Part shown: piece by piece, positions 1 to 64,000 of the stretch | How positions within the stretch are numbered: the first letter of the stretch is position 1 | Layout of the letters: every line of letters starts with the position of its first letter | Source of the DNA: Nocardioides sp. L-11A | GTDB taxonomy: Bacteria; Actinomycetota; Actinomycetes; Propionibacteriales; Nocardioidaceae | NCBI GenBank assembly: GCA_029961745.1 | Contig: CP124680.1 | Span: forward strand, 3,100,001-3,164,000 | Length of the DNA stretch: 64,000 nt | Reading direction: 5' to 3' | The notes under the pieces: model-generated | Databases searched by the model: none | Told to the model about the DNA's origin: nothing | The model's input: the letters and a program-made list of their open reading frames with translations, nothing else | Translations under genes and position numbers: made by a program

Positions 1-3588
<3,588 letters not shown>

Positions 3589-3589
3589 C

Positions 3590-4516
3590 TCAGGACCGGG
3601 TGCCCTCGAGCCAGGTCAGGATCGCCTTCTGGGCATGGCGGCGGTTCTCGGCCTCGTCCCACACGACGCTCTGCGGTCCGTCGAGGACCTCGGCCGCGAT
3701 CTCCATCCCGCGGTACGCCGGCAGGCAGTGCAGCACGATCGCTCCGGGCTCGGCGGCCGCGACGAGCTCGGGCGTGACCGACCAGGGACCGAAGACGGCG
3801 CGGCGCTCGGAGGCCTCGTCCTCCTTGCCCATCGACACCCAGGTGTCGGTGATCACGATGTCCGCGCCGGTGACGGCGGCGACCGGGTCGGCGACGGCGG
3901 CACCGGAGCCGCCCGTCGCGATGCCGATCTCGTTGGCCCGGTCGAACATCGCCGCCGCGGGGACATAGCCCTCGGGACCGCTGATCCGCACGTGCATCCC
4001 CGCGGTGGCACCGGCGAGCAGCCACGAGTTGCCCATGTTGCAGGCGCCGTCGCCGAGGAAGGCCGCGGTGAGGCCCGCCAGCTCTCCCTTGTGCTCGCGG
4101 ATCGTGAGCAGGTCAGCGAGCAGCTGGCACGGATGGAAGTCGTCGGTGAGCGCGTTGACGACCGGTACGCCGGCGTACGCGGCCATCTCGTCGAGGCTGG
4201 CCTGGGCATAGGTCCGCCAGACGATCTGCGCCGCCTGGCGGCCGAGCACCCGCGCGACGTCGGCGACGGACTCGCGCCTGCCGATGCCCGCCAGGGTGCC
4301 GTCCACCAGCATCGGGTGGCCGCCGAGCTCGGCGATGCCCGCGGCGAAGGACGCCTGGGTGCGCAGCGTCGGCTTGTCGAAGATCATCGCGACGGTGCGG
4401 GGACCGGCCAGTGGTCGGTGGTCGTAGGGCTCGGCCTTGAGCTTCGCGGCGAGGGCGAGCACCTCGGCCTGCTCGGCCGGGGTCAGGTCGTCGTCGCGGA
4501 GGAACGATCGGGTCAC
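3590..4516 (-). CDS. argF: Ornithine carbamoyltransferase, variant STRT loop
   Basis: This enzyme makes citrulline from ornithine and carbamoyl phosphate. It has 308 residues. The carbamoyl-phosphate side has HPCQ at 128-131. The ornithine side has the HCLPAYRG loop at 263-270, typical of OTCase. The usual phosphate-binding STRTR segment reads P-T-L-R-T-Q at 49-54, keeping the central Arg-Thr but replacing the first Ser and last Arg. The GTG start overlaps the argD stop (GTGA). No upstream ATG fits the coupling. Confidence 0.94.
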
Positions 4517-5739
4517 GGTGTCACTCCTGCCTGGTCGAGGATCGCGGGCCAGGCGGCCAGGAAGGCCTCCGCGTCCGCCTCGGAGAGCACGAACGGCGGC
4601 GCCATCCGGATCCGCTCGGGGGTGGCCGCGTTGACGATGAAGCCGGCGTCCTGCGCGGCGGCGACCACCTCGGCCGCCCTGGGCTCGGCGAGGGTGAGCC
4701 CGACGAGCAGGCCCGATCCCCGGGTCTCCCGCACCCGGGGATCGGCGCCGACGCCCTCCTGCAGCCGGGCCCCGAGTGCGGTCGCCCGGGCCAGCAGGCC
4801 GTCCTCGGCGAGCACGTCGAGGACGGCGAGGGCGGCTGCGGCGGCGACGGGGTTGCCGCCGAAGGTGGTGCCGTGGTTGCCGGGGTCGAACAGCTTGCCG
4901 GAGCCGTGGGTGGCCAGACAGGCACCGATCGGGATGCCGCCGGCCAGGCCCTTGGCGAGGGTCACGATGTCGGGGGTGACGGGCGCGTCCACGAGGGCCG
5001 GGTTCTGGTGGGCGAACCAGGCGCCGGTGCGGCCGACGCCGGTCTGGATCTCGTCGAGCCAGAGCAGGGCTCCGTTCTCGTGGGCGATCCGCTGGGCGGC
5101 CGGCAGGTAGCCGCGCGGCGGCACGATCACACCCGCCTCGCCCTGGATCGGCTCCACCAGGACCGCGGCCGTGTCGGTGTCGACGGCCGCCTCGAGCGCG
5201 GCGACATCGCCGTAGGGCACGAACACGACGTCGCCGGGCAGCGGCTCGAAGGGTGCCCGGTAGGCCTCCTTGGAGGTCAACGCGAGAGCGCCCAGGGTGC
5301 GGCCGTGGAAGGAGCCCTCGGTGGCCACGATCCGGGTCCGGCCGGTGCGGCGGGTCAGCTTGAACGCCGTCTCGTTGGCCTCGGAGCCGGAGTTGGTGAA
5401 GAACACCCGGGCGTCGGTGCCGAGCAGCCCGACCAGGCGCTCGGCCAGGGTGATCTGCGGCGCGCTGGCGAAGAAGTTCGAGATGTGGCCGAGGGTCTGC
5501 AGCTGCTCGGTGACAGCGGCGACGAGGCGCGGGTGCGCGTGGCCCAGCGCGTTGACGGCGATGCCGCCGAGCAGGTCGACGTACTCGCGGCCGTCGGCGT
5601 CCCACACGTGGGCGCCCGCGCCCCGGGCCAGGACGGTCTTCGGCGGACCGAAGGTGTTCATCAGGGCACCGGCGTAGCGCTCGGTCCACTCCCCGGTGGT
5701 CGGGTCGGCGGTGAGGTCGGTGGCGGGGTTCGTGGTCAC
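4513..5739 (-). CDS. argD: Acetylornithine aminotransferase
   Basis: This is a class-III PLP aminotransferase converting N-acetylglutamate semialdehyde to N-acetylornithine. It has 408 residues, with NSGSEANE at 116-123, the cofactor-binding [11 protein letters not shown] at 229-239 and the predicted Schiff-base Lys263 in TLAKGLAGG. Its ATG overlaps the argB stop by four bases. The argC-argJ-argB context supports acetylornithine rather than another omega-amino donor. Confidence 0.96.
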
Positions 5740-6677
5740 TTCTGGGTCTCCCGGGCCTTGCGGGTCTTGGTGGTGACGCCGGGCAGCACCTGGGTGCCGA
5801 CGCCCTCGTCGGTGAAGAGCTCGAGCAGGACGGCGTGCGCCTGGCGGCCGTCGACGACGGTCGCGCGCTTGACGCCGTCGCGGACCGCCTGCAGGCAGGC
5901 GCTCATCTTCGGGATCATGCCGCTGGCCAGCGACGGGAGGATCTCCTCCAGCGCCTCGGGGCTGATCTCCCCGATGACCTCCTCGGGGTCCGGCCAGTCG
6001 AGGTAGAGGCCCTCGACGTCGGTGAGCACGAGCAGCTTCTCGGCGCCGAGGGCGGCGGCCAGGGAGGCGGCGGCGGAGTCGGCGTTGACGTTGTGGACGA
6101 CGCCGTCGATGTCGGGCGCGACGCTGGACACGACGGGGATCCGCCCGGCCTCGATCAGGTCGAGCACGGCCTCGGGGCGCACCTGCGCGACCTCGCCGAC
6201 CAGGCCGAGGTCGACCTCCTCGCCGTCGACGACGGTGCCGGTCTGCTCGGCGGTGAAGAGGCCGGCGTCCTCGCCGGACAGGCCGACGGCGAGCGGGCCG
6301 TGCTCGTTGATCAGTCCGACCAGCTCCCGCTGGACCTGCCCCACCAGGACCATCCGGACGACGTCCATCGCCTCGGGCGTGGTGACGCGCAGGCCGCCGC
6401 GGAACTCGGACTCGATGCCGAGCCGGTCGAGCATCTGCGAGATCTGCGGGCCGCCACCGTGCACGACGACCGGGCGGAAGCCGGCGAAGCGCAGGAACGC
6501 GATGTCCTCGGCGAACGCGCGCTTGAGGGTGTCGTCGGTCATCGCGTTGCCGCCGTACTTCACGACGACGACCTTGCCGTGGTAGGCCTTCAACCAGGGC
6601 AGCGCACCGGCGAGGGTGTGCGCCTTGAACTGGTCCGGTTTGCCGGGCTCGTGCGTCTCGGTCGGGATGTCGCTCAT
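5736..6677 (-). CDS. argB: Acetylglutamate kinase
   Basis: This enzyme phosphorylates N-acetylglutamate, often the arginine-feedback-controlled step. It has 313 residues of the amino-acid-kinase fold. [10 protein letters not shown] ends at residue 46, with the catalytic Lys at 40. HGGGPQ at 73-78 forms the glycine-rich substrate loop. The C-terminal GMIPKMSAC and GTQVL segments match arginine-sensitive enzymes. The ATG overlaps the argJ stop (ATGA). Confidence 0.96.
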
Positions 6678-7834
6678 GAGGAGTAGGCGCTGTTCTCGTG
6701 GACGTAGGCGTGGGTGAGGTCGTTGGTCCAGACGGTCGCCTCGGCGTCGCCGGACTTCAGGTCGATGGTGACGGTGACCGACCGGGCGGACAGGTCGACG
6801 AGGGCGGGGTCCTCGGCGGGTGTGCTGTTGCGGCAGACCCACACGCCGTTCATCGCGACATCGAGGTCCGCCGGGTCGAACGCTGCGGTGGTCGTGCCGA
6901 CCGAGGCCAGTACGCGGCCCCAGTTGGGGTCCTTGCCGAAGACGGCCGCCTTGAACAGATTGCTCCGGGCGACGCTGCGACCGACCTCGACCGCCTCGTC
7001 CTCGGTCGCCGCGTTGATCGTGGTGATCGCGATCTCGTGGTCGGCGCCCTCGGCGTCGGCGAGCAACTGGATCGCCAGCGAGCGGCAGACCTCGGTGAGC
7101 GCTGCGGTGAAGTCCGGCAGGCTCGGCGTCACACCGGAGGCGCCGCTCGCCATGACGGTGACGGTGTCGTTGGTGGACTGACATCCGTCGGAGTCGAGCC
7201 GGTCGAAGCTGACCCGGGTCGCCGCGCGGAGCGCGGCATCCAGGTCGGCGGCGGGTACGACGGCATCGGTCGTGACGACCACGAGCATCGTCGCGAGGGC
7301 CGGCGCCAACATCCCCGCGCCCTTGGCCATGCCGCCGATCGACCAGGCGGCGCCGTCGGGGCCGGCCACGACGACCTGCTTGCTGACCGTGTCGGTCGTC
7401 ATGATCGCCTCGGCCGCGTCGCCGCCGCCGTCGGCGGACAGCCGGGCGTGGAGGGTGCCGACGCCGTCGAGCAGGGCCTGCCGGTCGTTGACGAGGCCGA
7501 TCAGGCCGGTGGAGCAGACCACGACGTCGCCGGCGGCGATCCCGACGAGCTCGCCGACCCGCTCGGCGACCTGATGGGTGGTCTGGAAGCCCTCCGGACC
7601 GGTGTAGCAGTTGGCGCCGCCGGAGTTGAGGACGACGGCGCGCACGACGCCGTCCTTGACGACCTGCTCGCTCCACAGCACCGGGTTGGCCTTGCAGCGG
7701 TTGCTGGTGAAGACCGACGCGGAGTCGAACGTGGGGCCCTGGTTGACGACGAGGGCGAGGTCCTTCTTGCCGCTCGGCTTCAGGCCGACGGCGGCGCCGG
7801 CGGCGACGAAGCCGGCGGGGTGGGTGACGCTCAT
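6674..7834 (-). CDS. argJ: Bifunctional ornithine acetyltransferase / N-acetylglutamate synthase
   Basis: ArgJ recycles the acetyl group from acetylornithine to glutamate. The proenzyme cleaves itself before a Thr. Here KGAGM is at 171-175 and the predicted cleavage is A181|T182 in ALATML. It has 386 residues. The conserved STNDTV segment near residue 220 is present, preceded by DGCQ rather than the more usual DGDT. An ATG preceded by a GAAGGAATCC-like ribosome binding site starts 26 bp after the ACT-protein stop. Confidence 0.95.
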
Positions 7835-7860
7835 GGGTTCTCGGATTCCTTCGGGATGGT

Positions 7861-9348
<1,488 letters not shown>

Positions 9349-9420
9349 CGCGGGGCCTTTGAAACCGCGGCGTCGTCCGGTGAAGCCGAACTGAAACCCC
9401 ATCCTCGCAGGCTGGGGTCC

Positions 9421-10439
<1,019 letters not shown>

Positions 10440-10440
<1 letters not shown>

Positions 10441-11273
10441 TGACCACGCTCATCGACGCCCACGCCGCGACCGCCGTACCGCTGTCGCCGGCGGAGCTGC
10501 CCGCCCGCCCGTCCCTGCGCGAGACCGTCGACCAGACCCTGGCGATGGCCTGGCGCGCGACGAAGAAGATGCGCCGCAACCCGGAGCAGTTCTTCGACGT
10601 CACCATCCAGCCGCTGCTGTTCACCGCGATGTTCGCCTACATCTTCGGCGGCGCGATCTCCGGCAGCGTGCAGGACTACCTGCCGCTGATCATCCCGGGC
10701 ATCCTGGCGCAGACCGCGCTCACCACCTGCATGGCGATGGGCACCCAACTGCGCGAGGACATGGACAAGGGCACCTTCGACCGCTTCCGGTCGCTGCCGA
10801 TCGCCCGGATCGCGCCGCTGGCCGGTCCGGCGCTGGCCGACGTCATCCGTTACACGATCGCCGCGACGCTGACCATCCTGGTCGGCATCGCGATGGGCTA
10901 CCGGCCGGGCGGCGGCGTCCTCGGCACGCTGGGCGGCTGGCTGCTGACGATCGTCGCGGCCTGGTCGCTGGCCTGGATCTTCACCTGGCTCGGCACCGTG
11001 GCCCGCTCCGCTCAGGCGGTGCAGGGCATCTCCATGATGATCATGTTCCCGTTGACCTTCCTGTCCAACGCGTTCGTCCCGGCGGAGACCCTGCCGGGCT
11101 GGCTCGAGGCGTTCGTCAAGGTCAACCCGGTCTCGCATGTGGTCACCGCGTGCCGCGACCTGATCAACGAGGGCCAGGTGACCACCGAGGTCGCATGGGC
11201 ACTGCTCGGCTGCGCCGTCGTGGTCGCGATCTTCGCGCCGCTGGCCGTGCGGTCGTACTCGCGCAAGGTCTGA
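10440..11273 (+). CDS. ABC-2 type permease, DrrB-like
   Basis: This 277-residue membrane partner of the preceding ATPase has about six hydrophobic segments, the first near residues 58-76. The ABC-2 domain loop FDRFRSLPIARIAPL is near residues 113-127, and LTFLSNAFVPAETLPGWL lies before the last helices, as in daunorubicin exporter permeases. GGAGG lies about 8 nt before the ATG, which overlaps the ATPase stop. It ends 18 bp from the convergent SARP gene, with no terminator recognised between them. Confidence 0.93.
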
Positions 11274-11291
11274 GCCCGGGAGCGCCCCGGA

Positions 11292-14200
11292 TCAGCCGAA
11301 CAGGCGTGCGACGACGTCGCGGGTCTCGTCCAACAGGTCGGGCCCGCGGCGCTCGCCGTACTCGGCGGCGAGGAGGGCCAGCTCCCCCGGCGCGGCCTCC
11401 TCGCACCGGGCCACGGCGCGGTCCCAGGACAGCGACGGCACGAAGCGCGGGTACGACAGCCGCTCGGCCAGCGCCAGCAGGCGCACCGCCTCGGCCGGCC
11501 GCAGGGTGCCGAAGCGCAGGGCCCAGGTGCCGAGCGCGAAGAGCATCAGCCCGACGACCGGCACGTCGACGAACGTGCGATCGCGGTCGACGACCCGCGG
11601 CACCGCGCCCACCAGCCACGCGTAGAGCGCGCGGCCCTGGGCGGGGCGGTCGTGCAGCGCGAAGGCCAGGATCGCCACCGTGTTGCCGTAGATCCGCCAC
11701 GGCGCGATGTCGGCGTCGGCCCCCATGCCGGGGAAGCGGACAGCTGCCATCGCCTCTGCCGCCTGTTCGACGATCCGGCAGCCCTCGTCGACGTCGCCGC
11801 GGGCGAAGGCGATCTCGGCCTGGGTGACCAGCAGCGTGCCCCGTGCGCTGTAGCCGCCGCCCCCGGCGGTCAGGTCGGTGCGCGCGAGGACGTCCTCCAG
11901 GACCTGCTCCGCGGCGGCCGGGTCGCCGCGCTCGAGCCAGGCCACCGCCGAGACCGTCATCGCCTGGAGTGCGTCCTCGTGGGCGCCGAGCCGGACCAGC
12001 ACGGGTACGGCCGCACGCGCGTGGGGCTCGGCATCGGTCAGCCGCCCCACCTGGCTGTAGAGCCCGGCCAGCTGGGCGTGGAGCACCGCGAGGGTCCACG
12101 GCCCGGTCTGGTCGGTGGCGATGGCCAGCGCCTCCTCGGCCGCGGCGATGGCGGCCACGGGATCGCCGATGTTCTCGCGCTCGTGGCTGCGCCACTGCAG
12201 GGCGATCCCGCGCACGAGGGGGTCGGGGTCGTGGATGAGCTCGTCGGAGGGCGAGAGCAGCGGGCTCGCGGCGGGGGCGCTCGCCCCCAGGACCACGGCT
12301 GTCATCGCGCGGACCCGCGGGCTCGTCGTACCGGGGCCGAGGCGGGCCAGCTCACCGAGCAGGTCGTCGAGGACCTCGAGCTGGGCGATCCAGGAGTTGA
12401 CCAGGGTCAGGCACAGGGCGGCACGGGTCTGGTCCGCCCGCTCCGGCGCGGCCCGGACCTCGGTCAGCACGCGGGCCACGGTCTCGCACAGCATGATCAC
12501 GCGCGCGTGCTCGCCGCGGATGCTCCAGAAGCCGCCGAGGGCCGCGAGCAGCGAGACGACGGCGTCGGCGTCGGCGTCGGCCAGGGCCCGGCGCAGGGCG
12601 TCGGCCAGATTGTTCTCCTCGGTCGCGATCGCGTCGACCGTGGCGACCTGGTCGTTGGTGAACAGGCCCGCACCGAGCCGATCGGCGGCGGCGACCGCCC
12701 AGTCGCGATGGTCCCGCTGGGCCCCGGCCTCCTCCCCCGCGTCGATCAGCTGCATCCGGCCGAACTCGCGCACCGTCTCGAGCATCCGGTAGCGCAGGGG
12801 CGCACCGGCACCGGCGTCGACGAGGGTCAGCAGCGACTGGGCCACCAGCTCCTCGACGGTGGCGAGCGCGTCGGCGCCCAGGATCGCCTCGGCGCCGTCG
12901 AGGGTGAACCCGTCGTGGAAGACCGAGAGCCGGCGCAGGCCGCGCCGGTCGCGGTCGCCGAGCAGGTTCCAGGACCAGTCGATCACGGCGAGCAGGGTCT
13001 GGTGCCGGTCGGGCGCACTACGGTCGCCACCGCGCAGGAGCGCGAACCGGTTCTCGAGCCGGGCCGCGATGTCGGCGACCGACATCGCGCGCACCTTGAC
13101 CGCGGCGAGTTCGATGGCCAGCGGGAGGCCGTCGAGACGCTCGGCGATCTCGGCCACGGGCGCGTCGGGGAGCATCGCCCCCGGCCGCGCCGCGAGTGCT
13201 CGCTGCCGGAAGAGATCGCCGGCGTCGGCCGCACCGAGCCGGCTCAGCTCGAAGACGTGCTCGGCAGCGATCGCGAGCGGCGCACGGGTGGTGGTGAGCA
13301 CCCGCAGCGAGGGGGTGACGGCGACCAGGAAGGCGACCAGGTCGGCGACCGCCTCGACCAGGTGCTCGCAGTTGTCGAGGACCAGCAGTGCCGGCGCCTG
13401 GTCGAGCTGCTGCGCGATCCGGGATCGTATGTCGCGCTGCTGCTCGGGCGTGAGGACGGTCCGGCCGTGCACCGAGTCGCGGACGCCGAGCACCGAGCCG
13501 ACCTCGGAGACGACATCGGCCGGGTCGACGACGCCGACCAGCTCGACCACATGCACCAGCGGCTGCTCGGCCTCGGCGGCGACCAGCTGGGCGAGCCGGG
13601 TCTTGCCGAGGCCGCCGGGGCCGACGATCGAGACGACCCGGTGGGTCCGGACGAGGGCGCGTAGCCGGATCAGGTCGGCGTCGCGGCCGACCAGGCTGCT
13701 GGCGTAGTGGCTCAGGCCCGAGCGGACGGGACGGTCGCGCAGCAGCAGCTCCTGGTGCAGCGCCTGGAGCTCGGGGGCCGGGTCGACGCCGAGCCGGTCG
13801 GCGAGCCCGGCGCGGTGGGCCGCGTAGCGGGCGAGTGCGGCCGGCACGCCGCGGACGGCGGCCTCGCTGCGCAGCAGGGCCGCCAGGCAGGCATCGTCGA
13901 GGGCCGTTCCGCCCGCCTCCAGCAGCGGGAGGGCGTCGTCGTGGCGCCCCAGGGCCGAGAGGATCCGGCCGGCGAGGGCGGGCTCACCGTCGAGGTGGTC
14001 GAGCTGCGCGACCGCCTCGCTCCAGGTGCCGGCCGCGGCGGCCCGGCGGGCGGCCTCGACCGCGTGGTCGTGGGCCCAGACGTCGACGTCTGCAGTGTCG
14101 AGGGCGAGCCGGTAGCCGTGGCCGGCGCGCTCGACGACATCCGGAGCGGTGGCCGACCGGGCGCGGGAGACGACGACCTGGAGGGCCTTGGTCGGGTTGG

Positions 14201-14369
14201 CCGGCGGCTCGTCGCCCCAGATCTCCTCGATCAGGCGCTCCTCGCCCACCGCCTTGCCCCGGGCGTCGGCCAGTGCGGTGAGGAGCACGCGGGTGCGCTC
14301 ACCTGGGACGGCCGTGCCGTCCCAGGTGACCTCGTCGGCCAACCGCAGCCGCGGCCCCGGCCTCACCAC
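11292..14369 (-). CDS. AfsR/SARP-type regulator with BTAD and NB-ARC ATPase domains
   Basis: This 1025-residue transcription factor has an OmpR-type winged helix at about 1-90 (ERLIEEIWGDEPPANPTKALQ), a bacterial transcriptional activation domain at ~95-212 and a STAND/NB-ARC ATPase from ~225. Walker A GPGGLGKTR is at 250-258 and LLVLDNCEHL is the Walker B region. The alpha-helical TPR-like tail runs from ~600. ATG 14369 lies only 10 bp after the pheT stop, so read-through from pheST is possible. Its target is unknown; the convergent ABC exporter is a candidate by position only. Confidence 0.9.
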   Translation of the reverse strand: MVRPGPRLRLADEVTWDGTAVPGERTRVLLTALADARGKAVGEERLIEEIWGDEPPANPTKALQVVVSRARSATAPDVVERAGHGYRLALDTADVDVWAHDHAVEAARRAAAAGTWSEAVAQLDHLDGEPALAGRILSALGRHDDALPLLEAGGTALDDACLAALLRSEAAVRGVPAALARYAAHRAGLADRLGVDPAPELQALHQELLLRDRPVRSGLSHYASSLVGRDADLIRLRALVRTHRVVSIVGPGGLGKTRLAQLVAAEAEQPLVHVVELVGVVDPADVVSEVGSVLGVRDSVHGRTVLTPEQQRDIRSRIAQQLDQAPALLVLDNCEHLVEAVADLVAFLVAVTPSLRVLTTTRAPLAIAAEHVFELSRLGAADAGDLFRQRALAARPGAMLPDAPVAEIAERLDGLPLAIELAAVKVRAMSVADIAARLENRFALLRGGDRSAPDRHQTLLAVIDWSWNLLGDRDRRGLRRLSVFHDGFTLDGAEAILGADALATVEELVAQSLLTLVDAGAGAPLRYRMLETVREFGRMQLIDAGEEAGAQRDHRDWAVAAADRLGAGLFTNDQVATVDAIATEENNLADALRRALADADADAVVSLLAALGGFWSIRGEHARVIMLCETVARVLTEVRAAPERADQTRAALCLTLVNSWIAQLEVLDDLLGELARLGPGTTSPRVRAMTAVVLGASAPAASPLLSPSDELIHDPDPLVRGIALQWRSHERENIGDPVAAIAAAEEALAIATDQTGPWTLAVLHAQLAGLYSQVGRLTDAEPHARAAVPVLVRLGAHEDALQAMTVSAVAWLERGDPAAAEQVLEDVLARTDLTAGGGGYSARGTLLVTQAEIAFARGDVDEGCRIVEQAAEAMAAVRFPGMGADADIAPWRIYGNTVAILAFALHDRPAQGRALYAWLVGAVPRVVDRDRTFVDVPVVGLMLFALGTWALRFGTLRPAEAVRLLALAERLSYPRFVPSLSWDRAVARCEEAAPGELALLAAEYGERRGPDLLDETRDVVARLFG

Positions 14370-14379
14370 GTCGCCGGGC

Positions 14380-16866
14380 TCAGCGTTGCACCGCTCCGGT
14401 CAGCTCGGCAGCGCGGGCGACGGCGGCATCGCGGGCGGCACCGGTCTCGGCCTCGGTGAGGGTCCGGTCGGGCGCCCGGAAGCGCAGGGCGAAGGCCAGC
14501 GACTTCTGGCCGGCCCCGATCTGCTCGCCGGTGTAGACGTCGAACAGCCGGATCGACTCCAGCAGCTCGCCGGCGCCCTCGCGCAGGGCGGCCTCGACGG
14601 CCGCGACGGTGACGCCGGCGTCGACGACGAGCGCGACGTCCTCCTTGGCGACGGGCATGGTGGAGAACTCCGGGCCCGAGATGACGTCGGCGGCCGCCGC
14701 CATCAGCGCGTCGAGGTCCAGCTCGACGGCGGCGCTGCGGGCCGGCAGGCCGTAGGCCGCGCACACGCTCGGGTGCAGCTCGCCGGCGTGCCCGAGCTGG
14801 ACGCCGTCGACGCTGACCAGGGCGCACCGGCCGGGATGCCAGGGCATCCGGGCGGCCGAGGCGACGTCGATCCCTACGCCGAGATCGGCCGCGAGGCGCC
14901 GGACGACCGCCAGCGCATCGCTCCAGCCGGCGTCGGCGCCCGGCCCCCACCAGCCGGCGCGGCGGCGCTCGCCCGCGAGGACGACGGCGACGTGCTGCGG
15001 CTGCACCGGCAGCGCCTCGACCAGCTTCTCCAGCTCGGCCTCGGTGGGCCGCGTGTGCACGCCGTAGATCGGGGCGGGGCCGTTGTCGGCGGGGAAGGCG
15101 ACGGTGCCGGTCTCGAACAGGGCGACGCCCGGCGCGCCCCGACCGACGTTGCGCGAGGCGGCCTCGAGCAGTCCCGGCAACAGGGTGGTGGTGTAGGCCG
15201 GCTCCTCGCTGGACAGCGGGTTGGCCAGGCCGACGGTGGCGCGCAGCGGATCGTCGGCGGACAGGCCGAGCTTGTCGAAGGTGGCCTCGCCGACGAACGG
15301 GAAGCTGACGACCTCGACCAGGCCGGCGCCCGCGAGGGTGCGGCCGACCCGGCGGCGCAGGCGTTGCGTGCGGGTCAGGCCGCGGCCCGTGGCCCGGCGC
15401 GGCAGCACGCTCGGCACCTGGTCGTAGCCGACGATCCGGACGACCTCCTCGACCAGGTCGTAGGGGTCGTTGATGTCGGGGCGCCAGGTCGGCGGGGTGA
15501 CCTCGATCGTGTCGGCGTCCTGCTCGACGACGGCGGCGCCGATCGCGCGCAGGCTCTCGACGGTGGTCATCGCGGTGATGTCGATGCCGCTGAGCCGGGC
15601 GGGCAGGTCGGTGGCGATGGTGACCGTGGGCCGCTCGGGAGCGCTGCCCACCAGGGTGTAGCCGGGCTCGGCCGTCGCCCCGCCGTGCTCGACGAGGAGC
15701 TCGACGACGCGGTCGGCGGCGACGCCGGGCAGCAGCGGGTCGACGCCGCGCTCGTTGCGCTTGCCGGCCTCGGAGGTCAGCCTGTGGCGTCTGCCGGTGC
15801 GGAACATCGAGACGGCGTCCCAGTGGGCCGCCTCGACCAGGATCCGCGTGGTGGTCTCCGACATCTCGGTGGTCGCGCCACCCATCACGCCCGCGAGGCC
15901 GATCGGGCCGGAGTCGTCGGTGATGACGAGGTCACCCCCGTTGTCCGTGGAGAGCGTGCGGACGGCACCGTCCAGGGTGGTGAGCTGCTCGCCCTCGTGG
16001 GCCCGGCGCACACCGAGCGGCCCGGCGACCTTGTCGGCGTCGTAGCCGTGGATGGGCTGGCCGAGCTCGAGCATGACGTAGTTGGTGACGTCGACGGCCA
16101 GCGAGATCGAGCGCATGCCGGCCTGCTCGACGCGACGCCTGATGAAGTCGGGCGTGGGCGCGGCCGGGTCGAAGCCGCTGACCAGCCGTGCGGCGAAGAC
16201 CGGGCAGCCGGCGGGGTCGTCGACGACGACCTCCCAGGCCTTGCCGTCGACGTCGGGAAGCTCGCGCTCGGCCGGGTCGGCGAACGGCACGTCGAAGCCC
16301 AGCGCCGCCTCGCGGGCGACGCCACGCAGCGAGAGGGCGTAGGCGCGGTCGGGGTTGATCTCGAACTCGATGACCTCGTCGTCGAGCCCGAGCAGGCCGA
16401 ACACGTCGTCGCCGGGGACGCCGGCGTCGGGGGGCAGCACCAGGATGCCGTCGTGATCCTCGCCGATGCCGAGCTCGCGGACCGAGCAGATCATGCCGGC
16501 CGAGACGTGGCCGTAGGTCTTGCGCGCGGAGATCGCGAAGCCGCCGGGCAGCACGCCGCCGGGCAGGATGACGACGACCAGGTCGCCGGGCTCGAAGTTG
16601 TGGGCGCCGCAGACGATGCCCTGCGGTTCACCCGTGCCGTTGGCGTCACCGACATCGACCGTGCACCAGTTGATGGTCTTGCCGTTCTTCTGCGGCTCCG
16701 GCTCCATCGTCAGCACCTTGCCGATGACGAGCGGACCGGTGATGTCGGCGGAGTCGATCGCCTCGAGCTTGAGTCCGAGCGCGGTGAGCCGGTCGGTGAG
16801 CACCTCGGTGGTGACCTCGGCGGGCAGGTCGACGAGCTCCCGGATCCAGGAGACAGGGGCCTTCAC
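14380..16866 (-). CDS. pheT: Phenylalanyl-tRNA synthetase beta subunit
   Basis: This is the beta chain of the alpha2-beta2 PheRS. It has 828 residues. The order is: N-terminal domain, EMAP/tRNA-binding domain (~40-150, with [10 protein letters not shown]), B3/B4 editing region, B5 domain, catalytic-like core and a C-terminal FDX-ACB anticodon-binding domain (~735-825, ending before LTGAVQR). The ATG overlaps the pheS stop (ATGA). Confidence 0.97.
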
Positions 16867-17972
16867 AGTTCACTCCCGAAAGCAGTGGTGAAGCGCACGT
16901 CGCCCTCGAACAGCGTGCGCAGGTCCTCCAGGCCGTGCCGGAACATCAGGGTCCGGTCGATGCCCATGCCGAAGGCGAAGCCCGAGAAGCGCTCGGAGTC
17001 GACGCCGCAGGCCTGGAGCACACGCGGGTTGACGATGCCGCAGCCGCCCCACTCGATCCAACCCTCGCCGCGACAGGTCCGGCAGTGCTCGGCGTCGACG
17101 CCTCGGCAGACGAAGCAGACCAGGTCGACCTCGGCGCTGGGCTCGGTGAAGGGGAAGTACGACGGCCGGAACCGGGTCGTGATGCCCTCGCCGAACATCT
17201 GGCTCGCGAAGTGGTCGAGCGTGCCCTTGAGATGGGCCATCGAGATCCCCTCGTCGATCGCCAGGCCTTCGACCTGGTGGAACATCGGCGAGTGGGTGGC
17301 GTCGTACTCGTCGGTGCGGAAGACCCGCCCGGGGCACACGACGTAGATGGGCGCGCCCTCCGCGACGCCGCGGGTGAGCATGGTGCGGGCCTGGACCGGG
17401 CTGGTGTGGGTACGCAGCACGACGTGGTGGTCGGCGGGCTCGGTCCAGAAGGTGTCCTGCATGGTCCGCGCCGGGTGGTCCGGACCCAGGTTGAGCGCGT
17501 CGAAGTTGAGCCACTCGGCCTCGATGACCGGCCCCTCGGCGACCTCCCAGCCCATCGCGACGAAGATGTCGGCGATCAGCTCGGCGCCGGTGGTGAGCGG
17601 GTGCCGGCCACCCAGCACGAGCTCGTCGGTCGGCAGCGTCACGTCGACGGCCTCCTCGACGAGGATCCGCGCCTCGTGCTCCGCCTCGAGCACCTCCTGC
17701 CGCGCGGCCAGCGCCTTGCTCACGGCGCCCCGGGCCTGACCGACGCGCTGGCCGGCCTCCTTGCGGGCCTGGGGCGGCAGCGCGCCGATCTCGCGGTTGG
17801 CGAGGGCGAGCGGGGAGCGGTCGCCGGCGTGCTCGGAGCGCACCGCCTTCAGCTGCTCCAGGTCGGTGGCGGCGGCGATGGCGGCCAGCGCGGCGTCGCG
17901 CGCCGTCTCGAGCTCAGCAGGGCTCACAGCGGCGACCTCCACGGGGTCGTAGTCAGTGTTCGGGCCAGACAT
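16863..17972 (-). CDS. pheS: Phenylalanyl-tRNA synthetase alpha subunit
   Basis: This is the catalytic class-II subunit, with 369 residues. An N-terminal coiled-coil tRNA-binding arm (~15-95) is followed by class-II motif 1 around [12 protein letters not shown], motif 2 near [19 protein letters not shown] and motif 3 [16 protein letters not shown] near the C-terminus. It has two CxxC pairs (CFVCRG and CRTCRG), a putative zinc-like loop seen in many PheS proteins. It overlaps pheT by four bases. Confidence 0.97.
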
Positions 17973-17981
17973 ATCGGCGCC

Positions 17982-17987
17982 AGTCTA
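17982..17987 (-). promoter_or_regulatory. Candidate -10 for pheST with very short leader
   Basis: TAGACT on the minus strand lies 9 nt before the pheS ATG, so transcription would begin 2-3 nt upstream of the start codon. No ribosome binding site is visible, consistent with a leaderless mRNA. The -35 is not clear. Confidence 0.4.
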
Positions 17988-17991
17988 GGAA

Positions 17992-18006
17992 CCCGGGCCA
18001 CCCGGG
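17992..18006. terminator. GC hairpin between DinB gene and pheS
   Basis: CCCGGG-cca-CCCGGG forms a 6-bp stem with a 3-nt loop just after the DinB-gene stop. There is no T tract, so it is at best a weak terminator or pause site separating the DinB gene from pheS. Confidence 0.3.
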
Positions 18007-18019
18007 AGCGAACCGGTAT

Positions 18020-18631
18020 TCAGTCCTGGAACGTGTCGGCGATCGCCGTCAGCCGAGCGACGTACGCCGGCCAGTCGACGCCGTCGGGCACGTTGCTCAT
18101 CGCGGGGCGCAGTCCGGCGGCCCCGTCGTGCTGCTCGCGGAGGATGTCGGCCTGCCCGGCGTGCCGCTGGAGGTCGCACAGGACGTGCACCGCGATGTGG
18201 TGCAGCGTGGTCGCGGCGCGCTCCGCGGGCCACCAGGGGACCCGGCCCGGGGTGTCGAGCGGAAGCTCGGCCAGCGCGGCGTCGGCGAACGCTCCGACCC
18301 GGCCGTAGAGCGCGACCAGCTCGGCGGCCGGGACGTCGGCGGGCACGGTCCAGTCGGCCTGGGGGTCGGTGTCATAGGCGTCCATCGCGATCACCGCCGG
18401 GTGGTCGGGCTCGGGCCAGACCCGGCCGAAGGTGGGCCCGAAGTAGCCGATCTCGACGTTGGCGCAGTGCAGCACCGTGCCGAGGAGCGTGGTGCCGGTC
18501 GGCGTGCGGGGCAGCCGCAGCTGCCGCTCCCCCAGCCCTTCGAGCTTCCAGAGCAGTGCCTCCCGGGCGCCGCCGAGATAGCGGCGGAGCACGTCGACGG
18601 GCTGGTCGGCCTCCGTCAGCTGCTCGGTCAT
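18020..18631 (-). CDS. DinB/DUF664 family protein
   Basis: This 203-residue four-helix-bundle protein of the DinB superfamily resembles mycothiol-dependent-enzyme-like DUF664 proteins. The metal-binding His pattern is seen in LHCANVEIGYFG near residue 55 and in TTLHHIAVHVLCDLQRHAGQADILRE near 140-165. Such proteins often use bacillithiol or mycothiol or act in stress responses; the substrate here is unknown. The ATG lies 4 bp after the histidine kinase stop, suggesting an operon. Confidence 0.85.
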   Translation of the reverse strand: MTEQLTEADQPVDVLRRYLGGAREALLWKLEGLGERQLRLPRTPTGTTLLGTVLHCANVEIGYFGPTFGRVWPEPDHPAVIAMDAYDTDPQADWTVPADVPAAELVALYGRVGAFADAALAELPLDTPGRVPWWPAERAATTLHHIAVHVLCDLQRHAGQADILREQHDGAAGLRPAMSNVPDGVDWPAYVARLTAIADTFQD

Positions 18632-18635
18632 GGGG

Positions 18636-19673
18636 TCATGGTGCCACGACGGGCGCGCACGGCCAGGTGGTCACGATCCGCGCGCCGCCGCCCGGGCGAT
18701 CGTCGACGACGACGTTGCCGCCGTGAACGCGGACGAGGCCGCGGACGATGTAGAGACCGAGGCCCGACCCGCCGCCGGTGCCCTCGGTCCAGAACTTCGT
18801 GAAGATCCGCTGCCGCAGTTCCGGCGCGATGCCGGTGCCCTCGTCGGTGACGGTGACGGCCAGGTGGTCGGCGTCGTCGCGCCAGCGGCCGACGTGCATC
18901 CGGACGGTCCCGCTGCCGTGGCGCACGGCGTTCTCGACGACGTTCGTGAGGACCTGCATCACCTTGTCGGGGTCGGCGTCGATCGGCGGCAGGTCCGGCT
19001 CGATCTCCAGCTCGATCGGCGTGGACGTGACGACGGTGATGGACTCGTGGACCAGCGTGGCCTTGCGGGGGAGGTCGGTCGGTCGGCGGTGGAGCTGGAG
19101 CCGGCCGGTGTCGATCCGGGCGACGTCGAGCAACTCGGCGATCAGCCGACTGAGTCGCTCGGCGTCGGCGCTCGCGGTGGTGAGCATGAGCCGCTTCTGC
19201 TCGTCGGTCAGCTTGTCCCAGCGGTTGAGGAGGGCCTGCACGAAGCCCTTCACGCCGGTGAGCGGTGAGCGCAGCTCGTGGGCCAGGGTGGCGACCAGGT
19301 CGGAGCGGTCCCGATCGAGACGGGCACGGCCGCGACCGGAGCGCAGGTCGACGGCGACGGCGCTGACCGGGCCGTTGCGCTCGGCGCGGTGCAGGCGGGC
19401 GGTGACCAGCACCTCGGTGCCGTCGGGGAGCAGCCAGGACTGCTCGGGCACGCCGGTGCGGGTGGACAAGCCGTCGTACGGCGCGTTCGCGTCGTACCAC
19501 GTCCGCGCGTCGTGATCGGCGAGGGCGAGCACCTCATCGAGCGGGCGGCCGATCAGCTCGGCCGCCGGGCCGAGGCCGAGCATCCTCGCCGCGACCGCGT
19601 TGACGGCACTGACCCGTCCGTCGGCACGAGCGACGACGACGCCGTCCGGCAGCAGGTCGAGGGTGTCGTTCAC
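18636..19673 (-). CDS. Soluble PAS-domain sensor histidine kinase
   Basis: This 345-residue kinase has no membrane segment. An N-terminal PAS domain (~1-115) is followed by HisKA with phospho-accepting His132 in ATLAHELRSP. The HATPase module has N-box VLTNVVENAVRHG, G1 DEGTGI and G2 GGGSGLGLYI. No response regulator is adjacent, so it is an orphan kinase in this window. The GTG start overlaps the RNA methyltransferase stop (GTGA), so the two are coupled. The stimulus is unknown. Confidence 0.92.
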   Translation of the reverse strand: MNDTLDLLPDGVVVARADGRVSAVNAVAARMLGLGPAAELIGRPLDEVLALADHDARTWYDANAPYDGLSTRTGVPEQSWLLPDGTEVLVTARLHRAERNGPVSAVAVDLRSGRGRARLDRDRSDLVATLAHELRSPLTGVKGFVQALLNRWDKLTDEQKRLMLTTASADAERLSRLIAELLDVARIDTGRLQLHRRPTDLPRKATLVHESITVVTSTPIELEIEPDLPPIDADPDKVMQVLTNVVENAVRHGSGTVRMHVGRWRDDADHLAVTVTDEGTGIAPELRQRIFTKFWTEGTGGGSGLGLYIVRGLVRVHGGNVVVDDRPGGGARIVTTWPCAPVVAP

Positions 19674-20443
19674 GCCCTCATCATGGCGCGGGCGCTGGCG
19701 TAGAGACAGACCGCCGCGGCGGTGGCGAGATTGAGGGACTCGGCGCCACCGAGGATCGGGATGCGGACCCGGTGGTCGGCGAGCGCGGCCAGCTCGCCGG
19801 GCAGGCCCCATGCCTCGTTGCCGAACAGCCAGGCCGTCGGACGGGACAGCAGCTCGTCGGCGGCGAACAGGTCGACCTCTCCCCCGCCGTCGGCGGCCAG
19901 TACGGTCAGTCCGGATGCCTGGGCCCGACGGACGGCGGTGGCCGGGTCCCGCTCGAGGACGACCGGGAGGTGGAACAGGCTGCCCACGCTGGCCCGGACC
20001 GTCTTGGGGTTGTAGGCGTCGACCGAGTCGCCCGCGAGGACGACCGCGTCGGCGCCGGCAGCGTCGCTGGTGCGGATGACGGTGCCGGCATTGCCGGGGT
20101 CGCGCACGTCGGCGCAGATCGTCAGCAGCCGCGGACCCGCCGGGATTCGCCCGTCGAGGAAGGCGCACACGGCCACGAGGCCGGCCGGGTTGACACTGTC
20201 GCTCAGGCCGCTCATCGCCCGGTCGTCGACGAGGGTGACCGGTGCGGCGCCGAGCAGGTCGGCGTACTCGGCGGCGGCGACGGGGGTCGCGAAGACCTCC
20301 ACGACGCATCCCGGCACGGCGAGGGCGCCCTCGACGGCCTTCGGGCCGTCGGCAAGGAAACACCGCCGCTCGGAACGAGCCGAGCGGCGGTGCAGCTTGC
20401 GTGCTTCCTTGACGCGGGTGTTGCCCGCGGTCAGAGGAGTCAT
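19670..20443 (-). CDS. TrmH/SpoU-family RNA 2'-O-methyltransferase
   Basis: This SAM-dependent SPOUT methyltransferase probably modifies rRNA or tRNA. It has 257 residues. The N-terminal SpoU substrate-binding domain (~1-95) is followed by the knotted catalytic domain with DVRDPGNAGTVIRTSDAAG (~111-129), LFGNEAWGLP (~206-215) and ESLNLATAAAVCLY (~234-247). It lies just downstream of rplT, a common actinobacterial arrangement. The exact target nucleotide cannot be told from sequence. Confidence 0.93.
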   Translation of the reverse strand: MTPLTAGNTRVKEARKLHRRSARSERRCFLADGPKAVEGALAVPGCVVEVFATPVAAAEYADLLGAAPVTLVDDRAMSGLSDSVNPAGLVAVCAFLDGRIPAGPRLLTICADVRDPGNAGTVIRTSDAAGADAVVLAGDSVDAYNPKTVRASVGSLFHLPVVLERDPATAVRRAQASGLTVLAADGGGEVDLFAADELLSRPTAWLFGNEAWGLPGELAALADHRVRIPILGGAESLNLATAAAVCLYASARAMMRA

Positions 20444-20459
20444 GCCCAGGGTCCGAGGA

Positions 20460-20858
20460 TCAGGCGGAGACCTGGTCAGACTCGCGAGGCGCGTTGACGT
20501 CCTCGGGCAGCGCGGCCTTGGCCTGCGCCACGATCGCGGAGAACGCGGCCGGGTCGTTGACCGCGAGGTCGGCGAGGATCTTGCGGTCGACCTCGATGCC
20601 GGCCAGGTTGAGGCCCTGGATGAAGCGGTTGTAGGTCAGGCCCTCGGCGCGGGCGGCCGCGTTGATCCGCTGGATCCACAGGCGGCGGAAGTTGCCCTTG
20701 TTCTTCTTGCGGTCGTTGTAGCTGTAGACCAGGGAGTGGGTGACCTGCTCCTTGGCCTTGCGGTACAGCCGCGAACGCTGGCCGCGGTAGCCGCTGGCCC
20801 GCTCGAGGGTGGTACGACGCTTCTTCGCCGCGTTCACTGCGCGCTTGACGCGTGCCAT
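20460..20858 (-). CDS. rplT: Ribosomal protein L20
   Basis: This 132-residue 50S assembly protein has a basic N-terminal extension beginning [15 protein letters not shown], then the globular rRNA-binding domain ([17 protein letters not shown]). AGGAG lies upstream of the ATG. It follows rpmI in the infC-rpmI-rplT operon. The acidic ~12-residue C-terminal tail is actinobacterial. Confidence 0.97.
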
Positions 20859-20902
20859 CTTCTAACTCCTTGTTGCTTAGCTCAGGTGCGGACGACGGCC
20901 GG

Positions 20903-21097
20903 TCAGAGACCGAGCATCTTCTTCGCGCGCGGGACGTCGTTCTTGGCGACCTCGACCGTGCCGGTCAGGCGACGGGTGACCTTGGAGGCCTTCTTCTCGA
21001 GGTTGTGGCGCTTGCCGGCCTTCTCGCGCAGGATCTTGCCGCTGCCCGTGACCTTGAACCGCTTGCTGGCACCGGAGTGCGTCTTGTTCTTCGGCAT
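20903..21097 (-). CDS. rpmI: Ribosomal protein L35
   Basis: This is the 64-residue L35, starting [15 protein letters not shown] with RRLTGTVEV near the middle. It lies between infC and rplT with gaps of about 28 and 44 bp, each holding a purine-rich ribosome binding site. Confidence 0.97.
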
Positions 21098-21125
21098 CTC
21101 GTCTCTTCCTATCTTCGAGTCAGTC

Positions 21126-21809
21126 TCAGGCGTCGATCTCGGGATCGAGGTTCTCCGAGCGACCCCGCTCCTTCTTCTGCGCGGCCGGCTTCTGGGCGAC
21201 CCGCTCGGCCTGCGCGGCGGCGTCGGCGGCGGCCTCCGCCTCGCGCTCGGCGCGACGCTCCTCCTTGGCCGCCTTCACCTCGGCCTTGGCCTCGGCCTTC
21301 TTCTTGTGCGGCCCGATGACCATGGTCATGTTGCGGCCGTCCTGCTTGGGGTTGGACTCCACGAAGCCCAGCTCCTGCACATCCTCGGCCAGCTTCTGCA
21401 GCAGGCGGTAGCCCAGCTCGGGGCGGTGCTGCTCCCGACCACGGAACATGATCGTGATCTTGACCTTGTCGCCGGCCTTGAGGAAGCGAACGACGTGACC
21501 CTTCTTGGTCTCGTAGTCGTGCGCGTCGATCTTCGGCCGGAGCTTCATCTCCTTGATGATGACGTTGGTCTGGTTCCGTCGCGCCTCACGGGCCTTCTGG
21601 GCGTTCTCGTACTTGAACTTCCCGTAGTCCATGAGCTTGCAGACAGGGGGCTTCCCCATCGGCGCGATCTCCACCAGGTCCAGGTCGGCCTCCTGCGCGA
21701 GCTTGAGTGCCTGGTCGGTGGGGACGATGCCGACGGTCTCTCCGTTGGGTCCCACGAGCCGGACCTCGGGTACCCGGATCCGCTCGTTGATGCGCAGCTC
21801 GGTGCTGAT
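21126..21809 (-). CDS. infC: Translation initiation factor IF-3, apparent AUC start
   Basis: IF-3 prevents premature 50S joining and rejects non-canonical start codons. It has 227 residues: N-domain with [18 protein letters not shown], linker with [10 protein letters not shown]-domain with [13 protein letters not shown] and DGRNMTMV, then a charged Lys/Glu/Ala tail typical of actinobacteria. The conserved N-terminus begins at ATC (21809-21807), four bases after GGAGG. No ATG, GTG or TTG lies near it in frame. IF-3 genes often use a rare start for autoregulation, so AUC is taken as the start. Confidence 0.9.
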
Positions 21810-22087
21810 AAGTCCTCCAAACTCGGTCGGTCGGGAGGTCTTCGGCCGTGCAAATGAGAAGAGGCTCCCGCTAGTCCAAGCGGAAGCCAGTCGCGAGCCC
21901 CGGGACCCCGGTGTCGTCGTACGACGGCCCCGGGCGGGGCTCTCCACGGACCGGACCCGACGACCTGGCGGTCGCTGCGGGTGGGAGACGATGGTGCTGG
22001 TCCCCGCTTGTGGATCCGTCATCCCCACTCACGCAGGCATGACGGATCGGTCAACGCAGGATGCTACCCGGATTGTTCCCGCGCGTC
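21810..22087 (-). promoter_or_regulatory. infC operon leader with two hairpins
   Basis: This 278-bp gene-free stretch lies between the SseB-like gene and infC. It holds a perfect 10-bp inverted repeat GATCCGTCAT...ATGACGGATC (22013-22022 with 22039-22048, 16-nt loop). A second hairpin has a 9-bp stem including one G-U pair (21863-21871 with 21880-21888, 8-nt loop), followed on the RNA by UCUUCUCAUUU. The second could act as an attenuator about 54 nt before the AUC. A TAGCAT -10-like element lies near 22065. Confidence 0.45.
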
Positions 22088-22615
22088 CTAATCCCCGGCA
22101 CCCAGCCAACCCCAGCCGCCGTCCTCGATCCGGACGGGGGTCCACCGGGCCGCGACCCGGTGGAGGTCGTCGTCGGCGAGGACGAAGGGGTGCGGGCCGG
22201 CGACATCGACGACGAGCGCGTGGGCGCCCTCCTGGACGGCGGTGGCGGCGGCGAGGTGGGCCGCGACCGGGACCGGGCGGGCCTGGGGGTCCCAGGCGGC
22301 CAGGGCGGCGGTGTCGGTGAAGGCGAGCAGCGCCATCCGGCCGTCGGCACCGGTCAGCAGGACCGCCGCCATGTCGCTGGACTTGTCGCGGGCCAGGCCG
22401 TCCGCGCCGATCTCGGCCTCCCCGAGGATCGCGACGACCGGGACCAGGAGCCGCGCCGGACCGAGCACGGCCAGCACCTCGGGGTACGACGCCGCGCCGT
22501 CGTCGTAGGCGCGGAGGGCACGCGCCAGGGCGGCGTCGGCGGCGCCGACGTCGTCGACGTACTCCGAGCCCTGCAGGCGGCGGGCGTCGGGACGCTCCTT
22601 CGGCGATGCGCTCAC
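22088..22615 (-). CDS. SseB-like family protein
   Basis: This 175-residue protein resembles the SseB N-terminal domain family often found upstream of infC in actinobacteria. Visible segments are the RLQGSEYVDDVGAAD start, LGPARLLVPVVA, DKSSDMAAVLLTGADGRMALLAFT and VPVAAHLAAATAVQEGAHALVVDVAGP. The molecular function is unknown. The GTG start at 22615 leaves 34 bp to the divergent aldolase-like gene. An upstream extension would run into that gene and lacks similarity. Confidence 0.8.
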   Translation of the reverse strand: MSASPKERPDARRLQGSEYVDDVGAADAALARALRAYDDGAASYPEVLAVLGPARLLVPVVAILGEAEIGADGLARDKSSDMAAVLLTGADGRMALLAFTDTAALAAWDPQARPVPVAAHLAAATAVQEGAHALVVDVAGPHPFVLADDDLHRVAARWTPVRIEDGGWGWLGAGD

Positions 22616-22649
22616 CGGTCGATCATCCCATCCGTGGAACGATGGCGTC

Positions 22650-23888
22650 GTGCAGCACCAGTCCTCCATCGCGCGCAACCGGCTCGCCGCGCGCCTGCGC
22701 GAGGCCGCCGCGGCCTGGCCGGAGCCCTTGTCCACCCCGGTCTTCGTGGTCGACCTCGACGCCTTCGACGCCAACGCCGCCGATCTCGCCCGCCGGGCGG
22801 GCGGCACGCCGATCCGGGTCGCCTCCAAGTCGATCCGGGTCCCGTCCCTGGTCGGGCGTGCCCTGGCCGCCGACGGGTTCGCCGGCGTGTTGGCCTACAC
22901 CCTCGCCGAGGCGCTGTGGCTGGCCGAGCAGGACGTCTGCGACGACATCGTGGTGGCCTATCCGAGCGTCGACCGCACCGCACTGTCGGCGCTGGTCGCC
23001 TCGCCGCGGTCCGCGTCGCGGGTGACGATCATGGTCGACGACCTCGCCCACCTCGATCTGGTCGACAGCCTGCGGGCCTCGACAGCCGTGCCGGTCCGGG
23101 TGGCGATCGACGTCGACGCCGGGCTGCGCTGGGGCGGCCAGGCCGTCGGCCCGAAGCGCTCGCCGTTGTACGACGTCGGCGCGGTGACGGCGCTGGCCCG
23201 CGCGGTCGTCGAGCGCCCCGGGTTCCAGCTGGTCGGCGTGATGACCTACGAGGGCCAGGTGGCCGGTGTCCCGGACGCCGTGCCGCACCAGCGCGCGAAG
23301 TCGGCGATCGTGCGCAGGCTGAAGCGGCTCTCGGTCGCCCAGCTCCAGGTCCGGCGTACCGCCGTCGCCGAGGCGCTGGCCGCGCTCGAGGGGCGGGGCG
23401 AGTTCGCGGGACTGGAGTTCTGGAACGCCGGCGGGTCCGGCTCGATCGAGTCCTCGGCCGCCGACCCCGTCGTCACCGAGGTGACCGCCGGCTCCGGCCT
23501 GCTCGCGCCGACGCTGTTCGACCACTACGAGGTCTTCTCCCCCACCCCGGCCGCCTTCTTCGGGCTGCCGGTCACCCGGCGGCCGTCGGCGACCGTGGCG
23601 ACGGTGCACGGCGGCGGGCTGATCGCCTCCGGTCCGACCGGGGCCGATCGGGCGCCGACGCCGTGGGCACCGGCCGGCCTCGCCCTCACCGGGCTCGAGG
23701 GCGCAGGCGAGGTGCAGACCCCGCTCGTCGGTGCCGCCGCGGCCGCGCTCGCGATCGGCGACCTGGTGTGGTTCCGGCACGCGAAGTCCGGTGAGCCCTT
23801 CGAGCACGGGCGCCGCGTGCTGCTGCTCCAGGGCGACCGGTTCGTCGAGGAGGTCGCGACCTACCGTGGCCACGGCCTCGCCTTCTGA
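22650..23888 (+). CDS. Amino acid deaminase/aldolase (D-threonine-aldolase-like, PLP)
   Basis: This 412-residue fold-type III PLP enzyme is related to alanine racemase and D-threonine aldolase. The PLP-binding Lys is probably Lys60 in RVASKSIRVPSL. FQLVGVMTYEGQVAG, FWNAGGSGSIE and the TEVTAGSGLL region (phosphate and metal side of the C-terminal beta domain) follow. The substrate is not fixed by sequence; D-threonine or related beta-hydroxy amino acids are likely. It starts at GTG. Its end overlaps the next gene by 23 bp. Confidence 0.85.
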   Translation: MQHQSSIARNRLAARLREAAAAWPEPLSTPVFVVDLDAFDANAADLARRAGGTPIRVASKSIRVPSLVGRALAADGFAGVLAYTLAEALWLAEQDVCDDIVVAYPSVDRTALSALVASPRSASRVTIMVDDLAHLDLVDSLRASTAVPVRVAIDVDAGLRWGGQAVGPKRSPLYDVGAVTALARAVVERPGFQLVGVMTYEGQVAGVPDAVPHQRAKSAIVRRLKRLSVAQLQVRRTAVAEALAALEGRGEFAGLEFWNAGGSGSIESSAADPVVTEVTAGSGLLAPTLFDHYEVFSPTPAAFFGLPVTRRPSATVATVHGGGLIASGPTGADRAPTPWAPAGLALTGLEGAGEVQTPLVGAAAAALAIGDLVWFRHAKSGEPFEHGRRVLLLQGDRFVEEVATYRGHGLAF

Positions 23889-24420
23889 CCTCGCCGCCCA
23901 GGTCCTGGCCACCGCCTTCGCGCGACCACCGACGCTGGGCGACGGCCGCCTGGTGTGCATCGACGGCCTGGCCGGGTCGGGCAAGACCACCCTCGCGCGC
24001 GGACTGGCCGCACTGGCGCCCGAGGCGGTCGTGCTCGGCACCGACGAGATGCTCGAGGGCTGGCGGGGGCTCCCGGGTCTCGGCGCCTCCGTCGAGGCGC
24101 TGCTGCGACCGCTGGCCGCCGGACGTCCCGGCCGCTGGCGCCGCTGGGACTGGTACGCCGACGCCTGGGCCGAGACCCGGACCGTCGATCCGGGTCCGCT
24201 GCTAGTGCTCGAGGGCGTCGGCAGCGCCGCGGCGGCGTACGACGAGCTGGTGACCCTGCTGGTCTGGGTGGAGGCGGACCGCGACGTCCGCCTGGCCCGC
24301 TGGCTGGAACGCGACGGCGAGGGCATGCGGCCGCACTGGGACGCGTGGCTGGCCGATGAGGAGGCACTGCACGCGCGGGAGGGGACCCGGGACCGGGCGG
24401 ACCTGGTCGTGCGGACCTGA
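23866..24420 (+). CDS. Small P-loop kinase-like protein (uridine-kinase-like)
   Basis: This 184-residue NTPase has Walker A GLAGSGKT at 34-41, the DEMLEGW segment and a lid-like WLERDGEGMRPHW region. The fold resembles uridine kinase or AAA_18 nucleoside kinases. The substrate is unknown. The proposed GTG start overlaps the 3' end of the aldolase gene by 23 bp. Later starts would remove the N-terminal helix. Confidence 0.75.
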   Translation: MATASPSDLAAQVLATAFARPPTLGDGRLVCIDGLAGSGKTTLARGLAALAPEAVVLGTDEMLEGWRGLPGLGASVEALLRPLAAGRPGRWRRWDWYADAWAETRTVDPGPLLVLEGVGSAAAAYDELVTLLVWVEADRDVRLARWLERDGEGMRPHWDAWLADEEALHAREGTRDRADLVVRT

Positions 24421-24435
24421 GCACCGCACGGCGCC

Positions 24436-24441
24436 TAGGCT
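24436..24441 (+). promoter_or_regulatory. Leaderless-type -10 for aldose epimerase
   Basis: TAGGCT lies exactly 7 nt before the GTG start at 24449. No Shine-Dalgarno sequence is visible, so transcription probably starts at the initiation codon. Confidence 0.5.
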
Positions 24442-24448
24442 GGCCGCC

Positions 24449-25354
24449 GTGACCGCACCCACCGGCGAGCAGCACGTCCTCACCTCCCACGGCTACCGCG
24501 CCGTCGTCACCCAGGGCAGCGGAGCACTGCGGTCCCTGACCCACGACGGGCGCGACCTCGTCGACGGGTTCGCCGAGGATGCGATGCCCTCGGGCGGGCG
24601 CGGGCAGCTGCTGGTGCCGTGGCCGAACCGGATCCGGGACGGGCGCTACTCCTTCGGGGGCGCGGCGCACCAGCTCGCGCTGACCGAGCCGAAGCGTGGG
24701 AACGCCTCGCACGGGCTGGTCCGGTGGGCGTCGTGGACGCTGGCGGCGGCCGGGCCCGACCGGGTCGAGCTGTCCTACTTCCTGCCTGCGCAGACCGGCT
24801 ACCCCTGGGCGCTGGCGCTGACGACGACCTATGCGCTGGGCGCGGACGGCCTGACGGTGACCCAGGCGGCGACGAACCTCGCCGCCACGGCGGCGCCGTA
24901 CGCGTCCGGGGCGCACCCGTACCTCCTCGCCGGGCCTGGTCCGTGTGACGAGTGGGTGCTCGAGGTCTCGGCGGAGACCTACCTGCGCACCGATCCCGAG
25001 CGGCTGCTCCCGGTCGGCCGCGGTCCGATCCAGGAGATCCACCTCGACCCGGGCGTGGCGGAGCCCATCGGTGCCAGCGTGCTCAACCACGCGCTGACCG
25101 ACCTGGCCCGCGACGCCGACGGCCGAGCCACGGTGCTGCTGCGCACCGACGACGGCGACGGTGTCGCGCTGTGGGTCGACGAGCACCACCGGTGGCTGCA
25201 GGTCTACACCGGCGACGACACCCCGACCCCGCGGGTGAGCGTGGCGGTCGAGCCGATGACCGCTCCGCCCGACGCCTTCAACTCCGGCGACGACCTGGTC
25301 GTGCTGGCGCCGGGCGAGAGGTTCGCGGCGTCCTGGGGCATCCGCGCACGCTGA
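24449..25354 (+). CDS. Aldose 1-epimerase family protein
   Basis: This 301-residue galactose-mutarotase-like beta-sandwich enzyme interconverts sugar anomers. Recognisable parts are VPWPNRIRDGRYSF, the catalytic-His regions NASHGLVRW and ASGAHPYLL, and the C-terminal VEPMTAPPDAFNSG. The exact sugar is unknown. It starts at GTG, apparently without a leader. It ends 17 bp from the convergent PH-domain gene. Confidence 0.88.
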   Translation: MTAPTGEQHVLTSHGYRAVVTQGSGALRSLTHDGRDLVDGFAEDAMPSGGRGQLLVPWPNRIRDGRYSFGGAAHQLALTEPKRGNASHGLVRWASWTLAAAGPDRVELSYFLPAQTGYPWALALTTTYALGADGLTVTQAATNLAATAAPYASGAHPYLLAGPGPCDEWVLEVSAETYLRTDPERLLPVGRGPIQEIHLDPGVAEPIGASVLNHALTDLARDADGRATVLLRTDDGDGVALWVDEHHRWLQVYTGDDTPTPRVSVAVEPMTAPPDAFNSGDDLVVLAPGERFAASWGIRAR

Positions 25355-25371
25355 GTCCGACCGTGCGGGAA

Positions 25372-25836
25372 TCAGGAGTGATGGGCCGCCACGAGTGCCC
25401 GCAGCTCCCGGACCGCGGTGGCGGCCCGGGCGCCGTCGGAGGCGTGGATGCCGAGCAGCGAGATCTTCTGGTCCTCGCCCTGCTGCAGGTGCGGCCAGGG
25501 GGCACCCTGCGGCATCCGTACGGTGCCGACCTCGGACCAGGCGAGCCGGCGGGTGCGGTAGCCGTTGACGATGGTCAGCCCGTCGGCGCGCGCCACCACC
25601 CGGGAGCGGGCGAGGGCGTTGAGCAGGCCCAGGCCCAGCAGCACGATGAGGATCACCGTCGCCTTCTCCAGGTTGTTGACCTTGGCCCGGGTCTCGTCGT
25701 CGAACTGCAGCCACAGCCAGGCGAAGGCGCCGATCAGGACCACGCCGAAGGTGGCCGCGGCGATCCGCGGGCCGAGCGGGCGCCAGGTGCGCGGCAACGG
25801 GGGCTGCTCGGGGTGCTCGGGGTGCTCGGTCGCCAC
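25372..25836 (-). CDS. PH-domain membrane protein
   Basis: This 154-residue protein has two membrane segments, about residues 25-45 and 59-76, followed by a bacterial PH-like domain (RVVARADGLTIVNGYRTRRLAWSEV). The function is unknown. The GTG start lies 1 bp after the hisG stop, so it is cotranscribed with hisG. Confidence 0.82.
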   Translation of the reverse strand: MATEHPEHPEQPPLPRTWRPLGPRIAAATFGVVLIGAFAWLWLQFDDETRAKVNNLEKATVILIVLLGLGLLNALARSRVVARADGLTIVNGYRTRRLAWSEVGTVRMPQGAPWPHLQQGEDQKISLLGIHASDGARAATAVRELRALVAAHHS

Positions 25837-25837
25837 G

Positions 25838-26680
25838 TCAGATCCGGCAGGCGTGGATGTCGGTCGTGAGGATCGCCCGCGCCCCGAGCGCGTAGAGCTC
25901 GTCCATCACGCGCTGGGCGGTGGCCCGCTGCACCATGGAGCGGACCGCGACCCAGCCCTCGCGGTGGAGCGGACTGACGGTCGGGCTCTCGATGCCGGGG
26001 GTGAGGGCGATGGCCTGCTCGACCTTCTCGGCGCGGATGTCGTAGTCCATCATCACGTAGGCCCGCGCCACGAGGACGCCCTGCAGCCGGCGGGTGAAGA
26101 CCTCCAGCGCGCCGGGGTCGGCGCCCTCGCGAGTGATCATCACGCCCTCGGACTCGAGGATGACCTCGCCGAAGACCTCCAGGCCGGCGTTGCGCAGGGT
26201 GCTGCCGGTCTCGACGACGTCGGCGATCACATCGGCCACGCCGAGCTGGATGCTGGTCTCGACGGCTCCGTCGAGGCGGACCACGGACGCGTCGATGTCC
26301 CGCGCGGCGAGGTAGCGCTTCACCACGCCGTCGTACGACGTGGCGATCCGCTTGCCGGTCAGGTCCTCGACCTTCTCCGCGGTGCCCGGCCGCGCGGCGA
26401 AGCGGAACTTGGAGTGGCCGAAGCCGAGCTGGAGCGCCTCGGTGGCCATGGCGTGCGAGTCGAGGAGCAGATCACGGCCGGTGATGCCGGCGTCGAGCGT
26501 GCCCTCGCCGACGTACAGCGCGATGTCGCGCGGGCGCAGGTAGAAGAACTCGACCTCGTTGTCGGGGTCGATCTTGGTGAGCTGCTTGGAGTCGGAGCGC
26601 TGGGCGTAGCCGGCCTCGCGCAGCATGCCCGAGGCAGACTCGGACAGGGCCCCCTTGTTGGGGACGGCGATCTTGAGCAT
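25838..26680 (-). CDS. hisG: ATP phosphoribosyltransferase, long form
   Basis: HisG catalyses the first committed step of histidine synthesis, ATP plus PRPP. At 280 residues it is the long, self-regulated form with a C-terminal ACT-like histidine-binding domain (~200-280). MLKIAVPNKGALSE opens the catalytic domain, and VADVIADVVETGSTLRNAGL holds the PRPP/phosphate loop. It lies 27 bp after hisE. Confidence 0.96.
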   Translation of the reverse strand: MLKIAVPNKGALSESASGMLREAGYAQRSDSKQLTKIDPDNEVEFFYLRPRDIALYVGEGTLDAGITGRDLLLDSHAMATEALQLGFGHSKFRFAARPGTAEKVEDLTGKRIATSYDGVVKRYLAARDIDASVVRLDGAVETSIQLGVADVIADVVETGSTLRNAGLEVFGEVILESEGVMITREGADPGALEVFTRRLQGVLVARAYVMMDYDIRAEKVEQAIALTPGIESPTVSPLHREGWVAVRSMVQRATAQRVMDELYALGARAILTTDIHACRI

Positions 26681-26707
26681 GGTGCCTTCCTACGTGAGGC
26701 CGGGGCC

Positions 26708-26971
26708 TCAGAGGTGTGCGTAGACGTCGTCGAGCGAGAGTCCGCTCGCGATCATGAGGACCTGGGCGTGGTACAGCAGCTGGCTGATCTCCAGCGCCGT
26801 GGCGTCCTTGCCCTCGTGCTCGGCCGCCATCCAGGACTCGGCGGCCTCCTCGATCAGCTTCTTGCCGATCGCATGGACGCCCGCGTCGAGGGCCCGAACG
26901 GTGCCGGATCCCTCGGGTCGCGTGGCTGCCTTGTCGCTGAGCTCTGCGAACAGCTCGTCGAACGTCTTCAC
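26708..26971 (-). CDS. hisE: Phosphoribosyl-ATP pyrophosphatase
   Basis: This 87-residue all-alpha MazG-like enzyme performs the second histidine step. The metal-binding motif is [17 protein letters not shown], with [14 protein letters not shown] after it. It is followed by hisG and preceded, 45 bp away, by ribH. Confidence 0.95.
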
Positions 26972-27016
26972 GGGAGGTCAGCCTACGGCGTCGTCATGGA
27001 CCGACCTGCGCCGGTC

Positions 27017-27505
27017 TCAGCCCGTGTAGCCGCGGCTGCGGATCCGCTTGAGCGTCGCGGCGGTCTGCAGCGCGGCGGAGGCCGCCTCGTAGCCCTTGTC
27101 CTCGCTCGAGCCGTCGAGTCCCGCCCGGTCCAGCGCCTGCTCCTCGGTGTCGCACGTCAGCACGCCGAAGCCGATCGGGGTGTGGTGGTCCAGCGACACC
27201 CGGGTGAGACCGTCGGTGGCGGCGTTGCAGACGTACTCGAAGTGCGGCGTGCCGCCGCGGATGACGACGCCGAGCGCGACCACCGCGTCGTACGACGGCG
27301 CGAGGACGGCTGCCGTCACTGGCAGCTCGAAGGTGCCCGGCACCCGGACGACGACCGGCGCCTCGACCCGGTGGTCGGCGAAGGCGCGCTGCGCGCCGGC
27401 GATCAGGCCGTCCATGACCTCGGTGTGCCAGCTGGCCGCCACGACCGCGACGCGCAGGTCGTGGCAGTCGACGGGAGCGATGTCGGGGGCGCCGTGTCCG
27501 GCCAT
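27017..27505 (-). CDS. ribH: 6,7-dimethyl-8-ribityllumazine synthase
   Basis: RibH condenses the ribityl pyrimidine with dihydroxybutanone phosphate. It has 162 residues with [26 protein letters not shown] and the catalytic-loop His in [13 protein letters not shown]. It starts one base after ribBA and is the last riboflavin gene of the operon. Confidence 0.96.
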
Positions 27506-27506
27506 G

Positions 27507-28754
27507 TCAGTTGACTCCTTCGAGGTCGGGCAGCTCGGGCAGGTCGTGGCCCATCCGGTCCCGCTTGGTCAGCAGGTAGGCGAGGTTGTGGCCGTTGGGG
27601 TGCGGGGTGAGCGGGACCCGCTCGGTGACGTGCACGCCGTAGTCCTCGAGCGAGGCGACCTTGTCGGGGTTGTTGGTCAGCAGCCGCACCTCGGCGACGC
27701 CGAGATCCTTGAGGATCTGGGTCGCCGCACCGTAGTGGCGGGCGTCGGCCGGCAGGCCGAGGTCGAGGTTGGCGTCGACGGTGTCGCGGCCGCCGTCCTG
27801 GAGTTGGTAGGCCTGCAGCTTGGCGACCAGGCCGATCCCCCGGCCCTCGTGGCCGCGCAGGTAGACCACCACACCGCGGCCCTCCTGCACGATGCGATCC
27901 ATCGCCTCGTTGAGCTGCGGACCGCAGTCGCAGCGGCTGGACCCGAAGACGTCACCGGTCAGGCACTCCGAGTGGACCCGGGTCAGGACCGGGCCGTCGT
28001 CGCCGAGCGTCGCCGGCTCGCCGTACACGAGCGCGACGTGCTCGCTGCCGTCGACGGTGATCGTGTAGCCGATCGCCGTGAAGTCCCCGTGGCTCGTGGG
28101 CAACCGGGTCTCGGCCTCGCGCACCACGTGGCGCTCGACCCGACGACGGTGGCGGACCAGGTCCTCGATCGAGATCATCGCCAGATCGTGCTCGTCGGCG
28201 AACGCGCGCAGCTCGGGGGCGCGCTTCATGGTGCCGTCGTCGTTGACGACCTCCACGAGCACACCGGCCGGCGTGAGCCCGGCCAGGCGGCACAGGTCGA
28301 CGGCGGCCTCGGTGTGGCCGCGGCGGACCAGGACGCCGCCCTCGCGGTAGCGCAGCGGGAAGACGTGGCCGGGCCGGGTCAGCTCCCAGGGCTCGGTAGC
28401 GGAGTCGGCCAGGACCCGCACGGTGTGGGCGCGGTCGGCCGCGGAGATGCCGGTGCTGACGCCGTCGCGCGCATCGACGGAGATCGTGTACGCCGTGCGG
28501 TAGGCGTCCTTGTTGTGAGGTGTCATGAGCGGGATCTCGAGCCGGTCGAGCATGGCGCCCGGCATCGGCGCGCAGATGACGCCGCTGGAGTGGCGGATCG
28601 TGAAGGCCATCAGCTCGGGGGTCGCCTTGCTGGCGGCGAAGATGATGTCGCCCTCGTTCTCGCGGTCCTCGTCGTCGACGACCACGACGGCTCTGCCGGC
28701 CGCGATGTCGGCGATCGCGCGCTCGACGGGATCCAGCCGGACCTTCGCGCTCAT
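27507..28754 (-). CDS. ribBA: Bifunctional dihydroxybutanone-phosphate synthase / GTP cyclohydrolase II
   Basis: This 415-residue fusion makes both riboflavin precursors. The N-terminal RibB half (~1-205) has [14 protein letters not shown] and [11 protein letters not shown]. The C-terminal RibA half (~206-415) has the zinc cysteines in [18 protein letters not shown] and the catalytic HEGRGIGL. The ATG overlaps the ribE stop (ATGA). Confidence 0.96.
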
Positions 28755-29374
28755 GCGCTCTTCTCCTTGGGGTAGGCGCCGAGGAGCTTCTCGACGTGCT
28801 TGGCGATGACGTCGACCTCGAGGTTGACCTTGTCGCCGACGGCTCGGAAACCGAGCGTCGTGCGGGCGAGGGTCTCGGGGATCAGGCTGATGCTGAAGCT
28901 GGCCTCGCCGGCCTCGACGACCGTGAGCGAGATCCCGTCGACGGTGATCGAGCCCTTGTCGACGAGATAGCGGCCGAGCCCGGCGGGCATCGCGATCTCG
29001 ACGACCTCCCAGTGCTTGTCCGGTCCGGGCCCGCTCGGCGTGCGCGAGAGGACCTCACCCATCGCGTCGACATGGCCCTGCACGATGTGGCCGCCGAGAC
29101 GCTTCTCGGCGGTGACCGCCCGCTCCAGGTTGACCCGGTCGCCGGCGACCAGGCCGCCGATGCTGGTCTTGGCGAGCGTCTCGGCCATCACGTCGGCCGT
29201 CCAGGTGGTGTCGGTGCGCTCGGCGACGGTCAGGCAGCAGCCGTTGACAGCGATCGAGTCCCCGAGGCCGGCGTCGGACAGCGTCACGTCGGAGGCGATG
29301 GTGAGCCGGATGGCGTCCCCCTGGTCCTCGACGGCGACGACGGTGCCGAGCTCCTCGACGATGCCGGTGAACAT
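28751..29374 (-). CDS. ribE: Riboflavin synthase alpha chain
   Basis: This 207-residue enzyme dismutates two lumazines to riboflavin. It has two tandem lumazine-binding barrels, the first starting [10 protein letters not shown] and the second around [14 protein letters not shown] (~residue 97). [11 protein letters not shown] carries the conserved Cys of the first barrel. The ATG overlaps the ribD stop by one base. Confidence 0.96.
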
Positions 29375-30444
29375 CAGGCCGTTCCTCCCATGGTGGTTCC
29401 TTCTCTGGTGGGTCTCATGATCAGGCGCACGTTGGCCTCGGCACCCGCGCCGACGACGATGCTGTCGACCAGCTCGAGGCGCAACGCGTCGGCGATGGTG
29501 CGGATTCCGAGCTTCCCGACGGCCGAGCGGCCGGCGCCGAGGAGCATCGGGGCGACGTAGGTGACGACCTCGTCGACCAGGCCGGCCTTGACGAAGGCGG
29601 CGGCCAGGGTCGGCCCGCCCTCCAGGAAGACGTGGTGCCGGTCGTGCTCGGCGTAGAGGACGCGGAGCGCCGCTTCCGGATCGTGGCTGCGCAGACGGAG
29701 CGTCGGCGCGGCGTCGTCGAAGACACGCCGGTCGGCGGGCAGGTCCCGCTCCCCCAGCACCACGCGCAGTGGCTGGGCCCCACGCGGCAGGGGCCGGTCC
29801 TCGTCGTCGCGCACCGTGAGCTGCGGGTCGTCGACAGCGACGGTGTTGGTGCCGACGAGCATCGTGTCGCACAGTGCGCGCAGCAGGTGGGTGTCACGAC
29901 GGGCGGGTGGCGAGGAGACCCAGCGCGAGGTGCCGTCGCTGGCGGCGCTGCGCCCGTCGAGGGTGGTCGCGAACTTCCAGGTGACGTACGGGCGGCCCGT
30001 GCGGTGGGCGAAGGTCCACGCGCGGTTGACCTCCGCCGCCTCGTCGGCGAGCAGACCGGCGTCCACCTCGACCCCCGCCGCGCGGAGCGTCTCCATGCCG
30101 CCCGCGGCCTGCGGGTTGGGGTCGCGCTGGGCGATCACGACCCGGGCGACACCCGCCGCGATCAGCGCCTGGGCGCAGGGGCCGGTGCGGCCGGTGTGGT
30201 TGCACGGCTCCAGGGTCACCACGGCGGTAGCACCGCGGGCCCGGTCACCCGCCGACCGGAGCGCCTCGACCTCGGCGTGCGGCATCCCCGCGCCGTGGTG
30301 GTAGCCCTCGCCGACGAGCGTCCCGTCGGGCCCGAGCAGCACGCAGCCGACCCGCGGGTTGGGATGCAGCGGCACGCCCGGGGTCGCCGCCAGCGCGAGC
30401 GCGCGACGCATCGCGTCGTACTCGCGGGTGAAGGTCTCCGCCAT
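29374..30444 (-). CDS. ribD: Bifunctional riboflavin-specific deaminase/reductase
   Basis: This 356-residue protein has a cytidine-deaminase-like N-domain with zinc ligands in MPHAEVEAL and the EPCNHTGRTGPC block, and a C-terminal NADPH reductase (~150-350, TLDGRSAASDGTSRWVSS and FLEGGPTLAAAF). It is the first gene after the FMN riboswitch. ATG 30444 is preferred; the longer upstream frame runs through the riboswitch. Confidence 0.95.
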   Translation of the reverse strand: MAETFTREYDAMRRALALAATPGVPLHPNPRVGCVLLGPDGTLVGEGYHHGAGMPHAEVEALRSAGDRARGATAVVTLEPCNHTGRTGPCAQALIAAGVARVVIAQRDPNPQAAGGMETLRAAGVEVDAGLLADEAAEVNRAWTFAHRTGRPYVTWKFATTLDGRSAASDGTSRWVSSPPARRDTHLLRALCDTMLVGTNTVAVDDPQLTVRDDEDRPLPRGAQPLRVVLGERDLPADRRVFDDAAPTLRLRSHDPEAALRVLYAEHDRHHVFLEGGPTLAAAFVKAGLVDEVVTYVAPMLLGAGRSAVGKLGIRTIADALRLELVDSIVVGAGAEANVRLIMRPTREGTTMGGTA

Positions 30445-30541
30445 CGGCCACCGCCTCTCGTCGTCCTCGACGCGGACTCCGGGGCTTGCCTGGCGTGCGG
30501 CGGGGGCCTGCGGCGGCCGTCCGTCGGACACTCGTGCGTGC

Positions 30542-30656
30542 ACTTCCCATCCGGACTTTGACCGTCGGTCCAGGAATCACACCTGGTCAACCGATCGCTG
30601 GCTGCGATCGGGTCGCGGACTGTTACCGCCGGTTCGGAGTTTCACCGACCCCAGAG
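30542..30656 (-). ncRNA. FMN riboswitch (RFN element)
   Basis: The minus strand carries the conserved RFN blocks in order: GGGGTCGGTGAAACTCCGAA, CCGGCGGTAACAGTCCGCGA, a variable stem, GGTGTGATTCC, and CGACGGTCAAAGTCCGGATG. It lies about 97 nt before ribD. The stretch to the start codon is GC-rich and has no T run after a hairpin, so control is more likely translational than by termination. FMN binding should shut off ribD-ribE-ribBA-ribH. Confidence 0.93.
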
Positions 30657-30717
30657 CACGCGAGCTCTTGGCGTCCATGGTGGCACATCGGGACCCACCC
30701 GCGCGGTGTGGGTCCGG

Positions 30718-31101
30718 TCACTGGGCGTCGTAGGCGGCGAGCTGGTCCGCGGACGCGTGCACCGACCAGCCGTCGACCAGGATCTCCCACAGTTCCTCGG
30801 GCCCGGCGCCCGCCAGCTCGACCAGGACGGCGGCGTACCCGTCGAAGTGCACGATCGTGAAGACCGCGGGCGAGCTGCTCGCGAGCAGCGCCTCCTTCTC
30901 CACCAGCCCGGCCGTGCGGACGGCGACGATCGGCTGCTGCGGGTACGGCTCGCCGCCGAACCGCTTGATGTCGGCCTTCGAGTAGGGCCGCTCCCAGGCG
31001 AAGACCCTGCCGTTGACCGACCAGGCGAGGGCACCGCGCCGCTCCCCCTCCTCGGCACCCGGCAGGGCGCGGGCGAACGCGGCCACCTCGTCCAGGTCCA
31101 T
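30718..31101 (-). CDS. MmcQ/YjbR family protein
   Basis: This 127-residue protein of the CyaY-like/YjbR fold has KADIKRFGGEPYPQQPIVAVRT and a C-terminal ELWEILVDGWSVHAS. The family is called DNA-binding, but its function is not settled. Its promoter faces that of the cupin gene across 37 bp. Confidence 0.85.
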   Translation of the reverse strand: MDLDEVAAFARALPGAEEGERRGALAWSVNGRVFAWERPYSKADIKRFGGEPYPQQPIVAVRTAGLVEKEALLASSSPAVFTIVHFDGYAAVLVELAGAGPEELWEILVDGWSVHASADQLAAYDAQ

Positions 31102-31107
31102 CCCCGC

Positions 31108-31132
31108 AGGCTACGCCGCGCGGCCGTAGGGT
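31108..31132. promoter_or_regulatory. Back-to-back leaderless promoters, YjbR gene and cupin gene
   Basis: On the minus strand TAGCCT (31108-31113) lies 6 nt before the YjbR ATG. On the plus strand TAGGGT (31127-31132) lies 6 nt before the cupin ATG. Neither gene has a Shine-Dalgarno sequence, as expected for leaderless mRNAs. Confidence 0.55.
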
Positions 31133-31138
31133 GACGGG

Positions 31139-31630
31139 ATGTCGTATCCCCCACCGCTGTACGACGGCGACGGCGAGGTCTCGGCCTGGGTCCGTCCCGG
31201 CTCCGACGGCCCCGACCTCGTCTACCCCAACGGCAACCGGGTCCACTACCTCGCACGGGGCGAGGCCACCGGCGGGCTGTTCGGGCTCTACCGCTGGGAG
31301 TTCTCCGAGGCAGTCAGCGGCCCGAGCCCGCACTTCCACCGCAGCATCGCGGAGTCGTTCTACGTCCTCGAGGGCGAGGTCAGGATCCACACCGGCTCCG
31401 CGTGGACGACCGCGCGGCCGGGCGACTTCCTGCACGTCCCACCCGGTGGCATCCACGGCTTCCGCAACGAGTCCGGCGCCCCGGCGTCGATGCTGCTGCA
31501 CTTCGCGCCGGGCGCGCCGCGCGAGGCGTACTTCGAGGGCCTCGACCGGCTCGCCCGCGGCGAGGAATGGACCCCCGAGGAGTACGACGCGTTCATGCGG
31601 GAGCACGACAACATCTGGGTCGAGGAGTAG
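31139..31630 (+). CDS. Cupin-domain protein
   Basis: This 163-residue single-cupin protein has metal ligands His65, His67 and Glu72 in PHFHRSIAESFYVLEGE, and His106 in the second motif (PGDFLHVPPGGIHGF). The substrate is unknown; many relatives are dioxygenases or sugar isomerases. It is transcribed toward the repeat island. Confidence 0.87.
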   Translation: MSYPPPLYDGDGEVSAWVRPGSDGPDLVYPNGNRVHYLARGEATGGLFGLYRWEFSEAVSGPSPHFHRSIAESFYVLEGEVRIHTGSAWTTARPGDFLHVPPGGIHGFRNESGAPASMLLHFAPGAPREAYFEGLDRLARGEEWTPEEYDAFMREHDNIWVEE

Positions 31631-31689
31631 GCGCCGGCTTCGCGCCGATGGTGCGCCGGAATGTCCGCGTGCTTCGGTCGCGCAGCCGG

Positions 31690-32120
31690 TTTCGTGTCAA
31701 GCGGGCAGTGACGAGAGCGATGGGCGAGAGGCCGGGTTCGGCGGGTGGTTGCGTTCCGAAAGGGCGGCGACGAGGACCGTGGGTGGATGGCTGGGTCCGG
31801 CGGTCGGCTTGCGGTCCGGGGGCCGGGATCGACTGCTGTCGTTCTTGGTGCTGGTCGTGCCGTAGGGGCTGTGCTCGGGCTTCGGTCGGGTGGGTGGTTG
31901 CGTTCCGAACGGGCGGCGACGAGGACCGTGGGTGGATGGCTGGGTCCGGCGGTCGGCTTGCGGCCCGGGGACCGGGATCGGCTGCCGTCGTTCTTGGTGC
32001 TGGTCGTGCCGTAGGGGCTGTGCTCGGGCTTCGGTCGGGTGCGCGGTTGCGTTCGGAGAGGCAGCGACGAGAACGGCGGGGCGGGGGCTGGGTTCGGCGG
32101 TCGGGTTGCGGTTCGCGGGT
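31690..32120. repeat. 149-bp tandem repeat array
   Basis: Unit 1 (31743-31891) and unit 2 (31892-32040) are aligned base for base and differ at 5 positions, by eye. A third partial and more diverged copy follows (32041-~32120). A still more diverged fragment precedes unit 1 (~31690-31742). The 149-bp period is not a multiple of three, so the array is not protein-coding. Confidence 0.9.
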
Positions 32121-32159
32121 CGGCTGGTCGGGCACTTCTGTCACGAACCGTGACGTTGA

Positions 32160-32225
32160 TTGTCCACACCCCCGGGATCGGGTTTCGCCTGTCCACAGGC
32201 GGGTTTGCGACACTTTGAAGTGTCG
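32160..32225 (+). promoter_or_regulatory. DnaA-box-like words and palindrome before the HNH gene
   Basis: TTGTCCACA (32160-32168) matches the actinobacterial DnaA-box consensus. CTGTCCACA (32189-32197) matches it with one change, 29 bp later. A perfect inverted repeat CGACACTT-TG-AAGTGTCG covers 32208-32225, ending 23 bp before the ATG. It could be an operator or a nuclease target. The function is inferred only. Confidence 0.4.
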
Positions 32226-32248
32226 TGGGTGGGTGGGAGAATCCAGTC

Positions 32249-33553
32249 ATGGATCTCGCCACCGACGCCCGTTCGACAGCAGTGTTGCTGTCGCGTGTCG
32301 GTGAGCGGATCCGGTCCCGCGAGACGTTGATCGTCGAGGAGTGGGAGGACATCACCGCCTGGGCCAGCGACCACGTGATCGCCGGGCCCAAAGGGGGCGC
32401 GACCATCACCGAGGGCTACCTCGACACCGGGGTCCCGATCGCCGGGCCCGGTGCACCGTTGGTGTCGGAGTTCGCGTTGATGGAACTCGTCGCGGTCCTC
32501 GGACGCTCCCCGGACGGTGGGAAGGCGTACGTCGGGCGAGTGATCGAGTGCGCCTGGCGACTCCCGAACGTCTACAACGCCGTCACCTCGGGCCGGTTGG
32601 CGCCGTGGCGGGCCGAACGGATCGCCGACCTCACCCACCCCCTCTCGGCCGAGGCAGCCGCATTCGTGGACCGGCAGCTCTGGGATGCCTCCGGCGTCGG
32701 GTGGGCCCAACTCGAGAGGTTGGTCGCCGAGGCCGTGCTGCGGTTCGACCCCGAACGTGCAGAGACCGAACGACGCAAGGCCGCCGACGCTCGTCGGTTC
32801 GACATCAGCGAGACCGACGAGCACGGGCTGGTCCACCTCGACGGCCTCCTCGACGCTGCCGACGGGCACGACCTGAACCTGGCGGTGTCTCGGCGGGCCG
32901 AGGTCCTCGGGCGGCTGGGCGACGAGTCGTCGCTGGATGTGCGCCGCTCCAAGGCCGCCGCCGAGCTCGCGAGGCAGGACCTCGCCCTCGACCTGCTCAT
33001 CCCCGACCCCGACACCGGAGAAGTCGTCGACACGGTCCCTGGTCGCAAGGTGGTCCTCAACGTCCACGTCACCGACACCACCCTCACCGGCCAGAACCCG
33101 TTCGCGAACCCGGTCGGCCGGTGGGAGGAAGGCCGCTGCCCGATCACCTCCGCGCAGATCCGGAAATGGCTGCAGTCCAAGAACACGACCATCATCGTGC
33201 GACCCGTGATCGACCTGGCCGACCATCTCCCCGTCGGCTCCTACGAGATCCCCGACCGCCACCGCACCCGGGTGGTCCTGCGGGACCAGACGTGTCGGTT
33301 CCCGCACTGCACCCGACCCGCCCAAGCCTGCGACCTCGACCACACCCGCCCCCACGCCGAGGGTGGTCCCACCTGCACCTGCAACGAGGTCGCGTTGTGC
33401 CGACGGCACCACCGCGCCAAGACCCACTCCACCTGGCACTACGACATCCCGATGCCGGCCACCTACGTGTGGACCAGCCCCCACGGCCACCGGTTCCGGG
33501 TCGACCACCGCGGCACCCACCCTATCCAGAGCACCTCGCCACCCGACGAGTAG
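32249..33553 (+). CDS. DUF222/13E12-family HNH endonuclease
   Basis: This 434-residue protein has a long helical DUF222 region (~20-330) and a C-terminal HNH nuclease domain at 349-392: CRFPHC...DLDHTRPHAEGG...LCRRHH, with the metal-binding Cys pairs and catalytic His present. Such genes are repeated many times in Nocardioides and relatives and behave like selfish or mobile genes; their role is unsettled. ATG 32249 follows GGGAGA. A GTG 24 bases upstream lies in the palindrome and is less likely. Confidence 0.9.
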   Translation: MDLATDARSTAVLLSRVGERIRSRETLIVEEWEDITAWASDHVIAGPKGGATITEGYLDTGVPIAGPGAPLVSEFALMELVAVLGRSPDGGKAYVGRVIECAWRLPNVYNAVTSGRLAPWRAERIADLTHPLSAEAAAFVDRQLWDASGVGWAQLERLVAEAVLRFDPERAETERRKAADARRFDISETDEHGLVHLDGLLDAADGHDLNLAVSRRAEVLGRLGDESSLDVRRSKAAAELARQDLALDLLIPDPDTGEVVDTVPGRKVVLNVHVTDTTLTGQNPFANPVGRWEEGRCPITSAQIRKWLQSKNTTIIVRPVIDLADHLPVGSYEIPDRHRTRVVLRDQTCRFPHCTRPAQACDLDHTRPHAEGGPTCTCNEVALCRRHHRAKTHSTWHYDIPMPATYVWTSPHGHRFRVDHRGTHPIQSTSPPDE

Positions 33554-33560
33554 CCACCCC

Positions 33561-33594
33561 GCCTCACACCCCGCCTCCGGGCGGGGTGTGAGGC
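33561..33594. terminator. Perfect 15-bp stem bidirectional terminator
   Basis: GCCTCACACCCCGCC, loop TCCG, then GGCGGGGTGTGAGGC form a perfect 15-bp stem with a tetraloop. It sits between the HNH stop and the convergent ltp2 stop, so it can serve both genes. There is no T tract, as is common in GC-rich actinobacteria. Confidence 0.8.
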
Positions 33595-33614
33595 GTGTCC
33601 GCGGACAGGCGGGG

Positions 33615-34787
33615 TCAGGCCGACAGGATCAGGCCGCTCGTCGGCACCCCGGTGCCGGCGGTGACCAGCACATGGTGGGCGTCCGCGACCGGGTTGACCG
33701 AGGTGCCGCGGATCTGGCGCACGCCCTCGGCGATGCCGTTCATGCCGTGGATGTACGCCTCGCCGAGCTGGCCACCGTGGGTATTGACGGGCAGTCGTCC
33801 GCCGACCTCGATGGCGCCATCCCGGACGAAGTCCTTGGCCTCGCCGCGGCCGCAGAACCCGAGCTCCTCCAGCTGCATGAGGACGTACGGCGTGAAGTGG
33901 TCGTAGAGGATCGCCATCGGCATGTCCGCGGGGGTGAGCCCGGACTGCTTCCACAGCTCGCGCCCGACGACACCGATCTCCGGGATCCCGATGTCGTCGC
34001 GGTAGTAGGAGGTCATCACGAACTGGTCCCTGCCCGAGCCCTGGGCCGCTGCGGCGACGTACGCCGGGGGCTGGGCCAGGTCGCGCGCCCGCTGCGCCGA
34101 CACGACGACGAGCGCGACGGCGCCGTCGGACTCCTGGCAGCAGTCGAGCAGGTGCAACGGGTCCGCGATCATCCGGGATGCCTGGTGGTCCTCGAGGGTG
34201 ATCGGCTTGCCGTAGAAGAAGGCGGCCGGGTTGGTGGCGGCGTGCCTCCGGTCGGCGACCGCGACCCGGCCGAAGTCCGCGGAGGTGGCGCCGTACTCGT
34301 GCATGTAGCGGCGGGCCTGCATGGCGACGGTGGCTGCCGGCGTCGATAGACCGAGCGGGTAGGTCCAGGCGTTGTCGAGGCCGTTGGTGTTGACCTGGGC
34401 TGCCGCCCAGTTGGAGACCTGCCCGAAGCGGTCGCCGGAGCGCTCGTTGAAGCCGCGGTAGGCGACGACGACGTCCGCGACGCCGGTGGCGACTGCCATG
34501 GCGGCCTGCTGGACGGTCGCGCAGGCCGCGCCTCCGCCGTAGTTGATCCGGCTGAAGAAGCGCAGCTCGGGGATACCGAGCTCACGGGCCACGGCGATCT
34601 CGGACGAGGTGTCCATGGTGAACGTGACCAGGCCGTCGACGTCGGCGGGGGTGAGGCCGCAGTCGGCGAGGGCGTGCCGCACCGCCTCGACGGAGAGCTG
34701 CAGCTCGGAGCGGCCGGACTCCTTGGAGAACTCGGTCGCTCCGATGCCCGCGATGGCGGCCTTGCCGGAGAGGGTGCGCTCGCTCAT
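33615..34787 (-). CDS. ltp2: Thiolase-like lipid-transfer protein / side-chain aldolase Ltp2
   Basis: This 390-residue thiolase-superfamily protein of the SCP-x/lipid-transfer type has INYGGGAACATVQQAA, PLHLLDCCQESDGAVALV and VNTHGGQLGEAYIHGMNG. In mycobacteria Ltp2 removes the last three-carbon steroid side-chain unit as propionyl-CoA by a retro-aldol reaction, together with a DUF35 protein. It ends an operon laid out like the igr locus, and its ATG overlaps the ChsH1 stop. Confidence 0.9.
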   Translation of the reverse strand: MSERTLSGKAAIAGIGATEFSKESGRSELQLSVEAVRHALADCGLTPADVDGLVTFTMDTSSEIAVARELGIPELRFFSRINYGGGAACATVQQAAMAVATGVADVVVAYRGFNERSGDRFGQVSNWAAAQVNTNGLDNAWTYPLGLSTPAATVAMQARRYMHEYGATSADFGRVAVADRRHAATNPAAFFYGKPITLEDHQASRMIADPLHLLDCCQESDGAVALVVVSAQRARDLAQPPAYVAAAAQGSGRDQFVMTSYYRDDIGIPEIGVVGRELWKQSGLTPADMPMAILYDHFTPYVLMQLEELGFCGRGEAKDFVRDGAIEVGGRLPVNTHGGQLGEAYIHGMNGIAEGVRQIRGTSVNPVADAHHVLVTAGTGVPTSGLILSA

Positions 34788-35206
34788 GCCGCCTGCCCCC
34801 TCGGATCGAGCACAGTGACGGTGCCGATCACGTGGTCGCCGAGCGAGACCGCGCCGACCACCTTGATCGTCGCGACGCCGTCCTCGACCGCAGTCACCTC
34901 GCCGGAGAAGGTGAAGGTGTCATAGGGGTACGCCGGCGCGCCGAGCCGGATCGCGATCCCCCGGATCTGCACGTCGGGGCCTGCCCAGTCGGTCACATAG
35001 CGCTCGCACAGCGCCGTGGACGTCAGGATGTTGACGAAGATGTCCTTCGAGCCGGCCGTCTGGGCGATATCGCGGTCGTGGTGGACATCTTGGAAGTCGC
35101 GGGTCGCGATCGCGGTCGAGACGACCAGGGTCGGGGTGATGGGCAGGCTCCACTCGGGAAGCCGGTCTCCCACCTTCAGCGCGCCCACGTTCGATTCGAC
35201 CGTCAT
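34784..35206 (-). CDS. chsH1: MaoC-like enoyl-CoA hydratase subunit ChsH1
   Basis: This 140-residue hotdog-fold protein has RDFQDVHHDRDIA near residues 38-50, including the hydratase Asp/His pair, and SKDIFVNILT. It closely resembles Rv3541c as I recall it. In mycobacteria ChsH1 pairs with the MaoC part of ChsH2 to hydrate the cholesterol side-chain enoyl-CoA. It overlaps its neighbours on both sides by four bases. Confidence 0.9.
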   Translation of the reverse strand: MTVESNVGALKVGDRLPEWSLPITPTLVVSTAIATRDFQDVHHDRDIAQTAGSKDIFVNILTSTALCERYVTDWAGPDVQIRGIAIRLGAPAYPYDTFTFSGEVTAVEDGVATIKVVGAVSLGDHVIGTVTVLDPRGQAA

Positions 35207-35592
35207 CGGTCCACCTTCGTCCAGATCGGGAGGGTCAGGTCGTCGTCGACCACGTTCCAGCCGACGACCGCGCGGTCCCCGATCTCGACGGGACCGGTCA
35301 TCTCGGCCACCATCCGCACGCCCTCGTCGAGGTCGAGCAGCGCCACGACCAGGGGCAGCTCCTTGCCGGGCACCTGCGGGGCGTGGTGGACGAGGTAGGA
35401 GAAGACGGTGCCGGTGCCGGCGGCCACGACATGGCCGCGGTCGAAGGCGCCGCAGTCCGGGCAGGCCGGGCCGGGCGGATGGCGCAGCACGCCGCACGCG
35501 TTGCACTTCTGGATGCGCAGCTCATGGCTCGCTGTGCCCTCGAAGAAGTAGGCGTTGTCCCGGTTGACGACCGGGCGCACCGGGCCGCTCAC
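35203..35592 (-). CDS. DUF35 OB-fold/zinc-ribbon protein, separate ChsH2 C-domain
   Basis: This 129-residue protein has a zinc ribbon with cysteines in CNACGVLRHPPGPACPDCG (~30-48) and an OB-fold (GTVFSYLVHHAP onward). In mycobacterial ChsH2 this domain is fused after a MaoC domain and activates the Ltp2 aldolase. Here it is a free-standing gene with a GTG start overlapping the upstream MaoC stop (GTGA). Confidence 0.9.
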   Translation of the reverse strand: MSGPVRPVVNRDNAYFFEGTASHELRIQKCNACGVLRHPPGPACPDCGAFDRGHVVAAGTGTVFSYLVHHAPQVPGKELPLVVALLDLDEGVRMVAEMTGPVEIGDRAVVGWNVVDDDLTLPIWTKVDR

Positions 35593-36131
35593 GCGTCGGC
35601 CTTCGCACGCGGGACGAACTTGAGGACCCGGAACAGCATGGTCGCCACGCGCTCACTGCGCCCGTCCGGATGGTCGACGTACCAGGTGTTGCGGGAGGTC
35701 ACGAAGTAGCCGACGCCCATGCCGGTGGCCTTCGGGCCGACGACGGAGTCCAGCGCGGTGGTGACCCGCAGCCGCTCCCCCACCGTCAGGTAGCGGTCGT
35801 AGGACTGCTCGCAGTTGGTGCCGAGGACGGCGGTGAAGCCAGCGTCGGTGAGTGCCCGCATCATCGCGTGCAGCGGGTCGTCCTCGGCCGGTCTTCCGCC
35901 CAGGCCGTACATGGTCCAGACCTGGGCCATCGACGGCGGAGCCTCACCCGCCCTGAAGCGCGGGTTGTCGAGGCCGATCGCCTCGAGCCAGTTGTTGATC
36001 GTCGGCTGGTTGACCTCGTCGCGGGCGACCCGCTCGGCGGCCTCGCCCCACCCCTGGATCCGCTCCGCCTCGGCCATCACCTTGTCGTGGACGGCGGCCT
36101 CCACCAGCGGCTGCTGCTCGTGGGTGCTCAT
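35589..36131 (-). CDS. MaoC-like dehydratase, separate ChsH2 N-domain
   Basis: This 180-residue hotdog-fold protein has PPSMAQVWTMYGLGG, DDPLHAMM and GTNCEQSYDRYL, which match the N-terminal MaoC half of ChsH2 (Rv3542c type). The family partner ChsH1 supplies the catalytic residues. It lacks the DUF35 tail found in the mycobacterial protein, which is encoded by the next gene. The ATG overlaps the FadE stop (ATGA). Confidence 0.88.
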   Translation of the reverse strand: MSTHEQQPLVEAAVHDKVMAEAERIQGWGEAAERVARDEVNQPTINNWLEAIGLDNPRFRAGEAPPSMAQVWTMYGLGGRPAEDDPLHAMMRALTDAGFTAVLGTNCEQSYDRYLTVGERLRVTTALDSVVGPKATGMGVGYFVTSRNTWYVDHPDGRSERVATMLFRVLKFVPRAKADA

Positions 36132-38290
36132 CGGGGCACCCGCGGCAGGCCGAGGCCGAACATCGCGATCAGCTCGCGCTGGACCTCCTGGACCCCGCCA
36201 CCGAAGGTGAGCACGAGGTTCCGCTTGGCCTGCGCGTCGAGATAGTCGAGCAACTCCTTCGTCTCCTTCTCCCCGGCGTCTCCGTGGCGGTGCACGAGCG
36301 AGATGAGATCGGCGAGCAGGTGCTGCACCTGGTCGGAGGCGAACACCTTCGACGACGACGCGTCCGCCACCTTGATCTCGCCGGCGGCCGCGGCGCGCGC
36401 GACCTCCCAGTTGAGCAGCTCGTTGATCCGGAACACCGCGGTGGTCCGGCCGAGGACGTCGCGCACGTCGGGGCGGTCGAGCACTCCGGCCGTCCCGGCC
36501 CAGCGGACCACCCGGTCGCGCAGGCCCTCGATCCGGCCGGCGGGGCCGAGCATGACCCGCTCGTGGTTGAGCTGCGTGGTGATCAGCCGCCACCCCTGGT
36601 TCTCCTCGCCGACGAGCATGTCGACGGGGACCCGGACGTCGTTGAAGTAGGTCGCGTTGACGTGGTGGGAGCCGTCGGCGGTGATGATCGGCGTCCAGCT
36701 GTAGCCGGGGTCCTTCGTGTCCACGATCAGGATCGAGATGCCCTTGTGCTTGGGGGCGTCCGGGTCGGTGCGGACCGCGAGCCACAGGTAGTCGGCCTGG
36801 TGGCCGCCGGTGGTCCACATCTTCTGCCCGTTGACCACGTAGTGGTCTCCGTCGCGGCGCGCGGTGGTGCGCAGCGAGGCGAGGTCGGTGCCGGCGTCGG
36901 GCTCGCTGTAGCCGATCGCGAAGTGCACGTCGCCCTTGAGGATCCGCTCGAGGAAGAGGTCCTTCTGCCGCTGCGTGCCGTAGCGGATCAGGGTCGGGCC
37001 GACGGTCTGCAGGGTGACCGACGGCAGATGCACGTCGGCGTACTGCGCCTCGTTGGCGAAGATCGTCTGCTCGACCTCGCCGAGCCCGTGGCCGCCGTAC
37101 TCCTTCGGCCAGCCGACGCCCATCCAGCCGTCGTCGCCGAGGCGGCGGATCATCCGCTCGTACGTCGGCCCGTGTCGGTTCCACGCCCCCTCGACGGGGT
37201 CCGGGTCGTGGATGCCGTCGAACTCGGCCGCGACCCCGCCGAAGTAGGCGCGCAGCCGCTCCTTGAGAGCCCGCTGCTCGTCGGTGAGCTCGAGGTTCTT
37301 CGCGCCGGCGCTCTCGACCGGCACCTGCGCCCCCGTCGTGTCGAGGGCGTGCGCGAGGTCGGTGCCCCAGGTGGTCAGCGCGACGAGCGGATAGGTGATG
37401 TCGACGCCCATGCCGCCGTGGAGGTGGTGGCAGGTGCGGAAGGCGTACGGCGCCACCTGGCTCGCCCAGTAGCCGGCGACCGCGAGGTCGTCGGCGGCCG
37501 GCAGGCTCTCGGCGACGCGCCACACCGCGTTGTCGGCGGCGAGGTCGAGGGTGCGCGAGGTGACGTAGACGTCGGCCATCTGCAGCGAGACGGCCTGGAA
37601 CTCGGCGAGCGCGCGGCCGAACTGCCGGCGGCCCTTGACGTAGTCGGCGGTCAGGTCGCGGGCGCCGGCGAGCACGCCGGCAGCGGTGACGGCGAGACCC
37701 GCCCGGGCCAGGTCGCGCAGCCGGGCGGCGGCACCGTCGGCGAGCGGGTCGGCGGGAGCGCCGTCCAGGACGACGGTGTGCTGCGGCGTCGCACTCGACG
37801 CGCTCGCGGGCAGCAGGGTGACACCGGGACCGGCGGGATCGACGAGGACGACGACCTCGCCCCCGTCACCGTCCCGCGCGACCACGAGCAGACGCTCGGC
37901 GCGGTCGGCGAAGGTCACCGCCAGCTTGCGCCCGCTGACCGCGCCGTCGGCGTACGTCGCCTCGCCCTGCAGCGCAGATGTCATGACCAGCTCGCCGGCG
38001 GCGACGCCGGGCAGCAGCTCCTCGCGCTGGGCGTCGGTGCCGTGGCCGGCGAGGGTCAGCGCGCCGCAGCACAGCGTCTCCCACACCGGGACCTGCACGG
38101 CCCGGCGTCCGCTCTCGCGCAACAGCACCGCGACCGCGTCGAGGCCGAGGCCCTCGCCTCCGTACTCCTCGGGGACGGGGAGCGAGGTCAGCCCCGCGGC
38201 GGCCCAGGCGGACCACTCGCGGGCGTCGGACTCGCGCTCCAGGACCTCGCCGACGACGGCGCGGACTGCGTTGATCGCCTCTGCATCCAC
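36128..38290 (-). CDS. Fused double acyl-CoA dehydrogenase (FadE28-FadE29 / ChsE1-ChsE2)
   Basis: This 720-residue protein is two acyl-CoA dehydrogenases joined head to tail. Residues ~1-325 resemble FadE28, with RTCHHLHGGMGVDITYPL near the end of that half. Residues ~335-720 resemble FadE29 closely: DGWMGVGWPKEYGGHG, TLQTVGPTLIRYG, HFAIGYSEPDAGTDLASLR and a C-terminal FGGGVQEVQRELI. In Mycobacterium tuberculosis these are separate genes forming a heterotetramer that oxidises the 3-carbon steroid side chain. The GTG start is 8 bases from a KstR box and looks leaderless. Confidence 0.9.
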   Translation of the reverse strand: MDAEAINAVRAVVGEVLERESDAREWSAWAAAGLTSLPVPEEYGGEGLGLDAVAVLLRESGRRAVQVPVWETLCCGALTLAGHGTDAQREELLPGVAAGELVMTSALQGEATYADGAVSGRKLAVTFADRAERLLVVARDGDGGEVVVLVDPAGPGVTLLPASASSATPQHTVVLDGAPADPLADGAAARLRDLARAGLAVTAAGVLAGARDLTADYVKGRRQFGRALAEFQAVSLQMADVYVTSRTLDLAADNAVWRVAESLPAADDLAVAGYWASQVAPYAFRTCHHLHGGMGVDITYPLVALTTWGTDLAHALDTTGAQVPVESAGAKNLELTDEQRALKERLRAYFGGVAAEFDGIHDPDPVEGAWNRHGPTYERMIRRLGDDGWMGVGWPKEYGGHGLGEVEQTIFANEAQYADVHLPSVTLQTVGPTLIRYGTQRQKDLFLERILKGDVHFAIGYSEPDAGTDLASLRTTARRDGDHYVVNGQKMWTTGGHQADYLWLAVRTDPDAPKHKGISILIVDTKDPGYSWTPIITADGSHHVNATYFNDVRVPVDMLVGEENQGWRLITTQLNHERVMLGPAGRIEGLRDRVVRWAGTAGVLDRPDVRDVLGRTTAVFRINELLNWEVARAAAAGEIKVADASSSKVFASDQVQHLLADLISLVHRHGDAGEKETKELLDYLDAQAKRNLVLTFGGGVQEVQRELIAMFGLGLPRVPR

Positions 38291-38296
38291 AGCGAA

Positions 38297-38316
38297 ACTG
38301 TAACGTGTTCTAGTGT
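38297..38316. promoter_or_regulatory. KstR box with two opposed leaderless promoters
   Basis: TGTAACGTGTTCTA (38299-38312) fits TnnAACnnGTTnnA exactly. On the minus strand a -10 TACAGT (38297-38302) lies 6 nt before the FadE GTG. On the plus strand a -10 TAGTGT (38311-38316) lies 7 nt before the hydrolase ATG. One operator thus overlaps both -10 elements within a 33-bp intergenic gap. Confidence 0.75.
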
Positions 38317-38323
38317 TGGCCGC

Positions 38324-39247
38324 ATGGGGGCCGTCTCACTCGTCGATGTCGCACGCCGCCGTGTCCGGCTGCCGCCGACCGCGATCCCTCCGGGACGGAT
38401 GGTGGAGCTGCCCGGCCGGGGCGGGGCGACCTATGTCACCGACACGCCCGGCCCCCACCCCGCGGCGCCCGCCATCGTGCTGCTGCACGCGCTGGGCACG
38501 ACCGGCCTGCTCACGTGGTTCCCGGCGATCGAACCGCTCTCCCGGCGGTTCCGCGTCGTCACTCTCGACCAGCGCTGGCACGGCCGCGGCATCCAGAGCG
38601 AGACGTTCAGCCTGGTCGACTGCGCCGACGACGTGGCCGCCCTGATCGAGCTCCTCGACCTGACGGAGGTGATCGTCGGCGGCTACTCGATGGGCTCGAT
38701 CGTGGCGCAGCGGGTCTGGCGCCAGCACCCCGAGAAGGTGCACGGACTGGTGCTCGGCGCCACGACCGACCGGTTCCAGCTCACCCCCGCCGAACGGGGG
38801 TTCTTCCTCGGGATGGGCAGCACGATGCTCGCCCTGCGCGGCGTGTCGCGGTCCCGCACCGCACTCCGGGCCGCCCGGGCCGCGGCCCGCGGAGTCGACC
38901 TCGAACCGTCGGACCTGCACGCGTGGGCGTTGCGGGAGTTCCGCTCGACCAGCCCCTGGGCGGTCGGGCAGGCGCTGGCCGCGCTCGGCCGGCACCACTC
39001 GCGACCGTGGCTCTCGCGGATCGACGTACCGACCGCGGTCGTCGCGATGATGCGCGACCGGGTGATCCCGACGTCGCGACAGCTCGCGCTCGCTCGCGCG
39101 ATCCCCGGTGCGACCGTGCACGAGGTCGACGACGGGCACGCGGGGTGCGTGCTCGGCGCCGAGAGGTTCGTGCCGCGCTTCGTCGAGGCGGCCGCGACCG
39201 TCAACGCGCGGCGTCGGGACCTCCCGAGGCGTCCACAGCCGCGGTGA
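38324..39247 (+). CDS. Alpha/beta hydrolase
   Basis: This 307-residue hydrolase has the oxyanion region LLHALGTTG near 54-61, nucleophile Ser122 in GGYSMGS, and a catalytic His in DDGHAGC near 281. The substrate is unknown. A shared KstR-box promoter suggests a steroid-pathway ester or thioester. Its last 47 bases overlap the end of the opposed WS/DGAT gene. Confidence 0.85.
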   Translation: MGAVSLVDVARRRVRLPPTAIPPGRMVELPGRGGATYVTDTPGPHPAAPAIVLLHALGTTGLLTWFPAIEPLSRRFRVVTLDQRWHGRGIQSETFSLVDCADDVAALIELLDLTEVIVGGYSMGSIVAQRVWRQHPEKVHGLVLGATTDRFQLTPAERGFFLGMGSTMLALRGVSRSRTALRAARAAARGVDLEPSDLHAWALREFRSTSPWAVGQALAALGRHHSRPWLSRIDVPTAVVAMMRDRVIPTSRQLALARAIPGATVHEVDDGHAGCVLGAERFVPRFVEAAATVNARRRDLPRRPQPR

Positions 39248-40625
39248 GCCGCGCCAGCTCAGCCGGGAAGTGGCGCACCAGCGCGTCGGTCTCGGGCATC
39301 GACTCGCGGCAGGCGATCGCGCCGACGTGCATCTGACCGGCGTTCGACATCACCGTGACGTTGAGCCCGGCACCGTGGAAGACCGGGCCGAGCGGACACA
39401 GCGCGTCGATCCGGGCACCCATGAAGTAGAGCGGGATCGGCGGTCCGGGCACGTTGGAGATCACCAGGTTGTGCACGACCGGGTGCTTCTCGGCCAGACG
39501 CAGGTTGGCATAGGCGCGCACCGCGAGGCCGAAGGTCCGAGGCGCCGCGAACTCCGCCCAGTCCTGCAGCGCGTCGGCACTGATCGCGTTGTGGTGCTCC
39601 TTGGCGTGCAGGTTGCGCTCGGCGAGCATCCGCAGCCGCTCCAGCGGGTCGGCGATATCGGTCCCGAGCTTGGTGAACAGCGCGGAGACCTTGTTGGCGC
39701 CGGTTGCGCGCCGTGAGCTGTCGCGCACGCTGACCGGAACGGTGGCCAGCAGCGACGCCTCGGGCAGCTCGTCGCGCTCGGCGAGATAGGCGCGCAGGGC
39801 GCCGCCGGCGACGGCGAGCACGACGTCGTTGACGGTCGTCCCGGTCACCTTCTTGAGCCGGCGGATCTCCTCGAGGTCGAGGTCGGCCATCGCGATCGAG
39901 CGGTGCGAGGTGATGGTGCCGTTGAACGAGGTCCGCGGCGCGGAGAAGGGCGCCGCCATCGCCGTCCCCTGCCGGGCTCGGCCGATGCTCCTGGTGATCA
40001 GCTGCGCCGACGGCTTGAGCACCTTGACCAGCGTGACCGGCCGGGCCGCCGTACCGACGACGGCACGGCCGAGGAGCTCGCCCCGGCCCGGATCGCGCGG
40101 ATGCGTCTGCTGCTCGACGACCATCGGCGGCGCGTCGGGCTCCAGGGAGCACAGGTGGGAGATCAGGTTCGACCCGGACACGCCGTCGACCGTGGCGTGG
40201 TGCATCTTGGCGAAGACGACGACCTTCTCCTCGCCCTCGTCGGTGCGGTAGCCCTCGACCACCCACATCTCCCACAGGGGGCGCGACCGGTCGAGCGGCA
40301 GCGAGGCGAGGTGGGCGCACAGGTCCATCAGCTCCGCATAGCCGCCCGGCGTCGGCAGTCCCAGGCGGTGGACGTGGCGCTCGATGTCGAAGGCCTGGTC
40401 GCGCACCCAGACCGGGTGGTCGAGGCCGAGCGGGACACCGCGCACCTTGCGGGTGAAGGCGGGCACGTCGCGGACCCGGAGGTCGATCTCGCGCTGCAGC
40501 GTGGCGAAGGAGTAGGGCCCGGTCATGGTGGCCGGGTCCAGCACCATCACCGCACACACGTGCATCAACTGGGCGGGCGTCTCCAGGTAGAGGAAGCTCG
40601 CATCCAGTCCCGACAGCCGATCCAT
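39201..40625 (-). CDS. Wax ester synthase / diacylglycerol acyltransferase (WS/DGAT)
   Basis: This 474-residue acyltransferase makes triacylglycerol or wax ester from acyl-CoA at the membrane face. The catalytic HHATVDG is at 142-148. Also visible are an N-terminal MDRLSGLDASFLYLE, the family PLWEMWVVEG segment and VHNLVISNVPGPP in the C-terminal domain. A GGGGG tract lies before the ATG. It could store fatty acids released by sterol degradation. Confidence 0.93.
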   Translation of the reverse strand: MDRLSGLDASFLYLETPAQLMHVCAVMVLDPATMTGPYSFATLQREIDLRVRDVPAFTRKVRGVPLGLDHPVWVRDQAFDIERHVHRLGLPTPGGYAELMDLCAHLASLPLDRSRPLWEMWVVEGYRTDEGEEKVVVFAKMHHATVDGVSGSNLISHLCSLEPDAPPMVVEQQTHPRDPGRGELLGRAVVGTAARPVTLVKVLKPSAQLITRSIGRARQGTAMAAPFSAPRTSFNGTITSHRSIAMADLDLEEIRRLKKVTGTTVNDVVLAVAGGALRAYLAERDELPEASLLATVPVSVRDSSRRATGANKVSALFTKLGTDIADPLERLRMLAERNLHAKEHHNAISADALQDWAEFAAPRTFGLAVRAYANLRLAEKHPVVHNLVISNVPGPPIPLYFMGARIDALCPLGPVFHGAGLNVTVMSNAGQMHVGAIACRESMPETDALVRHFPAELARLTAAVDASGGPDAAR

Positions 40626-40646
40626 CCGCCAACCCCCATGGAAAAC

Positions 40647-40660
40647 TAGAACGAGTACCA
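40647..40660. promoter_or_regulatory. Imperfect KstR-like site between WS/DGAT and esterase
   Basis: TAGAACGAGTACCA matches TnnAACnnGTTnnA except for one base (GTA for GTT). On the minus strand a TAGTTT -10 candidate adjoins it for WS/DGAT. It is weaker evidence than the other sites. Confidence 0.4.
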
Positions 40661-40680
40661 GTTTCTCACAACGAGCCGGA

Positions 40681-40686
40681 TACCCT
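40681..40686 (+). promoter_or_regulatory. Leaderless-type -10 of LipC-like esterase
   Basis: TACCCT lies exactly 6 nt before ATG 40693, and no Shine-Dalgarno sequence is present. Confidence 0.5.
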
Positions 40687-40692
40687 CGCGTC

Positions 40693-41958
40693 ATGGGATT
40701 CGCACGTCGCCAGCTCGTCACGGCGGCGCTGACCGCCAACGCCATCCGCCCGCTCCCCGGCTTCCGAACCGGGATCCCCGCCTTCTTCGCCGGCTGGCTC
40801 ACCGGCGAGCTCGCCCCCCAGGTCCTGGGACTCACGGCCGCGGACGCGCTCGCGCACAGCCGCGGGACACGGCGCGACCCGCGAGGACTCGCCCTGGCCG
40901 CCCTGTCCTCCGCCGGGCTGGCCTTCCTGATAGCCCAGAGCCGTCGGGCCGTCATCGATGCCGAGGACGCACTGGTCGAGGGCCTCGGCGTCGACTACGT
41001 CGAGCAACTCGACGCGAAGCCCACGCCGGCCGAGCTGGCCACCCCCTGGCGGCGGATCGCCAACCCCTTCGCCTTCCGGGCCGCGGCGCGCAGGGCGGGC
41101 GTCGAGGTGCACCGCGACATCCCCTTCGCGCCGTACGGGCGGCGGGGGCTGCTCGACGTCTACACCTCCGAGGTCACCCCCGCCGCCGGGGCGCCGGTGC
41201 TGCTCCAGGTGCACGGCGGCGGGTGGACGATCGGCAACAAGGACCAGCAGGGCCTGCCCCTCATGCAGCACCTGGCCGCCAAGGGCTGGGTCTGCGTCGC
41301 GATCAACTACCGCCTCGCGCCCCGTGACCCGTGGCCGGCACAGATCGTCGACGTGAAGGCCGCGATCGCATGGATCAAGGCCCATATCACCGAGTACGGC
41401 GGCGATCCCGACTATCTCGCGATCACCGGCGGCTCCGCGGGCGGCCACCTCACCGCCCTCGCCGCGGTGACGCCGAACGCGCCGGAGTTCCAGCCCGGCT
41501 TCGAGTCCGCTGACACCAGCGTCCAGGCGGCCGTCCCCTACTACGGCGTCTACGATCTGGCCGGTGCCAGCGGCCTGCGCACCGCCGAGCTGATGCGGGA
41601 CAAGTTCCTCGCTCCCCTCGTGTTCAAGCGCTCGCCGCGCTCGGAGCGCACCGTCTTCGAACAGGCCAGTCCGCTGCTGCGCGTGACTCCCGAGGCTCCC
41701 GACTTCTTCGTCATCCACGGGTCGCGCGACACCCTGGTCGACCCGGGACAGGCCCGCGCCTTCGTCGCGGCGCTGCGCTCGACATCGAGGCGGACGGTGA
41801 CCTATGCCGAGCTGCCGGGCGCCCAGCACGCCTTCGACATCTTCCCCTCGATCCGCTCCCAGCACCTGGTCCGCGCCACCGACCGGTTCCTGCACTGGCA
41901 CTGGAACAGGTGGCGGCGAGCGCAGTCGTCCACAGGCGCGGATGAAGCGCTGGCGTGA
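40693..41958 (+). CDS. LipC-like alpha/beta esterase (HSL family)
   Basis: This 421-residue hormone-sensitive-lipase-type esterase has oxyanion motif HGGGW at 174-178, nucleophile Ser248 in GGSAGG, catalytic Asp in HGSRDTLVDP and His in GAQHAFD. Residues 1-~90 are an extra hydrophobic N-terminal part. As I recall, mycobacterial LipC is also next to a WS/DGAT gene, so the pair may release and store acyl chains. Confidence 0.88.
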   Translation: MGFARRQLVTAALTANAIRPLPGFRTGIPAFFAGWLTGELAPQVLGLTAADALAHSRGTRRDPRGLALAALSSAGLAFLIAQSRRAVIDAEDALVEGLGVDYVEQLDAKPTPAELATPWRRIANPFAFRAAARRAGVEVHRDIPFAPYGRRGLLDVYTSEVTPAAGAPVLLQVHGGGWTIGNKDQQGLPLMQHLAAKGWVCVAINYRLAPRDPWPAQIVDVKAAIAWIKAHITEYGGDPDYLAITGGSAGGHLTALAAVTPNAPEFQPGFESADTSVQAAVPYYGVYDLAGASGLRTAELMRDKFLAPLVFKRSPRSERTVFEQASPLLRVTPEAPDFFVIHGSRDTLVDPGQARAFVAALRSTSRRTVTYAELPGAQHAFDIFPSIRSQHLVRATDRFLHWHWNRWRRAQSSTGADEALA

Positions 41959-41973
41959 GAGCCGAGCGCGGCC

Positions 41974-41979
41974 TAGGGT
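41974..41979 (+). promoter_or_regulatory. Candidate -10 for the heptad-repeat gene
   Basis: TAGGGT lies about 28 nt before ATG 42008, leaving a short leader that contains GGAGG at good spacing. Confidence 0.4.
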
Positions 41980-42007
41980 CGCCGTACCCGTCCACCTCGG
42001 AGGAACG

Positions 42008-42373
42008 ATGCCCACGCCGAATCCCGACCTCGAGCTCCGCGTCGAGCGCAACACCAACGACGTCGTCGCGCTCTACGGCCTGCTGACCGAGCAGGGCCGC
42101 AGGATCGCCGTGATCGAAGACAAGATCACCGTGATCGAGAACAAGATCACCGTGATCGAAGACAAGATCACCGTGATCGAAGACAAGATCACCGTGATCG
42201 AAGACAAGATCACCGTGATCGAAGACAAGATCACCGTGATCGAAGACAAGATCACCGTGATCGAAGACAAGATCACCGTGATCGAAGACAAGGTCACCTC
42301 GATCGACAAGACCCTCGTCGAGCACGGCCGACAGCTCGCCGAGATCCTGAAGCGTCTGCCACCGGCGGCCTGA
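42008..42373 (+). CDS. Heptad-repeat coiled-coil protein
   Basis: This 121-residue protein of unknown function has an N-terminal ~35 residues (NPDLELRVERNTNDVVALYGLL), then nine perfectly spaced heptads (residues 35-97) of consensus VIEDKIT, and a C-terminal helix (SIDKTLVEHGRQLAEILKRL). Ile at positions 2 and 6 gives a 3-4 hydrophobic pattern, so a long parallel coiled coil is expected. It has GGAGG 4 nt before the ATG. It has no signal peptide or membrane segment. It lies between the esterase gene and the convergent fadE34. Confidence 0.85.
   Translation: MPTPNPDLELRVERNTNDVVALYGLLTEQGRRIAVIEDKITVIENKITVIEDKITVIEDKITVIEDKITVIEDKITVIEDKITVIEDKITVIEDKVTSIDKTLVEHGRQLAEILKRLPPAA
42110..42298 (+). 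repeat. 21-bp minisatellite, nine units
   Basis: Nine consecutive 21-bp units encode the heptads of the coiled-coil gene. Most are identical; unit 2 has an Asp-to-Asn codon change and unit 9 an Ile-to-Val change. With a unit length divisible by three, unit gain or loss keeps the frame. Confidence 0.95.
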
Positions 42374-42411
42374 CCGGGCCCAGCACGTGCTCGGCCCGCA
42401 CCCAGCGACAT

Positions 42412-44457
42412 TCAGCGCGGCAGGCCGAGGATCCGCTCGCCGGCGACATTGCGCAGGATCTGCGTCGTCCCGCCGGCGATGGAGAGGCAGCGGGTGTTGA
42501 GCTGCTCCCAGACGTCGGCGGTCAGCGGGTCGCCGGACTCCTTGGCGAGGGCGCCGAGCAGGGCGAGGTCATCCCCCTGGAGCCGGACCACGAGCTCGGA
42601 GGAGTCCTGACGACTGCGGACGCCGAGCAGCTTGGCGACGCTCGACTCGGCTCCGGGGCCGTGGCCGCCCAGGGCACGCAGCGTGGTGCGGACGCCGAGC
42701 AGCGCACAGACGGTGGCGAGGGCGACCTGGTGACCGACCGCGACCCGCTCGACCGGACCGAGGTCGCGGGTGGCGGCCAGCTCGACGGCCCGCTCGACGC
42801 TCTTGGTCAGCCGGGCGCTCGCCATCGCGACGCGCTCGTTGGCGAGCGTCGTGCGGGCCAGCCGCCAGCCGTCGCCCGGCTCGGCGACGACGCACTCGTC
42901 GGGAACGAAGACGTCGTCGAGGAAGACCTCGTTGAACAGCGCCTCACCGGTGATCTCGCGCAGCGGGCGCACCTCGATGCCCGCGGAGCGCATGTCGACG
43001 AGGAAGTAGGTGATCCCCTTGTGCTGCGGCACGTCGGCGTCGGTGCGGGCCAGACAGATCCCCCAGTCGGCGCGCTCGGCCACCGACGTCCACACCTTCT
43101 GGCCGGTCAGCGACCAGCCGCCCTCGACCCGGACCGCGCGGGTGCGCAGTGAGGCGAGGTCGGACCCCGAACCCGGCTCGGAGAACAGCTGGCACCAGGT
43201 GAGCTCGCCCAGCAGCGAGGCCCGGACGTAGCGCTCGCGCTGGGCGTCGGTGCCGTGGCCGAGGATCGTCGGCACCGCCCAGCCGGCGATGACCAGGTCC
43301 GGACGGACCACGCCCGCACGACCCAACTCCTGGTCGATGACGATCTGCAGCGTCGGGTCCGCACCCAGGCCGTAGGGCGCCGGCCAGTGCGGGGTCAGGT
43401 AGCCGACGTCGACCAGGGCCGCGCGCTGCTCCGCCCGCGGCAGGGCGGCGATCCGCTCGGCGGTGGCCCGGGCCTCGGCGCGGACCGCGGCGTCGCGGCC
43501 CTCGAGGTCGACATCCACCCGGCGGCGTACGCCGGCCACGGCAGCGGCGGTCACCCGCTCGGCAGCGGCGTCGGCGGAGCCCACGAGTGCCCGCAGGGTC
43601 AACGCACGGCGGAGATAGAGATGGGCATCGTGCTCGTGGGTGAACCCGATCCCGCCGAGCACCTGGATGCACGACTTCGCGACCTCCACGGCGCCGTCGA
43701 AGCAGACGGCCTGCGCGACGTCGACGGCGAAGGCCCACTGATCCTGCTCGCTGTCCCCCGCATCCGGCGCCGGGGCGGCCGCGGCGGCGTCCCAGGCCGC
43801 GGCGGTCACCGCCTCCGCCGTCTCGAGCATCTGGGCGCACAAGTGCTTGATGGCCTGGAAGGCACCGATCCGCTGGCCGAACTGCTCGCGGACCTTGGCG
43901 TAGTCGACCGCGGTCTCCAGGCACCAGCGGGTGACGCCCGCGGCCTCGGCAGCAGCGAGGGTGACCGCGAGCCGGTGGCGGCGCTCGTCGGGCGCACCCA
44001 CGGCGGCGCCGACGATCCGGGCATGCCGGGCGCTGAGATCGATGCCCTGCTCCGGGACGACCTCCACACCCTCCCCGGCGTCGAGGAGCAGCAGCTCGCG
44101 GGCCGCGCCGCCGTCCCAGACCGCACCGGCGGGATGCACCTGCACGCCGTACCGGCCCGGACGGCCGGTCAGCAGCGAGCCGACCGCGGCACCGAGGAGC
44201 CCCCCGGGCACGAGTTCGTGGGCGCAGGCCTCGAGCGCGACCGCCTGGTCGAGCACGGTGCCCCCGCCGCCCCCTCCGGACTCGGCGACCGCGATCGCGG
44301 CGACGCCCATCTCCTCGGCGGCCGACCAGGTCGCCGCGAAGTCCGCGGCGGTCTCGCCCTCGGCGGTCCGCACGGCCGCGAGCGGGGACAGGCTCGCGGC
44401 CCACTTGCGCAGGCTGTTGGCGAGCTCGACCTGCTCGTCGGTGATGCCGATCGACAT
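42412..44457 (-). CDS. fadE34: Double-domain acyl-CoA dehydrogenase FadE34 (ChsE3-like)
   Basis: This 681-residue protein also has two acyl-CoA dehydrogenase modules. The N-terminal half has SGGGGGGTVLDQAVALEA and a helical end with VLGGIGFTHEHDAHLYLRRA (~277-296). The C-terminal half has CQLFSEPGSGSDLASLRTRAV and ends GGTTQILRNVAGERILGLPR. This natural fusion matches FadE34/ChsE3, which acts on the five-carbon steroid side chain. The ATG has GGGAGAG about 7 nt upstream and a perfect KstR box 26 bp away. Confidence 0.88.
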   Translation of the reverse strand: MSIGITDEQVELANSLRKWAASLSPLAAVRTAEGETAADFAATWSAAEEMGVAAIAVAESGGGGGGTVLDQAVALEACAHELVPGGLLGAAVGSLLTGRPGRYGVQVHPAGAVWDGGAARELLLLDAGEGVEVVPEQGIDLSARHARIVGAAVGAPDERRHRLAVTLAAAEAAGVTRWCLETAVDYAKVREQFGQRIGAFQAIKHLCAQMLETAEAVTAAAWDAAAAAPAPDAGDSEQDQWAFAVDVAQAVCFDGAVEVAKSCIQVLGGIGFTHEHDAHLYLRRALTLRALVGSADAAAERVTAAAVAGVRRRVDVDLEGRDAAVRAEARATAERIAALPRAEQRAALVDVGYLTPHWPAPYGLGADPTLQIVIDQELGRAGVVRPDLVIAGWAVPTILGHGTDAQRERYVRASLLGELTWCQLFSEPGSGSDLASLRTRAVRVEGGWSLTGQKVWTSVAERADWGICLARTDADVPQHKGITYFLVDMRSAGIEVRPLREITGEALFNEVFLDDVFVPDECVVAEPGDGWRLARTTLANERVAMASARLTKSVERAVELAATRDLGPVERVAVGHQVALATVCALLGVRTTLRALGGHGPGAESSVAKLLGVRSRQDSSELVVRLQGDDLALLGALAKESGDPLTADVWEQLNTRCLSIAGGTTQILRNVAGERILGLPR

Positions 44458-44482
44458 TGATGCTCTCCCGCCGTACGAAAAC

Positions 44483-46317
<1,835 letters not shown>

Positions 46318-46321
<4 letters not shown>

Positions 46322-47067
46322 GCGTCGTCCGGCTTGCGGAAGTAGAGGACCATGGACTTGCCGATCATCGGGTCGAGGACCTTGCCGGCGAGCCGGAGCG
46401 CCGTGGGCTGCTTCATGATCTCCCAGACCAGGAGCTTGTGGTAGGCCTTCGCGAGCGGGTGGGTGTCGTTCTCGACGCCGACGGCGCACTTGATCCACCA
46501 GTACGGCGCGTGCAGGCCGTGGGTATAGCTCTTGCCCTCGAACAGCATCGCCTCGCCCGGCGTGCCGTCGTTGGAGCGACCGCCCTTGGTGATCTTGTCG
46601 ACCAGCTCGTGGTCGGTGTAGATCCGGATGTGGCCGCCCGCGGCATGGTGATAGTCGGCCGAGAGTCGCCAGTTGATGACCTCGGGCAGCCACCGGGGCA
46701 CGGTCACCGCGAGGGTGCCGCCCGGGCGCAGCACCCGGATCAGCTCCCGGATCGCGGCGACGTCGTCGTGGATGTGCTCGAGCACCTCGGAGCACACGAC
46801 CCGGTCGAACTCGCCGTCGGCGAACGGGAGCGCGAGCGCATCGCCCTGCTTGACGTCGGCCTCCGCGCCCTCGGGCACCTCGCCGGCCTCCTTCATCGCG
46901 ACGAACAGGTCGCGGACGCCCTCCAGCTCCTCGGCGTCGAGGTCGAAGGCGATCACGTCGGCGCCGCGGCGGTACATCTCGAAACTGTGCCGACCGGCAC
47001 CAGCGCCCATGTCGAGGACGCGGTCGCCGGCCCGCAGGCCGAGACGGTCGAAGTCAACGGTCAGCAT
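46318..47067 (-). CDS. Class I SAM-dependent methyltransferase (Methyltransf_11 type)
   Basis: This 249-residue enzyme has motif I VLDMGAGAGRHSFEMYRRG (~19-37), a DLDAEEL acidic loop, DRVVCSEVLEHIHDD and LRPGGTLAVTVPRW. The extended C-terminal part (~150-249) may bind a large substrate. It is the middle gene of a glycosyltransferase-methyltransferase-alpha-barrel operon, 4 bp after the glycosyltransferase stop. Confidence 0.85.
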
Positions 47068-47071
47068 GTCC

Positions 47072-48328
47072 TCAGTTCCCCTTCTCCGCGGCCTCGGCGG
47101 CGTGGTCCGCGATGACCTTGTCGTACGCCGCGGCGACCTTGACGGCCACGGCCTTCCAGCTGAACTGCTCCTCGACCCGTCGGCGGCCGGCAGCACCCAT
47201 CCGCGCGCGGCGCTCGGGGTCATCGAGCATCCGCTCCAGGGCGTGCAGCAGCTCACCGACGTCGCCGGGGGCGACCAGGTCGGCGCACTCGCCGTCCTCG
47301 CCGACCACCTCGGGGATCGCACCGGCGCGCGACACGATGAGCGGCGTCGCGCACGCCATCATCTCCGCGGTCGGCAGCGAGAAGCCCTCGTAGAGCGACG
47401 GGACGCAGGCGACCTCGGCCGAGCCCATCAGCTCGACCAGCTCGTCGTCGGTCAGCCCGTGGGCGAAGCGGACGGCGTCGCCGATGCCGAGCTTCTCGAT
47501 CAGCTTCTCGGTGCGACCACCCGGCGCGGGGCGGGTCACCAGGACCAGCTCGACGTCGCGCTCGGTGCGCAACTTGGCGAACGCCTCGAGCAGCGTGGCG
47601 ACGCCCTTCATCGGGGCATCCGCGCTGGCCATCGCCATGATCCGGCCCGGCACCCGCGGCTTGCTGGGCGGCACGAAGTTGTCGTCGACACCGAGCAGGA
47701 TGACCTGCATCCTCGCCGGGTCGACGTCGAAGTCGCGGGCGATGTCGCGCTTGGACGCCTCCGACGGCGTGAGGATCCAGCGGGCCCGGCGTGCGACGTG
47801 CGCCTGCATCCGTAGGAAGCCGTACCAACGCCGCAGGGTGAACTTCCGCCAGGGGTTGCGGGTCTGCGCGAGATCGATCCTCCGGTCGAAGGTGATCGGG
47901 TGGTGGATCGTGGTCAGCATCGGGGCGCCGACGGCCGCCTCGACGTCGAGCATCCCGTGGCCCAGCACCTGGTTGTCGTGCACGACGTCGAAGTCACCGC
48001 GGCGCTGCGCGAGCACCTTGACGATCCGGCGCGCGAAGGTGCGCGGCTCGGGGAACCCCGCCAGGCACATGATCGCGAACTCCTGGACGTCGATCAGGTC
48101 GCGGAACTCGCGCAGCCTGGGCACCCGGAACGGATCCGGCTCGCGATAGAGGTCGAGGCTGGGGACCTTGGTCAGCGTGACGCCCTCGTCGAGCGCCGGA
48201 TAGGGCTGGCCGGAGAACACCTCGACGGTGTGCCCCAGCCGGGTGAGCTCACGGCTCAGGTGGCGCAGGTAGACACCCTGCCCCCCGACGTGGGTCTTGC
48301 TGCGGTAGGAAAGCATCGCGATCCGCAC
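47072..48328 (-). CDS. Family 4 glycosyltransferase (GT-B fold)
   Basis: This 418-residue retaining GT4 has N-terminal MLSYRSKTHVGGQGVYLRHL and a C-domain EX7E motif in PSLYEGFSLPTAEMMACATPLIVS. The acceptor is unknown. The GTG start has GAGAGG upstream. A candidate -10 TACGTT immediately follows the KstR palindrome on this strand, so the three-gene operon it heads may be KstR-controlled. Confidence 0.9.
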   Translation of the reverse strand: MRIAMLSYRSKTHVGGQGVYLRHLSRELTRLGHTVEVFSGQPYPALDEGVTLTKVPSLDLYREPDPFRVPRLREFRDLIDVQEFAIMCLAGFPEPRTFARRIVKVLAQRRGDFDVVHDNQVLGHGMLDVEAAVGAPMLTTIHHPITFDRRIDLAQTRNPWRKFTLRRWYGFLRMQAHVARRARWILTPSEASKRDIARDFDVDPARMQVILLGVDDNFVPPSKPRVPGRIMAMASADAPMKGVATLLEAFAKLRTERDVELVLVTRPAPGGRTEKLIEKLGIGDAVRFAHGLTDDELVELMGSAEVACVPSLYEGFSLPTAEMMACATPLIVSRAGAIPEVVGEDGECADLVAPGDVGELLHALERMLDDPERRARMGAAGRRRVEEQFSWKAVAVKVAAAYDKVIADHAAEAAEKGN

Positions 48329-48381
48329 AGGTACCTCTCCCCAAGCCTTGCTCCCGGGGAGCAGTCCGAAACGAAACGTAG

Positions 48382-48395
48382 TGGAACGTGTTCCA
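48382..48395. promoter_or_regulatory. Perfect palindromic KstR box between GT operon and kstR
   Basis: TGGAACGTGTTCCA matches TnnAACnnGTTnnA, and its arms TGGAAC...GTTCCA are perfectly paired around a GT centre. It lies 53 bp from the glycosyltransferase start and 80 bp from the kstR start. It would give autoregulation of kstR and control of the divergent operon. Confidence 0.75.
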
Positions 48396-48475
48396 AATTA
48401 TGCGCTACTTGCCGGTAGCCTATCCACTGGGTCCATATCGACCCGACTCTTCACAGCACCGCAGGGGGACCTCTC

Positions 48476-49087
48476 GTGACCATCGCGAACCCGTCCACGT
48501 CCGACGATCTCGGATCGGCCGCACAGCGGGAGCGCCGCAAGCGAATCCTCGACGCGACCTACGACCTCGCCAAGTCCGGCGGCTTCGACGCCGTCCAGAT
48601 GCGCGCGGTCGCCGAGCGGGCCGACGTGGCCCTCGGCACGCTGTACCGCTACTTCCCCTCGAAGATCCACCTGCTGGTCTCGGCCCTCGGCCGCCAGTTC
48701 GACGAGGCCTCGGCCCGTCTCGGCGAGCGCGAGATCCCGGGCGACACGCAGGCCGAGCGGGTGCTGTACGTCCTCAAGCGGATGGCCCGCGGCATGCAGG
48801 GCGACCCCAAGCTGACCGAGGCGCTCACCCGCGCCTTCATGTTCGCCGACAGCAGCGTCACCAACGAGATCCACGTCGTCGGCATGGCGATGACCTCGAT
48901 CGTGACCCACGCGATGCACGGCGGCGTCCCGGACGAGGGCGCGCTGACCGACCAGGACGTCGCCATCGCGCGCGTCATCGGCGACGTGTGGCTCTCCGCG
49001 CTGGTGGCCTGGGTGACCGGCCGCTCCACGGCGGCGGAGACCGCGGCGCACATGGAGACCGCGGTCGGCCTCATCCTGCGCGACTGA
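48476..49087 (+). CDS. kstR: TetR-family cholesterol-catabolism repressor KstR
   Basis: This 203-residue TetR regulator has an N-terminal helix-turn-helix (~18-65): AQRERRKRILDAT, VQMRAVAERADVALGTLYRYF and PSKIHLLVSALGR are nearly the same as in mycobacterial KstR as I remember it. The C-terminal domain would bind a 3-oxo-cholestenoyl-CoA-type ligand and release DNA. The GTG start at 48476 lies downstream of a KstR palindrome. Five good sites plus one weaker site in this window define its likely local regulon. Confidence 0.92.
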   Translation: MTIANPSTSDDLGSAAQRERRKRILDATYDLAKSGGFDAVQMRAVAERADVALGTLYRYFPSKIHLLVSALGRQFDEASARLGEREIPGDTQAERVLYVLKRMARGMQGDPKLTEALTRAFMFADSSVTNEIHVVGMAMTSIVTHAMHGGVPDEGALTDQDVAIARVIGDVWLSALVAWVTGRSTAAETAAHMETAVGLILRD

Positions 49088-49093
49088 CAAGAC

Positions 49094-49849
49094 TCAGGCC
49101 CCGAACGCATGGGTGGAGGTGACGCCGCCGTCGACGGCGATCTCGGCGCCGTTGATGTACGACGACTCGTCGCTGGCCAGGAAGACGTAGACCGGCGCGA
49201 TGTCCTCCGGCGTGCCGACCCGGCGCAGCGGCACCTTGCTGGCGCCGAACTCCATCGCGGCGTCGCCGCCGTGGACCCGGGTCATCGGGGTGTCGATCAT
49301 CCCGGGATGCACCGAGTTGACCCGGATCCCCTTGGGGCCGAGCTCCATCGCCGCGCACTTGGTCATGCCGCGGATCGCCCACTTGGTGGCGGCATACGCC
49401 GTGCACGACGGCATGCCGGCCAGTCCCTCGACCGACGAGGCGTTGATGATCGAGCCGCCGCCGTTCTTGCGCATCGTTCGGGTCACCGCCTGCATCCCGA
49501 GGAAGCACCCGAGCTGGTTGACCCGCCACAGCAGCTCGACCTCCTCGGCGGGCATCCGCTCGATGTCGCCGAACCGCAGGATGCCGGCGTTGTTGGCGAG
49601 CACGTTCACCGCCCCGAAGCGGGCGTTCGCGTCGTCGACGACGCTCGCCCAGGAGGCTGCGTCGCCGACGTCGTGGTGCACGAAGTGAGCGGCGTCGCCC
49701 AGCTCGTCGGCCAGCGCCTGGCCCTGCTCCTTGGCGACGTCGGCGATGACGACGTGGGCCCCCTCGGAGACATAGGCCCGTGCGATCTCGGCGCCCTGGC
49801 CCATCGCGGCTCCGGTGACGATCGCGACCTTGCTGTCCAGACGTCCCAT
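49094..49849 (-). CDS. SDR, 3-alpha/20-beta-hydroxysteroid dehydrogenase-like
   Basis: This 251-residue short-chain dehydrogenase has cofactor loop TGAAMGQG (~12-19), NNAG, catalytic Ser in INASSVEGLAG, and YxxxK in AYAATKWAIRG. It is very like the mycobacterial FabG3 20-beta-hydroxysteroid dehydrogenase in GIRVNSVHPGMIDTPMT and SDESSYINGAE. It is the last gene of the KstR-box operon starting at 52.4 kb. Exact steroid position is not provable from sequence. Confidence 0.85.
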   Translation of the reverse strand: MGRLDSKVAIVTGAAMGQGAEIARAYVSEGAHVVIADVAKEQGQALADELGDAAHFVHHDVGDAASWASVVDDANARFGAVNVLANNAGILRFGDIERMPAEEVELLWRVNQLGCFLGMQAVTRTMRKNGGGSIINASSVEGLAGMPSCTAYAATKWAIRGMTKCAAMELGPKGIRVNSVHPGMIDTPMTRVHGGDAAMEFGASKVPLRRVGTPEDIAPVYVFLASDESSYINGAEIAVDGGVTSTHAFGA

Positions 49850-50751
49850 CACACACTCAGCCTCATGATCGAGTCGGCGGCGAAGCCGACGTGGGGGTCG
49901 CGGTCGGCGAAGAAGCCACCGAGCTGCTTGTCGAGGTCGTCGCCGGTCCACAGGTCTCCGGCGGCGTCGAAGCGCTGCTCCACGACAGGGGCGGCCACGA
50001 GGGCGACCATGCCGCCGTACACGACGAAGACCTGGCCGGTGATCCGCTCGGCGGCAGGCGAGGCGAGGTAGGCGACCAGCGGCGCGACGTGGTCGGCCGA
50101 GTACGGGTCGACCGCCTGGCCGGACCGGTCCTCGCCGAAGACCTCGGCCGTCATCGCGGTCCGGGCGCGGGGGCAGATCGCGTTGGCCCGCACGCCGATG
50201 CGGGACAACCCGCGGGCCGTCGACAGCGTGAGCGCGGCGATGCCGGCCTTGGCGGCGGCGTAGTTGGCCTGGCCCGGCGAGCCACCGAGGAACGCCTCGG
50301 AGGCGGTGTTGACGATGCTGCCGTAGACGGTGCCCGACTCGCTCTCCTTGGCCCTGCCGCGCCAGTAGGCCGCGGCATTGCGCGAGAGCAGGAAGTGGCC
50401 GCGCAGGTGGACCGCGATGACCGCGTCCCACTCGTCGTCGCCGAGGTTGAAGAGCATCCGGTCGCGGGTCATGCCCGCGTTGTTGACGACGATGTCGAGC
50501 CCACCGAGCTCGACCGCGGCCGCGACCATCGCGTCGGCCGTGGCCCGCTCGCTCACGTCGCCCGGTACGACGACCGCCTGGCCGCCGAGCGAGCGGATCT
50601 CCTCGACCGCGTCGTCCCCGGCTCCCGGCAGGTCGTTGACCACCACCCGGGCCCCGGCCCGGGCCAGCGCGACCGCCTCCGCGCGGCCCAGGCCGGCACC
50701 GGCGCCGGTGACGATCGCGACCTTGCCGTCGAGCGACGTCGTCGCCTCCAT
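49849..50751 (-). CDS. hsd4A: SDR, Hsd4A-type 17-beta-HSD / beta-hydroxyacyl-CoA dehydrogenase
   Basis: This 300-residue SDR resembles the type-4 17-beta-hydroxysteroid dehydrogenase family (Rv3502c/Hsd4A type). It has TGAGAGLGRAEA, NDLPGAG, NNAGMTRDRMLFNLGDDEWD, and YAAAKAGI with the catalytic Tyr/Lys. The C-terminal ~60 residues are an extension beyond the SDR core. In steroid degraders Hsd4A dehydrogenates side-chain 3-hydroxyacyl-CoA and 17-hydroxysteroids. ATG 50751 has GGAGG 7 nt upstream; a GTG at 50757 overlapping the ferredoxin stop is possible. Confidence 0.85.
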   Translation of the reverse strand: MEATTSLDGKVAIVTGAGAGLGRAEAVALARAGARVVVNDLPGAGDDAVEEIRSLGGQAVVVPGDVSERATADAMVAAAVELGGLDIVVNNAGMTRDRMLFNLGDDEWDAVIAVHLRGHFLLSRNAAAYWRGRAKESESGTVYGSIVNTASEAFLGGSPGQANYAAAKAGIAALTLSTARGLSRIGVRANAICPRARTAMTAEVFGEDRSGQAVDPYSADHVAPLVAYLASPAAERITGQVFVVYGGMVALVAAPVVEQRFDAAGDLWTGDDLDKQLGGFFADRDPHVGFAADSIMRLSV

Positions 50752-50753
50752 GC

Positions 50754-50954
50754 TCACTCCTCCACCAGCGTGATCGCGGCGCGCGGGCAGGCCGCGACGG
50801 CGCGCTTGACGTTCTCGAGGTTCTCGTCGGTCGTGTGCTCGGTGTGGAGCTGCAGGAAGTCGTCGTCGTCCAGCTCGAACACCTCGGGCGCCATCGCCTC
50901 GCACAGGCCGTTGGACTCGCACAGGTCGAAGTCGACCTTGATCTTCATGGACAT
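50754..50954 (-). CDS. fdxD: 3Fe-4S-type ferredoxin
   Basis: This 66-residue ferredoxin has cysteines in CESNGLC and ACPRAAI, the three-cysteine pattern of 3Fe-4S ferredoxins that feed P450s. It lies beside a ferredoxin reductase and the Hsd4A gene, as fdxD does near the mycobacterial mce4 locus. Starts at 50966 (GTG, overlapping the PPOX stop), 50954 and 50948 are all possible. 50954 is chosen for its AAGG spacing. Confidence 0.88.
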   Translation of the reverse strand: MSMKIKVDFDLCESNGLCEAMAPEVFELDDDDFLQLHTEHTTDENLENVKRAVAACPRAAITLVEE

Positions 50955-50962
50955 GCTGCCTT

Positions 50963-51430
50963 TCACGTCATCTTCCGGTGGTCCCAGGACGCCACGCGGT
51001 CGGGATGGATGATCACGCCGACCCGCTTGGTCGCCTGCTTCTCGACCGTCTGCGCGCCGATCTCGCCGAGCGCCTCGAACGAGTCGACGCCGAACATCCG
51101 CACGGACACGGCCTTGCCGATCTCGAGGATCCGGTCGTGCTCGCGCACGATCTCGGCGCGGCCCTCGATGGAGACGCCGCGCAGCTCGAAGTAGTCGGTG
51201 CCGTCCTCGACCAGCGCGGTCACCCGCGGATCCCGCTCGAGGTTGAGGATCTTCTGGCTGCGGCCGTAGGTCCAGAACACGATCCGGCCGTCCTGGAGGT
51301 CGTAGAAGAGCGTGGTGAGATGCGGGAAGCCGTCGCGGCCATTGGCCGCGACCTGGACCTTGAGGTTCTCCTCGAGCAGGCCCTGCACCTCCTCCTCGGT
51401 CAGCTTGACCTGGTCGCGACCGGCGCTCAT
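50963..51430 (-). CDS. PPOX (pyridoxamine-oxidase/F420-type split-barrel) family protein
   Basis: This 155-residue split beta-barrel flavin/F420-binding protein has GFPHLTTLFYDLQDGRIVFWT, RSQKILNLERDPRVTALVEDG and the SIEGRAEIV strand. Cofactor and substrate are not determined by sequence. It is embedded in the reductase-ferredoxin-SDR operon and may be a steroid-ring or F420-dependent reductase, which is only a guess. Confidence 0.85.
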   Translation of the reverse strand: MSAGRDQVKLTEEEVQGLLEENLKVQVAANGRDGFPHLTTLFYDLQDGRIVFWTYGRSQKILNLERDPRVTALVEDGTDYFELRGVSIEGRAEIVREHDRILEIGKAVSVRMFGVDSFEALGEIGAQTVEKQATKRVGVIIHPDRVASWDHRKMT

Positions 51431-51432
51431 GC

Positions 51433-52434
51433 TCAGCTCCCTTCCGAGGAGTGTCCGGGGAACACGTGAGCGGTCGGGTCGATGACCACGGCCGCGTTGT
51501 TGACGGCGGTCGCGGCCTCGCCGAAGCCGACCGCGATCAGCCGGACCTTGCCGGCGTACTCGGTGATGTCGCCCGCGGCGAACACGCGCGGGAGCGTGGT
51601 CCGCATCGACGGGTCGACGACGATATGGCGGCGGTGGGTCTCCAGACCCCACTGCTGCAGCGGTCCGAGATCGGCGATGAAGCCGAGCGCGGCGACCACG
51701 GCCTGGGCGGGGAGCCGCTGCGACTCGCCGTCGACGCTCAGCTCGACCTCGGCGAGCGGACCCGCGCTCCCGCCGTCGGCGTCGCGGAGCGCGGCGACCT
51801 CGGCCTTGGTGACGATCCTGACCGAGGACGCCTGGACCTGCTCGACGGTGCGCTGGTGCGCCCGGAAGGCGTCGCGCCGGTGCACGAGCGTCACCGAGCG
51901 GGCGACCGGCTCCAGGTGCACGGCCCAATCGAAGGCGCTGTCGCCGCCGCCGACGATGACCACGTCCTGGTCGCGGTAGGGCTCGAAGCCGGGGACGAAG
52001 AACTCCACGCCACGCCCGACCCAACCCTCCGCCGCGGGCAGCGGGCGCGGACTGAACTTGCCGATGCCCGCGGTGATGACCAGCGCCTTGGCGCGCACGT
52101 CGATGCCGTCGTCGAGGCGCAGGGTGAGACCGTCGTCGTCGACGGCGAGGTCGGTGGCGGTGCGGCCGAGCAGCTGCTCGGGCTTGGCGCTGAGCGCCTG
52201 GGCGGCGAGGCCCTCGACCAGATCCCTGCCCTTGACGCTCGGGAAGCCGGCGACGTCGAGGATCGCCTTCTCGGGGTACATGGCGGTGATCTGGCCGCCG
52301 AGCTCGGGCAGCGAGTCGATCAGTGCTACCCGCATCCCGCGGAATCCTGCATAGTAGGTGGCGAACAGACCGGTCGGGCCCGCGCCCACCACGGCCAGAT
52401 CGCAGTCGACGATGCTCTCTCCTGGGGTGGCCAC
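51433..52434 (-). CDS. Ferredoxin-NADP+ reductase (thioredoxin-reductase-like type)
   Basis: This 333-residue flavoprotein has FAD-binding GAGPTGLFATYYAGFRG, NADP-binding VIVGGGDSAFDWA and C-terminal AAGDITEYAGKVRLIAVGFGEAATAVNNA, the signature of the YumC/FNR2 class. No CxxC redox pair is seen, so it is not a thioredoxin reductase. It can reduce the ferredoxin two genes downstream, perhaps for a steroid hydroxylase encoded elsewhere. The GTG start is 8 bases from a KstR box. Confidence 0.9.
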   Translation of the reverse strand: MATPGESIVDCDLAVVGAGPTGLFATYYAGFRGMRVALIDSLPELGGQITAMYPEKAILDVAGFPSVKGRDLVEGLAAQALSAKPEQLLGRTATDLAVDDDGLTLRLDDGIDVRAKALVITAGIGKFSPRPLPAAEGWVGRGVEFFVPGFEPYRDQDVVIVGGGDSAFDWAVHLEPVARSVTLVHRRDAFRAHQRTVEQVQASSVRIVTKAEVAALRDADGGSAGPLAEVELSVDGESQRLPAQAVVAALGFIADLGPLQQWGLETHRRHIVVDPSMRTTLPRVFAAGDITEYAGKVRLIAVGFGEAATAVNNAAVVIDPTAHVFPGHSSEGS

Positions 52435-52440
52435 GACGGA

Positions 52441-52456
52441 ACTGTAACGTGTTCTA
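52441..52456 (-). promoter_or_regulatory. KstR box over leaderless promoter of the ferredoxin-reductase operon
   Basis: TGTAACGTGTTCTA (52443-52456) fits the KstR consensus. Its 18-bp surround AACTGTAACGTGTTCTAG is identical to the site at 38.3 kb. The minus-strand -10 TACAGT (52441-52446) lies 6 nt before GTG 52434, the same geometry as at 38.3 kb. Confidence 0.75.
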
Positions 52457-52458
52457 GC

Positions 52459-52620
52459 TAGTCGTGTCTCGCACGTCGCCGTCGTAGCGAGCGGCGTTTC
52501 CGGCCGATCTGGCAAGGCGGCGGAGCGACGGCATGCTGGATCGCACGTCGAGCGACGCCAACGCGGCCAGATCGAGTCGGAAACGTCGCGTAGCAGGCGG
52601 GGGCGTGGGAGACACGACTA
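52459..52620. repeat. 162-bp near-palindromic element with perfect 12-bp ends
   Basis: TAGTCGTGTCTC (52459-52470) and GAGACACGACTA (52609-52620) are perfect inverted repeats. The arms between them stay similar as an imperfect inverted repeat, including CGTTTCCG and GATCTGGC matched by CGGAAACG and GCCAGATC. The right end includes the TAG stop of the last Mce-associated gene. It may be a MITE-like element or a very long terminator hairpin. No target-site duplication is evident. Confidence 0.75.
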
Positions 52621-53478
52621 CTCGGTCTTGTCTTGCTCTGTCGGGTCCTGGCTCGGCGCGTCCCCGCCCGGCGCCTCGGGAGCGGGCGTGGCCGACGGGT
52701 CGTCGGTGTCGAGCCGGTCGACGAGCCACCCGTGGTCGGTGTTGACCATCGTGACGAGCACCCGGTACGGCGTCACCACCGTCTCCGGCTTGCCGTCACG
52801 CTCGCGCTGGACCACCTGGTTGAGGAACACCAGCGCCTCGAGCCGGGTGCGGTTGGCGCGCACGACCCCTTGCGCGACGACGCTGGCCTGGACGACGAGC
52901 TTCTGGGCGATGCCCTGCTCCTTCACGTCGCCGATCGTCTTGAGGTAGTCCTGCTCGTAGCGGTCCGTGGTGAGCTCGACGGCGCGGGCGACCTCCTCGT
53001 CGTACTTCCCGTAGTCGACAGAGACCAGCTCCTGGGCCGCCTTCGCGGCGGCCTCGACGCCGTCGCGCCACTGGAGTGCGGGGATCACCACCGGCCGTCC
53101 CTTCGGGACGCTCAGGCCGCTGGCGTCGCTGACCCGCGTGGACGGCTCGTCGTCGTCGCCGAAGCGGTCGACCAGCAGCAGCGCGAACTCGGCGACCAAG
53201 GCCAAGGTGACCAGGGCGAGCACCGCGATCAGCACCCGGGTGGTGCGCGGGCGGGCCAGCAGCCCGGCAGCGCGATCGTCCGGATCCGCCGGCGGTTCCA
53301 CGGACAGCTCGACCGGCACATCGACCGGCACATCGACCGGCGCATCGATCGGGTCGTCCGTCACGTCGCCGGTCTCCGACGAGGTCGCGCGGGTGGTGTC
53401 CGGGCGGCCCGCGATCCGGCGCGGCCGGGGCGTCTGGCCGCGCGAGCTGGCGGGCTTGCGGGGGGTGGGGCGACTCAT
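52618..53478 (-). CDS. Mce-associated membrane protein
   Basis: This 286-residue protein has a Pro/Arg-rich basic N-terminus, then an acidic stretch with three short DVPV-like repeats encoded by a ~12-bp repeat. One membrane helix lies near residues 80-105 (VLIAVLALVTLALVAEFALLLV), followed by an extracytoplasmic domain related to Mce-associated (Mam) proteins. Such proteins stabilise Mce importers. It is the last gene of the mce operon, 22 bp after its paralogue. Confidence 0.85.
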   Translation of the reverse strand: MSRPTPRKPASSRGQTPRPRRIAGRPDTTRATSSETGDVTDDPIDAPVDVPVDVPVELSVEPPADPDDRAAGLLARPRTTRVLIAVLALVTLALVAEFALLLVDRFGDDDEPSTRVSDASGLSVPKGRPVVIPALQWRDGVEAAAKAAQELVSVDYGKYDEEVARAVELTTDRYEQDYLKTIGDVKEQGIAQKLVVQASVVAQGVVRANRTRLEALVFLNQVVQRERDGKPETVVTPYRVLVTMVNTDHGWLVDRLDTDDPSATPAPEAPGGDAPSQDPTEQDKTE

Positions 53479-53500
53479 CTCTTCCTCATCCTGCGCAGCA

Positions 53501-54091
53501 TCAGCCCAGCGCGACGTACTGGAGGTCCTTGGTCAGCCAGCGACCGTCCTCCAGCACCAGCTCGAGCTGGATCCGGTAGTTGCGGGCCTCGGGCTGGAAG
53601 TCCGTCGTCTTGTTCCGGACCGTGCCGCTGGTCGCGACGATGGCGGTCGCGGTGTCCTCGTCGCCGGCGACCAGCCCGGCCCAGACCACCTCGGCGACCA
53701 TGTCGGACTGGGCCTCGGCCGCGAGCTTCTCAAGGTCCTTCGCGCCTTGGGAGTACTGGGAGAGGAAGGTGCCGGTGGCCATCGACTTGACCGCCTCGAT
53801 GGTGCTCTTCGGCTCCTGGTAGTCGAAGTTCACGAAGGCGGTGACCATCTTCGTCGCGGCGTCGAGCTGGGCGGCCGTGCGCTCCTGCTCGGTGTCGTTC
53901 GCGAGCCGGACCGCCTCGATCGTGCCCCGGCCGACGTCCCGGCCGGCGCCCGGCACCACGTCGGTGCCGTTGACCTCGTTGTCGGAGGTGCTCACGTGGA
54001 GGTAGAGGAGGAGCAGTGCGACGCAGCCGCACACCACCGTGGCGGCGTACAGGGCGACATTGAGGCGGACCCGGCTCCGCTCGTCGCTCAC
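53501..54091 (-). CDS. Mce-associated membrane protein
   Basis: This 196-residue protein has one N-terminal helix (~9-31, VALYAATVVCGCVALLLLYL) and an outside domain with FVNFDYQEPKSTIEAVKSMATG and WAGLVAGDEDTATAIVATSGTVRN. It resembles the proteins encoded after mce4F in mycobacteria. The GTG start overlaps the mce4F stop (GTGA). Confidence 0.87.
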   Translation of the reverse strand: MSDERSRVRLNVALYAATVVCGCVALLLLYLHVSTSDNEVNGTDVVPGAGRDVGRGTIEAVRLANDTEQERTAAQLDAATKMVTAFVNFDYQEPKSTIEAVKSMATGTFLSQYSQGAKDLEKLAAEAQSDMVAEVVWAGLVAGDEDTATAIVATSGTVRNKTTDFQPEARNYRIQLELVLEDGRWLTKDLQYVALG

Positions 54092-55359
54092 CTGCTCGCC
54101 ACCGGACCCACCAACAGCCACTTCCACGCATCCCCTCCCAGGACGGACAGGTCCTCCGGCTGCCGCAGCTCGACCGGGTTCCCCGCGGTGTCGACCAGCC
54201 CCGGCACCTGGCCGGTGGACGGATCGTAGGTGCCACTGTAGACGCGACCGGGCGAGGCCCGGTTCTTCCGGTTGCCCGGCGCGTACTTGCTGCCGCGCAT
54301 GACGTACGGCGGCCCCGCCGTGCAGTTGACGTCCGCCGGCTTGGCGTCGGTCAGGTCCTGCGTGGAGCGCCACTCCGACGGCGGAACGTAGCCCTGGGTG
54401 CAGGGCGGGACGCTGTAGTCGAACTGGAGGTTGACATGTCCCCAGCCGTCGGAGGTGCTGCCGGTCGGCCCGCCCGCGATCAGCGCCGGGTAGGTGACGA
54501 GCAGCTGCTCGATGCCGTCGAGCTCGCTGAGCAGCACCTGGTCGACGGTGATCAGGTCGCTGAGCAGCACCGGGATCGTCGGCTCCAGCTCCTGGAGCAG
54601 CTTGGTCACCGCCCGGGCGGCACCGGGAGTCACACTGAGCACGGTGCGCAGGTCGCCGTCGCTGCCGCGCAGCGCGGTGGTGATCGTGTTGAGATCGGCC
54701 GCGAAGCGACGGATGTTCTCCTTCTGTCCCTGCTGGGTCTTCAGGACCGCGAGACCGCTGTCGAGCAGCCGGATGGTCTCCTCGGTGTGCGCACCGGCCT
54801 CGGCGATGAACGCCGAGCCGCCGTCGAGGAGGCGCTGCAGGTCGGCGCCGGTGTCGGTGAACATCAGCCCGAGCTCCTCGACGACCTTCGCCAGGCTCTC
54901 CTTGTCGACCGAGCCGACGAACCGGTTGAGATCCACGAGCAGGTCGCCCTCGTCGACCGGTAGCGAACGCTCGTCGCCGACGAAGGTCGAGCCATCCTTC
55001 GCATAGGGACCCGCGACATCGGCGGGCTGGAAGTCGAGGTACTGCTCACCGACGGCCGAGAGGTTGTGGACGTAGAGCCGCGAGTCCAGCGGCAGCCGGG
55101 TCCTCTCCTCGAGATCGAGGGTCAGGTCGACGCCGTCGTCGGTCGTGTCCATCTTCGAGACCCGGCCGATCTTGACCCCGCGATAGGTCACCTCGCTGCC
55201 CTCGAAGAGCCCCCCGGAACCGGGCAGGCTCGCCGTCACGGTGATGCCGCGGCCGGTGATCCGGTCGACGACGCCGAGATAGGTCGCGCCGACGTAGATG
55301 ATGCCGATGGCGCTCAGCGCCACGAACGCCATCAGCCGGATCCGCACTCCCCTGCTCAT
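54088..55359 (-). CDS. mce4F: Mce family protein, MceF position
   Basis: This 423-residue lipid/sterol-binding subunit has an N-terminal membrane anchor (~8-27), the MlaD/MCE domain (~37-120, TYRGVKIGRVSKMD and LSAVGEQYLDFQP) and a long helical needle region, then a C-terminal tail. The Mce subunits are thought to form a channel across the envelope. It is sixth of six mce genes. The ATG overlaps the mce4E stop. Confidence 0.92.
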   Translation of the reverse strand: MSRGVRIRLMAFVALSAIGIIYVGATYLGVVDRITGRGITVTASLPGSGGLFEGSEVTYRGVKIGRVSKMDTTDDGVDLTLDLEERTRLPLDSRLYVHNLSAVGEQYLDFQPADVAGPYAKDGSTFVGDERSLPVDEGDLLVDLNRFVGSVDKESLAKVVEELGLMFTDTGADLQRLLDGGSAFIAEAGAHTEETIRLLDSGLAVLKTQQGQKENIRRFAADLNTITTALRGSDGDLRTVLSVTPGAARAVTKLLQELEPTIPVLLSDLITVDQVLLSELDGIEQLLVTYPALIAGGPTGSTSDGWGHVNLQFDYSVPPCTQGYVPPSEWRSTQDLTDAKPADVNCTAGPPYVMRGSKYAPGNRKNRASPGRVYSGTYDPSTGQVPGLVDTAGNPVELRQPEDLSVLGGDAWKWLLVGPVASR

Positions 55360-56720
55360 GACAGCACGCCTCCGCCCAGCAGGTCGGTGGTCGAGGTCCG
55401 GTGTGCCGACGGTCGCGCTCCGGTCAGGCCCTTGAGCAGGCCGCCGAGCGGCCCGTTCGGGCCGAGCAGCCCGTTGGAGCCGCCGAGCAGGCCACCGAGG
55501 TCGAGGTTCGGCAGGGAGGTGAGCAGCTTGCAGACCGGGCTGTTCTTGATGGCCGGGTCCTGACACTTGGTCTGCAGGTCGGCGAGCAGGTTGACGTCGC
55601 TGAGCACCTTCAGGCAGGCGGCGCTGGTCAGGCTGCCGCTCTTGAGGCACTTGCCCACCTGATCGAGGACCTCGCCGAGATCGGGCAGCTGGATCTCGGG
55701 AAGGCCCAGCGTCTTGTACAGGTTCGCGAAGTCGAGGTCGGCCCGGATGATCGTGTCGGCGTAGTCGCCCTGCACGATGTTGTTGGCCGCCTGCGGGAAC
55801 GGGAAGCTGACCAGCAGGTTGAGCCCGGGCGCGAGCTGTTCGTCGGCCTCGGTCAGCCGGCGCAGGATCGGGCTGAGGTCCTCCAGGATCCGGAGCACGT
55901 CCTCCTTGCTCGCGTTGATCACCCGGGTGCCGACCTTGCCGAGCTGGTCGAGGGAGCCGAGCATCTGGATCAGCTCGTCGTGCTGCGCAGCGAGCACCTC
56001 GACGGCGGGACCGACGGCGTCGAGCGCGTCGCCGATCGTCTTCTTCTCCGCATTGAGCGTCGAGGTCAGGTTGTTGAGCGACTCCAGCGCCTGGATGATG
56101 TCGAGCTTCTGCTGGTCGATGGTCCCGACCACCGAGTCCAGTGACGAGAGCAGGTTGCGCAGCCGGTCCTCACGCCCGGACATGACCAGGTTCGCCTCCC
56201 GGGTGATGGTGCCGAGCTGGGCCACGCCGCCACCGCTGAGCAGGAAGGACAGCGCGCCGAGGACCTCCTCGACCTCGGGGTTGCGGCCGGTCTTGGCCAG
56301 GGCGATCTCGTCACCCTCCCCCAGCCTCCCGGTCGGCGTCTCCTGCTCGGGCGCCTCGAGGGCGACGTACTTCTCCCCGAGCAGGGAGACCTGGCGGATG
56401 TCGGCGATCGCGTTGTCGGGCAGCTTGACGTCATCGCGCAGCCGCAGGGTCACCTTCGCGTTCCACCCGGCCCGCTCGACCTCGGTCACCTCGCCGATCA
56501 CCACGTCGTCGACCATGACCGGCGAGCGGGGGACGACGTTGAGGACGTCGCGGAAGTAGGCCGTCACCTCGAACGCCTCGTCGGCGTCGACGGGGTGCCC
56601 GGGCAGCGGCAGGTCGTAGGCGCCGTCGAAGCTGCTACAGCCGGCGAGCAGGGTGGTGCCGAGCAGGAGGGCGACGACGCCGCGCCACGACCTGCGCCGG
56701 ACGGTCCGGGAGCCGGTCAC
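55356..56720 (-). CDS. mce4E: Mce family lipoprotein, MceE position
   Basis: This 454-residue protein has a basic N-terminus and lipobox LLAGC (Cys near residue 25), so it is a lipoprotein as expected for the fifth mce gene (LprN type). The MCE domain covers ~45-125 (VVPRSPVMVDDVVIGEV and ISLLGEKYVALEAP-like). A long helical region and a Leu/Gly-rich tail (NLDLGGLLGGSNGLLG) follow. The GTG start overlaps mce4D (GTGA). Confidence 0.92.
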   Translation of the reverse strand: MTGSRTVRRRSWRGVVALLLGTTLLAGCSSFDGAYDLPLPGHPVDADEAFEVTAYFRDVLNVVPRSPVMVDDVVIGEVTEVERAGWNAKVTLRLRDDVKLPDNAIADIRQVSLLGEKYVALEAPEQETPTGRLGEGDEIALAKTGRNPEVEEVLGALSFLLSGGGVAQLGTITREANLVMSGREDRLRNLLSSLDSVVGTIDQQKLDIIQALESLNNLTSTLNAEKKTIGDALDAVGPAVEVLAAQHDELIQMLGSLDQLGKVGTRVINASKEDVLRILEDLSPILRRLTEADEQLAPGLNLLVSFPFPQAANNIVQGDYADTIIRADLDFANLYKTLGLPEIQLPDLGEVLDQVGKCLKSGSLTSAACLKVLSDVNLLADLQTKCQDPAIKNSPVCKLLTSLPNLDLGGLLGGSNGLLGPNGPLGGLLKGLTGARPSAHRTSTTDLLGGGVLS

Positions 56721-57955
56721 GAGGCACCTCCGAGCAGGGTCAGGACCGAGGCGTCCTCGCCGGTGGAGTAGGAGACGTCCGACACGTCGGGCACCTGGAC
56801 GCCGTCCTTCGTGGCGGCCTGCCGGGGCAGATAGCTCTTGAACTCGGGCGGCAGCCAGGGCAGCTTGGTCAGGATCGGCTCGATCAGCTTCTCGATCAGG
56901 TCGCAGGCGGTGTCCTTGAGCGCCGCCGGCATCGCCGGGTGCTGCTGGATGAACGCACAGACCACGCCGTCGACGTCCCAGACCAGTCCGCCGATGGCCA
57001 TCCGGGAGTTCTGGCTGCCACTGACGTGGTCGAAGCCCATGGCGAGGTTGCCCATCGCGACCGGCGCGACCTTCACCGCGGTCTCGATGTTCTCCTTCTC
57101 GGAGGCGATGGTGCTCATCACCTCGGTGAGCTTGCGGACGTCGGCGACGAAGGCGTCCCGGTTGTCGCGGACGAAGCCCTTCACGCTGCCGACCGCCTTG
57201 GCGACGGCAGCCACGGCCCGCTGCAGCTCGTCGCTCTCCTCGGCGAGCATGGCCGAGACGCCGGTGAGGTCCTGCATGAAGGCCCGGACCAGCGAGTCGT
57301 TCTCGGCGAGGGTCGTGGTGAACCGCGCCAGCTGGGTGACGGACTCGAAGAGCGGACCGGCGCCGTCGCCGAAGGTCTGTGCCGCGTCGGCGAGGTCGCG
57401 GATCATCTGGTTGCCCTTGGCGCCCTGGCCCGCGAACGCCTTGGTGCCGGCCTCGAGCAGATGGTCGAGGGTGCCGTCGGCGTTGACGCCGTTGGGGCCC
57501 AGGGCACGGGTGAGTGCCTGGAGGCTGCCGTAGATGCGGTCCAGCTCGACCGGCACCGCCGTCTTCGGCAGCGCGATGTCGGCACCGCTGGCCATCACGT
57601 CGCCACCCTGGTAGACGGGCGTGAGCTGGACGTAGCGATCCGCGACCAGGGTCGGGGTCACGATCACGGCCTGCGCCTCGGCGGGCACCCGGTACGACGC
57701 GTCGTACTCCATCTCGACCCGCACCGAGTTGCCTTCGGGCGTCACCGCGGTCACCTTGCCGACATTGACGCCGAGGATCCGCACGTCGGTGCCCTCGTAG
57801 ACGCTGACCGCGCGTGGGAAGTGCGCGGTGACGGTCTTCATCTCCGCCGGCGAGCGGACCAGGTTGACCGCGACGGCGAGCAGCAGGGCCACGCCGACGG
57901 CGGCGAGGAGGCGGCGGTCGATGCGCCGGAGCACGGTGGTCACCATCGCCCTCAC
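56717..57955 (-). CDS. mce4D: Mce family protein, MceD position
   Basis: This 412-residue protein has an N-terminal anchor (~15-33), the MCE domain (~38-115, YEGTDVRILGVNVGKV, VTPTLVADRYVQLTPVY) and a helical domain to ~330. The GTG start overlaps the mce4C stop (GTGA); an internal ATG three codons later is an alternative. Confidence 0.92.
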   Translation of the reverse strand: MRAMVTTVLRRIDRRLLAAVGVALLLAVAVNLVRSPAEMKTVTAHFPRAVSVYEGTDVRILGVNVGKVTAVTPEGNSVRVEMEYDASYRVPAEAQAVIVTPTLVADRYVQLTPVYQGGDVMASGADIALPKTAVPVELDRIYGSLQALTRALGPNGVNADGTLDHLLEAGTKAFAGQGAKGNQMIRDLADAAQTFGDGAGPLFESVTQLARFTTTLAENDSLVRAFMQDLTGVSAMLAEESDELQRAVAAVAKAVGSVKGFVRDNRDAFVADVRKLTEVMSTIASEKENIETAVKVAPVAMGNLAMGFDHVSGSQNSRMAIGGLVWDVDGVVCAFIQQHPAMPAALKDTACDLIEKLIEPILTKLPWLPPEFKSYLPRQAATKDGVQVPDVSDVSYSTGEDASVLTLLGGAS

Positions 57956-58944
57956 CCGTCGAACCCGGGGACGAACTCACCGGTGGGCAGGGCCAGCAGG
58001 TTCGCGGCGTACGCGTCGAACCACGGCCCCGTGCCGATGATGTTGCTGAGGATGGACACATAGGGGCCGAGCGCGGCGAGGGTAGCCTTGAGCTTGTCCT
58101 TCTTCGACACCAGGAACGAGACGAGCCCGTCGACCTCCTGGAGCGCCGGACCGATCTGCTCCTGGTTGTCCTCGACCACGCCGCGCAGCTCCTGGGCGAG
58201 GGCGCGGGCGTTGACCAGCAGCGCGTGGACCGCGTCCTTGCGCTTCGTCAGCTCCTGGAAGACCAGGTCGCTGTTCTTCATCAGCTCCACGATGTCCTCG
58301 CTGCGGTCGGCGAGGACCTGGGTGACCTCCTTCGAGCTCTCGAAGAGGGTCTGGATCTCGGCGTCGCGCGACGCGATGCTCCGTGAGAGCCGGGAGATGC
58401 CGTCGAAGGACGCCTGGATCTCGGGCGCGGACTCGTCGAGCGTGTCGGCCACGGTGTCGAGGGCCTGCGCGAGCTGGTCGGTGTCGATCTCCTCGGTCGT
58501 CGTGGTCAGGTCACCGAACACGCCGACGATGTCGTACGCCGCCTGGGTGCGCTCGACCGGGATGGTCCCGCCCGCCGCCAGCTGGCCCTTGCCGGCCGGC
58601 TGGAGGTCGAGGAACTTCTCACCGAGCAGGTTGAGCACCTCGATCGACGCGCTGCTCTCCTTGCCGAAGTCGACGTCGCCGTCGACCTCGAAGCGCACCT
58701 TCACCCGGTCTCCGGCGAGGGCGATGGCCGTGACCCGGCCGACCCGGATGCCGCCGACCTGGACGATATTGCCCTTCCGGATGCCGCTGGCGTCGCTGAA
58801 CTCGGCGTAGTAGCTGGTGCCGCGGAAGCCGGGAAACTTGCCGAGGTTGAAGGTGGCGGCCGAGACGAGCGCCATGAGCACGAGGGTGATCACGCCCAGT
58901 CGCAGGATGCGGGCGTCACGGGCCTTGGTCGCGGGATGGGTCAT
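57952..58944 (-). CDS. mce4C: Mce family protein, MceC position
   Basis: This 330-residue protein has an N-terminal anchor (~14-32), the MCE domain (~42-118, RKGNIVQVGGIRVGRVTAI and EVLNLLGEKFLDLQP) and heptad-rich helices with TLDESAPEIQASFDGISRLS. It lies 61 bp after mce4B, the widest gap in the operon. Confidence 0.93.
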   Translation of the reverse strand: MTHPATKARDARILRLGVITLVLMALVSAATFNLGKFPGFRGTSYYAEFSDASGIRKGNIVQVGGIRVGRVTAIALAGDRVKVRFEVDGDVDFGKESSASIEVLNLLGEKFLDLQPAGKGQLAAGGTIPVERTQAAYDIVGVFGDLTTTTEEIDTDQLAQALDTVADTLDESAPEIQASFDGISRLSRSIASRDAEIQTLFESSKEVTQVLADRSEDIVELMKNSDLVFQELTKRKDAVHALLVNARALAQELRGVVEDNQEQIGPALQEVDGLVSFLVSKKDKLKATLAALGPYVSILSNIIGTGPWFDAYAANLLALPTGEFVPGFDG

Positions 58945-59005
58945 CGGGGTCCCCGCGACGTTGTTCGGAGGAGCGAAGCGGGGGAGAAGAACGTCGTGGG
59001 GTGAT

Positions 59006-60094
59006 TCATCGGTCCTGACACCTCGGGGCCGTGGACTTGAAGGAGAAGTCGGTGATGAACTTCTGGATCTCCTTGATGATCGGCAGGTCGCCGATCAGCG
59101 GGAGCCGGATGCTCGCCGAGACGCCGCAGACGTAGTACTGGTACCAGGAGCCGTAGGTGCCGGTCCGGGTCTGGTCGGTCATCGTCTCCGGCATCCGGTC
59201 GAGCAGCTCGGCGAGGTTGGCCCGGTTCTCCTTCTGGTTGAGCAGCTTGGAGAGCTCGCGGAGGGCGGCGATGTCCTCCTTGAGCAGCGGCCGGCCCCGG
59301 CGGAGCAGGTCGGCGACCGCCACGGTGAGCTCGGAGATGTTGTCGAGGGAGGATCCGATCGTGTCGCGGTCCTTCGCGAGATCGGTCATCCAATCCTTGA
59401 GCTCCACGATCAGCGTGCTCAGCTGCTCGTGGCGGTCGTCGACGGTCTTAAGGGTCTGGGTGAGGTTCGTGACGACCTCCCCGATCAGCTGGTCACGGTC
59501 GGCCAGGGTCGTGGTGAGCGACGCGGTGTGGTCGAGGAGGCTGCGCACCGTGCCGCCCTCGCCCTGGAGCACCTGGACGAGGTTCATGCTCAGCTCGTTG
59601 ACCTGGTCGGGGGTGAGCGCGGCGAACAACGGCTTGAAGCCGTCGAAGAGGACGGTCAGATCGAGCGCAGGCTCGGTGTTGCCGACCGGGATCGTGGCAC
59701 CGTCGACGAGCGGGTCCGCCGCGTCGGCGCCGGTCCCCTGCTCGAGGCTCATGTAGCGGTCGCCGACGAGGTTGAGGAAGCGGATGTTGGCCCGGGAGGC
59801 GGTCGTCAGCGTCACCCCGGCGTCGACCTTGAAGCTCACCTTGGCCATCGAGCGCCGGTAGTGCTCGACCTTCTTGACCTCGCCGACGTTGACGCCGGCG
59901 ACCCGTACGTCGTCGCCCTTCTCCAGCATCGTCGCGTTGGTGAAGATCGCCTGGTACTCGTTGCGCTCGCCGAAGCCGATATTGCCCATGATCACCGCGA
60001 GCAGGCCGGTCACGAACACCGAGACCACCGTGAACACGCCGAGCTTGACCGCCGCGGCGACGGTGACCGCGTTGCGCTGGTTGCGGCCGCTCAT
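59006..60094 (-). CDS. mce4B: Mce family protein, MceB position
   Basis: This 362-residue protein has an N-terminal anchor (~12-37), the MCE domain (~45-125, GDDVRVAGVNVGEVKKVE and IRFLNLVGDRYMSLEQG) and a long helical region. The C-terminal segment TYGSWYQYYVCGVSASI is shared by MceB proteins. The ATG overlaps the mce4A stop (ATGA). Confidence 0.93.
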   Translation of the reverse strand: MSGRNQRNAVTVAAAVKLGVFTVVSVFVTGLLAVIMGNIGFGERNEYQAIFTNATMLEKGDDVRVAGVNVGEVKKVEHYRRSMAKVSFKVDAGVTLTTASRANIRFLNLVGDRYMSLEQGTGADAADPLVDGATIPVGNTEPALDLTVLFDGFKPLFAALTPDQVNELSMNLVQVLQGEGGTVRSLLDHTASLTTTLADRDQLIGEVVTNLTQTLKTVDDRHEQLSTLIVELKDWMTDLAKDRDTIGSSLDNISELTVAVADLLRRGRPLLKEDIAALRELSKLLNQKENRANLAELLDRMPETMTDQTRTGTYGSWYQYYVCGVSASIRLPLIGDLPIIKEIQKFITDFSFKSTAPRCQDR

Positions 60095-61407
60095 CCGGCG
60101 GCCCTCCCCTCGCGCACGACGGGGCCGTAGAGGAGCGAGCCGAGGGCGCCGTACGCCGCCGGGTCGTCGGCACCGCTCTCACCGGCCAGCATCGCGTTGA
60201 CCACCCGCTGCTCGGCCGCGCTGCCGGCGTACCCGCTGTCGATGGAGGCCGGCCGGCCGAGCAGGCCCTGCAGGGGAAGCGGCGAGAAGCCGCCCTTCTC
60301 GTCGATGTCGGACCCCTGGTCGAGCGGGTTCGGGGTGCCGGGCACGGTGAAGTTCGGCAGGCCGGCGCACCAGGGGCCGTGGCCGACCTCGCCGTACTGG
60401 GGCAGGTCGCGCTCGTCATAGGGCCGGAACTGAGGCTGGAAGAACTCGATGTACTGCTTGACCACGTTGCCCTCGAAGGTCTTGGACAGGATCGGCGCGT
60501 AGTTGGCCGCGCCGCGGATCAGGCACGGGAACTCCGGGGAGTACTCGGCGAGCAGGTCGATGACGGGAGCGGTGACCTGCCCCATCCGGATCAGGTTCTG
60601 CTCGTTGTCGCCCAGGAATCGCGTGGCGGTGTCGGACAGGCCGGTGAGGTCGGAGAAGAAGACGTCGAGCTCCTGGGCCTTCTCCGTCACCGTCTTGCTG
60701 GTGACCGTGACGTTGTCGAGCACGTCGAGCAGGTCGGGGGCGGCGAGGTCGTAGGCGTCGGCGACGTCGGCGAGGGCGATCAGGTCCTTGCGCAGCGTCG
60801 GCAGGTGATCGCTGATCGCGCCGATGTAGTCGCCGAGTTGGTCCATCGTCGCGCCGAGCTGCTCGCCCCGGCCCTCCAGCGCCGTGGCGAGGGCGTGCAG
60901 GGTGGCGTTGAGGTCGGCGGGCCGGACCGCGCGCAGCAGCGGGAAGAGGTCGGCCAGTACCTGGCTCAGCTCGACGTTCGTCTCGACCCGGTCGGACGGG
61001 ATCACGTCGCCGTCCTCGATCTGGCCGGACGGGGCCTCGGGACGCACGAGGGCGACGAACTTCTGGCCGAACAGGGTGGTCGGCAGGATCCGGACGCCGA
61101 CATTGGCCGGGATCCGCTCGGCCTGGTCGGGCTCCAGGGCGAGGGTGATCTCCGCCTCCTCACCGTCCTGGTCGATCTTGTCGACCCGACCGACGAGCAC
61201 GCCATGGATCCGGACGTCGCCGAACTTGGCCAGCTGGAGGCCCGCGCGGTCGGCCTTGACCGTGACCGTCGTGACGTTGTCGAAGGTCTTGTTGTAGATG
61301 GCGATCGAGAGCCAGATGAGCACCGCGATCACGGTGAGGAAGACGACGCCGGCCACGAGGAGGCGGTTGTGCTCCCGGGGGCTGTCGTGATGGATGTTCA
61401 CCAGCAT
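60091..61407 (-). CDS. mce4A: Mce family protein, MceA position
   Basis: This 438-residue first Mce subunit has an N-terminal anchor (~15-38), the MCE domain (~46-125, FGDVRIHGVLVGRVDKI and LFGQKFVALVRP) and a long helical part with DVFFSDLTGLSDTATRFL, then a Cys-containing C-domain. The ATG lies 7 bp after the yrbE4B stop. Confidence 0.93.
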   Translation of the reverse strand: MLVNIHHDSPREHNRLLVAGVVFLTVIAVLIWLSIAIYNKTFDNVTTVTVKADRAGLQLAKFGDVRIHGVLVGRVDKIDQDGEEAEITLALEPDQAERIPANVGVRILPTTLFGQKFVALVRPEAPSGQIEDGDVIPSDRVETNVELSQVLADLFPLLRAVRPADLNATLHALATALEGRGEQLGATMDQLGDYIGAISDHLPTLRKDLIALADVADAYDLAAPDLLDVLDNVTVTSKTVTEKAQELDVFFSDLTGLSDTATRFLGDNEQNLIRMGQVTAPVIDLLAEYSPEFPCLIRGAANYAPILSKTFEGNVVKQYIEFFQPQFRPYDERDLPQYGEVGHGPWCAGLPNFTVPGTPNPLDQGSDIDEKGGFSPLPLQGLLGRPASIDSGYAGSAAEQRVVNAMLAGESGADDPAAYGALGSLLYGPVVREGRAAG

Positions 61408-61414
61408 CGGCGGC

Positions 61415-62257
61415 TCACCCCGTGATCCTGACCGTGGTGGTCGATCCCCAGATCGCGAAGCTCAGGAAGAAGTTGGCCACGACGATGGTCACGATGCTCG
61501 TCCGGATCGCCCTGCCGACCGCCCTCCCCACGCCGGCCGGGCCGCCCGAGGCGGTGTAGCCGTAGTAGCAGTGGATGAGGATCACCGCGACCGCCAGGAA
61601 GAGCAGCTTGAAGAAGGACCACAGGATGTCGATCGGCGGCAGGAACTGGAAGAAGGCATGGTCGTAGGTCCCTGGCGCCTGCCCGTAGATGTAGACGACG
61701 ATCAGGCGCGGCGAGAGGAAGGACGCCAACAGGGCCACGAGGTAGAGCGGGATCACCGCGATGAAGGCGGCGACCATCCGGGTGGTGACGAGGAACGGCA
61801 GCGACGGGATGCCCATCACCTCGAGGGCGTCGATCTCCTCGGAGATCCGCATCGCGCCCAGGCGGGCGGTGTAGCCACAGCCCACCGTGGCGGCCAAGGC
61901 GATCGCGGACACCAGCGGGGCGACCTCGCGAGTGTTGAAGTAGGCGGAGATGAAGGCGCTGAACTTCGCCACTCCGATCTGGCTCAGTGACGCGTAGCCC
62001 TGGATGCCCACCTCGGTGCCGGCGAAGAACGCCATGAACGCGATCACGCCGGCCGAGCCGGCGATCAGGCTCAAGCCGCCCGCGCCGAAGGTGACCTCGG
62101 CCAGGGTGTTGGAGATCTCGCGCGGGTAGCGCCGGATGGCACGCGGCGCCCAGGTCAGCGCCTTGACGTAGAAGAGCAGTTGGTCGCCGTACCCCTCGAG
62201 GGACGCCCGGCCGCTCTTGTACGCGTCGCCGAGGAACTCGCCTGCCGCCGCCATCAC
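61415..62257 (-). CDS. yrbE4B: MlaE/YrbE-type permease B of the Mce importer
   Basis: This 280-residue membrane permease has five to six hydrophobic helices and the family motif ARLGAMRISEEIDALEVMGIPSLPFLVTTR. With YrbE4A it forms the inner-membrane core that an MceG-type ATPase, not encoded here, would power. It starts GTG-ATG; the GTG overlaps the yrbE4A stop (GTGA). Confidence 0.95.
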   Translation of the reverse strand: MMAAAGEFLGDAYKSGRASLEGYGDQLLFYVKALTWAPRAIRRYPREISNTLAEVTFGAGGLSLIAGSAGVIAFMAFFAGTEVGIQGYASLSQIGVAKFSAFISAYFNTREVAPLVSAIALAATVGCGYTARLGAMRISEEIDALEVMGIPSLPFLVTTRMVAAFIAVIPLYLVALLASFLSPRLIVVYIYGQAPGTYDHAFFQFLPPIDILWSFFKLLFLAVAVILIHCYYGYTASGGPAGVGRAVGRAIRTSIVTIVVANFFLSFAIWGSTTTVRITG

Positions 62258-63027
62258 AGACCCGCCGGGGGTGCGACCTGGAAGTAGATGGCGGTGATCA
62301 CGGCGTTGAGGAAGAACAGCGCCATGAACGCGATGATCACCGTCTCGTTCACGGCGCGGCCGACGCCGCTGGGGCCGCCGCCCGCGTTGAGGCCCTTGTA
62401 GGAGCCGATGATCGCGGCCAGCCAGCCGAAGATGAGCGCCTTGATCATCGCGACGTAGAGGTCGGGCAGCGAGGCGAGCCCGGCGAAGGTCGACAGGAAC
62501 GCACCCGCGGACCCGCCCTGGACGATGACGGTGAAGAAATAGCCGCCGCCGATGCCCGCGGCGATCACGATGCCGTTGACCATCACCGCGACGAACGTCG
62601 TCGCCACCACCCGCGGCGCGACGAGGCGCTCGAGCGGGTCGATGCCGAGGACCTCCATGGCATCGATCTCCTCACGGATCTTGCGCGCGCCGAGGTCGGA
62701 GCAGATCGCCGACCCGGCCGCCCCCGCGATGATCATCGCCGCGGCCATCGGCGCCGCCTCGCGCACGGTGGCGAGGACGGCGGTCGCTCCGGCGAAGGAC
62801 TGGGCGCCCAGCTGTCCGGTCAGATTGCCGACCTGCAGCGAGATGACCGCGCCGAAGGGGATCGAGACCATGATCGTCGGCATCAGCGTCACGCTGGTGA
62901 CGAACCAGGCCTGCTCGAGGAACTCGCGGAACTGGAAGGGGCGCGTGAAGATCCGCTTGGTGACCTCGACGACCATCAGCGCGATCTCGCCGGGGCCGCG
63001 CACGACCGCCATGGCATTGAACGCCAC
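62254..63027 (-). CDS. yrbE4A: MlaE/YrbE-type permease A of the Mce importer
   Basis: This 257-residue permease heads the mce operon. The conserved DLGARKIREEIDAMEVLGIDPLERLVAPR is the EExD-type coupling motif, and GPSGVGRAVNETVII lies near the C-terminus. GTG 63027 has AGGAG 8 nt upstream. Extending to earlier starts would cross the KstR-box promoter. Confidence 0.94.
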   Translation of the reverse strand: MAFNAMAVVRGPGEIALMVVEVTKRIFTRPFQFREFLEQAWFVTSVTLMPTIMVSIPFGAVISLQVGNLTGQLGAQSFAGATAVLATVREAAPMAAAMIIAGAAGSAICSDLGARKIREEIDAMEVLGIDPLERLVAPRVVATTFVAVMVNGIVIAAGIGGGYFFTVIVQGGSAGAFLSTFAGLASLPDLYVAMIKALIFGWLAAIIGSYKGLNAGGGPSGVGRAVNETVIIAFMALFFLNAVITAIYFQVAPPAGL

Positions 63028-63083
63028 GCGCCGACTCCTCTCCCCACGGTTGTCGCCGGTCCTGCTCCGGCAACGGGGCGATA

Positions 63084-63097
63084 CTAGAACACGTTCT
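63084..63097 (-). promoter_or_regulatory. KstR-like box and promoter of the mce4 operon
   Basis: TAGAACACGTTCTC matches TnnAACnnGTTnnA at all but the final base. On the minus strand a TAGTAT -10 candidate follows directly, which leaves a ~45-nt leader with an AGGAG site before the yrbE4A GTG. This ties the importer to KstR control. Confidence 0.65.
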
Positions 63098-63117
63098 CGT
63101 TGTGACCAAGGCGACAT

Positions 63118-63296
63118 GGCCGGAGCGTGGTCGTTTTCACCCGACTTCTCACTCCAACGCTGCCGTCCGGGCCCGAGTCACGGCGTCCCTCGGCTGGCGT
63201 CCGCTCCTCACTTCGTCGCCGGCGCTCGCTGGCGCTCCCGCGCTCCCGCGTTCGTCGGAAGCACTTCGACCTCGTTCCTCGGTCGGCGCTTCCTCC
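63118..63296. other. Non-coding gap between yrbE4A promoter and uvrB
   Basis: No gene is seen. A 14-base word from the end of uvrB (CCTCACTTGGTCGC on the plus strand) recurs with one change about 90 bp away (CCTCACTTCGTCGC near 63210). The gap also holds GCGCTC/GCGAGC-rich short repeats. No clear terminator for uvrB was found. Confidence 0.5.
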
Positions 63297-64000
63297 TCAC
63301 TTGGTCGCTTCGAGCATCTGGCGCAGCTCCTTCTTGAGCTCGCCGATCTCGTCGCGCAGCCGGGCGGCCAGCTCGAACTGCAGCTCGGCCGCGGCGGCCT
63401 TCATCTGGTCGGTGAGGTCCTGGATCAGCTGCGCCAGGTCGGAGCTGGGCAGGCCGGCGAGCTCGGCGGCGTGCCCGCCGATGTCGGTGCTGCGCAGCTG
63501 GGGCGTGGGCGACTTCTTCGGCTTCACGCCCCCGGCGCGTCCCTTCTGCCCGACATCGGCCCAGGTCTGCAGCAGCTCCTGGGTCGTCTCGTCCTCACGG
63601 GCGAGCATCTCGGTGATGTCGGCGATCTTCTTGCGCAGCGGCTGCGGGTCGATCCCGTGGGCCTCGTTGTAGGCGACCTGCTTGGCCCGGCGACGATTGG
63701 TCTCGTCGATGGCCGACTCCATGGACGGGGTGATCCGGTCGGCGTACATGTGGACCTCGCCGGACACATTGCGCGCCGCGCGGCCGATGGTCTGGATCAG
63801 CGACTTGTCGGAGCGCAGGAAGCCCTCCTTGTCGGCGTCGAGGATCGAGACCAGCGACACCTCGGGCAGGTCGAGCCCCTCGCGGAGCAGGTTGATGCCG
63901 ACCAAGACGTCATAGGCACCGAGCCGCAGGTCGCGCAGCAGCTCGATCCGCTTGAGGGTGTCGACCTCGGAGTGCAGGTAGCGGGTGCGGATGCCGGCAT
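63297..64000 (-). CDS. uvrB: Excinuclease ABC subunit B, 5' part missing
   Basis: The C-terminal ~234 residues of the nucleotide-excision-repair helicase UvrB are present. Helicase motifs V-VI appear as [17 protein letters not shown] and [16 protein letters not shown]-terminal UVR coiled-coil domain ([20 protein letters not shown]) binds UvrC. The N-terminus lies beyond the right edge. The gene is unrelated in function to the adjacent mce operon. Confidence 0.96.

Follow-up and report, generated by a model that had tools for sequence, protein, structure and literature searches.

A locus in the soil bacterium Nocardioides sp. L-11A raises the question of how the subunits of a sterol side-chain operon can be joined or separated, and of what purpose the covalent tether between its hydratase and its aldolase serves. 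According to the passages of PMC12329534, the reason why Shy assembles with Sal is unclear, and channelling in others, including ChsH1–ChsH2–Ltp2, is yet to be determined. We analyzed a stretch of 64,000 nucleotides (contig CP124680.1, positions 3,100,001 to 3,164,000), hereafter the window, to which all coordinates refer. A five-gene unit encoded throughout on the minus strand (33615–38290), composed of an acyl-CoA dehydrogenase, a MaoC protein, a DUF35 protein, a ChsH1-like MaoC protein and Ltp2, is an igr-type operon. The igr operon of mycobacteria and rhodococci (ChsE1–ChsE2, ChsH1–ChsH2 and Ltp2) is under KstR control, and a KstR-type operator, TGTAACGTGTTCTA (38299–38312, strand not assigned), is located 8 bases upstream of the dehydrogenase start codon. 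All four gene junctions are 4-base stop/start overlaps (ATGA, GTGA, ATGA and ATGA). The span first noted (35203–38290) covers three of the five genes, and the operon runs on to 33615.

The igr-like gene order claimed in the original prediction is borne out, as the five pieces are orthologous to those of mycobacterial igr and follow the same order. The window also keeps the catalytic-type residues of the dehydrogenase and the hydratase; however, FadE28 and FadE29 form one chain, ChsH2 forms two, and the covalent link between hydratase and aldolase is gone. Of the two genes at the end of the operon, the 140-residue catalytic MaoC hydratase subunit ChsH1 (34784–35206), identified with Pfam, matches the sequence of 4wnb_B (E 2.6e-48), and the 390-residue retro-aldolase Ltp2 (33615–34787), in which Pfam recognizes thiolase domains, matches that of the solved Ltp2 structure 6ok1_A (E 4.2e-179) and scores 704.7 bits against NF005892, 'lipid-transfer protein' (cut-off 469). 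The five pieces keep their order on one strand in every one of the 67 operon-bearing Nocardioidaceae genomes (44 plus 23 new, from overlapping draws of 149 and 293 genomes), all of which were classified. Since the combination of fused dehydrogenase and split ChsH2 occurs in 40 of the 67, it is not a product of chance or of assembly error.

The fused dehydrogenase

The first gene (36128–38290, GTG start) is a single open frame for a 720-residue acyl-CoA dehydrogenase, whereas the ChsE1–ChsE2 heteromer consists of two polypeptides. Pfam recognizes one middle domain in it, along with N-terminal and C-terminal dehydrogenase stretches, two of each. The original prediction had taken this protein for FadE28 and FadE29 in one chain, which was to be checked by a phylogeny of each half, and the half trees agree: the N half (approximately residues 1–322) is placed with FadE28 in a tree of 41 rows, and the C half (approximately residues 329–720) with FadE29 in a tree of 42 rows. 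It had also named the outcome that would speak against it, namely that both halves lie inside FadE34/ChsE3. Such an anciently single-chain paralogue might occupy the FadE28–FadE29 position, as FadE34 likewise has two halves laid out in this way over about 700 residues, and the window encodes one 4 kb away (42412–44457). This identity is nevertheless extremely unlikely, since placement with FadE34 is rejected for the N half (p-AU 7.3e-6) and the C half (p-AU 1.0e-10), and all ten FadE34 rows, including that of the window, form a single clade of their own in both half trees (support 100/100 and 100/99). Judged from its sequence, the 720-residue protein is thus a fused variant of ChsE1–ChsE2 rather than a heteromer. 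Glu577 of the C half, which we take to be the catalytic glutamate of the FadE29-type dehydrogenase, sits in the NHERV stretch common to 4x28_A and 6wy8_B, and a glutamate is present at this position in 83 of 83 rows.

Regarding the junction, a single lost stop codon could be enough for the fusion, and an ATG at the old FadE29 start is kept in the fused chains of Gordonia malaquae and Amycolatopsis palatopharyngis (L037 and L076). Among the Nocardioidaceae, a GTG lies within the 15 junction codons examined in 35 of the 67 genomes (with TTG or ATG too in two); thus, the C half may also be started separately as its own polypeptide. The fused chain would form a dimer equivalent to the known α2β2 ChsE1–ChsE2 assembly, and the fusion may fix the stoichiometry of the dehydrogenase subunits. 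FadE34/ChsE3, with two dehydrogenase halves per chain, provides a precedent for the effect of the fusion, although it belongs to a separate clade for both halves and acts at a different step, as given in the passage of PMC6678751.

The divided ChsH2

The two domains that ChsH2 carries on one chain are encoded apart and in separate frames in the window. The MaoC part (35589–36131, 180 residues), identified with Pfam, matches the ChsH1/ChsH2 structure entries 4w78 (4w78_A, E 4.5e-38) and 4wnb (4wnb_A, E 5e-38), and the DUF35 part (35203–35592, 129 residues, GTG start) contains the Pfam domains zf-ChsH2 and OB_ChsH2_C and matches the ChsH2-DUF35 chain 6ok1_B (E 2.6e-37). The DUF35 start codon and the MaoC stop codon share GTGA, as originally predicted. 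In the DUF35-only tree, the split DUF35 joins the unsplit ChsH2 of the Nocardioides ferulae type with support of 93/88, in a weak tree of 129 columns with an unsettled bootstrap and an outgroup that is not one-sided. Together with the 6ok1_B match, this placement indicates that the free DUF35 derives from ChsH2. The DUF35 protein of the window has kept a cysteine zinc ribbon, which is absent from 13 of the 15 outgroup rows. Acquisition of DUF35 from another family was considered and is rejected by the same tree, with moderate support and with very long branches for five other DUF35 rows.

The out-of-frame arrangement is what a frameshift would yield, so the split could be read as decay or a sequencing error that has broken ChsH2. 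The chance of this is negligible, as the split recurs in 40 genomes, all four zinc-ribbon cysteines are retained in 40 of 40 split DUF35 proteins, the start and stop codons overlap in 38 of the 40, and dN/dS is 0.15–0.26 for DUF35 and 0.22–0.38 for MaoC. If ribosomes instead underwent a programmed −1 shift where the genes overlap, some full-length MaoC-DUF35 would still be made, and the tether would not truly be lost. The genes overlap and the DUF35 frame is −1 (+2) relative to MaoC in 38 of the 40 splits, as such a mechanism needs; however, only one of the 40 has a slippery X_XXY_YYZ heptamer within the last 120 nt, the usable overlap, and we regard programmed slippage as very improbable.

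Two separate chains thus remain the preferred reading, in which the 180-residue MaoC protein is expected to form the hydratase together with ChsH1 and DUF35 would stay with Ltp2 in the aldolase. The original prediction had DUF35 freed to serve Ltp2 alone, which it may do. It might instead be thought to serve several aldolases or thiolases, because the genome contains eight more Ltp2-like thiolase matches and five more zf-ChsH2 matches, and because in Mycolicibacterium neoaurum a free DUF35 protein, ChsH4, partners the aldolase Atf1, according to the passage of PMC10398937. Each of the five extra zf-ChsH2 matches, however, lies at most 1.5 kb from one of the eight other thiolase matches, so at least five of these thiolases appear to be paired already, and in all 40 splits the free DUF35 gene is flanked by the MaoC gene and chsH1. 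Sharing among several enzymes is therefore unlikely, and a predicted pairing with Ltp2 is preferred.

Distribution and history of the two changes

All 67 operon-bearing Nocardioidaceae genomes have the fused dehydrogenase, counting one operon clipped at a contig end (G102, 27508 bases) and one genome that matches residues 152–720 only (G146), and the fusion is therefore an old change within the family. ChsH2 occurs in three states: split in 40 genomes, canonical in 14, and joined to ChsH1 as a triple fusion (MaoC-DUF35-MaoC) in 13. The split is found in 36 of the 40 operon-bearing genomes of Nocardioides, the genus of the window, and in 4 of 16 in a second genus (g5). Outside the family, the FadE28 and FadE29 genes are separate in 56 of 60 named loci, and ChsH2 is unsplit in all 60 named loci with both domains called (106 of 106 when several loci from one genome are counted separately, with three further loci without a call). 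Five genomes in four outside lineages are fused, all with unsplit ChsH2; two further loci (L176 and L183) were scored as fused only as an artefact of being short and without most of fadE28, their genomes match the C half only, and they were left out of this count.

These distributions alter two parts of the original prediction. A reciprocal fusion and fission is not supported, because the fusion is universal among the family genomes with the operon while 27 of these 67 keep an unsplit ChsH2. Nor is it supported that both changes in one operon are unusual, as their combination is the rule in Nocardioides. The possibility that close relatives show an ancestral state, raised as a counterargument, applies to the fusion among members of the family but fails against the outgroups.

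On the best trees, the fusion would also have arisen in four other actinobacterial lineages, giving five origins in total; the starred branches alone force two and three outside-family fusions, against four on the best trees. This repetition suggests that the FadE28–FadE29 heteromer tolerates a single-chain form. The split apparently came later than the fusion, once, inside Nocardioides. The dehydrogenase tree alone requires four changes for the split state, and the single origin presupposes that the split piece reached g5 by transfer. For the split pieces of g5, vertical descent is rejected (p-AU 1.9e-5) on a 43-row tree with five g5 rows as the constraint; an earlier constraint of eight rows (p-AU 3e-4) included L215 and L208, which lie elsewhere in the tree, and the repeat was also made without L109. 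The operon thus appears to recombine between lineages, and the trees point to its enzyme parts having been joined and separated repeatedly across Nocardioidaceae. The separate history trees contain 83 distinct rows of 87, with hand-picked outgroup rows. A concatenated tree, which placed L020 and L108 with Nocardioides, was dropped for the history, since the separate trees showed it to mix two histories.

We consider it highly probable that the operon encodes a fused-chain ChsE1–ChsE2 and a hydratase and an aldolase that lack a covalent link and are synchronized by coupled translation. The role of the operon, removal of the last three sterol side-chain carbons (the propionyl residue), would be unchanged and its subunits repackaged. 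By the simplest route, a Nocardioidaceae ancestor would have lost the stop codon between adjacent, in-frame FadE28 and FadE29 genes; afterwards, in Nocardioides, MaoC would have been separated from DUF35 by an event that altered the reading frame within the linker of ChsH2, and overlapping, translationally coupled genes would have replaced the covalent tether.

Known systems and the purpose of the tether

No earlier description of the fusion or fission was found in a search of the open-licence literature, mostly in the form of listings and passages. The closest report is that of Nocardioides simplex VKM Ac-2033D, in which five igr genes (KR76_12325–12345), all marked KstR, are listed as one dehydrogenase (chsE2/fadE29), chsH2/casM, casN, chsH1 and ltp2, with chsE1 absent from the passage (PMC7807495). 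This gene list suggests that the strain shares the architecture of the window, and the words 'fused', 'fusion' and 'DUF35' do not occur in the text of that paper.

The same enzyme set as in the window is encoded by ORF40-44 of Comamonas testosteroni TA441, where, according to the passage of PMC12502768, hydratase and aldolase activity were still obtained when the MaoC and DUF35 parts of ORF40 were expressed apart. That split was made in the laboratory, whereas the Nocardioides split is natural. ChsH4–Atf1 of M. neoaurum resembles the window in combining a free DUF35 protein with a steroid aldolase; however, by its description in PMC10398937 it belongs to a different operon and reaction, and the window DUF35 matches that of ChsH2 (6ok1).

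The operon is useful for asking what the hydratase–aldolase tether is for, as one bacterial family offers related enzymes in tethered, doubly tethered and untethered form, which opens the channelling question to natural proteins. We tentatively suggest, with considerable doubt, that in the Nocardioidaceae series of MaoC-DUF35-MaoC, textbook ChsH2 and free parts, with the dehydrogenase always fused, the Nocardioides hydratase and aldolase would work apart, with no physical complex between them, and selection would keep equal synthesis through overlapping genes rather than channelling through a tether. The single-chain dehydrogenase would also be handy for producing steroid-processing enzymes from one gene. 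Lastly, ChsH3, CasD and CasQ carry two MaoC domains on one chain, as described in the passage of PMC11321319, and provide a precedent for the triple fusion of the relatives, although they lack its DUF35.

Identity of the 720-residue dehydrogenase

The operon runs on the reverse strand from 38290 to 33615 of the window, which is part of a 5.68-Mb single-contig genome. It encodes, in order, an acyl-CoA dehydrogenase (720 residues), a MaoC protein (180 residues), a DUF35 protein (129 residues), a second MaoC protein (140 residues) and a thiolase-fold protein (390 residues), with a four-base overlap at each of the four junctions. A site that matches the KstR operator consensus (TnnAACnnGTTnnA) exactly is found at 38299–38312, 8 bases ahead of the first gene. 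The window holds four exact matches and its shuffles none; the further KstR-type operators are located at 44483–44496 before the FadE34 gene, at 48382–48395 beside a TetR-family gene (48476–49087, Pfam) and at 52443–52456. Pfam runs on ten further open frames revealed three of Mce4/MlaE type at 56–63 kb. The operon setting is a sterol-catabolism region. The operator motif also precedes the fused gene, at a distance of at most 200 nt, in 65 of 66 genomes, 16 of which offer less than 200 nt of upstream sequence, and it occurs in none of 1287 control windows; G102, cut by a contig end, was left out. An open frame divergent from the operon (38324–39247) has the operator region in common with it and looks α/β hydrolase-like by eye, and another (41804–42373) carries many ITVIEDK copies as a short tandem repeat of coiled-coil appearance.

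The original prediction read the dehydrogenase as FadE28 joined to FadE29, and the phylogeny of each half bears this out. In trees made by the careful method, the C half groups with FadE29 (42 rows), and the N half is placed beside FadE28 (41 rows). The alternative is the single-chain paralogue FadE34/ChsE3, of which the window has its own copy, placed by trees (681 residues, 42412–44457). Forcing the C half to join FadE34 costs 131 log units (p-AU 1.0e-10) and forcing the N half costs 154 (p-AU 7.3e-6), so FadE34 is rejected for both. The window's FadE34 and the FadE26/FadE27 pair of this genome (L158, FadE26 being named from 560 bits to 4x28_A and FadE27 from adjacency) fall outside the FadE28 and FadE29 groupings. 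The names FadE28, FadE29 and FadE34 are taken from gene order and the literature rather than from curated records. All 83 rows have Glu at the position of Glu577, which lies in the C half. The FadE28–FadE29 reading stands, and the architecture and homology of the operon pieces are near certain.

Distribution and origins of the fusion

An Ltp2 scan of genome contigs gave at least 590 stretches, of which the best 80 were retained with organism names. Among these 80, separate FadE28 and FadE29 with unsplit ChsH2 occur in 56, fused with split in 14 and fused with unsplit in nine; the last (L014, cut short) is split with a dehydrogenase that is not callable. The 720-residue protein was matched in 44 of 149 genomes of the Nocardioidaceae (E ≤ 1e-115) and in 50 of 293 of the order (E ≤ 1e-110), two overlapping draws that combine to 67 genomes, every one classified. 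All five pieces keep the same order on one strand in 67/67, and the dehydrogenase is fused in 67/67 (G102 is cut by a contig end, and residues 1–151 are unmatched in G146). ChsH2 is split in 40 genomes (36 of 40 in the window's genus, four of 16 in g5), canonical in 14 (one in the window's genus, 12 in g5, one in g23) and joined to ChsH1 as a single MaoC–DUF35–MaoC open frame in 13 (three in the window's genus, two of three in g23, eight of eight in g19; L106, L110, L113, L114, L116, L117, L119, L140, L205, L213, L214, L219 and L220). The class-wide draw matched 63 of 394 genomes (E ≤ 1e-118), comprising 13 family members, one fused genome outside the family (G653), seven whose alignment spans both genes and is interrupted by a single in-frame stop, and 42 that match by the C half only.

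Fused genomes outside the family are Rhodococcus sp. 1163, Rhodococcus sp. BP22, Gordonia malaquae, Amycolatopsis palatopharyngis and G653; they adjoin unfused relatives or stand apart from one another, and linkers are not alike among the fused lineages. The dehydrogenase state requires five changes on the best trees, and fewer if the starred branches alone are trusted. Within the family, the former FadE29 start lies in a short linker whose last residues are KNLEL or similar. None of the 67 genomes has a start codon at the old Met position, which is Lys in 61 of the 64 motif-fitting genomes and Lys, Glu and Lys in the remaining three. Since a nearby GTG codon is retained in 35 of 67, the C half may have an internal start. 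In six loci of more distant genomes, from families f22, f86, f71 and f95 (L190, L191, L193, L195, L198 and L200) the order is fadE29, chsH2, fadE28, chsH1, so the dehydrogenase genes are non-adjacent; adjacency of fadE28 and fadE29 may itself be derived.

The ChsH2 split and its transfer

Fusion and fission had been proposed as reciprocal; they are not linked events, because 27 of the 67 fused family genomes and the five fused outsiders are unsplit. DUF35 is read in the +2 frame relative to MaoC in 38 of the 40 split genomes; these 38 are also the ones whose closest DUF35 start overlaps the stop of MaoC (by four bases in 32, as TGATG in six). On the MaoC+DUF35+ChsH1 tree (43 rows, careful method) the split is one change with clade support of 96/93, and immediately outside the clade lie two unsplit genomes, G093 (L103, 100/95) and Nocardioides ferulae (L015, 100/94). 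Outside the family, ChsH2 is unsplit in 60 of 60 named loci with both domains called. On the weak DUF35-only tree, the free DUF35 joins that of the nearest relatives' unsplit ChsH2 (93/88), apart from five other DUF35 domains (four of this genome, one of G846). The evolutionary order of fusion and split is well supported, the place of the triple fusion in it not so.

Four g5 splits (L108, L207, L212 and L216) nest inside the Nocardioides split clade on the MaoC+DUF35+ChsH1 tree (99/95) and sit among other g5 genomes on the dehydrogenase tree. The tests reject a grouping of their dehydrogenase with that of the Nocardioides splits (p-AU 1.9e-54), and they also reject keeping the ChsH2 region of these four among five g5 genomes (p-AU 1.9e-5) or eight (3e-4). 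The split module was thus transferred from Nocardioides without the dehydrogenase, by recombination inside the operon.

Probable assembly of the operon proteins and conserved residues

Passages of PMC12502768, PMC11321319 and PMC6678751 describe ChsE1–ChsE2 as α2β2, with ChsH1 partnering the MaoC part of ChsH2 and Ltp2 its DUF35 part. For the repackaged operon proteins, we infer that the dehydrogenase would most likely be a fused-chain dimer, and that hydratase and aldolase would be two untethered complexes whose translation is coupled. Comamonas MaoC and DUF35 expressed apart retained both activities (PMC12502768), so the proteins should tolerate losing the tether; for the sister complex Shy-Sal, a passage of PMC12329534 calls the rationale unclear.

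The arrangement appears to be present in public annotation, since the transcriptome table passage of PMC7807495 lists KR76_12325 to 12345 of Nocardioides simplex as chsE2, chsH2, casN, chsH1 and ltp2, all five marked KstR and four also carrying '+'. chsE1 is absent from the list in that passage; no mention of fusion or DUF35 was found in PMC7807495, nor of the arrangement by term search of the companion PMC7593942. Nocardioides appears as a predicted steroid degrader in a passage of PMC4810484 that holds no operon-arrangement detail. In the portions of the literature searched, we found neither a description of the fused and split arrangement nor a mention of the MaoC–DUF35–MaoC chain.

Across the five operon pieces, dN/dS is 0.05–0.38 against seven relatives. 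The ChsH1 Asp-His block is invariant across all 83 rows. All 40 split rows keep the four zinc Cys of DUF35, and the 13 of 83 rows that lack them are outgroups throughout. In this alignment the CxxC..CxxC zinc ribbon of the ChsH2 DUF35 is present in all 68 family rows, whereas 13 of 15 outgroup rows lack it (L032, L034, L041, L055, L053, L079, L045, L174, L076, L141, L030, L037 and L072).
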